Assembly: GCA_013202205.1 (NCBI GenBank)
Contig: JABMSB010000006.1
Coordinates: 1-42,683, forward strand
Direction of reading: 5' to 3'
Length of the DNA stretch: 42,683 bases
From: Candidatus Omnitrophota bacterium
GTDB lineage: Bacteria; Omnitrophota; Gorgyraeia; JABMSB01
The position numbers were made by a program, and so were the translations under genes. Below are positions 1 through 42,683 of this stretch, in pieces; positions within the stretch are counted from its first letter, which is position 1, and every line of letters begins with the position of its first letter. The notes beneath the pieces were generated by a model. It was not told where the DNA came from, made no database searches, and saw only the letters and a list, made by a program, of their open reading frames with translations.

Positions 1-3000
1 ATCTTACCCTCTCTCACCCTTACCACTCTGTAATAGATCCCGGTATTCGAGTCAAAATATGATAATTCGTTACCTTCAGCACCAGCAGCAAGCCGACCGA
101 AGAACGGCAAAAGGCTAAGTAGGGTCACGAATATAGCAGGTAGTCTGATCGATAAGAGATCTCCTCTGCGCGCCGGTGTGGCCGCCTGCACCCTAGAATC
201 CTTTTTAGTTCTAAGCCATCTCCAGGCAAAGAATACCACAATGGCTAAGACGGCTACAGTTGAGAAGGCTGTGCCCATCGCCATATACGCTGCAGGCATA
301 ACGACGGTTTGCTTCAATGCACCCGGCATTGCGGCAACCGATCCTGTCTTCTGCTCGGGTGATATATCCGAAATCTTCTCATCTGCCATTTTCATTTCGT
401 CAAGCCTTTGGAATAATTCTTTTAACTTAGACAGGTATAGCTGGACTGCTACCTCTTCTCCTACTCCGAGCGCTTCCGCACCACGATCCCTTCTGATTTC
501 AGCGAGTTTAACAAAGCGCCTGCTGAGCTCATCGTTAAATATATAGCGATACAGGCCATCTATTCTGCTGCGTACTTCCTGAGGCGCCTTTCTATATATA
601 GCTAAATGCGTTTCCGCTTCCTGTTCGTGTGAGAAGTCATCCAATGAAACACGTGTTTTATGATATAAGAGGCCGTGTAGCCCCTCCTCGTTAGTCCCCT
701 TATGCCAGGAATCGAAATCGACATCTGATGGCACGCCAATGTTATTAACCAACGCGGATAATAAGAAGTCTCTATCGGCTCCCTCTGTAATCCCCGCTGC
801 TAATACCAGCCTATCTTCCCAGCCATGGGTGCGTGCTCTAGACCGCGGGTGAATGTGTACATGGTGGTCTTTACTAACTCCTCTCGCCTCTAAACTGGAT
901 AGATATTCATCCGTATAGCTACAGATCTGTGGATGCGCGCACATCTCCCAGTGACCCTTGCGTAAGGCGTCTATCTCATCTACATCACCTGACTCTACAA
1001 GTCTGACAATCTCTCTATCTGTGATTTCATGGCGTTCCCTTGCCGGGAATAGTCTCCCGATCTCATCATCCGTCAGGAGTTCCGCCAATCTTGTATAGAT
1101 AAAGTAAACCGGTAGCTGCATAGGCACACGAGCGGGATAGGTCGCCTCAAGAACTATCTGATTATTTACCGATTTTAGGCAGACCTTACCGCCTTCCTTG
1201 ACGAACGCCAGTCCAAAGAGAGAGGTGAAACGACCCAGGTCGTCTCCCATCGCGCTATAATCGTTTATAAATAAGATCCTGTTGTCTTCGATAAGATCCA
1301 TCTCGGTAATTATGCGGCGCTCCTGTGGCGCAGCGCTTACACCCATAAAAGCGATCCTCTCAAAATTGAGATCGCGATGATTGGCGGCACTTATAAGCAT
1401 AGGTACGCCTTGAGTCTCTACGGTCGCTTCGTAAGTGACACCTGCGCCTGGGAAGTCGATTTCAACTTTCGTTCTACTTTGGCCAATACCGTTTATCTTG
1501 ATATCGCCCGCCTCTATTGATTGCTCTTTTATCTCAACCTGATCACCACCTTTGACGATAGCCAATCTATGTGCACCCTTTAAGACCTTCCCGCTTTCAG
1601 GGTCAAATACTACGTCGATACCGACGCCTTCGATGACCGGGTGGCTCGATACAATTCTAATGGCATCTCTCCCGCGCATCTTAGTTATCGCAGCCGCCAT
1701 TAATGCTGCAACTGTATTACTGCCATACCGTCTCAGCTTTGATGCCTCATCCAAAATCGAGTATCTGCTATCGACGGGCCATCTTTCAGTGGTCACACTT
1801 ACCCAATCCGCTATATCCTTCGACATTGTAACTTCTTCTGCGCTGGCCATACGCGCCAACTTATCTCGCACGTTATCCGTAACTCCCACCTTTTCTCCGT
1901 ATTGTCCCGGGAGGTAGTATATCTGTCTATCCTCAGCTTGCACGGCAAGATCGAGTGGAGTAATCCTTAGCTGTCTATCTTCTTCGACCGAGCTACCTGC
2001 AGTGGCGATCGATCCCGACATCCAGGAAAATTGAGGCATGCCTGTAAAGATTGTGAGCATAATCGCTGCTCCAATAATGGCTAAAGTACCAAATATATCT
2101 TTGCTGATTAGGGCTGGCTCTAATGCATCTCGCCTACGCACAACAAGAGAGCGTCCGATAATAAATATTGCAGCCACAAAGACCGACAGGATACCTATCG
2201 ACCCCATGCCGATAAACATAGCCGGCATCTGGGTAGATGAACCGGGACGGCGACGTAAATAGGCTATCACTTCACTTGCCAACTGCTGGTCCTCGGATTG
2301 CAGCCTTCCTAAAACGCTCCTATCCACCCTCGCTGCCATTGCGAAACTCTCTATCGCTTTAGGACGCATTTGGGAACCCATGCGGTCATATATGACACCG
2401 CGGTGGTATAGATAACTACCATTTCCTGGGTCTAGCTGAACCGCCTTCTGGGCAGGTGCAATTGCCCCCTCGAGATCGCCCGCCATGGCAAGGGCCATGC
2501 TATAATTGTAGTGAAGTTCCGTGTTTTCCGGCGCATATCGCAGGGCCGTTTCATATTCAACACATGCCCTTTCGTGATTACCGGACATACCATAGATGCC
2601 TCCAAGGTTTTGGCGGGCACCTATGTTACGCGGATCCTTGCGGATGGCTTTCTGGCAGGCCTCAATCGCCTCTGGGTAATGGCCTGCCTGTACATATACA
2701 GCACTTATACCTACGTAACTATCCACATCTTCGGGGTTTTTCCTGATCGATTCTTTGTAGGCAGTGATGGCATTCTGATAATCACCTGAATCCCGATAGA
2801 CATTGCCAAGATTAAAATGGGCCTTTGTGTTATGGGGATTAAGGCCCACGGCTATTTTAAGCTCTTCGATCGCCTTCTGATAATCACCTTGGCTGCTATA
2901 TATCGTACCGAGGTTGTAGCGTGATTCAGAATCATCGGGGTCGAGTTCTGTCGACATCTCGTATCTCTCGATCGCTCGCTCTACATCGCCACTGTTATAA

Positions 3001-6000
3001 TGCATGAAACCTATTAATGCATATAAAACCGGTGTAAGGCCGCAATCGCCGAACTTCTTTATAGCAAAATAGGCTGTGTGCATAAGCTCGTCATCTGTGA
3101 TCTGTCTACGCGCATCGTCTAAAACAAGCCTATCCTGCTCAAATTCTGTTCTGAGGGCGTGTAATCTTTCCGGGGAAACTCTATGTTCCTCTCCTAATAC
3201 AGAATACGCACCTTCTTCAGTGTAACGATCGGCGTTTACCACCTTCATTATGCCTAAACTGAAATCGACAATCATAAAATTATCGTGGGCCAATTCTATT
3301 ATATCGAAGGCGTGGTCGCGGGCGCGGGCGCCGTATGCATCAAACTTCAGCAGCTTCAATAAGACGAGTGCCATCTGCGATACCGCGGCGCAGCGCACAA
3401 GTTCACTTGTAAGCGGCGCGGTACTGTCGAGGCCGGTGGTAAACAGCTTGATGAGTGGGCGTGCCTTTTTGGGATCGCTGGTCATATATCCTCGTCCCCT
3501 AAGCGACGTTTCTAATCGGCTAAGGAATGAACGCAGCTCTTCGATGTCGCCCGAACCCCTCACAGAAGCCGCCTCGCGCTGCAATCCGCTAAAGTCTATC
3601 TCTGCAAATAGGCGCTCGAATTCCCTATTTATGGCAAGTTGAGATCCTCTCGGATATCCGAGGTCATCGAGGATCTTTCTGAGGTCTCTGCTCTGTCCGG
3701 AGTTCAGCATTCTGAACAACTTGATGCCGCCAAAAATAACTATTGCGGCAATGGCAACCCATGATACAGCTGCCCCCATTCCCACAAACATCACAGGCAT
3801 CCGGGTGCCAGGTTTTGGAGGATCCTTTCTCTCGGGTGCCCTTTTGGCCTTGAGGAGGTCTACGAGACGCACTGTCTCTTTTGCTTCACCCTCCAGTTTT
3901 TCGACAACCTTCGCCATCTCCCTATAGATATAGCGTGTCTGGAATATCTTTCTATCACCTTCACAACATATTTCTATTACCGCACACTCAGCACTAACAT
4001 TATATATTTGTGTTTGTGTTGCTGAATATATCGCCATGGGGCTACAAATTACACGTATAACATCGACAAGATGTCTTAAGCATGCGACCTTTTCACTGGG
4101 AGGAAGATTATCAAATTCTTCTATGGGCACCTCTAGCATCTCTGTGATAAGTTCTGGGGTAACATCTTCTATCCTTAGCGCCCTATCTTCTTCGCTCTCG
4201 TAATAACCTTCTCTATTATCCAATATGTGCTGCCGCAAATCTTCTGCTGTTCTGAGGCTATCCGACACAGGCACAAAGCTAGCAAAGAGTTCATCCAATA
4301 CTTCTTCAAGCGTTTCGGTGTTCCCAATCCAGTCTTCGGCAAACCACTCAGCTTCGGCCTTATCGAGGCCGCTTTCTCTAAAGGTCGTGATTAATTTATC
4401 TCTATATACCTTTTTGTTCTCTATAAGTCTCCTGGCTTGCGCCAATCCTTCCGCAAACTGCTCCTTCCCGCGAGTGGGATCGATAAACCCGGCCGCTATG
4501 AGCGCCTGTCCTATTGCATAAAAAGTCATGAAGTCGCCACGGAAGTGGTCTATAAACCAGAGTGAGCCTTCTGTGTCGCGCAAACAATTGCCCCTATTAA
4601 AATCGAATATCCCTTCTGTAATACACATAGGTATAACACCCTGGCGTTCTTCGTCCGTCATACTGCGGTGATCTTCTATAAGGTGGCTATTGGCGATATA
4701 GCGGACGAATGCATAATCCCCATCACCGACGGTTCCTCTGAGCACCTCAGGACTATGGAACATCCGGGGATCATCTTCATCCAACATCTTATAGAAGTTT
4801 CTAAAGAGCGCACTACCTGCATATTCAATGCTAAATTGGGTAGGCCGTTCTTTCCTTAATGGCTTGCCTATCCACACTGTGTCTTCTGCCACAACGAGTG
4901 GGAAATGTTTGTTTGTGCTGCCACCAGTATAGTAATACCAGATACTGCCATCCTCATCGGCAGTAAGTTCATATGCGGGTTTCTGCTGCAAGAGCTTACT
5001 GTAAGCTTTATCACCCTTTTTGAGCTGTTGATAGTTTACTAATTTGGCACCCGCCTTATGTGGCACTATAGCTGACATCATCCTGGAGGACATTATGCCG
5101 GCTATCCGCTCTGAGATATAGAGACGCATCTTCGTCCAATTACGTGCAATATATATGCCGAGTACCCCCAGCACTAAAATATTTATTACGATAAGAGCGC
5201 CTATGTGCTCTTGCATGAATGGTGCAATCTGAGAAATGAAGTTACCCTGCGCTGCAACAAAGAATGCAGGGAGTTTGGATCCTTTACGAGGCTCTTCTTG
5301 CTTTGGCAGCTCTTCCTTCTCTTTATCATCTTTAACTCCTCCAACCTGTGGCTCTTCTGCAGCTATAGCCGGCGGGTTGAGTCGCGCGCTATATGCTTGA
5401 TCGAGTTTTGCTACACTTGTAGCTGGCGCTAAACCGCCTGTGAGGAGTGCGAGTATTAGGGCTTCCTGGTTGATAAGTTTGTCCAATTGGGCATCCCTGT
5501 CTTTGAGGAGGGATTTGTATCTTGCTTCATTAAAAACCGTAGTGATACTGGGTGATATGACGATGTAGGAGTAATTGCGTGCTTTAAGGAGCTCAGTAAT
5601 GCCGCTTGTGTGAAAACCTCCCGCAATGAGTATTGCCTTGTCCAAATCTTCGGCTTCCATGCGTCTTATGCTGTTTAGGGTCAGGGATTCGTCCCTCTTT
5701 AAGGCATATTCATAGAAGAGCTCCTGGTGTCGGCAAACCTCATCTAAGTAAACCTGGTCAATCTCCTGATCAGGCAGGAATTCATATACCAGGTGTGATA
5801 TGTTTGTTCCTTTGAGTTTTTCGTAAATCTTAAGCTCTTTTCTTGTCAGATTAATCTGGAATAACTTAATGACCAGTCTTATATACCTGCAGGCCATGTC
5901 TAATCTTCTGTCGCTATCCGTCTGGTAGAGATTTTCTTTTGTCTGTTGGTAGAGATTGTCAAGTTCGTCAAGAAGCCTCTCTTGGTTCAGATCTGTATTT

Positions 6001-7016
6001 AGAGCATTGTATTTGAAATAATTGGAGAGGTTCGGATATGCGCTCTCCAGCCTATATTGAACCATCATCTCTGCGAGGTAGCCGTAGTATTCAGATTCTG
6101 TTATCTGGTAGGAATTGAAGAGCGTCGTCTTTCTTAAGAATTGGCCCTTCTGGGTTGCATCGAGCTTTTGGGATAGGTATCCCACGAAGGCATTTAAGTC
6201 CTGCTGGGTTTCATTAAAGTCTATTCTCCCCTCAAGACGCACTATTTCAATGAGTGTGGTGATATTGGAATACCGTGATAGGTCGAGGGTCAGCTCCTCT
6301 GCCTTACCCTTTAGATAGAGCAGGTGTTCGTCTAAGTTGATGCCGCCTTCTTCGTAGAGGGCATATCTATCTCCGAGCTCTTTTATCTTGGGTGAGAGTT
6401 TTTCCTCCAATAGCGGCAGTACTTCTTTTAACTTCTTAAGACGCGCATTATACATGGGCGTCTCTGACTCCTGGTAAACCCTCAGGTTGTCCAGGTATAT
6501 CTCTCCATCCTCAACACCGTAAAGCTTTAAATCCGTATCCGTTATCGCCGCATATTCTGCCCCTACGAGATGGCCATCTTCCATGAAGAACCTTGTGGCC
6601 CGCTCAACCTTCTCCCTGGGCCCCATATTGGCATATTTAAGCGTGTCGCAGAGGCCTTCTGCTCCCTCGTGGAATATCGTATCTATCTTGTAATTCTCTT
6701 TTAAGTGGGCAATTATCTTCGTTGTCAGATCCTGGGCCTCGGTGTGTGTATGCAGATCCTGGATATGGATGACGAGGCGATCGTCACCCTTATAGGTCTC
6801 TGTGATCTGGCCGTACTCTTGGGGAATTGTTACATCATCGATACTAATTTGGCTGGGAGGGAGGCTGGCGCCGTCGTCAACCGCCACGGAAGTCGGGGCA
6901 CCAAATGCCTCCCTCGCCCATGCCAAATCTAATGTCGTAATAAAAAAGACCATAGCCATAATGAGGCTAATGGTCTTTAAATAGGGCCTATATTGTTTAG
7001 ACTGCCATATTAACAT
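1..7016 (-). CDS. Giant multidomain membrane/TPR protein, 3'-truncated by the window edge (>=2,338 codons)
   Basis: Read by hand on the minus strand from ATG 7016-7014 (MLIWQSKQYRPYLKTISLIMAMVFFITTLDLAWA...). Frame checked at 5282, 2942 and the left edge (...RVVRVREGK), all codon starts = 2 mod 3, with no stop met. Only short antisense or out-of-frame ORFs are in the track here. Contains an N-terminal hydrophobic segment, IQDLHTHTEAQ / HEGAEG / GGFHTSG motifs, several TM segments and a TPR block. Confidence 0.9.
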   Translation of the reverse strand, partial: MLIWQSKQYRPYLKTISLIMAMVFFITTLDLAWAREAFGAPTSVAVDDGASLPPSQISIDDVTIPQEYGQITETYKGDDRLVIHIQDLHTHTEAQDLTTKIIAHLKENYKIDTIFHEGAEGLCDTLKYANMGPREKVERATRFFMEDGHLVGAEYAAITDTDLKLYGVEDGEIYLDNLRVYQESETPMYNARLKKLKEVLPLLEEKLSPKIKELGDRYALYEEGGINLDEHLLYLKGKAEELTLDLSRYSNITTLIEIVRLEGRIDFNETQQDLNAFVGYLSQKLDATQKGQFLRKTTLFNSYQITESEYYGYLAEMMVQYRLESAYPNLSNYFKYNALNTDLNQERLLDELDNLYQQTKENLYQTDSDRRLDMACRYIRLVIKLFQINLTRKELKIYEKLKGTNISHLVYEFLPDQEIDQVYLDEVCRHQELFYEYALKRDESLTLNSIRRMEAEDLDKAILIAGGFHTSGITELLKARNYSYIVISPSITTVFNEARYKSLLKDRDAQLDKLINQEALILALLTGGLAPATSVAKLDQAYSARLNPPAIAAEEPQVGGVKDDKEKEELPKQEEPRKGSKLPAFFVAAQGNFISQIAPFMQEHIGALIVINILVLGVLGIYIARNWTKMRLYISERIAGIMSSRMMSAIVPHKAGAKLVNYQQLKKGDKAYSKLLQQKPAYELTADEDGSIWYYYTGGSTNKHFPLVVAEDTVWIGKPLRKERPTQFSIEYAGSALFRNFYKMLDEDDPRMFHSPEVLRGTVGDGDYAFVRYIANSHLIEDHRSMTDEERQGVIPMCITEGIFDFNRGNCLRDTEGSLWFIDHFRGDFMTFYAIGQALIAAGFIDPTRGKEQFAEGLAQARRLIENKKVYRDKLITTFRESGLDKAEAEWFAEDWIGNTETLEEVLDELFASFVPVSDSLRTAEDLRQHILDNREGYYESEEDRALRIEDVTPELITEMLEVPIEEFDNLPPSEKVACLRHLVDVIRVICSPMAIYSATQTQIYNVSAECAVIEICCEGDRKIFQTRYIYREMAKVVEKLEGEAKETVRLVDLLKAKRAPERKDPPKPGTRMPVMFVGMGAAVSWVAIAAIVIFGGIKLFRMLNSGQSRDLRKILDDLGYPRGSQLAINREFERLFAEIDFSGLQREAASVRGSGDIEELRSFLSRLETSLRGRGYMTSDPKKARPLIKLFTTGLDSTAPLTSELVRCAAVSQMALVLLKLLKFDAYGARARDHAFDIIELAHDNFMIVDFSLGIMKVVNADRYTEEGAYSVLGEEHRVSPERLHALRTEFEQDRLVLDDARRQITDDELMHTAYFAIKKFGDCGLTPVLYALIGFMHYNSGDVERAIERYEMSTELDPDDSESRYNLGTIYSSQGDYQKAIEELKIAVGLNPHNTKAHFNLGNVYRDSGDYQNAITAYKESIRKNPEDVDSYVGISAVYVQAGHYPEAIEACQKAIRKDPRNIGARQNLGGIYGMSGNHERACVEYETALRYAPENTELHYNYSMALAMAGDLEGAIAPAQKAVQLDPGNGSYLYHRGVIYDRMGSQMRPKAIESFAMAARVDRSVLGRLQSEDQQLASEVIAYLRRRPGSSTQMPAMFIGMGSIGILSVFVAAIFIIGRSLVVRRRDALEPALISKDIFGTLAIIGAAIMLTIFTGMPQFSWMSGSIATAGSSVEEDRQLRITPLDLAVQAEDRQIYYLPGQYGEKVGVTDNVRDKLARMASAEEVTMSKDIADWVSVTTERWPVDSRYSILDEASKLRRYGSNTVAALMAAAITKMRGRDAIRIVSSHPVIEGVGIDVVFDPESGKVLKGAHRLAIVKGGDQVEIKEQSIEAGDIKINGIGQSRTKVEIDFPGAGVTYEATVETQGVPMLISAANHRDLNFERIAFMGVSAAPQERRIITEMDLIEDNRILFINDYSAMGDDLGRFTSLFGLAFVKEGGKVCLKSVNNQIVLEATYPARVPMQLPVYFIYTRLAELLTDDEIGRLFPARERHEITDREIVRLVESGDVDEIDALRKGHWEMCAHPQICSYTDEYLSSLEARGVSKDHHVHIHPRSRARTHGWEDRLVLAAGITEGADRDFLLSALVNNIGVPSDVDFDSWHKGTNEEGLHGLLYHKTRVSLDDFSHEQEAETHLAIYRKAPQEVRSRIDGLYRYIFNDELSRRFVKLAEIRRDRGAEALGVGEEVAVQLYLSKLKELFQRLDEMKMADEKISDISPEQKTGSVAAMPGALKQTVVMPAAYMAMGTAFSTVAVLAIVVFFAWRWLRTKKDSRVQAATPARRGDLLSIRLPAIFVTLLSLLPFFGRLAAGAEGNELSYFDSNTGIYYRVVRVREGK
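2320..3060 (-). other. TPR array (about 6-7 repeats) within the giant ORF
   Basis: Consecutive 34-aa units such as SRYNLGTIYSSQGDYQKAIEELKIAVGLNPHN, AHFNLGNVYRDSGDYQNAITAYKESIRKNPED, SYVGISAVYVQAGHYPEAIEACQKAIRKDPRN. Confidence 0.9.
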
Positions 7017-7087
7017 ATAATAACCCTTAAATAATTAGCGAAAAAAATTTTGTTCTCAAATTTTAGTTTAAAAACCGGGTTGTACAT
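7010..7087 (-). CDS. Putative 25-aa leader peptide overlapping the giant ORF start (MYNPVFKLKFENKIFFANYLRVIIC)
   Basis: AAGGAG (7095-7100, minus) seven nt upstream of ATG 7087. The stop TAA (7012-7010) overlaps the giant ORF start ATG (7016-7014). Confidence 0.4.
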   Translation of the reverse strand: MYNPVFKLKFENKIFFANYLRVIIC

Positions 7088-7109
7088 TTAAAAACTCCTT
7101 AAAAAAGGG

Positions 7110-7149
7110 CACAAAAGAAGACCGAGCTGCATTTTTTCAGGCAGCTCGG
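7110..7149 (-). terminator. Intrinsic terminator-like hairpin overlapping the riboswitch aptamer 3' end
   Basis: Minus strand CCGAGCTGC-CTGAAAAAAT-GCAGCTCGG (perfect 9-bp stem) followed by TCTTCTTTTGT. Confidence 0.75.
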
Positions 7150-7245
7150 CTATCTATAAAATGGGTGCGTGGGTGGTCCTTCACCCTTTTTCCAGATCCG
7201 TGGCTTTGCGCCCCCACCTCACGATGGGTTCGCCGTTATCTGGTA
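7140..7245 (-). ncRNA. GEMM-family (cyclic-di-GMP-I-like) riboswitch aptamer
   Basis: Minus strand: AGATAACGGCGAACCCATCGTGAGGTGGGGGCGCAAAGCCACGGATCT...AGATAGCCGAGCTGCC. Hallmarks seen: GGC-GAA-CC ... GCGCAAAGCC core, P2 CCCATC-GTGA-GGTGGG capped by a GNRA tetraloop, second stem ATCT/AGAT, and 3' TAGCCG..CTGCC. Confidence 0.8.
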
Positions 7246-7286
7246 CTTTCATTCCCTATATCACTTATAACTTATTTAACCCTTTA

Positions 7287-7315
7287 AGTATACCCTATAA
7301 TAGGCAATTTGTCAA
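7287..7315 (-). promoter_or_regulatory. Sigma70-type promoter for riboswitch/giant ORF
   Basis: Minus strand TTGACA (7315-7310), 17-nt spacer, TATACT (7292-7287). Confidence 0.75.
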
Positions 7316-7373
7316 AGGGGTAAATGTATCTTTTTTATGACTTAACAGATGGTATTTAATAGATATAACTTGT

Positions 7374-7817
7374 TTAGATAAAACGAGTTATAATTCTTAA
7401 TATGATTTGAGTATATAATCCGGCTATAAGGTCATCTGTCATGATCCCCCACCCCTCCCTTAAACCCTCCGCAGCCTTGGCCGGGGGTGGTTTTATTATG
7501 TCAAATAGCCTGAATATTATAAACCCTATTAGAAGATAAGAAAGCTTATATGGGATCATAAAGAATGCCACCAAAAACCCGGCTACTTCGTCTATAACCA
7601 CGATACTTGGGTCCTTTATGCCTACGGATCTTTCAACTACGCCCGCACTCCATACCCCAAGAATTATTGATGCAATCATCACAATTGTATAAAGAGCAGG
7701 GTCTTTCCAAAATAAGAGATATAATGCCACCCCTCCCAGGCTGCCCACTGTACCCTGCGCAAAGGGGAATTTTCCAAGATAAAAGAAGCTGGCTATTAAT
7801 GTTGCGGCTCTTTTCAT
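7374..7817 (-). CDS. pgpA: Phosphatidylglycerophosphatase A
   Basis: FPFAQGTVGSLGG, VVIDEVAGFLVAF, FRLFDIIKPPPAKAAEGLREGWGIMTDDLIAGLY. Confidence 0.92.
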   Translation of the reverse strand: MKRAATLIASFFYLGKFPFAQGTVGSLGGVALYLLFWKDPALYTIVMIASIILGVWSAGVVERSVGIKDPSIVVIDEVAGFLVAFFMIPYKLSYLLIGFIIFRLFDIIKPPPAKAAEGLREGWGIMTDDLIAGLYTQIILRIITRFI

Positions 7818-8398
7818 ATTAACACCTTTCTATTACGTACTAAGAATGATATGCCGCTTATTAAAGTAAATATTACCGTCACTAACATCAAAAAGAAGAT
7901 AGACCATCTGGACCAATGGTCGATTGCGTCAGTCCAAAAACCCATCCATACGACACCTATCTCACGAATTATCATAAAGATAAGTATTGCAAAGATGGAG
8001 ACCATCTGAGAGACCGTCTTGTGTTTGCCTGATTTGCGGGCAACCAGCACTTCGCCTTTTGTCAGGACGTGAAACCTCACGCATGTTATTATCAGCTCCC
8101 TTAAGATTATCAATACCACCATCCATGCCGGCACAAGGCCCAATTCGACAAAGGCCAAAAATGCACCCAGCGTCAAAACTTTATCTGCTATCGGATCCAT
8201 AAGCTTGCCGAAGCTGGTCACCATATTGCGCTTCCTGGCTATGCGGCCGTCATAAAGATCGGTAATACAGGCAGCGATAAATATGCCGAGAGCTAAGAAT
8301 TTAAAGGTAACGCCCTCCATGAATAAAAAGAACATGAAGATGAACGTCAAAACGATGCGTGATACGGTAAGTTTATTTGCCAGGTTCATATAATTCAC
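7814..8398 (-). CDS. pgsA: CDP-diacylglycerol--glycerol-3-phosphate 3-phosphatidyltransferase
   Basis: NLANKLTVSRIVLTF; CDP-alcohol phosphotransferase motif TDLYDGRIARKRNMVTSFGKLMDPIADK. Confidence 0.92.
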   Translation of the reverse strand: MNYMNLANKLTVSRIVLTFIFMFFLFMEGVTFKFLALGIFIAACITDLYDGRIARKRNMVTSFGKLMDPIADKVLTLGAFLAFVELGLVPAWMVVLIILRELIITCVRFHVLTKGEVLVARKSGKHKTVSQMVSIFAILIFMIIREIGVVWMGFWTDAIDHWSRWSIFFLMLVTVIFTLISGISFLVRNRKVLI

Positions 8399-9719
8399 CT
8401 ACAAGGTCATATTCGAGCGTATCGGTTATTTTGACCGGTACGAAATCGCCGGACCTTAGCTGTTTCTTGCTATTTACGTAGACCGTTCCGTCTACCTCGG
8501 GCGCATCGGCCTGGGTTCTTCCGAGAATAAATGGACTATTCTTTTCTCTCTTCTCGTCTATTAGAACCTCTATCGTCTTCCCTAGAAATTGGTTATTATT
8601 TTCTACTGATATATCCTGCTGAAGCCGCATCAGCTCATCGAATCGTTCCTTTTTTACCTTTTCGCTGACCTGTTTTGGAAATTTATATGCCGGGCTCCCT
8701 TCTTCGCGCGAATAGGTAAATATTCCCATCCTCTCAAACTTCATATCGCTGACGAAATTACGCAACTCTTCGAATTCTTTGTCCGTCTCACCGGGAAATC
8801 CCACAATAAATGTCGTCCTTATTGAAAGTTCGGGAATGGCCTTGCGAACTTTCTTAATAAGCACCTCGATATCTTTTCTTGCTACCTTGCGCTTCATGCG
8901 CTTGAGGACTGTATCGCTTATGTGCTGAAAGGGTATATCGAGATATTTGCAAATAACCTCTTCATTGGCCACGAGATCTATCAGGCCGTCTTCATAGTGT
9001 GCGGGGTGTGTGTATAAGAGGCGTATCCAGGGTGTGCTTTTAAGTTTTACAAGACGTTTCAGCAGAGTCGTAAGTTCAGGATTACCAGACCTGTCAACTC
9101 CATAATTTGTTATGTCCTGCCCGATAAGATTTATTTCGGACAGCTTCCGAGATTCAGCAGCCATCTCGACTTCCCTGACGACCGAATCTATGGGCCTTGA
9201 ACGCAGTTTACCCCGCAATTTGGGGATTACGCAATAAGAGCAGTTGTTGCTGCACCCTTCTGAAAGTTTTACATAGATATAATGTGGTGGTGTAAGGCTA
9301 ATGCGTGGTGAGGTATCGCTATAAAGGTATTCGGGGGTCCGCGATATGATCTTGGCGCGCTTGCCTTTGAGGATCTTCTTTATCAGCTCGGGTATCTTTT
9401 CGACATCCCCCACACCCAGGAAACCATCCACCGCCTTTAGCGTTCCATTCAACTCGCTTCTGTAGCGCTGGGGCAGACAGCCGGCTACCACTATAGCTTT
9501 GAGATCTCCTCTTTTTTTGAGCTCCTCTGCCTCGAGGATGATTTCAATAGACTCTTCCTTCGCATCCTTTATGAATGAGCATGTATTGATGAGCGCAATA
9601 TCACAACCTTCGACACCTTCAGATACAGAGAATCCATCGTTACGAAGAAGTCCCATCATAACTTCTGTATCAACCTGATTCCTCGGACAACCTAAGCTTA
9701 TAATACCTATCTTGGTCAT
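8373..9719 (-). CDS. rimO: Ribosomal protein S12 methylthiotransferase
   Basis: ISLGCPRNQVDTEVMMG, radical SAM SEGCSNNCSYCVIPKLRG, C-terminal TRAM-like region. Confidence 0.93.
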   Translation of the reverse strand: MTKIGIISLGCPRNQVDTEVMMGLLRNDGFSVSEGVEGCDIALINTCSFIKDAKEESIEIILEAEELKKRGDLKAIVVAGCLPQRYRSELNGTLKAVDGFLGVGDVEKIPELIKKILKGKRAKIISRTPEYLYSDTSPRISLTPPHYIYVKLSEGCSNNCSYCVIPKLRGKLRSRPIDSVVREVEMAAESRKLSEINLIGQDITNYGVDRSGNPELTTLLKRLVKLKSTPWIRLLYTHPAHYEDGLIDLVANEEVICKYLDIPFQHISDTVLKRMKRKVARKDIEVLIKKVRKAIPELSIRTTFIVGFPGETDKEFEELRNFVSDMKFERMGIFTYSREEGSPAYKFPKQVSEKVKKERFDELMRLQQDISVENNNQFLGKTIEVLIDEKREKNSPFILGRTQADAPEVDGTVYVNSKKQLRSGDFVPVKITDTLEYDLVGELYEPGK

Positions 9720-9727
9720 TATAAAAC

Positions 9728-9774
9728 GAGGACGCAGTATTCAGCAGATCATCTGATGCTGAAATCACGTCCTC
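9728..9774 (-). promoter_or_regulatory. Large hairpin just upstream of rimO
   Basis: GAGGACG...TTCAGCA...TGCTGAA...CGTCCTC nested inverted repeats (9728-9734/9768-9774 and 9740-9746/9757-9763), followed on the minus strand by GTTTTAT and the rimO ATG. Confidence 0.55.
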
Positions 9775-9789
9775 CTCCTCTTGAAATGG

Positions 9790-10611
9790 CTATTCTTTTA
9801 TCTTCATCCCTTTTCGGGTAATTACTATATTCTTTACAACACCCTTCCCCGGCGAACCTAGTGATGTGCCGTTTAGTACGAGCTCCATCTTGTCGGCCTT
9901 ACCTGTCCACAGGGTTATCTCATCATTCGCCTTCCAGGCCTCTACACTACCCTTGGGCAGGACATTACGAAATATGATCTTATCATCCGACTTCACCTGC
10001 AGCCAAACATCATCGAATGTCTTGACTATCAGCGTCAAGGGATCGTTCTTTGGTATGGAGATTTCCGGAGCCACGACCGGGGCAACCTTTGCCATCCTCG
10101 TTTTAGTCACGGGTGCTTCTGTCTTTACCGGTTCGGCCTTCTTCTTAGAGATGATGAGCTTCTCTTTACTCTCTTTGTCAATCTTTAGCGCTATGGCCTT
10201 CGCCCTTCTCTCCCTGGTAATGGTTGCTATCTTTTTTACGCCAACAACAGATCCGCTTATAACAAGAACCAGAAATAGCACCACCGCCGCTGCCGCAATA
10301 GGCACCCTAAACTGTTTTAGTTTAAGCGCCCAATCTATTCTTTCTTCTTTCTTTATGACTATGACCGGCTCGCTCTGTTTAGGGCCTTTCTTTTCGTAAT
10401 CCTTAAGGAGTTTCTCTGTGTCTAACCCCAAAAATTCACTGTATCTTTTTAAAAAACTCTTTGCATATACCGGGCTCATCTCCGCATCCATCTTGTTCGA
10501 TTCCAGGGTCTCCAGTACGTGGTGATGGATATGCGTTGTCCGCTGCACCTCTTCGATAGATAATCCCTTGCCCTTCCTGGCCTTCCTCAGCCTCTCACCG
10601 ATATTCTCCAT
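9790..10611 (-). CDS. RodZ-like HTH / single-TM / DUF4115 protein
   Basis: N-terminal HTH (GERLRKARKGKGLSIEEVQRTTHIHHHVLETLE), one TM segment, C-terminal DUF4115-like domain. Confidence 0.85.
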   Translation of the reverse strand: MENIGERLRKARKGKGLSIEEVQRTTHIHHHVLETLESNKMDAEMSPVYAKSFLKRYSEFLGLDTEKLLKDYEKKGPKQSEPVIVIKKEERIDWALKLKQFRVPIAAAAVVLFLVLVISGSVVGVKKIATITRERRAKAIALKIDKESKEKLIISKKKAEPVKTEAPVTKTRMAKVAPVVAPEISIPKNDPLTLIVKTFDDVWLQVKSDDKIIFRNVLPKGSVEAWKANDEITLWTGKADKMELVLNGTSLGSPGKGVVKNIVITRKGMKIKE

Positions 10612-10654
10612 AACAGCTTCTCCTTAAAACTGATTTTCGTGATCGCCCTTGAGA

Positions 10655-12922
10655 TTATACCTGATTCGTCTCTTCCGTCACCCCAACGTTATCATTATCT
10701 ATATTTTCCGTATCGATAAGGATGTCTCTCGGTTTTGATCCTTGATACGGTCCGACTATGCCCTCATCCTCCATCATGTCTATAATCCTTGCCGCGCGTG
10801 TATAGCCTAACCCCAGCCTCCTCTGAAGCATCGAAACAGAGGCCTGCTTTGTCTGCAATATTACACGGACTGCCTCTTCATAGACTTCATCCTTTTCGAA
10901 TTGTTTAAATGCGCCTTTCTTGGTCTGGGACTGGAGTATCTCTTCATTGTAATCTGAACTCTGTTGCGCCTTTATAAACTCCACGACACGCTCAAGCTCT
11001 TTATCGGATATCAAAGCGCCCTGCGCGCGGATCGGTTTTGAATTACCCGGCTCCATAAATAAGAGGTCACCCTTACCCAATAATTTATCCGCGCCGTTCA
11101 TGTCGAGCACTGTGCGCGAATCTACCTTCGAGGCAACTTTAAATGATATGCGCGAAGGGAAGTTGGCTTTAATTACACCTGTTATTACGTCGACCGATGG
11201 GCGCTGCGTGGCCAGGACAAGGTGTATCCCTACCGCTCTCGACAATTGCGCAAGCCGTGTTATGGCATTCTCTATCTCCTGCTGTGCAACCACCATCAGA
11301 TCGGCAAGCTCATCTATGATCACTACTATATAAGGCATCTTCTCGGCAAGCTGTTCTTCCTCCCCTACCATAATGGTCTTGAGATCTTTTGCCTTTATCT
11401 TTTCGTTATATGAATCTATATTGCGTGCTGCAACCGCTGCCAATGCCTTGTAGCGTCTCTCCATTTCGTTAACTACCCAATCGAGGGCAGCTGAGACTTT
11501 CTTTGCTTCGGTAACTACGGGGCATAGCAGGTGCGGCAGCCCATTGAATAGCGCCAACTCTACCATCTTTGGATCGACCATAAGGAACTTCACCTCATCA
11601 GGCCTTGCAGTAAAGAGCATAGACGTGATGAGCGCATTTACACAGACCGTCTTCCCTGATCCGGTAGCGCCGGCTATCAAAAGGTGCGGCATATCCCCTA
11701 AATCAGCTATTATGGGTGCGCCCGAGATCTCCTTACCTATTATGATCTTCAGCTTAGACGTTTCTGACTTATAATCATTCGTCTCCAGAATCTCTCTGAT
11801 ATAGACGAATACGCTTGTGCTGTTTGGTATCTCAACACCTACGGTACCCTTGCCAGGTAAGGGTGCTACTATCCTCACGCTCTGGGCCTTCATGGCAAGC
11901 GATATATCATCGCTCAATGATGAGATTCGGTTTACCTTGACACCCGGGGCGGGTTCAAGCTCATAGCGTGTTATGACAGGGCCCCTATTAACCCTGACGA
12001 CGCGCACCTCGATACCAAAGTCCATAAGGGTCTCTTCGAGTATGCGTGAATTGATCTTTAAATTGTCTTCTATCTTCCTCTCTTCAAAAGGCGGCGGTGA
12101 ATCGAGAAGATCAATTGTCGGCAGCTTATAGTCATCCATCGATCTTGGTTCCTTCTTCACCTTCGATACGGCTGCCGTACGCCCTGTCTTCGGCTTCTCG
12201 ACCCTTTTGCTTATCTTCGGGATATTAATCTTTACTTCAGGTTCCGATCGAACCTCTTTCTGGTTTATAATAAAATCCGGTTGTTCCGCCTCTCGTCTAA
12301 CCTTTAAGGAGGCGCCTCGTTGCGCCGTAGCGGTCCTGCGCCTTGATATATTCAGGGTGGGCTTTGGAATCCTCAGCCTTGGCAGGCGGATCTTTCCCTT
12401 AAAGACCTTAAGCAAAAGTGTGAAGAAATCCCATACCAGAAATTCTGTGGCAAGAAGGAGTGATAGAGACAAGACGGTTATCAATATCACATGGGTACCA
12501 ACATTATTGAAATACCCGAGCAGGAATCTCGATGAAATATATCCGATAAATCCACCGCTTGCGAATTTTGCATCCGGGGACCCTCCGGTATTTATATAAA
12601 GAAGTGAAGATGCTGCTGCAAAGAGGAGTGCTACCCCCACGACCTTGACGTATAATTTCTGGATATTGCCACTCGTCAAACGACTGATCGCCCACAAGAA
12701 CGTTAATAACGGAATGAGATATGCGGCACGGCCGACACCCTTAAAGAGTATGTCAGAGGACCATGCGCCGATCGTTCCGATGAGATTTTCAGGCCTGATA
12801 TTATTTGGGTAGGCATTGATCGATAGATCCGCGGGATTGTATGAAATGAGACTTAAGAAGACAAATACGCTTAAGGCGATGAAGACTATCGCCCAGATCT
12901 TACGTTTATGAGTTTCCTCCAT
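10655..12922 (-). CDS. ftsK: DNA translocase FtsK/SpoIIIE
   Basis: 4TM N-terminus, Walker A LLIAGATGSGKTVCVN, Walker B YIVVIIDELADLM, C-terminal gamma winged helix. Confidence 0.95.
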   Translation of the reverse strand: MEETHKRKIWAIVFIALSVFVFLSLISYNPADLSINAYPNNIRPENLIGTIGAWSSDILFKGVGRAAYLIPLLTFLWAISRLTSGNIQKLYVKVVGVALLFAAASSLLYINTGGSPDAKFASGGFIGYISSRFLLGYFNNVGTHVILITVLSLSLLLATEFLVWDFFTLLLKVFKGKIRLPRLRIPKPTLNISRRRTATAQRGASLKVRREAEQPDFIINQKEVRSEPEVKINIPKISKRVEKPKTGRTAAVSKVKKEPRSMDDYKLPTIDLLDSPPPFEERKIEDNLKINSRILEETLMDFGIEVRVVRVNRGPVITRYELEPAPGVKVNRISSLSDDISLAMKAQSVRIVAPLPGKGTVGVEIPNSTSVFVYIREILETNDYKSETSKLKIIIGKEISGAPIIADLGDMPHLLIAGATGSGKTVCVNALITSMLFTARPDEVKFLMVDPKMVELALFNGLPHLLCPVVTEAKKVSAALDWVVNEMERRYKALAAVAARNIDSYNEKIKAKDLKTIMVGEEEQLAEKMPYIVVIIDELADLMVVAQQEIENAITRLAQLSRAVGIHLVLATQRPSVDVITGVIKANFPSRISFKVASKVDSRTVLDMNGADKLLGKGDLLFMEPGNSKPIRAQGALISDKELERVVEFIKAQQSSDYNEEILQSQTKKGAFKQFEKDEVYEEAVRVILQTKQASVSMLQRRLGLGYTRAARIIDMMEDEGIVGPYQGSKPRDILIDTENIDNDNVGVTEETNQV

Positions 12923-12926
12923 TACA

Positions 12927-13697
12927 TCACCCCGCTAAAATTGCTATTAGACCAATGACAAAACACCATATGGAGAAGAGATGCAGTCGTGCGCGCTTGA
13001 GCGTTTCCCGCAATATCTTAAGCGCCAGAATACCGGTAATACAAGCTGCTGCCATGCCGATCAGATATATAATAATGTCTGCGGGGATAAGACTGAGACC
13101 CCCAACATCCTTGATCTTAAAGATAAGTGCGCCCAGGATAGCCGGCGCGGATAATAGGAATGAAAATTTGAATGCCTCCTCCGGCTTGATTCCTAAAAGT
13201 AACCCTGTCGATATTGTCGATCCGCTGCGTGAGATGCCCGGTATTATAGCAGCTGCCTGGGATATTCCTACCAGAAGCACCTTCTTAATGTTCCATTGCG
13301 AAGCTCGGGGCTCGGGGTTCGGAGTTCGGAGGCGTCTGCTCCCAAGTAAAAGCCAAAAACCTGTTACGAGCAACATGAAACCCACTACGCGGACCTGGGT
13401 GAATAATCCCTCGAACCAATCGCTGAACAAAAATCCTATAATCGCAGTAGGTACAGAAGCTATGACAATAAATAGTAGTGATCGCCTCTCACTGCTAAAT
13501 AGGGCTATGATATCCTTGCGGAAAAATATCAATACAGCAACAAGTGTTCCTACATGCAGGAGTATATCAAAAAAAATCTGTGGCTCACGATAACCGAAAA
13601 AATGATGGAGCATAACCAGGTGGCCGGAACTCGATACCGGCAGAAATTCTGTTGCCCCCTGCACTATACCCGATATAAGAGCGTGGATTATATTCAT
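12927..13697 (-). CDS. uppP: Undecaprenyl-diphosphatase (BacA/UppP)
   Basis: GIVQGATEFLPVSSSGHL and PGISRSGSTI motifs. Confidence 0.95.
   Translation of the reverse strand: MNIIHALISGIVQGATEFLPVSSSGHLVMLHHFFGYREPQIFFDILLHVGTLVAVLIFFRKDIIALFSSERRSLLFIVIASVPTAIIGFLFSDWFEGLFTQVRVVGFMLLVTGFWLLLGSRRLRTPNPEPRASQWNIKKVLLVGISQAAAIIPGISRSGSTISTGLLLGIKPEEAFKFSFLLSAPAILGALIFKIKDVGGLSLIPADIIIYLIGMAAACITGILALKILRETLKRARLHLFSIWCFVIGLIAILAG
13303..13330. repeat. Four-copy heptamer repeat inside uppP
   Basis: GCTCGGG GCTCGGG GTTCGGA GTTCGGA on plus; encodes LRTPNPEPRA on minus. Confidence 0.85.
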
Positions 13698-13710
13698 CTA
13701 ATAAGCGTGC

Positions 13711-14160
13711 TCATATGCCGCTGTGGCCAAAACCGCCTGAGGAACGGACCGTCTCCTCCAACTCACCCACCTCTTCCCATCTGGCCCTGGTCACCTCTTT
13801 TATGACCATCTGGGCTATGCGCTCTCCGCGCTTCACCACAAACGGATCTTTTCCATGATTTATCAATATGATACTCAAGAGCCCTCTGTAATCAGAATCT
13901 ATCGTCCCGGGAGAATTGACCAGGCTTATGCCGTGTTTCAGTGCCAGGCCGCTACGGGGTCGTATCTCGGCTTCGTACCCTCGGGGTACGGCTATATAAA
14001 GGCCTGTCGATATAAGCTGTATGCTTCCTGTCTCAAGGACTACTTCACCCTCGACATCGGCATAAAGATCCATCCCGCTCGATCCATCTGTAGCATACCG
14101 GGGTAACGACAGATCCTCACACCCACTCTTGCGCTTGACTTTTATATCTATTGTATTCAC
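13711..14160 (-). CDS. dut: dUTP diphosphatase
   Basis: [39 protein letters not shown]-terminal [10 protein letters not shown]. Confidence 0.95.
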
Positions 14161-14169
14161 TTAGATCTC

Positions 14170-16341
14170 TTACCTGCGGGGCCCGCGAGAGGGCCTGCCG
14201 CCTCCTCGCCCCTTATCGCCGCCGAAATCTCTCTTGGGCGCGCGTGGTGGTGCATCCGGCAGGAGTACAGCCCTTCTACTCAAGTTACGGCGACCCTGTG
14301 AATCTATCTCAACAAGCTTCACCTCAAGCTCGTCACCAACCTTAACAACATCATCTACATTCTTTACAAAATCGGCTGCAAGTTCAGAGACGTGGACCAA
14401 CCCTTCCTTGCCGGGTAATATCTCGACAAATGCGCCGAAATTCATGACTTTGGTAACCCTGCCCTTGTATATCTTGCCGACCTCGGCCTCCTTTATCATT
14501 CCATTCACCATGGCAATAGCCTTGTCCGATCCCTCTTTGCCAACAGAGGCAATCATGACAGTACCATCATCTTCTATATCAATGGTAGCCCCTGTCTCGC
14601 TGATAATCTTCCGTATCATCTTACCTCCCGGGCCGATGACTTCACCTATCTTATCAAGTGGTATCTTAAGGAGTGTGATCCGAGGTGCATAGGCGGAGAG
14701 CTCTGCTCTTGGTTCGGGTATGCACGCAATTATCTTATCGAGTATAACCATACGCGCATCCTTTGCCTGGCTCAATACCTTCTTAACAAGATCCTTTGAG
14801 ATACCGTCTATCTTGAGATCCATCTGTACAGCGGTGATACCGGCCTTCGTACCTGCAACCTTAAAATCCATATCGCCGAAATGGTCCTCAGCGCCTGCTA
14901 TATCTGTAAGAATTATCTCTTTCGTGCCTTCTTTGACAAGGCCCATCGCTATGCCGCTCACAGGCGCACTTATGGGAACACCCGCATCCATCAATGCGAG
15001 GGTACCGCCGCAGACTGTGGCCATGCTCGATGAACCGTTCGATTCGAGTATTTCAGAGACCATGCGTATGGTATAGGGGAACTTCTCCTTAGGCGGCAGG
15101 ACCGCTGCAAGAGCCCTCTCTGCCAATGCGCCGTGGCCTATTTCGCGCCTTCCGGGGCCTCTTACCGGCTTTACTTCGCCGACACTAAATGGTGGGAAGT
15201 TATAGTGGAGCATGAAACTCTTGTAGGTCTTTCCTTCGAGCGCGTCTATCATCCTCTCATCGACGCTTGTGCCAAGTGTCGTGGTCGAGAGGGATTGCGT
15301 CTGGCCTCTTGTAAAGAGGCCTGATCCATGCGTCCGTGGGAGTAGGCCTGCTTCGCAGGTGATTTCTCTTATCTCGGTACGTTTGCGTCCATCCGTCCGT
15401 TTTTCACTCTCAACTATATATCCGCGTATTACCTCCTTTTCCACCTTATGGAGGGCCCTCTTAACATCCGAATCGGCAATGGAGGCTTCCTCAGAGACAA
15501 ACTTCTCTATCAGCTCTTTGGTTAATAGCTCAAGGGCTTCTTCGCGCTGCTCTTTAAGGGGTGCGGCAACATTCTTTTTTAACTGATCGATCGATGCCTT
15601 CTTCACTTTATCATAAAGATCTTTATCTACTCCTTTTATCACCGGGGTGAATTTCTCTTTGCCGTGGCTTGAGGCCAGCTTCTTCTGTATATCGAGTATC
15701 TGAACGGCATATTCATATCCAAAATCTATCGCCTTCGTTATCTCCTCTTCTGAGATCTCCTTCGATCCTGACTCGAGCATAACTATGCCATTCTTCGTTA
15801 CGGCCATTATCAGATCGAGCTCGCTGAGCTCAAGCTCCTGGAATGTGGGATTTAAGATAAACCTATCTGCTACCTTTCCCACCCTGACAGAACCGACAGG
15901 CCCGTCAAATGGAATACTCGATATGGTGAGCGCGCAAGATGCGCCTATCATGGCAAGTACATCAGAATCGTTCTCTCCGTCGTATGAGAGGACCAGCGCC
16001 ATCACCTGGACTTCGTTGCGCATCCCATCGGGAAAGAGCGGCCTTATGGGACGGTCTATCAGTCGCGAGGTCAATATCTCCTTCTCCGACGGCCTACCCT
16101 CACGCTTGAAGAACCCTCCCGGTATCTTCCCGGCAGCATAGGTCTTCTCCTGGTATTCTACAAAGAGTGGAAAGAAATCCATCCCTTCCCTTGGCTTTTT
16201 TGATGGAACGGCCGTTACCAATACCACGGTGCCGCCGAGCTGGACCGTTATCGCCGCATCGGCCTGCTTGGCCATCTTACCCGTCTCTATGATCAATTCT
16301 TTATCGCCTAACTTGGCAACTATCTTATTCTTATCTGACAT
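14170..16341 (-). CDS. pnp: Polyribonucleotide nucleotidyltransferase
   Basis: Two RNase PH domains, KH GPGGKMIRKIISETGATIDIEDDGTV, and S1 domain. Confidence 0.97.
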   Translation of the reverse strand: MSDKNKIVAKLGDKELIIETGKMAKQADAAITVQLGGTVVLVTAVPSKKPREGMDFFPLFVEYQEKTYAAGKIPGGFFKREGRPSEKEILTSRLIDRPIRPLFPDGMRNEVQVMALVLSYDGENDSDVLAMIGASCALTISSIPFDGPVGSVRVGKVADRFILNPTFQELELSELDLIMAVTKNGIVMLESGSKEISEEEITKAIDFGYEYAVQILDIQKKLASSHGKEKFTPVIKGVDKDLYDKVKKASIDQLKKNVAAPLKEQREEALELLTKELIEKFVSEEASIADSDVKRALHKVEKEVIRGYIVESEKRTDGRKRTEIREITCEAGLLPRTHGSGLFTRGQTQSLSTTTLGTSVDERMIDALEGKTYKSFMLHYNFPPFSVGEVKPVRGPGRREIGHGALAERALAAVLPPKEKFPYTIRMVSEILESNGSSSMATVCGGTLALMDAGVPISAPVSGIAMGLVKEGTKEIILTDIAGAEDHFGDMDFKVAGTKAGITAVQMDLKIDGISKDLVKKVLSQAKDARMVILDKIIACIPEPRAELSAYAPRITLLKIPLDKIGEVIGPGGKMIRKIISETGATIDIEDDGTVMIASVGKEGSDKAIAMVNGMIKEAEVGKIYKGRVTKVMNFGAFVEILPGKEGLVHVSELAADFVKNVDDVVKVGDELEVKLVEIDSQGRRNLSRRAVLLPDAPPRAPKRDFGGDKGRGGGRPSRGPRR

Positions 16342-16388
16342 GTTTTTTCCTTAATTTTAGTTTTCGTGTGAATATATCTATGAACGCC

Positions 16389-16658
16389 TTACTTGCGCAG
16401 ATCCAACTTACTCAGAAGGGCCTTATATTCATCGGCGTTCTTTCTCTTCAGATAGTCTAATAACCTACGGCGCTGGCTTACCAGGCGCAAGAGACCCATC
16501 CGTGAATGATGGTCCTTCTTGTGCTTTTTGAAGTGCCCCGTTAAACTGTTTATCCTCTCTGTGCAAAGCGCTATCTGGACAGCCGGTGAGCCGGTATCCT
16601 TTGCGTGGTGCTTAAAACCTGTTATTAATTCCGCCTTCTTATCCTTCGTGATAGACAA
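16389..16658 (-). CDS. rpsO: 30S ribosomal protein S15
   Basis: [53 protein letters not shown]. Confidence 0.97.
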
Positions 16659-16827
16659 AGCTGCTTTCTCCTTTCCGATCGTTATTTTACTACCTTATTA
16701 CCTACCTGTTAATTGATGCCTTCTCTCATTGACTGCCCTAACAACCAATACAGCACTGCTTTAAGGAAATGTATATTACCATAATATTAGGGTATTGTAA
16801 AGTATTAAGATATAATATTGCTATAAG

Positions 16828-17763
16828 CTATAAGGCAAGTATCTTCTTGGCCTTAACCTCATCCTTCCTTATCTGCTGAATAAGCCCCTTCTCACTGCTA
16901 AAGGCGCGCTCAGACCTTATTCGCCTCTTGAAACTTATCTCTAAGTCTTTTCCATATATGTGCTTACGGAACCCAAAGAGGTGCACCTCTATGCGTGGAT
17001 CGACCACCTTGCCCTTTGTGAATGTAGGCCTAAACCCTATATTCAGTATCCCGCCATACCACCTGCGCCCTATCCTGGTCCTTACAACATAGACTCCGCT
17101 TGGCGGCAGGGCTTCATGGTGCGGGTCAATATTCGCGGTGGGGTACCCCAATACCCTGCCGGCTAACCCTGAGCCGGTCGTTACAGTGCCAAGGATTGAG
17201 ACCGGACGGCCCAACATAGCCGCTGCTTGATGGAGTTTTCCCTTTAAGATAAGCGATCTTATGCGGGTACTGCTGACTACTTTACCCCTTAATGTGACCG
17301 GCTGAATAACTGCAAGATCAAATCCAAACTTGCGGCATATCTTCTTTAAATAAGATGTATCCCCTGACCTGCCCCTGCCAAATGAAAAACCATTGCCAAC
17401 GATAACAGCCTTAGCGCCTATGCGTCCAACGAGAATTCTCTTAATAAAACCGTCGGGCGAATAGCGGGATAGGGCTTCGGTAAAATTAGCAACTATGGCG
17501 ATATCGGCTCCTATCTCCTTGATCAACCTCAACCTATGCTCAAGCGATATGAGTCTGGGGGGCGGCACTTTGGGATGTATAACTTTTAGCGGGTGTGGGT
17601 CAAAGGTTAAGACAGTTGCTTTGCCGCCGATCTTGCGAGACCTTCGCAGCAACTCTTCTATTATTCTCCGGTGGCCTATGTGGACTCCATCGAAGATGCC
17701 TATCGCAACTATGGCTTTCTTAATCGGCCGCTTTATCTTGTTTAAACCTCTGATTATTATCAT
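16828..17763 (-). CDS. ribF: Bifunctional riboflavin kinase/FAD synthetase
   Basis: VAIGIFDGVHIGHRRII, LTFDPHP, GRVLGYPTANI. Confidence 0.95.
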   Translation of the reverse strand: MIIIRGLNKIKRPIKKAIVAIGIFDGVHIGHRRIIEELLRRSRKIGGKATVLTFDPHPLKVIHPKVPPPRLISLEHRLRLIKEIGADIAIVANFTEALSRYSPDGFIKRILVGRIGAKAVIVGNGFSFGRGRSGDTSYLKKICRKFGFDLAVIQPVTLRGKVVSSTRIRSLILKGKLHQAAAMLGRPVSILGTVTTGSGLAGRVLGYPTANIDPHHEALPPSGVYVVRTRIGRRWYGGILNIGFRPTFTKGKVVDPRIEVHLFGFRKHIYGKDLEISFKRRIRSERAFSSEKGLIQQIRKDEVKAKKILAL

Positions 17764-18485
17764 AAATTTTTTGGTGTTATAACTGTCCTCTTGAGTGATT
17801 CGGCATCCATGGCCTTAACTTCGCTCATGGTCCGCGCATCCTCTATCTTGAATATGCCGGAACGGATTCGTCTCACAGATGACGCGTGGCCGCCGCAACC
17901 GAGTTTCTCGCCGATATCATCACATATCTGGCGCACATATGTACCCTTAGAACATTCCATGCGAAAAAATATATTCGGCATATCTATTTTCTCTATCACG
18001 AGATGCTTGATATTCACTTTCTTCGGTTCACGCTCGACTTCAACGCCGCGCCATGCAAGCTTGTATAGACGCTTGCCCTTATGGCTCTTTGCCGATACCA
18101 TCGGAGGCACCTGCATTATCTCTCCTTCGAATAAACCAAATGTACTTCTGATCTTTGCCTCGTCTATGTCGATCCATTCCCCGCCTGAGATAACCTTCCC
18201 CTCCTTGTCGCCGCTAACAGTCCTCGCGCCTAGCGTCAGCGTAGACTCGTATTCCTTATCATCGCGGGTGAACCTCTCTGAGAGTTTGGTCGATTTGCCG
18301 ATTAACATAACGAGGACACCTGTCGCCATGGGATCGAGCGTACCGGCGTGGCCAACCTTCTTCACCTTGAAATGGCGCCTTACATAGTTCACCACGTCGT
18401 GGCTCGTCATGTTAGACGGTTTATCAACCACCAGTATACCGTTTATGTCACTCTTTGTCGCTTTTGTATTAGTTGTCCTATTCAC
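17760..18485 (-). CDS. truB: tRNA pseudouridine(55) synthase
   Basis: GILVVDKPSNMTSHDVVNYVRR, VGHAGTLDPMATGVL. Confidence 0.95.
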   Translation of the reverse strand: MNRTTNTKATKSDINGILVVDKPSNMTSHDVVNYVRRHFKVKKVGHAGTLDPMATGVLVMLIGKSTKLSERFTRDDKEYESTLTLGARTVSGDKEGKVISGGEWIDIDEAKIRSTFGLFEGEIMQVPPMVSAKSHKGKRLYKLAWRGVEVEREPKKVNIKHLVIEKIDMPNIFFRMECSKGTYVRQICDDIGEKLGCGGHASSVRRIRSGIFKIEDARTMSEVKAMDAESLKRTVITPKNL

Positions 18486-19440
18486 TTAGCATCTCCTTAG
18501 TCTTTTTTAAGACCTTCTTCTTTGCCTTCTCTAAGTCGAGGTCCAATGTGCACCCGGATGCCTTCCTGTGTCCACCACCGTCAAAGGCAGTAGCGAGCGT
18601 GTTGACATCGAAATTCCCTTTCGAACGAAAACTGACGTGTGTCTTGCCATCATCTGCCTCCCGGAAAAATATCGCAACATCGACACCCTTTATCATCCGG
18701 GCAAAGTTGATAAAATTCTCCGTATCCTCGGGCCTGCTGCCGGTGCGCTTGAACATATCGCGCCTCGCCTCTAAGTATGCTATGCGCTTATCCGGCGTAA
18801 CCTGTACGGTTGAGACGCACTCGCCTATAAGCTTGACACTTGCAAAATCTTTTTGCTCATATATCTTCTCGGATATCTCCTCAGGTTTTATACCCATCTT
18901 GATCAATTCCGCCGCCACATTATGTGTATCGCCTGAGGTATTACTGTACCTGAAAGAACCTGTATCTGTAGCAATAGCAATATACATATTCATCGCCGAA
19001 TCGATCGGGATTGCTTCCTTCATCGCTTTATATATATGGAAGACCATCTCACCACAGGAGCTCATGTGTGGATCGACCCATCTTATCTTGGCGAACTTCT
19101 CATTGCTGACATGGTGGTCAATATTAACTATATCTGAGCCCTTTGTCAATCGTGCCACATCTCCGATCCGCTCTATATTGGGTGAATCGAGTACGAGTGC
19201 CGCATCAAACTTGCACTCCTTGATATCCTTAGAAAGTTCTATCTCCTTTGCCCCGGGAAGCCATTTGAGTGTCTCAGGGACAGAATCGTTGTCGATGATG
19301 CGCACCTCTTTGCCCAGCTGCCTTAATAAAGACGCTATCGCCAGCTGGCTGCCTATCGCATCTCCTTCGGGATTTATATGCGCGGTCACTAAAAAACTCT
19401 TGTGCTTTTCTATGACCTTTATGATATCATCTATCGGCAT
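18478..19440 (-). CDS. nrnA: DHH-family bifunctional oligoribonuclease/PAP phosphatase
   Basis: HINPEGDAIGSQ, VNIDHHVSN, GGGHRKASGC. Confidence 0.92.
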   Translation of the reverse strand: MPIDDIIKVIEKHKSFLVTAHINPEGDAIGSQLAIASLLRQLGKEVRIIDNDSVPETLKWLPGAKEIELSKDIKECKFDAALVLDSPNIERIGDVARLTKGSDIVNIDHHVSNEKFAKIRWVDPHMSSCGEMVFHIYKAMKEAIPIDSAMNMYIAIATDTGSFRYSNTSGDTHNVAAELIKMGIKPEEISEKIYEQKDFASVKLIGECVSTVQVTPDKRIAYLEARRDMFKRTGSRPEDTENFINFARMIKGVDVAIFFREADDGKTHVSFRSKGNFDVNTLATAFDGGGHRKASGCTLDLDLEKAKKKVLKKTKEMLSE

Positions 19441-19801
19441 TGCCCTGCCCCGCCTTTCTTCGCTGTTCTTCTATCTTTTTAAATACTCCGTTTATACTCT
19501 CAGTCTGCTCGGCCGTGTCATCGTACTCGAAAACAATCTCAGGGGCGAACTTCAGTTTTATGCGCTTACCTATAGTGCGGCGGATAAGCTTAGTCGCGGT
19601 CCTTAAACTCTTCCGCGCTTCCTTTTTTGCGTTGTCATCGCCCAGGCATGTATAAAACATGCGCGCATAACGCAGGTCGGGTGTTATCGTTGCTTCTGTA
19701 ATGGTAATAAACTGGAGGCGCGGGTCACTAAACTCCCCGTGTAATAATAATAAGACCTCCCGTTGTATAGCCTTTGCTACCTTCTCAGATCTTATTGACA
19801 T
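19427..19801 (-). CDS. rbfA: Ribosome-binding factor A
   Basis: RSEKVAKAIQREVLLLLHGEFSDPRLQFITITEATITPDLRYARMFY. Confidence 0.92.
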   Translation of the reverse strand: MSIRSEKVAKAIQREVLLLLHGEFSDPRLQFITITEATITPDLRYARMFYTCLGDDNAKKEARKSLRTATKLIRRTIGKRIKLKFAPEIVFEYDDTAEQTESINGVFKKIEEQRRKAGQGNADR

Positions 19802-19838
19802 AGCTGCTCCTTTTATTTCATCTCGATCTCATAAATTA

Positions 19839-20549
19839 TCATTTCGGTTTTGCCAAAACTATAATGCAATCTCCCCTGCCGGGTAAATTAAGCATGAATA
19901 AACCATATAATAGTTGCGAGATTGCTCTCTTGAATAGACCAAATTCTCCCATATTCAAGCTTTCGGGGACATGCTGCAGCACGTTTCTATAGAAAGGAGA
20001 ATAAAAAGGAAATCCCCATCTCTTTATAGATAGAATATCAAAGTTCGCAATATCAAGTTTGTGAAGCAACTCTCCCTCGGAGTAATTGCGCACATGCCCC
20101 ACCTCTCTTTCAATAGGCCTCATCCTGCCCATTAGGGTACAGATTAATAGATACTTCTTTTTCATCCTGTGCACATTCCCCAAAAACTTGACATCATCAT
20201 TGACATGTTCGATGATGTCGATTGCTGTTACCAAATCATATTTTTTACCCAAAAAACTATTTTCTATGTCTATTGCGTAAAATTTAGAAAAGGGCATCGA
20301 TTTGCTGTTCTTTTCCACCAAAAATTGAGCAATGTCCGCTCCGGAAAATGATGCATCGGGTTTAACCTCGTGCAGGTATTTCAAAAATGAAGCTTCTCCG
20401 CAACCAACATCTAAGATAGAGCTCCAATCAAGATCCTTTATCATTTTCAGACAAAGTTGCCTTATGTGCCGTGACGCTGGTCCAAATTTTTTCATATCTG
20501 ACCACTTATGCCAAGCAGAATCATAAAAGTCTTTACCATTTACTGACAT
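19839..20549 (-). CDS. Class I SAM-dependent methyltransferase
   Basis: SSILDVGCGEASFLKYL; AIDIIEHVNDD. Confidence 0.85.
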   Translation of the reverse strand: MSVNGKDFYDSAWHKWSDMKKFGPASRHIRQLCLKMIKDLDWSSILDVGCGEASFLKYLHEVKPDASFSGADIAQFLVEKNSKSMPFSKFYAIDIENSFLGKKYDLVTAIDIIEHVNDDVKFLGNVHRMKKKYLLICTLMGRMRPIEREVGHVRNYSEGELLHKLDIANFDILSIKRWGFPFYSPFYRNVLQHVPESLNMGEFGLFKRAISQLLYGLFMLNLPGRGDCIIVLAKPK

Positions 20550-20560
20550 TCAAATCCCCC

Positions 20561-20842
20561 TCATATCATCTCCGTCTCATGATCAAGCAGGGTAATCCCA
20601 TGAAACCTATCCGTAAATTGTATCACCTTGCTCAATGCTCCATCGAGATGCGCGCCGTCATTCGATACCATCGCCACCGCAACCGATGCGCGTTGCCACT
20701 TATCGTTATTATCCACTTCGGCTACTGAGACATTGAAATTATTGGTCAGTCGGTCCTTAAAACTCTTGAGCACCGTTCGTTTGGCCTTAAGGGAATTGGC
20801 GCCGTCTATCATAAGATCTAGATGTAATATGCCCAGCTTCAC
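20561..20842 (-). CDS. DUF503 (YlxP-like) protein
   Basis: LGILHLDLMIDGANSLKAKRTVLKSFKDRLTNNFNVSVAEVDNNDKWQRASVAVAMVSND. Confidence 0.9.
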   Translation of the reverse strand: MKLGILHLDLMIDGANSLKAKRTVLKSFKDRLTNNFNVSVAEVDNNDKWQRASVAVAMVSNDGAHLDGALSKVIQFTDRFHGITLLDHETEMI

Positions 20843-22164
20843 TTCTTAATCAACCTCTTAAGATAAACCATTTCATCTCTTTTGGTATCGAGCGATAAAT
20901 CGAGTTTGGCCCACAATAACTTCTCGAGCAACTTTCTATACTCTGGTCCTGGCCTAAGACCCATCTTTCTTAAATCTTCTCCTCCCACGTAGACCTTGAC
21001 TGCACTATACTTTACTATGAAGTTCGTCAGCCGGTTGCGCACTCGTTTAGTCTTTGCAACAGCCATCATCGCCAGTATCGTCTCATAAGAGATCGGGTTC
21101 AAGACCCGGTAGATCTCACTCGGCTTAAGCCGCTTGGAACTGCTTAAACGCTTAATCAGCTTCGAACCATCCTTAATAAATGACAGTATCCTTAGTCTAT
21201 CCCATTTACTTAAGGCAAATCTATCGCATAAAACTTTTGCCTGTCGATATGTGAGCCCTCTTATAAGAATCATAAAATATATGATCCACGCATCCAAGTG
21301 GCGCTGATCATCTCTCTGGTGGGATCCCCTAAACCATCTTATTGCACGTCTTGCTGCAGCAAATTCCTTCTCCATCTGTGCTCCGAGCTTGATATCAGGG
21401 TGTATAAAACGCAGTTCGTGGAACCGAGCCATCTTTTTGACGGCATTTAGAGGATAGTCCTCCGAAAGAAGGAGCGCGATCTCATTCCTTATCCGTTCTT
21501 TGCTGGTATGTTCAAAACTCTTTAAGTTGACGGCATGTTTTATCAGGTCTTCTGTATGCTTCTCTATGGTAAAGTGATATCTCTCGGCAAAACGGATCGC
21601 TCTAAAGATGCGGGTCGGGTCATCTACAAAGCTTGCGTCATGTAAAACGCGTATCTTCTTTTTCGACAGGTCCTCTTTGCCGCCAAAAAAATCGAGGAGG
21701 TTACCGAAATCTTTTCGGGTAAGGCTGACTGCCATAGCATTTATGGTAAAATCCCTTCTTGAGATGTCTTCCCTGATAGTGCCAAATTTCACCTTCGGCA
21801 GCGCTGCGGGGCGCTCATACGACTCTGTACGGGCCGTTGCCAGATCGATCTTGAATTTACGTGATCTCTTTCCCGGGGGCCAATGCATATAGATAGTAGC
21901 TGTCCCAAACCTGCTATAGGGAACGAGCTTGCCGCGGAGTCTGCGTGCCATCTTACGGCCGAACTCGATCGCATCCCCCTCTATGACCAGGTCTACATCG
22001 AGATTGCGTACGCCTAAAAGTAGGTCCCTTACAAAACCACCTACAACATAAGCGCGCAACCCAGACTCCTCAGCCAAGGCACCACAAAGCTTGAGGAGCT
22101 TCAGCATATCCCTGCTGAGCATCGCCCGCATTTTCTTATTTATATTGGGGGTAATTAAATCCAT
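20839..22164 (-). CDS. CCA tRNA nucleotidyltransferase / poly(A) polymerase family
   Basis: RAYVVGGFVRDLLLGVRNLDVDLVIEGDA, RRDFTINAMAVSL, RIFRAIRFAERY. Confidence 0.9.
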   Translation of the reverse strand: MDLITPNINKKMRAMLSRDMLKLLKLCGALAEESGLRAYVVGGFVRDLLLGVRNLDVDLVIEGDAIEFGRKMARRLRGKLVPYSRFGTATIYMHWPPGKRSRKFKIDLATARTESYERPAALPKVKFGTIREDISRRDFTINAMAVSLTRKDFGNLLDFFGGKEDLSKKKIRVLHDASFVDDPTRIFRAIRFAERYHFTIEKHTEDLIKHAVNLKSFEHTSKERIRNEIALLLSEDYPLNAVKKMARFHELRFIHPDIKLGAQMEKEFAAARRAIRWFRGSHQRDDQRHLDAWIIYFMILIRGLTYRQAKVLCDRFALSKWDRLRILSFIKDGSKLIKRLSSSKRLKPSEIYRVLNPISYETILAMMAVAKTKRVRNRLTNFIVKYSAVKVYVGGEDLRKMGLRPGPEYRKLLEKLLWAKLDLSLDTKRDEMVYLKRLIKK

Positions 22165-22215
22165 ATAGGGTACCTTACGTATAGAACGTATAAATAGTAC
22201 ATATAGAAGAAACTA

Positions 22216-22245
22216 AGTTTACCATATCCCCCCCACTCTTGTCAA
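22216..22245 (-). promoter_or_regulatory. Sigma70-type promoter for the CCA/DUF503 operon
   Basis: Minus TTGACA (22245-22240), 18-nt spacer, TAAACT (22221-22216). Confidence 0.6.
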
Positions 22246-22251
22246 CAACAA

Positions 22252-22371
22252 CCAAGACGTTTCTCAACTCAATCGGAGATCTGCCCCAAACTCAATCGGA
22301 GATCTGTCATACATGACACTTCTCCGATTGGGAACAGGTCAGATCTCCGATTAGAACCAGAAACGTCTTGG
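22252..22371. repeat. Nested palindromic (MITE/REPIN-like) element, about 120 bp
   Basis: Perfect 13-bp terminal IR CCAAGACGTTTCT (22252-22264) / AGAAACGTCTTGG (22359-22371). Direct 18-mer AACTCAATCGGAGATCTG at 22266 and 22289. Inverted CTCCGATTG (22322-22330) and CAGATCTCCGATT (22340-22352). Central palindrome TGTCATACATGACA. Confidence 0.85.
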
Positions 22372-22373
22372 GT

Positions 22374-23264
22374 TTAGGGGCGGGGGTGGAATTTTTTGTG
22401 GATAGATTTGAGGCGTTCTTTGTTGATGTGGGTATAGATCTGTGTGGTGGAGATATCGGCGTGGCCGAGCATCTCCTGGACGATCCTGAGATCTGCTCCG
22501 CGCTCAAGTAGGTGTGTAGCGAATGAGTGGCGCAGGGTGTGTGGTGTGATCCGTTTTTTTATGCGAGCCTTGCGGACATACTCTTTAAGCATCTTCCAGA
22601 ATGCCTGACGGCTCATGTGTTTGCCAAGCCGCGTCAGAAATAGTGCAGGATCGGGTTTCCCCTGCTTTACCAGATTAGGTCTCACCCGTTTAAGGTACCT
22701 CTCTAGATACATCTTCGCCTTTCGGCCTATCGGTACGATCCTCTCCTTACTCCCCTTTCCTATGCAGCGAATAAATCCTACGTCGAGGTTCAGCCCATCC
22801 ATCCTCAGGTTAACGAGTTCGGATACACGCATACCGGTTGCATAGAGCAACTCAAGGAACGCCCTGTCACGGGCACCGCGTGGCTTGTGGGCATTGGGGA
22901 CTAATAGGAGTTTATCGACCTCATCTACCGTAAGGACATCCGGAAGATGGCGCACTATCTTTGGTGTATCTATTACGGATGTGGGATCGGTTTTTATGAT
23001 GCGCTCTGCGACTAAGAATCTGAAGAATACCTTGATGGCGGCAAGGCTCCTGCCAACCGAATTGGATGAAAGCCCATTGTCCCGTCGAGCAAGCATGAAT
23101 GAGGTTATATTATCGCGTTTTACTTTGGCAGGGGTCGTTATGCCTTTTTTTAATAGGTAGCTACTAAAGGCCTTGAGGTCTCGCCTGTATGCGGTGATGG
23201 TATTATTTGCGAGGCCTCGCTCGACTGAGAGATAGTTTAGGAATTCTTCGATTAAGTTATCCAT
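22374..23264 (-). CDS. xerD: Tyrosine recombinase XerC/XerD type
   Basis: LLYATGMRVSELVNLRM, TPHTLRHSFATHLLERGADLRIVQEMLGHADISTTQIYTH (R-H-R-H-Y). Confidence 0.9.
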   Translation of the reverse strand: MDNLIEEFLNYLSVERGLANNTITAYRRDLKAFSSYLLKKGITTPAKVKRDNITSFMLARRDNGLSSNSVGRSLAAIKVFFRFLVAERIIKTDPTSVIDTPKIVRHLPDVLTVDEVDKLLLVPNAHKPRGARDRAFLELLYATGMRVSELVNLRMDGLNLDVGFIRCIGKGSKERIVPIGRKAKMYLERYLKRVRPNLVKQGKPDPALFLTRLGKHMSRQAFWKMLKEYVRKARIKKRITPHTLRHSFATHLLERGADLRIVQEMLGHADISTTQIYTHINKERLKSIHKKFHPRP

Positions 23265-23860
23265 GGGTTATTTTTTCGTTCGTGGCCTGCGGTAGTTGTG
23301 GGGCCGTGGCCGGGATAAAACTTTACACTATCTTCTTCTTTAAGCAATTTAGTCTTTATCGATTGCAAAAGCTCTTGGTGGGAACCTCCAGGCAGGTCTG
23401 TCCTCCCCACCCCTTCACGAAATATCGTATCGCCTGTAAAGACCACGTCATTTACTTTTAAAGAGATCCCACCCTCTGTGTGGCCGGGTGTATGGATCAC
23501 CTTTAGCTTTAAGTTGCCGACTGGTATCTCATCCCCTTCCTCAACCAACTTTGAGGCCGGGCGTGAAGTGATACCCAGGCCGAATGATATCGATAGATTA
23601 CTTGCCGGATCAATCAGCATCCCTGCATCGAGCCGGTGGATCCAGACAGGAAGTTTGAATCCTCCGTTGGCACCTATGTGGTCGCCGTGGCCATGGGTAT
23701 TTATGATAAGCTTTGGTGTCAGTTTTCTTGACTTTAACTCGGCTTTGATAGCCTCTGGATCGGCACCCGGATCTATTATAGCTGCCTCATAAGTATCATC
23801 ATCACCTACTATGTAACAATTTGTCTCAAGAGGGCCTACTACGACTCGTCTTATTATCAT
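23252..23860 (-). CDS. MBL-fold metallohydrolase (glyoxalase II-like)
   Basis: NTHGHGDHIGANG, IHTPGHTEGGISL, VFTGDTIF, FYPGHGPTTT. Confidence 0.9.
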   Translation of the reverse strand: MIIRRVVVGPLETNCYIVGDDDTYEAAIIDPGADPEAIKAELKSRKLTPKLIINTHGHGDHIGANGGFKLPVWIHRLDAGMLIDPASNLSISFGLGITSRPASKLVEEGDEIPVGNLKLKVIHTPGHTEGGISLKVNDVVFTGDTIFREGVGRTDLPGGSHQELLQSIKTKLLKEEDSVKFYPGHGPTTTAGHERKNNPWIT

Positions 23861-23878
23861 ATCTATCTGCTTTGCCCC

Positions 23879-26439
<2,561 letters not shown>

Positions 26440-27165
26440 TCACCTTCCCTCTGCTAACCTATCTGCTATGATGTCCGGTAGGCCCGCTCCCCTTATCTTA
26501 TCCTGCGCCTTCTTTATGTCGTAAGCAATCCTTTTAAACTCTATCTTTTTAGCTTCATCATCATAGATGCAATAAGATGCCTTTGGATTGCCATCTCTCG
26601 GTTGCCCTATACTGCCACAGTTTATTATATATTTAGTCCCTTCGGCTAATTTTACAATCTTATCCTGGGAGTAACTAATCCTGCCCTCTCTTTCCCAGTA
26701 TATGCCCGGAGAATGCGTATGGCCCAGAAAACAGAGGGGTGTATCCTGTAACCGAAATGACATGAGCGCTTCTCGTTCATCGCGCATATAACGGAACTCT
26801 TCCGGGCGATGCAGGGTACCGTGTACTAAAGTAAAATCTTTCTCTTTTAAGAGATGGTTTAAGCTGTTTGCGTAATTGAGCTCTTCTGTGTTTATCATCT
26901 GGCGTGTCCAATATACGGCCGCCTTTGCGTAGGGGTTGAAATAGTCCGTATACTTTAAGTCCCTTACCGCCCATTCGTGATTGCCGCAAACCACCTTTTC
27001 CGTGAGACCCCTTACACGTTCAATGCACTTTGAAGGGTCTGCGCCATATCCGATTATATCTCCTGTTGAGAGATATTCATCAACCCTCTCTTTTTGCAAA
27101 GCTTCAATTACCGCCTCAAGCGCCTCAAGATTGCCATGCACATCGGAGATAAGCGCATATCTCAT
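26440..27165 (-). CDS. Metallophosphoesterase family protein
   Basis: ALISDVHGNLEALEAV, STGDIIGYGADP, VCGNHEWAV, FLGHTHSPGIY. Confidence 0.92.
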   Translation of the reverse strand: MRYALISDVHGNLEALEAVIEALQKERVDEYLSTGDIIGYGADPSKCIERVRGLTEKVVCGNHEWAVRDLKYTDYFNPYAKAAVYWTRQMINTEELNYANSLNHLLKEKDFTLVHGTLHRPEEFRYMRDEREALMSFRLQDTPLCFLGHTHSPGIYWEREGRISYSQDKIVKLAEGTKYIINCGSIGQPRDGNPKASYCIYDDEAKKIEFKRIAYDIKKAQDKIRGAGLPDIIADRLAEGR

Positions 27166-27875
27166 CTTATGCCCAGCTCTTTTCTTATATCACTTAGCTG
27201 CTTGGCGACTATCCCCTGATGGTGCTCATCATCGACAAATATGGCCTCGCACCTCTTCCACTCCTTGTATGCCGCCCTAAGATCTCCCTTCTTCTTATAT
27301 GCATGGGCTATAAGCCGATCCAGGTGTGGTGGGTGAGAGAAGCGCGTTCCCATGCGAAAATATCTTATCGCCTCATCATAATCTTCTAATCTGTGATAGT
27401 AGCTCCACCCCAACTCAAAATAGAGGTCATATATCCTGCTATTCTTTGATATTCCTTCTTGAAGAAATTGTATACCGTCTTCTATGTATTCATCGGCTTC
27501 GTGTCGGGTCGGCGCCAGGGAGGACATATTATATATCAGTTGCCACCCCCCCAACGACCACGCCTCTATAAAACGGCTCTGGATTAATGTGATCGCCCGA
27601 AAGAGCGGAAGCATCTTGAAGTGCTGGCCTGTATGCCAGTATTCGTCTACCCGCATCCATAAGATATCCACTGCTACTCCCCGAAAACCGGATATAATAA
27701 AGTTGGACATAAACTCGCCCGGCAGTATAATGATTTCTTCTCTTAAGTCTTCTTGTAATCTGTGGTAGATAATATCCTGCTGCAGGGGTACCAATATAGC
27801 AAGTAGGGCTATCATAAAGAATAGCATGACAATAACCTGCCATCTCTTTCTTTTGCTATATGCAATCTCTCCCAA
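27162..27875 (-). CDS. Membrane-anchored TPR-containing hypothetical protein
   Basis: N-terminal TM (VIVMLFFMIALLAILVPL); helical repeat RIYDLYFELGWSYYHRLEDYDEAIRYFRMGTRFSHPP. Confidence 0.75.
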   Translation of the reverse strand: MGEIAYSKRKRWQVIVMLFFMIALLAILVPLQQDIIYHRLQEDLREEIIILPGEFMSNFIISGFRGVAVDILWMRVDEYWHTGQHFKMLPLFRAITLIQSRFIEAWSLGGWQLIYNMSSLAPTRHEADEYIEDGIQFLQEGISKNSRIYDLYFELGWSYYHRLEDYDEAIRYFRMGTRFSHPPHLDRLIAHAYKKKGDLRAAYKEWKRCEAIFVDDEHHQGIVAKQLSDIRKELGIR

Positions 27876-27887
27876 GACAGACCCTTC

Positions 27888-28655
27888 CTAAACCTCTCTT
27901 CTATTAAATATCAATATGGCCCCCATGAGCATTACCGCAGAATAGAGCAAGCCATAGAGAAGTACTTTTGATATATAGATCCAGGTTACCTGTGTACCCA
28001 GGACTATAGAATTCTGTATATCGAAGTTCTCAAAGTTTGGGAAAAGCGCCTCAAGTACTACGAATATATATTCGAGGACTTTCGACTTAGCGTGTTCGCC
28101 GATATGGCTCAAGAAACTTAAGAAGTGACCTATGATATAGATAGAGAATGACGCGGCAACATTGAGATTGCTTGAGAGGAACGTTGAGAAAAATATAGCT
28201 ACCGATGCCAGGAGACAATTCTTCATAAATATGATCAGGATTGCCTTTAGGAGCTCCGTATCAAAAATCTGTTCCTTTGAGATGAGCAGGATAAAAAAGA
28301 GTGCACTCATAAAGATGAGATTGGTCGCTATTACCATAACCGCGCCCAGGAACTTGCCCAATACGACTTCAGATCGCCTGATCGGGCTTGCCAATAGAAG
28401 CGGTGCCGTACGCCTCTCTATCTCCGACGGAATTAGCGTGGCTGCGCCAAATATGGCAACGAGCATGCCGAAGAATGTGATTGCACCCAGTCCGATATCT
28501 TTGATTATCTTAATCTCCTCATTGGGGGTTAAGTATGTGAAATATGTGGAGAACCCTATCGCGATAAGTCCAAAAAGGAATATCGACATCAGTATCTTTT
28601 TGTGCACCGCCTCATGGAGCACAAGTTTTGCTATAGATGATATCCTACTGAGCAT
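27888..28655 (-). CDS. ABC transporter permease (ABC-2 type)
   Basis: Multiple TM segments; IPSEIERRTAPLLLASPIRRSEVVLGKFLG signature; adjacent ATPase. Confidence 0.9.
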   Translation of the reverse strand: MLSRISSIAKLVLHEAVHKKILMSIFLFGLIAIGFSTYFTYLTPNEEIKIIKDIGLGAITFFGMLVAIFGAATLIPSEIERRTAPLLLASPIRRSEVVLGKFLGAVMVIATNLIFMSALFFILLISKEQIFDTELLKAILIIFMKNCLLASVAIFFSTFLSSNLNVAASFSIYIIGHFLSFLSHIGEHAKSKVLEYIFVVLEALFPNFENFDIQNSIVLGTQVTWIYISKVLLYGLLYSAVMLMGAILIFNRREV

Positions 28656-29406
28656 CTCGTCCTTTCCTTTGGGAATCTATTGCATCGATATATACATCCG
28701 TCAAGGATGCCTCAGGTCCCAATCGCCTCTTTAAGTCCCCTACAGTACCCAAAGCAATCAATTCCCCATAATATAATATACCGACACGGTCACAGACATC
28801 TTCAGCCTCTTTTAATATATGGCTGCAGAGTATGATCGACTTCCCTCGATCGCGCAACCTCTTGATAAGCTCTTTTACATCCCGTATCCCTATCGGATCG
28901 AGCCCTAAGACCGGCTCATCTAAAAGTAGGAGTTGAGGGTCGTTTAATAGGGCAACTGCTAAACCGAGGCGCTGGAGCATCCCTTTCGAAAATCCGTAGA
29001 TCCGCCTTTTGCGGACATCGGTCAATCCAACTATATCGAGGGATTCATCAATGCGCTTTGAGAGCCCGGCCATATCCACCTGGGATAAACTTGCATAAAA
29101 GGTGAGTAGTTGCTGCGGTGTCAAAAAATCATAGAATAGAGGCGTCTCCGGAAGATACCCTATCTTGCGGCGCACCTTCAAAAATTCCGGGGAGTTCTCC
29201 AGTACAATAACCCTGCCACTTGTGGGAAATGCCAACCCGAGAATAAGCTTTAAGAAGGTCGTCTTACCGCTCCCATTAGGCCCAAGGAGTCCGAATACTT
29301 CACCTCTCTTAATGGAGAGGTCTAGCCCCCCAAGAGCAACAACCGGCTGCCTTCTGAGGCCGGGGTAAATTTTCTTTAGTGATACGGCTAATACGACGTT
29401 TTCCAT
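28645..29406 (-). CDS. ABC transporter ATP-binding protein
   Basis: Walker A GLLGPNGSGKTT, signature FSKGMLQRLGLAVAL, Walker B LLLLDEPVLGLDP. Confidence 0.95.
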   Translation of the reverse strand: MENVVLAVSLKKIYPGLRRQPVVALGGLDLSIKRGEVFGLLGPNGSGKTTFLKLILGLAFPTSGRVIVLENSPEFLKVRRKIGYLPETPLFYDFLTPQQLLTFYASLSQVDMAGLSKRIDESLDIVGLTDVRKRRIYGFSKGMLQRLGLAVALLNDPQLLLLDEPVLGLDPIGIRDVKELIKRLRDRGKSIILCSHILKEAEDVCDRVGILYYGELIALGTVGDLKRRLGPEASLTDVYIDAIDSQRKGRDAQ

Positions 29407-29413
29407 GCCATCC

Positions 29414-29689
29414 CTAAAATTTTACTGCAAAATCCCTGAATTCCCCCGTATGGGGGCTCCAATGTATATCGGCATTGCGTATATACGACTTAATAGGGCC
29501 ATCTTTAATCTTCTGCAGTAAAAGTACCAGATCTGCTTCCTCGCCTTCAGCTACCACCTCAACCTGGCCATTGGGTAGATTCCTCACCCAACCGCTAACC
29601 CCCAGAGATATGGCATATCTTTCGGCTGTGTACCGAAAACCGACCCCCTGCACCATCCCTGAATAGTATACACGCACACGTTTCTTCAC
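29414..29689 (-). CDS. acyP: Acylphosphatase
   Basis: YSGMVQGVGFRYTAERYAISLGVSGWVRNLPNGQVEVVAEGE. Confidence 0.95.
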   Translation of the reverse strand: MKKRVRVYYSGMVQGVGFRYTAERYAISLGVSGWVRNLPNGQVEVVAEGEEADLVLLLQKIKDGPIKSYIRNADIHWSPHTGEFRDFAVKF

Positions 29690-29770
29690 AATAACACCGG
29701 TAATATGGCCGCAGCTATTAAACGCAGTGCGAACCTATTTTAAACACTTAATAAAAGATCCTGGTAATAA

Positions 29771-31024
29771 TTAAATCTCACTTAATAAATCAACTTGCCT
29801 TAATTTTTCAATCATTGGATATAATTCCCAAACCGGCACATTTATCTTATTGCTAATATCTATTAAGTCATTTTCCCCATCAGCATAAGCTATAAAATTC
29901 AACATCTTTTGAGCATCATTTCCGCAAGATTTTGTGGTAACTGTTGGGTGGAACCCTCTTTTCCCAAGCTGTGGTTCTCCTAAACAATTTACTTTATAGA
30001 TATGATTCTTTTCAATAAGGCATAGGCATTCTTTTAGCACATCATAACTACCAGCAAGCCCTTCCGGACTAACAAAATCTAAATTATCTAATGAGGTATG
30101 ATATTCTGGATATGCTCCATATTTACTTCTTGCTACGCAACAAACAGGGAGATCTATTCCCGGTGCATTATATTGTCGCTCATCGCTTCCGTTGTTAAGA
30201 AAAGACCACCTTATAAAATCAGGGTGTTTGAATGATAAGATATTTACCGCGACCTTATCTGCGTAAGTATCGCCCTTTCTTGTCGGAAGATAAGAATACC
30301 CATTGTCATCCCCTACGCAAGATACGTTAAAACCGGCGATTATATTCTTTTTCATTGCTTCCAAATTTTTACTCAGGTAAGTGATAGAACCGATCGTTTC
30401 AGGAATAAATATGATACGATAAGTATATCTTCTTCGCTTGCTCAAAATCCACTTTGTTAAAAATGTTGTTACAGCCGGCCCCGACAATTCATTATTTGCC
30501 ATGGAGGGATGGCACACATAAGTTGAAAGAAGCACTTCCTTCTCTGATTCCCCCGGAATAATAAGCTCCCCGTATGTTAAAGATCCATCTTTTAATTTGC
30601 TATCAATAAAAATCTTATACTCGCCTTCTTCGAGCTGTTCTCTATCTTTATGCGCAATGCAAAACCCCCACCTTTCCTTGTAGTGCGAAGCTACATAAGG
30701 AATGGCTTCCGGTTGGCCAGGAAGTGAATATAAATGTTCTTGAAGCTCTGAAAGATTTACCGTTTTATTAACTGGGACAGAATAACCTACAACATGAAGA
30801 TTGCTCTTTTTAAAATCAATGATCCTGTTGCCGGTTTTATCCATCACATAAGCATCATTTATATTCCACTCTCTGGGAACCGTCCAGTCAAACACTTTTG
30901 TTCCTGTCGGTACCTCATAAATCTCTATGGGGATATGTGCCTTGATGATTCTTAGTGTTTCCCGTACACCATTGCCGGTAATACTTCTGCAAATTGGGAA
31001 CATTTTCTTGACTAGGTCATACAT
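29771..31024 (-). CDS. Aminopeptidase-like protein (DUF2172/DUF4910 type)
   Basis: FPICRSITGNGVRETLRII, FDWTVPREWNINDAYVMD, STYVCHPSMANNELSGP, metallopeptidase-like fold. Confidence 0.85.
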   Translation of the reverse strand: MYDLVKKMFPICRSITGNGVRETLRIIKAHIPIEIYEVPTGTKVFDWTVPREWNINDAYVMDKTGNRIIDFKKSNLHVVGYSVPVNKTVNLSELQEHLYSLPGQPEAIPYVASHYKERWGFCIAHKDREQLEEGEYKIFIDSKLKDGSLTYGELIIPGESEKEVLLSTYVCHPSMANNELSGPAVTTFLTKWILSKRRRYTYRIIFIPETIGSITYLSKNLEAMKKNIIAGFNVSCVGDDNGYSYLPTRKGDTYADKVAVNILSFKHPDFIRWSFLNNGSDERQYNAPGIDLPVCCVARSKYGAYPEYHTSLDNLDFVSPEGLAGSYDVLKECLCLIEKNHIYKVNCLGEPQLGKRGFHPTVTTKSCGNDAQKMLNFIAYADGENDLIDISNKINVPVWELYPMIEKLRQVDLLSEI

Positions 31025-31032
31025 ATCATTAC

Positions 31033-32991
31033 CTAAATTGTTATTTCAATATGATCTTTAATGGAAAATAATTCTATTTCGCTAGAAATTTTCAGCTCGT
31101 TTTTAAGGTAATCTGAGATTTCTTTATTAAAATCCGTAGCTGTTATCCAGACTTCGTCAACTTTATTGCTCAAAAGTTTTTTTGGTGATTCTATGGCATT
31201 CTTACAACCAGGAAAATATTTTCCATGTTTTGCGCTATCCCCATCAAAAAATCTTGGTTGCATTTCAGAAGGTAAAATTTCCAATATATTTAATCCGCCG
31301 CCATAAAGCCCAAGGCTTTTTCCTTGCTTTCCAAGCGCTTCTGCCCTTCGCTTGAGCAATGCTCTATTTTTCATTAATTTTCCATAAAAATTATGGAAAA
31401 GGTTTTCTTCTGAAACATCGTTTTCCGGAATTTCTTGATCTTTAGAATTTTTTATTCCCCATGCGTATATCATCGCATTATTCATACCCCTAATAGATTC
31501 TACATCTTTTAGTCCACTTCTCTGCAATAGCCTTGTCAAACTATTTCTCGTAAAGTAATTCCAATGTTCATGACGAATAATATCTACATCTCCCATCCTC
31601 AGCTTTGTTTCACAGTTTGGGACCGCAACAAAAATGATTCCTCCATCATTCACTGCATCTTTTTGGGCATCGATGAATTCATCGGGATTCCGTATATGTT
31701 CAAGGACCCAGTAACTGGATACACAATCAAATTTTTCTTTAACTAATCCGATTTTAAAAAAATCATTAACTATTTCAATACCATGGTTTTTTCTTCCTTC
31801 TATGGCCATCGGACCAGGTTCACATCCTAATACTTTATCGGCTCCCATATCCTTTAATTTGCGAAGCAAATATCCGTCAGCACAACCCACCTCAAGAAAA
31901 GATTTTTCTCTGACATTGCCTTTGAGGGCCGATAAAATGTGCCTTAGTACATCATCGGCCCTTCTGGCTCCAAAATCTCCTTGGCCCAGGCTTGTTGAAA
32001 TCGAGTTTCCTTCTTGATATGCTTTTTTTAAGAATTCTTCTGTTTGAGATGAATATTTCTGAACTATCAATCCCCTCTCTTTATCGAATAGCATGGTAAA
32101 GGGGAGGCTATCGGGTAGGCCGTTATTGCCCGGAGAATCGAGAAGTCCGCTATGGAATGGCAAACTTTCAAATAGAAGCTCGTTTGGATCTGTTTTGAGA
32201 AATGCGTAATCATCCTCCTGGAGCATTTCAATACCCACCCTAAAACAATCTTTTGCTTTTGAGAGTAATATGAAATTATCTCCGATTTCTACTTTCTTGA
32301 GCAATCCTCTTTTCTGAAGTTCATTTCCCAGCTTAGGCATTTCATACTCAACATTTCTGCCTTCTTCAGGAAGGTATCTTACATAGAATGTGGCATTTTT
32401 CCTTATGGTTTTACCGTCTTCCTTTATAATTTCCCCGCAAAATTTTTTGTCGAAGCGGTAATCGACACCAAATTTTCTCTCTATGTAGTGTAAGAATGTT
32501 ATATCAAAGAATTTTCCGAAATTTATGATCTTCCCATCGGCCTTGTATAATCTGTCAAAAAAAGATCCATCCCCGAAACAATCATCGCCGACTCCCCTCA
32601 AAAGTTTTTCTGCGTCTTTTCCTATGGCTGCATGAGAAAATATCGGATCATCGCTTCTGACAGCAGATGCCTGATTTCTTACGAATTCACTAAAAATCCC
32701 AACAGTAGATTTTGAATGTTTCACATCAAATACTTCTTTTTTACAAAAACTGTAAGTATGGGTAGGTACAACTAAGGTGCCCTCTTCTAATACGTTCAGA
32801 AAAGCGGCTAATAGACTAAAAAGAAATTCATCCCTATCCTTTATTTCCCCCAGCTTACCAAAAGACCCGACATCAGAATGCACTAAAACGATATCCCCTC
32901 TTTGCAGACCAGCCTCTATCAGGCCCTGCTCGATATCCTCCTGCGTTATCTCGGATCCGTCAGAGATATAAAGAGATCTTCCTTTGCTCAT
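31033..32991 (-). CDS. Fusion: AAC(3)-family N-acyltransferase + class I methyltransferase with C-methyltransferase-like C-terminus
   Basis: AAC(3)-like: GDIVLVHSDVGSFGKLG, VVPTHTYSF, DDPIFSHAAIG. MT: FLEVGCADGYLLRKL, YWVLEHIRNPDEF. C-term: LGLYGGGLNILEIL...RFFDGDSAKHGKYFPGC. Confidence 0.85.
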   Translation of the reverse strand: MSKGRSLYISDGSEITQEDIEQGLIEAGLQRGDIVLVHSDVGSFGKLGEIKDRDEFLFSLLAAFLNVLEEGTLVVPTHTYSFCKKEVFDVKHSKSTVGIFSEFVRNQASAVRSDDPIFSHAAIGKDAEKLLRGVGDDCFGDGSFFDRLYKADGKIINFGKFFDITFLHYIERKFGVDYRFDKKFCGEIIKEDGKTIRKNATFYVRYLPEEGRNVEYEMPKLGNELQKRGLLKKVEIGDNFILLSKAKDCFRVGIEMLQEDDYAFLKTDPNELLFESLPFHSGLLDSPGNNGLPDSLPFTMLFDKERGLIVQKYSSQTEEFLKKAYQEGNSISTSLGQGDFGARRADDVLRHILSALKGNVREKSFLEVGCADGYLLRKLKDMGADKVLGCEPGPMAIEGRKNHGIEIVNDFFKIGLVKEKFDCVSSYWVLEHIRNPDEFIDAQKDAVNDGGIIFVAVPNCETKLRMGDVDIIRHEHWNYFTRNSLTRLLQRSGLKDVESIRGMNNAMIYAWGIKNSKDQEIPENDVSEENLFHNFYGKLMKNRALLKRRAEALGKQGKSLGLYGGGLNILEILPSEMQPRFFDGDSAKHGKYFPGCKNAIESPKKLLSNKVDEVWITATDFNKEISDYLKNELKISSEIELFSIKDHIEITI

Positions 32992-33695
32992 ACTATAACC
33001 CCACCGCCATTCACAAAAATATTCGCTCCATTAATATAATCTGATTCATCTCCGGCGAGAAACAATACTACGTTTGCCACATCTTCCGGTTTTGCTATTC
33101 TTTTGAGAGGGTTATTTGCTGCTGTTATCTCGATTAATTTTGGCGGCAGATTTGAAATCAAGTCGGTGGAAGTCATGCCGGGTGAAACCATATTGACTGT
33201 GCAATTATACCTTGCTAGCTCGACGGCCATAGATTTTGCCATGCCCATCAAGCCGTATTTTGCCGTGATGTAGTGTGAAAGCGAAGCAGAAGGTCTCCCC
33301 GCACAATATTCAGTCAATAGTATGATAAATTTAGTCTTATGCTTTGACCTTAATTGTTCTTTCAATGCGTCAAATGTATTATAAAGTCCTTTTATCTGCA
33401 CATCTATATGCTTAGAATAATCCGCCCATTGAAGCGACATCAGCTGTTTATTCTCTATTTTTGCGGTAACTGAAAAGACCATAATATCTATCTTTTCTTT
33501 ATCGAGTATTTTAGAAAATTCTCCTTTAACTGAATCGATCTCATTTATTTCTACCTTAAAAAAATTGATATCCGGGTTATTAGGTTTCTCTTTTTGGTAA
33601 CTTGAATACACTTTAATGCCTTTTTGTATCATCTTTTCAGATACCGCTGTACCGATACCTCCGCTTCCGCCAATAACAACTGCTGTTTTATTCAT
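32988..33695 (-). CDS. SDR-family oxidoreductase (FabG-like)
   Basis: VVIGGSGGIGTAVSEKM; SHYITAKYGLMGMAKSMAVELARYNCTVNMVSPG (YxxxK); NGANIFVNGGGVI. Confidence 0.92.
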   Translation of the reverse strand: MNKTAVVIGGSGGIGTAVSEKMIQKGIKVYSSYQKEKPNNPDINFFKVEINEIDSVKGEFSKILDKEKIDIMVFSVTAKIENKQLMSLQWADYSKHIDVQIKGLYNTFDALKEQLRSKHKTKFIILLTEYCAGRPSASLSHYITAKYGLMGMAKSMAVELARYNCTVNMVSPGMTSTDLISNLPPKLIEITAANNPLKRIAKPEDVANVVLFLAGDESDYINGANIFVNGGGVIV

Positions 33696-34135
33696 TTTTG
33701 CGCCTCAATTAATTTTATTTTTGCTTCTCCATTAATACAGACTTTGCCATCTTTTATTATTTCTGTTTTTAACGTTATTATGTTTATAACATTATTCTTT
33801 GCGGTCACTGTCCCCTTAACGGCGATGTCGTCATCATAAAATATTGGTAATTTAAAATTAAGTGTCTGTGAAAGATAAAGGGCATTCTTCCCGGGGCAAT
33901 AGATGCCAACCAATGTTGAAAATAAACTTCCTGCAAACATGCCATGCACTATATTCCTTTTGAATTGGCTTTTCTCCCCAAACTCTTTATCTACATGTAT
34001 GGGATTAAGGTCTCCTGTAAGATCCGCGAATTTCAAGACTTCATCGGAAGTTATCTTTTTAGTAAATTGATATATTTGCCCTACATGAATATCTGCCAAA
34101 CTGAGATCAGCTGCTTTCATATAAATTGACTCCAT
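33692..34135 (-). CDS. MaoC-like (R)-hydratase/dehydratase
   Basis: FADLTGDLNPIHVDKEFGEKSQFKRNIVHGMFAGSL hot-dog/MaoC motif; true start may be the internal Met (MKAADLS). Confidence 0.9.
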   Translation of the reverse strand: MESIYMKAADLSLADIHVGQIYQFTKKITSDEVLKFADLTGDLNPIHVDKEFGEKSQFKRNIVHGMFAGSLFSTLVGIYCPGKNALYLSQTLNFKLPIFYDDDIAVKGTVTAKNNVINIITLKTEIIKDGKVCINGEAKIKLIEAQK

Positions 34136-34349
34136 GTTTTTTTAAAACTTCTATAATATCTTTTACGCATTTAGTTGATGTCACTTCATCCATTGTAAAA
34201 TTTATATTGAACCCGCTTTCCAATTCAGATATTAACATTAATCCGTTGAATGAATCCCAAGCCTCAACATTATCAGGTGATGTATCATCATTTATAGCCT
34301 CTTCATCGATTTCTAAAACTTTTGATAATATCTGTTTTAATTTTTTCAT
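34107..34349 (-). CDS. Acyl carrier protein
   Basis: 80 aa, VEAWDSFNGLMLI (DSxxxL/M phosphopantetheine-site motif). Confidence 0.85.
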   Translation of the reverse strand: MKKLKQILSKVLEIDEEAINDDTSPDNVEAWDSFNGLMLISELESGFNINFTMDEVTSTKCVKDIIEVLKKHGVNLYESS

Positions 34350-36157
34350 TTTTTATCTACCTTAATAAATTCCGGGTATTTATATTCATTTGCCATTAAG
34401 AATTCCCATTTTCCCACACCATCCTTTTCTTCAACAAGCTTGAAACCATTTCTTTTATAAAATCCTTTTGCAGGAATATTCTTCTTTGTCGGAATAAACT
34501 CGCCGATTAAAGTTTTTTCTTTTTCTTCTTTTGCCTCTTCAAGTATATATGCCAGCATAGTTTCTTCTACTCTTCTGCCGATCACCCTACAACTTAACAG
34601 AAATGAGTCGATAATCCATCTCTCTTCCCCTTTTTTAACTATTGCGGCCCCTACAATTCCATTATCTCCGAATTTATCCTCAACTTTTATTGAAGATACC
34701 AGATAATCTTTGTTCTCTGAAAATCTCTTAATATCCTCTTCCAGATATCTCTTTGTAGTCATATTAAATTGATTAGTTTTTTGTGTAAGCTGTGCTATCC
34801 TGGGAATATTGAAGGAATTTGCTTTTTCTATAGTTACAACCATATCTAAAGCTGCAAGGTATTCGGTTATATCTATGGTTCTTTTACTAAGTTTTTGTCT
34901 TTTCCTTTGCCCTGCATACATTTGGCCCCTTTTTTTGTCTTCCTCAGAAACGTAAAATGAATTAAAATCATTTAATTCCATTAAAGTTTTCAGATATATA
35001 GATGCGTCCTCGGGCAAATCTACAACTTTTACTTCAGGTAATGCATTTTCGATCATCTCTCTGTTCAATTTATCATCGTCAAAGTACACAAAGCTATCCA
35101 ATCCTATATTTATCTCCTCTGCAACCGCTTTCATATTTGATATCTTGTCATTCCAATTTATCTGCATTGCTGCAAAATGCTCTTCTTTTAGGAGCTCATA
35201 CGGGTGCTCTCGAAATACCTTCACCGCATCATCAAGGTTATTCTTACTATTGATTGCCAGTATCACGCCTCGATTAAAAAGAGAGAGCAGATATCTTTGG
35301 AATTCTAAAAATGGTCTCCCTTCAGGTGTTGGGCCCAGCTTAATTCCTTCTAAACCGTCTTCCCCGACAATCCCTCCCCACAATACATTATCGAGATCTA
35401 ATACTATACACTTTTTACTAAGAGATAGCATGGGTTTTATATATGAAAGATATTCATTGCACAATTCGGATACATATTGCAAATTTAATTTCATATCAGC
35501 TATATAGTACATTTTGTAATCGATGATGTTTTGTTTTCCGATTCTTGAACAAAAGGAATTATAGTCAAAAATAAATACTTGGCTGTCATTCTTAAAGGCA
35601 TTCCTTAAATCAGCATTAAGCGTTTCTATAGATTCTATGAAACCGAACTTTTGCTTGCTTTCAACGATGCCTAAGGGGGAGTATGATGGTAGTTCAAAAT
35701 TATGGATCAGAATTTTAGCCGAAGAGTTCTCTTCTATTTTTTGGATCAAAGATTGTATTTCTTTTAACTTTTCACCGAGCAAATCTTTTCTTTGCTCATC
35801 AGAAATTTGGTAAGGCAAAAGATAGTATTCCCCCATAATTGTCCTGATATCTATAAAAATAATTATTAAATCAGGGTCGGATTTATAGAGTCCGCTGTTT
35901 TTATTAAGAATTTCTTGAGCGTACTGGTTATATTCGCCGACATGAAATATCGGAGAGATGCCCAATTCCCAACATTTTACAAAGAGAGTCTCTTTTATGC
36001 CATTAATAGTAAAACTTGATAAAATAGCAATTTTAATATTTTTTTCGCCTTGTGGCTTTTTATCTTCAACTTCCTGTTTGATTCTTCTGTACAAATTAAA
36101 ATAATCTGCAATGCCGCTAACTTCTTTTGAAGAAATTATCCCTTTAACATTATCCAT
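34346..36157 (-). CDS. FkbH-like HAD-IIIC family protein
   Basis: CIVLDLDNVLWGGIVGEDGLEGIKLG, YFDDDKLNREMI, C-terminal GNAT-like FGDNGIVGAAIVKK. Confidence 0.93.
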   Translation of the reverse strand: MDNVKGIISSKEVSGIADYFNLYRRIKQEVEDKKPQGEKNIKIAILSSFTINGIKETLFVKCWELGISPIFHVGEYNQYAQEILNKNSGLYKSDPDLIIIFIDIRTIMGEYYLLPYQISDEQRKDLLGEKLKEIQSLIQKIEENSSAKILIHNFELPSYSPLGIVESKQKFGFIESIETLNADLRNAFKNDSQVFIFDYNSFCSRIGKQNIIDYKMYYIADMKLNLQYVSELCNEYLSYIKPMLSLSKKCIVLDLDNVLWGGIVGEDGLEGIKLGPTPEGRPFLEFQRYLLSLFNRGVILAINSKNNLDDAVKVFREHPYELLKEEHFAAMQINWNDKISNMKAVAEEINIGLDSFVYFDDDKLNREMIENALPEVKVVDLPEDASIYLKTLMELNDFNSFYVSEEDKKRGQMYAGQRKRQKLSKRTIDITEYLAALDMVVTIEKANSFNIPRIAQLTQKTNQFNMTTKRYLEEDIKRFSENKDYLVSSIKVEDKFGDNGIVGAAIVKKGEERWIIDSFLLSCRVIGRRVEETMLAYILEEAKEEKEKTLIGEFIPTKKNIPAKGFYKRNGFKLVEEKDGVGKWEFLMANEYKYPEFIKVDKK

Positions 36158-36158
36158 C

Positions 36159-36551
36159 TTAATTATTCCCCATCACGATAGCGAAAGCAATAGCTTTATC
36201 GTTACAATGAGACAAAGTGACATATACCCGTAGGTCTCGAAAATCCTTATTATTAATTCTTGTTACCGGGATTTCATTTTCTTTGTTAAGTATCTCTATA
36301 TCCTTATAATTCAGACTTGGTTTATCCATGCCACCCAACGCTTTAACAATTGCTTCTTTGCCGGCATATCTTACGGCTAAATAGGAAGCAGCTTTTTCCT
36401 TAGAAAAACAATAGTTCAGTTCATTTTTGGTAAATACTTTATTCAAAAATATGCTGTTATTGGCAGGGTCTAGTCTTCTAAACCGGTCGATACTTTCAAT
36501 GTCAGTACCAATGCCAAATTTTTTAATCCCTTTCATCGTATCCGTAGGCAT
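36159..36551 (-). CDS. acpS: Holo-ACP synthase
   Basis: FGIGTDIESIDRFRRL, FTKNELNYCF, YLAVRYAGKEAIVKALGG. Confidence 0.93.
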   Translation of the reverse strand: MPTDTMKGIKKFGIGTDIESIDRFRRLDPANNSIFLNKVFTKNELNYCFSKEKAASYLAVRYAGKEAIVKALGGMDKPSLNYKDIEILNKENEIPVTRINNKDFRDLRVYVTLSHCNDKAIAFAIVMGNN

Positions 36552-36566
36552 AACTCTCTTCTCTGT

Positions 36567-36592
36567 GTGGCGCAGGCTTAAGCCTGCGCCAC
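36567..36592. repeat. Perfect 26-bp palindrome
   Basis: GTGGCGCAGGCTTAAGCCTGCGCCAC equals its own reverse complement. Confidence 0.95.
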
Positions 36593-36657
36593 TGCTATAT
36601 GGCCTGCCAGGCGGAAGCTGCTACTCTGAATCACCCAACCCATCTAGCGAAGTATGG

Positions 36658-36732
36658 TCGGGGCGGGCGGATTCGAACCGCCGACCTCTTGGTCCCGAAC
36701 CAAGCGCGCTAGCCAAGCTGCGCTACGCCCCG
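36658..36732 (-). tRNA. tRNA-Pro (CGG)
   Basis: CGGGGCG TA GCGC..GCGC G CTTGG TTCGGGA CCAAG AGGTC GGCGG TTCGAAT CCGCC CGCCCCG A; cloverleaf of 75 nt, anticodon CGG. Confidence 0.95.
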
Positions 36733-36743
36733 AATAGTAAAGT

Positions 36744-36772
36744 ACTATAGCAAAATATGGGTGTTGCGTCAA
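36744..36772 (-). promoter_or_regulatory. Promoter of tRNA-Pro
   Basis: Minus TTGACG (36772-36767), 17-nt spacer, TATAGT (36749-36744). Confidence 0.65.
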
Positions 36773-36792
36773 TATATAAAATAGGTTATAAT
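36764..36792 (+). promoter_or_regulatory. Promoter of fxsA
   Basis: TTGCGT (36764-36769), 17-nt spacer, TATAAT (36787-36792); AGGAGG before the fxsA ATG. Confidence 0.7.
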
Positions 36793-36814
36793 TAGCTTAT
36801 AAAGGAGGTCTGAG

Positions 36815-37219
36815 ATGCTTTTTTACCTTATAGTTCTCTTTACCGCCATACCGCTTATCGAGCTTGCGCTACTGATCAAGGTAGGCCAGCACATAGGTAC
36901 CATGAATACGGTGATGATCGTACTTGTAACCGGCATGATAGGTGCTATCATGGCCAGGCTGGAAGGGCTCAAGGTGCTCTTTCGCATGCAGACGGAGCTG
37001 AACTACGGGAGGATGCCTGCCGATTCACTCTTTGATGGCGTCTTAATACTGGTGGGCGGCATCTTGCTTATTACGCCCGGACTGATGACCGATTGTTTCG
37101 GATTCCTGATGTTATTTCCTTTAACGAGGTCTTATATTAAAGAGATGATAAGGAAAAAGTTACGTAGGACATTCGATGAGGGAAAGGTCATAGATATCAG
37201 GCTTTATGATCGATCTTAA
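36815..37219 (+). CDS. fxsA: FxsA family membrane protein
   Basis: FTAIPLIELALLIKVGQHIG, LEGLKVLFRMQTELNYGRMPADSLFDGVLILVGGILLITPGLMTDCFGFLMLFPLTR. Confidence 0.93.
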   Translation: MLFYLIVLFTAIPLIELALLIKVGQHIGTMNTVMIVLVTGMIGAIMARLEGLKVLFRMQTELNYGRMPADSLFDGVLILVGGILLITPGLMTDCFGFLMLFPLTRSYIKEMIRKKLRRTFDEGKVIDIRLYDRS

Positions 37220-37244
37220 GAATCCTTAGGCCGTTTCACAGAAT

Positions 37245-38513
37245 TTACCCAGATATCCCATCGGAATATCTGGTATCTGCTTCCTGCTTCACTGACACAT
37301 GACTCGTAGACCGCAGATTGCTCTGCGTTCCGCCGCCAGAGGTATCTCCACAGGCGTAACTTCCCCCAAAACTTGGGGTAGGATTGTTTATCTGAAATGA
37401 ACCTTCACTCCAGATATTCTGGTATGGGGATAGGTATGCAAGGTTTCTTGCAGCGTTTTGGTCTCTGTCTATAATGGTGCCGCACATGCCACATATGAAC
37501 TTACGCTCTGATAGGTCCATATCCACCCTCACTGCACCGCATACAGAGCAGGTCTTGGATGATGGATAAAACCTTGGTGCCTTTATGAGCTCTGACCCAT
37601 ACCATGTTGATTTGTAGCTGAGCTGGTTTAGAAACTGACTCCATCCTGAATCTGCGATCTGTCTTGATAGGTTGTGATTTTTTAGCATGCCTTTTATATT
37701 AAGGTCCTCAACTATTATCACCGACTTGGTTTTTGCCAAGTGAGTTGAGAGCTTGTTTAAAAAGTCCTTGCGTTCGTTTCTGATCCTTCTGTGCAGCCTG
37801 CCAAGGGATAAGGTAGATCTTTTTCTGTTTTGTGAGCCCTTCTTCTTCTTTGAATGTTGTCTCTGTCTTTTCTTTAGTAGCTTTAATGCGTGTTCTAAGG
37901 GTTTTGGGGATTCTATCTTAGTTCCATCTGAGAGAGAACAAAATGAGTTTAAGCCGACATCTATACCTATGGTTTGGTTCTTTATCACGTTGCATTCTTT
38001 TCTTTGGCGCTCTACAGAGAAGGATACAAACCATCTGTCTATGTCTTTAGATACGGTTGCTGATAAGATATCACCCTTTAGGTCTGTGAGTTCCTTTGTG
38101 CGGATTATTCCTATCCTGGGTAGTATTACAGAGTCTGTGTGTACATGCATTGAGCCTGTAAGCCTAAATGAGTCATTTTTGTTCTTTTTTCTAAACTTCG
38201 GGTGTCCTACTTTTCTTTTTGATTTCAGGCCTCTGTAGAAGTTGTTGAATGCCTTGTCCAGGTCCCTTAATGCCTCTTGGGGGGCACACTTAGATACCTC
38301 ATACATCCAGGGGAATTGGGTCTTTTTGAGCAGGTTTAGCTGTTTGTGCTGGGCTATGGCGTTGGATGACTTTTTTGTGAGCTTATACTCCTCTATCCGC
38401 AAGGAGAGGCCCCAGTTATAGGCAAATCTTGCGCATCCTGCGTGTTTTGCGAGGAGGGTCATCTGCTTATTGTTGGGCTTTAGCTCATAGCGGTAGCTCT
38501 GGTGGACTAACAT
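37245..38513 (-). CDS. tnpB: IS200/IS605-family TnpB (OrfB), RNA-guided nuclease
   Basis: RuvC motifs IGIDVGLNSFCSLSDG (D), VIIVEDLNIKGM (E), IDRDQNAARNLA (D); Zn finger CSVCGAV...CGMCG. Confidence 0.93.
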   Translation of the reverse strand: MLVHQSYRYELKPNNKQMTLLAKHAGCARFAYNWGLSLRIEEYKLTKKSSNAIAQHKQLNLLKKTQFPWMYEVSKCAPQEALRDLDKAFNNFYRGLKSKRKVGHPKFRKKNKNDSFRLTGSMHVHTDSVILPRIGIIRTKELTDLKGDILSATVSKDIDRWFVSFSVERQRKECNVIKNQTIGIDVGLNSFCSLSDGTKIESPKPLEHALKLLKKRQRQHSKKKKGSQNRKRSTLSLGRLHRRIRNERKDFLNKLSTHLAKTKSVIIVEDLNIKGMLKNHNLSRQIADSGWSQFLNQLSYKSTWYGSELIKAPRFYPSSKTCSVCGAVRVDMDLSERKFICGMCGTIIDRDQNAARNLAYLSPYQNIWSEGSFQINNPTPSFGGSYACGDTSGGGTQSNLRSTSHVSVKQEADTRYSDGISG

Positions 38514-38574
38514 CTTTTAAACCCTCTCATTGTTTTTGCTCTCGCTTCTATGCATTGCTTATCATATCTGGGTA
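37246..38574 (-). mobile_element. Solo-tnpB insertion element bounded by inverted repeats
   Basis: TACCCAGATAT at 37246-37256 and its exact reverse complement ATATCTGGGTA at 38564-38574 flank tnpB. Right-end 11-bp hairpin CCAGATATCCCATCGGAATATCTGG (37249-37273) overlaps the tnpB 3' end. Confidence 0.7.
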
Positions 38575-38592
38575 TATTTGTCATGGTAATTT

Positions 38593-40881
38593 TTAGCTGT
38601 TCTCTACCCTACCAGCGGCTTTAGAATCCCTTCTGAAGTCACCATCCCGGAAAGCAGCTTCAAATGCAACAGTTATCTTGGGGTCAAATTGTGTTCCGGC
38701 ACACCGTGTGATCTCTATTAAACCATCAGCGTCACCCATAGCTTTACGGTAAGGCCTGTCTGAGGTCATCGCGTCAAAAGAGTCGGCCACTGCAATTATC
38801 CTGCCAAAAAACGGTATCTCCTCACCCTTTAATCCTCCGGGAAAACCTTTGCCGTCGTATCGCTCATGATGGCTGTTTATGCCGGGTATCATATCTTTAA
38901 GCTGTTTGATGTGGCTCATCATGTGCGCGCCCAATTCAGGGTGTTTACGCACCTCTGCCTGTTCCTTGTCGTCTAATTTCGCCGGTTTCGCGAGAATGAA
39001 GTCACTTACGCCTATCTTGCCTACATCATGAAGTATTGCTGATATCCTCAGCTTCTCCTTATCCTTTGGGGTCATATCCAATTTTTCGGAGATCGCCATA
39101 GATATCTGTGTTACGCGTTCGGAATGGCCGCGCGTATATGGGTCCTTGGCATCTATAGTCTCGGCTATAGAGCGTATAGAGTTCATGAATAGATCTTTTA
39201 CGTCGTTATATAACCTGAAATTCTCAAGGGCCATCGCGCCCTGATTGGAGAGTATCGATATCAACCTGAGGTCTTCGTTGTCAAAGCGCGCCCTTTTGCC
39301 ACCCTTTCTGTCATCAGGCCTTCTATATAGCGTAAGAACCCCTATCATCTTGTTGTGCATAGCCAGAGGGGCGCATATAATGGACGATGCCCGGGGATCC
39401 TTTACGTCTTTAAACCTCTTATTATGTTTTGTGTCTTCAATCAAGAGTAATTTATTAATATCGATAGCCTCTTTGGCAATTCTTTCGTCTATCCCGGAGA
39501 TAGGGCTATTTAAGATCTCCTCACCTATCCCCCATTTTGCCTTTACCATAAGGTCGTCGCTCTCTTCATCTTTGCTTCTTAAAATAGCTCCATCGGCATT
39601 TACGGCGTGGGCTGTAATGCTCAATATAACTTCCTGTGTCTTACCGACGTTCAGATGTACGGCTGATTGGCCTGCTTCCAGAAGCGTGTCAAGCTCTACA
39701 TCCTTCGCCATGATAAGCCTATCTTTATATCGCATTCTCAATATCGTGGTGAGCGCATAATTTAATGTTGTGGAAAGATAGAGCGGCATGATCTCAACGA
39801 CCAATTGCTTATAAACGAATAAGGCAAGCGATGCGCCAAAGATCCCTATGACTAAGAGGAGCGCGAAGACAAACCCCTTAACCGGAGAAAGTTTTATGAG
39901 AGCTGCTCCAAGAAAGATGGATACAAACACAATGGAAAGGACAAGGGCGAGCGCACCCATAGGCCGCAGAAATTTCTCACTTAAAATGGTATTCATCACG
40001 TTTGCCTGGACAACAACACCATAGCTCTCTCCAAAAGGCGTCATAAGGATGTCTGCATTAGGCAGGCCTTGTGCTGTCTGGCCTACTATGACCACCTTGC
40101 CCTTAAATAGATCCTGAGGAAACTGGCCCCTGATTATATCCCTTGAAGGAACAGCCGTCTTTATACCGGCGTAATTGATATACATGGACTTATTTTTGTA
40201 AAGCGGTATCGACAAACCTTCGAAGACCACATTGCCGTCTTTTAAATCCAAAACTTTCGGCGGCACATCCTTATGCATAAGTCCGCCCATAAGCCCCAGG
40301 GCCAACCGTACCCTATCCCTGAACTTTATCGCAATAGGCATCTTTCGGTAGACGCCGCCATGGTCAGCAATTACATTGATGTGCCCGGTCCCGACCGCCG
40401 CTTCGTCGAGGATAGGGATATTTCCTATCAATTGCTCCGTCTTTAGAAAATAACTCTTTGACTTGTCAAGGGTGAGCGGGATGGGTGAGAATTCCGGCAA
40501 TAGGACATTCCCTGCCTCACGGATAGCGCGTGCCAGTTGGATATCTTCTGATTTGTCGGATGAGGGTACGGGGAAAAATGTATCGAAGACTATTACCTTA
40601 GCGCCTGAAGATTTGAGACGATCTATGAGTGTCGTATAATGGCTGCGCGGCCAGGGCAGCTTACCCAATTCGTTGATACACCTGTGGGTAATGCCTACGA
40701 CCATTACATCAGGATGTATCCCTTCCTCCCCGCGCATCTTAAAACGGAGATCTACGGTAAGGTTTTCCACATTATGAAGAATCCCGAGATAAAAAAATAA
40801 GAGCGCGACCAAAGCCGCGCATATACCGACCTTTATGCCGAGCCATTCCTGCCTATCTATGAATACAAATTTTGTCTTCAC
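38593..40881 (-). CDS. CHASE2-TM-GAF-HD-GYP sensor protein
   Basis: CHASE2: TVDLRFKMRGEEGIHPDVMVVGITHRCINELGKLPWPRSHYTTLIDRL. GAF: INADGAILRSKDEE, SIICAPLAMHNKMIGVLTLYR. HD-GYP: AILHDVGKIGVSDFIL, HHERYDGKGFPGGLKGEEIP. Confidence 0.93.
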   Translation of the reverse strand: MKTKFVFIDRQEWLGIKVGICAALVALLFFYLGILHNVENLTVDLRFKMRGEEGIHPDVMVVGITHRCINELGKLPWPRSHYTTLIDRLKSSGAKVIVFDTFFPVPSSDKSEDIQLARAIREAGNVLLPEFSPIPLTLDKSKSYFLKTEQLIGNIPILDEAAVGTGHINVIADHGGVYRKMPIAIKFRDRVRLALGLMGGLMHKDVPPKVLDLKDGNVVFEGLSIPLYKNKSMYINYAGIKTAVPSRDIIRGQFPQDLFKGKVVIVGQTAQGLPNADILMTPFGESYGVVVQANVMNTILSEKFLRPMGALALVLSIVFVSIFLGAALIKLSPVKGFVFALLLVIGIFGASLALFVYKQLVVEIMPLYLSTTLNYALTTILRMRYKDRLIMAKDVELDTLLEAGQSAVHLNVGKTQEVILSITAHAVNADGAILRSKDEESDDLMVKAKWGIGEEILNSPISGIDERIAKEAIDINKLLLIEDTKHNKRFKDVKDPRASSIICAPLAMHNKMIGVLTLYRRPDDRKGGKRARFDNEDLRLISILSNQGAMALENFRLYNDVKDLFMNSIRSIAETIDAKDPYTRGHSERVTQISMAISEKLDMTPKDKEKLRISAILHDVGKIGVSDFILAKPAKLDDKEQAEVRKHPELGAHMMSHIKQLKDMIPGINSHHERYDGKGFPGGLKGEEIPFFGRIIAVADSFDAMTSDRPYRKAMGDADGLIEITRCAGTQFDPKITVAFEAAFRDGDFRRDSKAAGRVENS

Positions 40882-40922
40882 GATTTATAGAGGATCACCT
40901 TATAGATAAAAGAGATCTACGT

Positions 40923-42167
40923 TTAATAGTAAGGGTCCGGCTCGGCATTCTCATCCGAATCTGGATCACCGTCGTAAATATCATCAGAGGTGGCATCGTC
41001 GTAAAGAGCTGGATCATCATAATCAGCTGGATCATCGTTATAAGAAAGAGTTGGGTCATTGACAGGGTCATAGGCATCACTATCGTAGTCATCAACACTA
41101 TTATCATCACTGCTTGTTGTTGAGGAACTCCCTTTCAATTTATTTGTCCACTTATCGATTATTCTGTTACTGCTATTATTAGAGCTATTGCTGCTGCTCG
41201 GGTTCGAATCTTTTATTTTCTTTTGCTGCTTATCCCATTTAAACTTTTCGGCGCTATCTTTAGCCGCCTTGGGCAAGTGTTTCCTGGAACACCTGGGTTC
41301 ACTTATCAAGTTAACGCTCTCACCTTCTGTCAAGACGATTGGCTGGCTCGTCAATCCCTGCGCTGCCCTCCTGGTAGCCCTGATCGATCTGCGCATAGCA
41401 ACTACTCCATCACTTACGTTTATGGCAACCTCGACATTACCACTGTTTGCGCTCGATGTTGTAATAGTAAAATCTGTACCAAATACACCGGCTATACCGG
41501 CAGGTGTTACCACTTCGAACTTCGTTCCATCCTTAACGTGGCAGTTTACTGTCTTGCCCTCACCTGTTACTTCGATGACTACATATAGCTCACCATCTTT
41601 CGTCTCAAAGGATTGTAGTAGAACCGCTTTCCCAGGGCCAAGACCGGTTACATTTGCCGTGCTCTCGCCATCGCCGAATGTAGTCGTACCGGTACCCATC
41701 TCATCACCCGGGCCAATAGGAGAACCCATATAGTTAACTTCTATCTGCGCCAAACCCTCTACGCGGCTATCCTGAAAGATATTCAGGCTCTTTGCCCCGG
41801 ATCCATGATAAGGACAGCCTACCACATATGCGGAACTGGTCGTATTCGCGTCGCGTTCTACGTAAAAGGCATCGTAGCTATTGCGGTTTGTTTCGTCACG
41901 GAAAGGGTCTGCCGGGCAGATGAAGTTCTTTTCGCTGGCTATGTATTCCGGGTAGATGTCATCGAGTGTTTCAGGATAGAGAACATTGTCATTGAAGTAT
42001 AATTGGAGGCCCAACCCTATAGACTTAAGATTGTTTATGCATGCCACCTCTTGTGACTTTCCCCGGGCCATGCCTATGCCGGTAACTATCAGCCCTGCCA
42101 CAAAAGCCAGGATAAAGAATACTACTATAATCTCTATCAATGTAAAGCTTCTTCGCAGTTTACTCAT
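40923..42167 (-). CDS. Type IV pilin-like N-terminus fused to FecR-like domain with acidic low-complexity tail
   Basis: Prepilin motif RRSFTLIEIIVVFFILAFVAGLIVTGIG; FecR-like GTKFEVVTPAGIAGVFGTDFTI; C-term YNDDPADYDDPALYDDATSDDIYDGDPDSDENAEPDPYY. Confidence 0.85.
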   Translation of the reverse strand: MSKLRRSFTLIEIIVVFFILAFVAGLIVTGIGMARGKSQEVACINNLKSIGLGLQLYFNDNVLYPETLDDIYPEYIASEKNFICPADPFRDETNRNSYDAFYVERDANTTSSAYVVGCPYHGSGAKSLNIFQDSRVEGLAQIEVNYMGSPIGPGDEMGTGTTTFGDGESTANVTGLGPGKAVLLQSFETKDGELYVVIEVTGEGKTVNCHVKDGTKFEVVTPAGIAGVFGTDFTITTSSANSGNVEVAINVSDGVVAMRRSIRATRRAAQGLTSQPIVLTEGESVNLISEPRCSRKHLPKAAKDSAEKFKWDKQQKKIKDSNPSSSNSSNNSSNRIIDKWTNKLKGSSSTTSSDDNSVDDYDSDAYDPVNDPTLSYNDDPADYDDPALYDDATSDDIYDGDPDSDENAEPDPYY

Positions 42168-42212
42168 GATATCCCCCTTTGGCTTTAGCCTTATATTATA
42201 TCCCTATATACA

Positions 42213-42241
42213 ATATTACCTTATGAAACCCCCCTTGTCAA
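42213..42241 (-). promoter_or_regulatory. Sigma70-type promoter for the pilin-FecR/CHASE2 operon
   Basis: Minus TTGACA (42241-42236), 17-nt spacer, TAATAT (42218-42213); AAAGGGGG RBS before ATG 42167. Confidence 0.7.
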
Positions 42242-42316
42242 TCGAAAAGAGTGACCGTTTCACTTTGCTGTAACATATTATATATAAAATGGTTACAAGC
42301 GCTGGTTGTACATATC

Positions 42317-42683
42317 TTAAAAAAGGTGGCTTGGCCTGTTGAAATATCCGATTATCAGCCGTGGAAAACGCCGCTTGAGCCCTCTTATAAAAGGGGCAAT
42401 CCCAATAGCGGCGCTCTTTGGGGGTGGAATGGAATTGAGGTATAACTCGGGGTCTATATTGAGGTTGCGCATCTGGATCATGTCGAGCCGGGTCTCTTTT
42501 ATAAGGGAGGAGATTTGGGAAAATTCACTCTCTGTATCGGTGATACCGGGAAAGACGAGCAGGTTTACGGATACGAAGAGACCTCTCTTCTTCGATTCCC
42601 TTATCGTCTTTAGCGCGTCGGAGAGTCCGTATCTTTTCGGCCGATAATACGCATCATACAAATCTGGATCGAGGCTATTAAGG
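42317..42683 (-). CDS. Radical SAM protein, C-terminal part (5' end outside window)
   Basis: Frame is open to the right edge: LNSLDPDLYDAYYRPKRYGLSDALKTIRESKKRGLFVSVNLLVFPGITDTESEF, typical of radical SAM TIM-barrel C-terminal halves. Confidence 0.65.
   Translation of the reverse strand, partial: LNSLDPDLYDAYYRPKRYGLSDALKTIRESKKRGLFVSVNLLVFPGITDTESEFSQISSLIKETRLDMIQMRNLNIDPELYLNSIPPPKSAAIGIAPFIRGLKRRFPRLIIGYFNRPSHLF

Follow-up and report, generated by a model that had tools for sequence, protein, structure and literature searches.

The minus-strand reading frame at 3..7016 of the window, a term used here for the whole stretch of DNA analysed (42,683 bp, the entire contig C34), is a real gene and represents the 5' part of a giant gene from an Omnitrophota bacterium. 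With moderate confidence we favour the view that it encodes an exported string of modules, anchored repeatedly in the membrane, headed by a hydrolase of the Ere/ChaN/TIKI type and placed under the control of a riboswitch (Table 1). No stop occurs in the 2,338 codons that start with the ATG at 7016, against 78-182 in each of the five other frames of the same stretch, and at the local base composition a run of 2,344 codons free of stops would arise with a probability of about 10^-58. Codon usage in the giant frame also follows that of the neighbouring genes (RSCU r 0.77 vs. 0.11-0.64 in the other frames). Homology is found at both ends of the frame, namely for residues 1-540 (N-terminal domain), 918-1082 and 2253-2338 (contig C18 of the same genome) and 1100-1545 (Cys-His-Asp module and TPRs), and a frameshift artefact is therefore not needed. 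The frame has no stop because C34 ends there, and its length of at least 2,338 codons is a lower bound; among the contigs of the same genome (1.50 Mb, 94 contigs, 92% complete) none was found that exactly overlaps base 1 of the window. The initial annotation had claimed a continuous minus-strand frame of at least this length and had named an in-frame stop, or a frameshift shown by read mapping, within 1-7016 as its refutation; the claim holds on the translated frame, which contains no stop, and on codon usage and homology alike.

Table 1. Features of the giant gene and its leader in the window (all on the minus strand).
Feature	Position	Basis or remark
Sigma-70-type promoter TTGACA-17-TATACT	7287..7315	11/12 consensus positions
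c-di-GMP-I-GGC riboswitch aptamer (RF03167)	7136..7243	63.5 bits, gathering score 59
Intrinsic terminator hairpin GCCGAGCUGC/GCAGCUCGGU + U-rich tail	7113..7150	MFE fold z = -4.4
Possible 25-aa leader ORF (MYNPVFKLKFENKIFFANYLRVIIC), AAGGAG upstream	7010..7087	sequence only
Giant ORF	3..7016	2,338 codons, ATG at 7016, open at contig edge
Signal peptide / first TM, residues 1-40 (...LDLAWA)	6897..7016	hydrophobic segment
Conserved Ere/ChaN/TIKI-like domain, residues 41-520	5457..6896	profile relatives, residue pattern
D87	6756-6758	invariant polar residue, N-terminal domain
H89	6750-6752	invariant polar residue, N-terminal domain
E117	6666-6668	invariant polar residue, N-terminal domain
R441	5694-5696	invariant polar residue, N-terminal domain
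H469	5610-5612	invariant polar residue, N-terminal domain
Membrane linker 1 (KLPAFFVAAQG...TM), residues ~561-627	5136..5336	motif + TM
Module, residues 640-1060 (initially termed kinase-like)	3837..5099	C-terminal 153 codons recur in C18
Membrane linker 2 (MPVMFVGMG + TM), residues ~1055-1105	3702..3854	motif + TM
Cys-His-Asp transglutaminase/papain-like module, residues 1100-1330	3027..3719	invariant C, H, D
C1209	3390-3392	invariant in 9/9 sequences
H1235	3312-3314	invariant in 9/9 sequences
D1251	3264-3266	invariant in 9/9 sequences
TPR array, residues 1331-1545, ~6 repeats	2382..3026	repeat detection
Membrane linker 3 (MPAMFIGMG + TM), then signal-peptide-like hairpin (RRR...TM...SIATA/GSS)	2028..2279	motif + TM
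Orphan module, residues 1665-2230, DHHVHIHPRSRARTH at residue 2050	327..2024	no relatives found
Membrane linker 4 (MPAAYMAMG + TM), then signal-peptide-like hairpin (RR...LLSLLPFFGRLAAGA/EGN)	72..335	motif + TM

The N-terminal domain is widespread in the phylum. A profile search detected it in 173 of 384 sampled Omnitrophota genomes (45%), at least 54 of which belong to classes other than that of the window organism; this count replaces an earlier one, set aside because some of its weak matches were to the Cys-His-Asp module. A contig scan with the single sequence returned no relatives and an alignment-based scan returned 486. Relatives of residues 1-540 share about 30% identity, and named ones occur also in Auribacter, Theseobacter and the Bugula-associated PVC bacterium AB1. 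With about three candidates scored per genome, copy number is a lower bound, and a first look at four genomes (G404, G410, G402, G398) gave 50-57 candidates per genome, which suggests dozens of copies in some genomes. The frames that carry the domain range from stand-alone proteins (about 515-575 aa) up to 12,701, 23,964 and 35,113 aa, and its position in them is consistently N-terminal, starting at a median residue of 52 (n = 80 relatives, numbered from the preceding stop).

Across 77 aligned sequences, about 28% identical to the window protein, D87, H89, Q95, E117, G118, G167, Y174, R441, G466, G467, H469, Y484 and P489 are fully invariant, including the polar set D87, H89, E117, R441 and H469 (77/77). 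The spacing between H89 and E117 is 28 in 76/77 and that between R441 and H469 is 28 in 66/77. The catalytic set of EreC (E47, H50, E78, R261, H289) has 28 residues both from the first His to the Glu and from the Arg to the second His (PMC7979712), the His-Glu spacing of 28 recurs in RRSP (His-3902/Glu-3930) and BcR135 (His-85/Glu-113; PMC6254334), and EreC, HopBA1 and BcR135 are members of one superfamily (PMC7979712, PMC6254334). The agreement of both spacings with EreC, recognised after the fact and not predicted beforehand, therefore points to the Ere/ChaN/TIKI hydrolase superfamily. The domain has an acidic residue near the first His, a Glu at +28, a second His and an Arg, the acid being Asp and not Glu; this Asp is found at -2 relative to the first His, like Glu-3900 of RRSP, whereas the Glu of EreC lies at -3.

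Pfam gave no match above its cut-off for the N-terminal domain. PF04187 (ChaN, TIKI superfamily) appeared below threshold in 13 of 29 members (best E 0.009) and TraB in one, and PF04187 stayed below the cut-off in the giant frames as well (2.9e-4 for one of them). The AlphaFold2 model (pLDDT 90, pTM 0.84) had no Foldseek match at E 0.001; its weak top matches include EreC (two), HopBA1 and BcR135 (E 0.19-0.6, TM ~0.13-0.30; best superfamily match E 0.19, TM ~0.2), the others being mostly coiled coils and helical bundles. The domain resembles Ere/ChaN/HopBA1/TIKI (TraB) proteins in its D-x-H motif, E at +28, R followed by GGFH with the His at +28 and sub-threshold PF04187 matches, and possibly in a predicted small beta core with a helical lobe inserted between the motif halves; it differs from them in the Asp/Gln ahead of the first His and in its fusion to giant tails. 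Formal membership of the superfamily is supported in part, and the residue pattern and its spacing make it probable that the domain works as an Ere-like hydrolase.

Downstream of this domain the frame is divided by four copies of a membrane linker (residues 581, 1073, 1597 and 2240), to which contig C18 adds two. The linker consists of the motif xMP-[AV]-x-[FY]-x-[GA]-MG followed by a TM segment, often W-R-W and a basic tail, the first copy being the most divergent, and after linkers 3 and 4 come a basic loop, a second hydrophobic stretch, a signal-peptidase-like site and acidic sequence. Seven hydrophobic segments are present in all, in keeping with the multiple TM helices of giant ORFs from Omnitrophota hosts. 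Positive-inside charges fit an alternating topology at most segments, with the exception of the TM at 1073-1096, which is net positive on both sides and therefore makes the sidedness of the 640-1060 module ambiguous. This last module was modelled from its single sequence with an AlphaFold pLDDT of 37, and for the orphan C-terminal module with DHHVHIHPRSRARTH searches of 197 genomes, Pfam and PDB found no relative; only two of the four non-TPR soluble regions of the window have relatives outside their own genome.

The second region with such relatives, at residues 1100-1330, contains C1209, H1235 and D1251, a Cys, His and Asp of catalytic type and in this order, invariant in 9/9 sequences, and is followed by the TPRs. 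Pfam gave no match for six members of the module, nor for the window's own domain. Of 292 genomes, 27 carry the module, which is found in short frames (426-621 aa, with a stand-alone Cys-His-Asp-TPR protein of 560 aa that has its own signal peptide, L150) as well as in giant ones of 70,450, 45,379, 33,383, 21,496, 14,247 (two copies) and 13,934 aa. The carriers include L182 (G230:C2:149402-150076; 70,450 aa), L175 (G079:C5; 33,383 aa) and a frame at G024:C1:1273766 (45,379 aa); in L148 (G027:C16:26619-27203, 21,496-aa frame) internal lipoprotein-signal-like sites (LFTAC/SS, LFFSC/KK) flank the Cys-His-Asp-TPR module. The recurrence of this module, together with that of the N-terminal domain, places two modules of the window in a pool common to the largest frames of the phylum. 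Transglutaminase/papain-like Cys-His-Asp domains followed by TPRs are known, for example from SirB1-type proteins, with which the module shares the order of Cys, His and Asp and the TPRs behind them; unlike these, it has no Pfam match, forms a family apart with invariant Gly/Tyr positions of its own and is often embedded in giants. The TPR-based names MamA, PilW and O-GlcNAc transferase were rejected as generic TPR matches.

The mosaic drawn in the initial annotation can be revised on these grounds. Its signal/TM N-terminus corresponds to the hydrophobic segment at residues 1-40, with a counterpart ahead of the domain in 76 of 78 relatives, its hydrolase-like region gains support from the Ere/ChaN/TIKI-type residue pattern, its repeated TM modules are borne out by the four-copy linker motif and its array of 6-7 TPR units by the roughly six repeats at residues 1331-1545. 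The kinase-like reading found no support, Pfam and PDB sequences giving no match for the region. To the picture are added the Cys-His-Asp domain, the leader with its promoter, c-di-GMP-I-GGC riboswitch and terminator, and the family-wide character of the N-terminal domain.

The aptamer in the leader scores above the gathering threshold of its model, and the 5' arm of the terminator is the 3' strand of the aptamer, an overlap that predicts an ON switch with transcription when ligand is bound. In both respects the element resembles c-di-GMP-I (GEMM-I) riboswitches, of which RF03167 GGC is a variant, and its ligand may be c-di-GMP or a related dinucleotide. The stop of the putative leader ORF overlaps the ATG of the giant frame (ATGTTAA). 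The same genome contains eight matches to the aptamer model, four of them above the curated cut-off, and six GGDEF domains, and the window itself encodes, at 38593-40881 (-), a CHASE2-GAF-HD-GYP-type protein that is a probable c-di-GMP phosphodiesterase. Elsewhere, tandem c-di-GMP-I-GGC-type aptamers precede a small exported protein (L157/L161; G000:C3:13-89, 214-292), and their sequence is found also at the end of contig C19; an aptamer of 58.6 bits, just under the cut-off (L160; G000:C31:4842-4929), precedes an exported protein that has a HEMLH (HExxH-type) motif and is matched by no Pfam family. One further c-di-GMP-I-GGC aptamer lies upstream of a GTP-dependent PEP carboxykinase (L156; G000:C92:17529-17639), an unusual target that may hint at a different ligand. 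Upstream of the relatives' genes Rfam revealed a riboswitch in 0/20 loci, and the aptamer pattern gave two doubtful matches among 77 and nothing among 29 more; a riboswitch as a trait of the family was rejected, since the relatives' loci are without the aptamer, and this control would thus be local. No earlier report of a c-di-GMP-I-GGC riboswitch controlling a giant ORF was found in the searchable literature.

These elements can be combined into a mechanism in which transcription from the sigma-70-type promoter would produce a leader RNA with the c-di-GMP-I-type aptamer; binding of c-di-GMP or a close relative would let the aptamer hold the 5' arm of the terminator, allowing read-through and expression of the giant ORF. 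The signal peptide would direct the giant protein to export and the first domain would act as a hydrolase outside the cytoplasm, its residues D87, H89, E117, R441 and H469 positioning a water molecule at a carbonyl in the manner of EreC. The further modules, set off by the repeated MPxxF-x-MG membrane linkers, would include the Cys-His-Asp unit (transglutaminase/protease-like) and the TPRs as a binding array, and together they may form a structure of the cell envelope for binding and modifying polymers of the envelope or of prey surfaces in surface-attached growth.

The hairpins that follow two of the linkers, each with an AxA-type site ahead of acidic sequence (SIATA/GSS; AAGA/EGN), raise the question of whether the frame is a polyprotein of fused secretory proteins, from which signal peptidase, cutting after linkers 3 and 4, would free individually anchored modules and leave no giant at the surface. 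Both assignable modules do exist as stand-alone proteins with signal peptides (N-terminal domain 516-575 aa; Cys-His-Asp-TPR 560 aa, L150). However, the second hairpin is missing from linkers 1 and 2, and in V. archaeovorus peptides were mapped to a giant protein for which a role as a giant has been proposed (PMC10066038); we regard this processing as rather unlikely. That the product is a non-enzymatic adhesin or coat, its modules structural and its N-terminal domain, catalysis lost, serving only as an export or assembly head, appears quite unlikely. The invariance of five catalytic-type residues in 77/77 sequences at about 28% identity would not be explained by a purely structural use, although the superfamily has non-hydrolytic members, with ChaN binding haem and PMT being without the 2His/2Glu motif (PMC7979712, PMC6254334), and coat and adhesin roles have been proposed for giant Omnitrophota proteins (PMC10066038).

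Contig C18 bears on the reality of the downstream half of the architecture. It is 3,106 bp long, with an open frame of 1,034 aa that contains two linkers and HEAT-like repeats as well as a copy of residues 918-1070, within a stretch of homology at 918-1082, residues 2253-2338 being matched too. Its end is identical to 4132-4267 of the window over 136 bp, and 1-130 of the window is 93% identical to C18 2341-2470, so that the assembly graph branches within the giant gene; C18 may lie farther downstream in that gene, represent a strain variant or be a paralogue. Internal repeats in the gene would account for the break in the assembly. In two repeat segments shared by C18 and C34, synonymous changes predominate on a per-site basis (Ka/Ks 0.26 and 0.48). 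An extension of the ORF through C18 was dropped, as the repeats that C18 has in common with the gene do not fix its place. The contig end and C18 could on this basis be a chimera or a mixture of strains, which would make the downstream half of the architecture spurious. We hold this to be very unlikely, given that the frame codes without a break along its whole length, that the Cys-His-Asp domain and TPRs stand in the same order in unrelated genomes and that four linkers of one family lie inside C34 itself. Going beyond the exported, membrane-anchored module string favoured here for the window, the Omnitrophota giants at large might be one unrecognised system, with a conserved hydrolase head of the Ere/TIKI type and interchangeable exported modules (Cys-His-Asp-TPR and others) carried on repeated membrane-linker/signal-peptide units. 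Recombination at the linkers within the genes would have assembled them, they would mature as polyproteins, and in this species a cyclic-dinucleotide riboswitch would switch them on upon surface contact, a speculation that we consider doubtful at present.

Some of the largest known proteins come from Omnitrophota, and giant ORFs in this phylum have already been described (PMC10066038, PMC12057145, PMC11573180), among them that of a 39,678-aa protein of Velamenicoccus archaeovorus, and were found to be poorly conserved, with few annotated domains and of unknown function (Seymour et al. 2023, PMC10066038). In the same work giant ORFs are defined as those exceeding 20 kb; the frame in the window, at least 7 kb and cut by the contig edge, does not reach this length as far as it runs, and relatives of its N-terminal domain exceed it. 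No description of the common N-terminal domain, the common module or the riboswitch was found in a literature search that left most subscription papers and all preprints outside. The N-terminal domain, at about 500 aa, occurring also on its own and having a full hydrolase-type residue set, offers a small, expressible and testable part of an otherwise unapproachable class of proteins; the Cys-His-Asp-TPR module, present in frames of up to 70,450 aa, provides a second handle on the giants, and the riboswitch is a direct clue to when one giant gene is used. As one more giant ORF of the Omnitrophota the gene is ordinary, and it resembles those reported previously (PMC10066038) in its phylum, its very long frame, its several TM helices and its few annotated domains; unlike them, it has an N-terminal domain and a Cys-His-Asp-TPR module common to the large frames of the phylum, together with a riboswitch of its own, and is unusual as the first handle found on what these giant frames share.

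Follow-up and report, generated by a model that had tools for sequence, protein, structure and literature searches.

Which signal governs expression of the very large open reading frame that fills one end of the window (the whole 42,683-nt Omnitrophota contig stretch analysed), and by what mechanism? Members of the Omnitrophota are almost entirely uncultured and carry giant genes without known function, and a riboswitch whose ligand can be assigned offers a direct, testable way to learn when such a gene is switched on. The original prediction placed a GEMM/c-di-GMP-I-like element in the leader of this gene, and its class, overlapping terminator and ON logic are borne out by covariance models, by the conserved residues, by folding and by a comparison with relatives. 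With a probability of about 85%, we assign the leader to the class-I c-di-GMP riboswitches with a transcription-terminator expression platform operating as an ON switch. The element is a genuine member of class I with an ordinary mechanism; its host and the gene behind it are what is uncommon. The switch type is already known, and its use in the poorly studied Omnitrophota appears undescribed: no publication pairing the phylum with riboswitches was found in a literature search that covered few subscription journals.

Organization of the leader

Promoter, aptamer, terminator, a short reading frame and the large gene follow one another on the minus strand, with the following features:

7315-7287, minus strand: sigma-70-type promoter, TTGACA (7315-7310), 17-nt spacer, TATACT (7292-7287)
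7243-7136, minus strand: class-I c-di-GMP (GEMM-I) aptamer, identified by Rfam, alignment, residue check and covariation
7233-7208, minus strand: P2 hairpin with a GUGA tetraloop (7222-7219) and the pairs G21-C46 and C22-G45
7205-7141, minus strand: P3 region, interrupted by a long insertion, with its 3' strand within 7154-7141
7243-7192, minus strand: putative anti-aptamer pairing in the OFF fold, CCAGAU (7243-7238) with AUCUGG (7197-7192), predicted in the full-length minimum-energy structure
7150-7113, minus strand: intrinsic terminator, in which 7150-7141 pairs with 7130-7121 around a loop at 7140-7131, followed by the tail CTTCTTTT (7120-7113)
7087-7010, minus strand: 25-codon reading frame with a good Shine-Dalgarno sequence, AAGGAG (7100-7095); its stop overlaps the start of the large frame by 7 nt
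7016-3, minus strand: regulated gene for at least 2338 aa, running off the contig end; the product has a signal anchor at its N terminus, a domain with no more than a hint of ChaN/EreA resemblance, a TPR block and six more TM-like segments

The anticipated TTGACA-N17-TATACT promoter is present, matches the consensus at 11 of 12 positions and lies 43 nt upstream of the aptamer. The same layout, TTGACA-N17-TATANT with 11-12 of 12 matches, precedes the other GEMM-I copies of this genome; the comparison covers copies with readable upstream sequence, takes the tandem pair by its first member and reads the promoter of the copy on contig C12 from the overlapping contig C11. Genes with Pfam domains of PgpA, a CDP-alcohol phosphatidyltransferase and a radical-SAM/TRAM protein are located upstream on the same strand. 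The pgpA gene is situated just before the leader, and the consensus promoter lies between it and the aptamer. The 25-codon frame, for which no relative was found in the fetched loci, may be translationally coupled to the large gene, judging from the overlap. Its Shine-Dalgarno sequence is better than that of the large frame.

Aptamer family and conserved residues

Two Rfam models recognize the aptamer above their gathering scores: c-di-GMP-I-GGC (RF03167; 7243-7136, 63.5 bits, E 8e-13, gathering score 59) and c-di-GMP-I (RF01051; 58.0 bits, gathering score 35). The predicted match to RF01051 and related models was thus obtained, although the best scorer is RF03167 rather than RF01051 itself. 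Rfam GEMM-I searches of 14 control genomes returned no matches.

Eighteen class-I positions were checked, most of them from the published list of conserved residues (PMC3764141), located through an alignment of 26 aptamers from Omnitrophota, and 17 agree in the window copy. These include the ligand-contact residues G20 (7234), A47 (7207) and C92 (7141), as well as C22 (7232), A25, G32, A35, G42, C44, G45, A48, A49, C59, G79 and G83 (7150). The sole mismatch is at position 23, a usual and elsewhere nearly invariant A that is not a ligand contact: it is A in 24 of the 26 aligned aptamers and G (7231) in the window copy, which may lower affinity. The GNRA cap expected on P2 is there as GUGA, while P3 lacks the canonical receptor of the CCUAAG/UAUGG type seen in another copy of the same genome; P1 comprises only ~3 pairs. 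Covariation across the 26 aptamers is extensive, with 18 of 20 pairs changed on both sides and 91% of cells paired compared to 73% in shuffles; the structure was derived from the same alignment, so that the slid controls lean in its favour. None of 500 shuffles reached either the paired-cell percentage or the covariation score of the alignment.

Ligand specificity

The ligand class had been considered unassignable by eye. This part of the prediction does not stand, as positions 20, 47 and 92 allow a proposal: with G20, A47 and C92 all present, c-di-GMP is the most likely ligand, in preference to 3',3'-cGAMP, which requires A20. In Vc2 these three residues contact the ligand, and the Vc1 aptamer is a case in which conserved contacts do not ensure that binding is tight (PMC4744006). 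The genome studied here has genes for GGDEF proteins carrying the canonical Asp. We infer that c-di-GMP is what this RNA binds in its host.

The higher score of RF03167, 63.5 against 58.0 bits, would be explained if the aptamer were a c-di-GMP-I-GGC variant, whose ligand may be other than c-di-GMP. However, the Rfam consensus of RF03167 (CGCGAA) places a G at the A47 site, and A47 is kept in the window copy and in all 26 aligned aptamers, so the label given by bit score should not be taken to indicate an altered ligand site. Here the middle G of the name GGC is presumed to be the position-47 G. The score advantage more likely arises from the short P3 without a tetraloop receptor. We therefore rejected the GGC ligand class on position 47 and regard it as very unlikely. 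Other aptamers of the class that exceed the RF03167 cut-off (L018-L046) also keep A47, and automated annotation by bit score may mislabel their ligand class.

The possibility of a GEMM-Ib riboswitch for 3',3'-cGAMP draws on the shared fold, on the A20 of another copy in the same genome (contig C31) and on one GGDEF protein with Asn at the position that sets Hypr selectivity. It is opposed by the residue at nucleotide 20, the determinant of ligand choice: A is the cGAMP form, and the A20G substitution in Gmet_0970 turns cGAMP selectivity into c-di-GMP selectivity (PMC6456294). The window copy has G20, and on this position the cGAMP class was rejected as the least probable of the alternatives considered.

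Terminator and mode of switching

A perfect 9-bp terminator stem with a U-rich tail had been proposed to share a strand with the aptamer. The hairpin and the overlap were both recovered, but the stem has ten pairs, nine Watson-Crick and one G-U, around a 10-nt loop, and the U-tract is interrupted by a C and not ideal. A simple terminator scanner with a loop limit of 8 did not list it. Only one of 2000 dinucleotide shuffles of the leader yielded a perfect stem of at least 9 pairs with a T-rich tail. The 3' strand of the aptamer at 7150-7141 is at the same time the 5' arm of the terminator. Since this arm holds G83 and C92, the ligand-bound aptamer and the terminator both need these nucleotides, and an ON switch is predicted.

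Folding supports this logic, giving two mutually exclusive states. A transcript that ends before the 3' arm of the terminator folds as the P2/P3 aptamer (-38.8 kcal/mol), whereas the full transcript favours the terminator, at -61.1 compared to -48.4 kcal/mol with the aptamer pairs enforced; these energies are thermodynamic and describe the RNA without ligand or kinetics. The folding energy of the full leader is 4.7 standard deviations lower than that of shuffled versions. In the OFF fold, the CCAGAU/AUCUGG pairing, a 6-bp match that is weak taken alone, would dismantle P1 and P3 together.

According to the proposed mechanism, transcription would start just downstream of 7287. Binding of c-di-GMP to the nascent aptamer would keep P3 and C92 in the ligand-bound fold, leaving the terminator 5' arm unavailable, and polymerase would read into the large frame. 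Without ligand, the 3' half would displace P3, the terminator would form and transcription would stop near 7113. We infer the direction of the response from this arrangement.

The G at position 23, the weak P1 and the imperfect U-tract could also point to a real aptamer fold that has become degenerate and non-regulatory; the A23G change, for example, would abolish binding, and the hairpin would simply terminate transcription from pgpA, which lies just upstream on the same strand. However, a consensus promoter separates pgpA from the aptamer, and the exact sharing of a strand between aptamer and terminator is a feature that drift would probably erode. Loss of function is therefore considered quite improbable, and the ON riboswitch is the reading we retain.

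The regulated protein

The downstream gene encodes a large multi-pass membrane protein that belongs to a phylum-wide family. It had been described as a giant surface-type protein; the size is correct, whereas the surface-type designation is replaced by this assignment, and no adhesin domain was found in the protein. Named relatives are nearly all from Omnitrophota. Giant reading frames have been described in this phylum (PMC10066038), in an article whose text gave no match to c-di-GMP or riboswitch in a term search. Of 117 class genomes, 59 carry the N-terminal domain (window 5397-7016), within open frames that reach 12,701 aa. The domain has a good AlphaFold model (mean pLDDT 81), no Pfam match in the window copy and no significant match in a PDB fold search (best E 0.23). 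Weak fold matches include EreC, HopBA1 and ChaN, and PF04187 was detected in four relatives with a best E of 0.035. An affiliation with the ChaN/EreA-like proteins of the Tiki superfamily is only a guess from these matches.

Four repeated modules, each consisting of MP/LP-x-x-F/Y, a hydrophobic stretch and basic residues, are found between the domains of the large protein. A role of such repeats (MPxxF/Y plus TM plus basic residues) as a sorting signal was dropped, as they are absent from the other giants examined.

No GEMM-I aptamer was found upstream of relatives of the large protein in the fetched flanks, some of them cut by contig ends, of up to 99 partly redundant loci. A role of the riboswitch as a conserved companion of this giant-protein family was accordingly rejected, and within the sampled loci the link between the two is confined to this lineage.

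Distribution of GEMM-I in the genome and the phylum

RF01051 has nine matches in this genome, corresponding to seven distinct copies, because contigs C3/C19 and C11/C12 repeat the same copies on overlapping contig ends. Copies outside the window include:

Contig C92 (L047:11531-11641): ~240 nt upstream of a gene for GTP-type PEP carboxykinase (9508-11289)
Contig C3: tandem pair; the first gene downstream encodes a small secreted protein
Contig C31 (L049:4841-4928, plus strand): A20, the cGAMP-type determinant; precedes a 453-aa protein and is followed by a hairpin with a T tract
Contig C12: a group of small proteins first downstream, then a response regulator
Contig C66 (L051:9335-9457, minus strand): GEMM-I-like, C20, insertion in P2; a GspF/PilC-type gene further downstream

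Second-messenger control of central metabolism is possible through the copy on contig C92. The genome has six GGDEF matches, of which one (C68:29198-29674, L087) carries Asn (GHESGN) at the Hypr selectivity position, which is Asp in canonical enzymes and Ser in Hypr enzymes (PMC6456294).

GEMM-I was detected in 101 of 117 sampled genomes of the class, with up to 20 matches per genome; given this abundance, much of the regulon is readable from sequence alone. A strict core pattern applied to 246 genomes found G20 cores in 120, A20 in 16, C20 in 12 and U20 in 3. When P2 complementarity was judged by eye, the majority of the A20 matches and about three of the C20 ones looked like aptamers, whereas none with U20 did. 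C20 cores whose P2 is convincing turn up again in a few genomes of the class (G089, G167 and G202).

Behind the 40 sampled aptamers lie genes for pilin-like proteins, for a small family that recurs and for further secreted proteins, as well as two very large reading frames (at least 2115 aa). The small family, with the sequence RVVTFLNRxEVDFLDK, repeatedly comes directly after a GEMM-I aptamer, in members of different families within the class (L050 on contig C12, L204, L208, L209, L214, L224, L233, L234 and L235). Tentatively, and with odds that we place well below even, a phylum-wide GEMM-I set, with G20 c-di-GMP-type, A20 cGAMP-type and rare C20-type members together in one small genome, may constitute a main route of cyclic-dinucleotide control over pilins, secreted proteins and some giant proteins in Omnitrophota.

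Comparison with known systems

The window aptamer resembles RF01051 and Vc2 of Vibrio cholerae in its P2/P3 fold, the G20/A47/C92 contacts, C44 and G83, and the GNRA loop on P2; it differs by the G at position 23, a GUGA loop without the usual receptor motif, a long P3 insertion and the Omnitrophota host. The c-di-GMP-I-GGC model (RF03167) gives it the best bit score and shares with it a short P3 core without receptor motif, but the window copy has A47 where that consensus has G. The GEMM-Ib 3',3'-cGAMP riboswitches of Geobacter, which control envelope, cytochrome and pilus genes and are often induced by their ligand (PMC6456294), have the same fold, whereas the window copy contains G20 instead of A20. 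As in Clostridioides difficile (PMC6200980), there are several riboswitches per genome, placing a second messenger over many genes; in contrast to that system, the gene controlled here encodes a large multi-pass membrane protein without recognized adhesin domains, in a different phylum.
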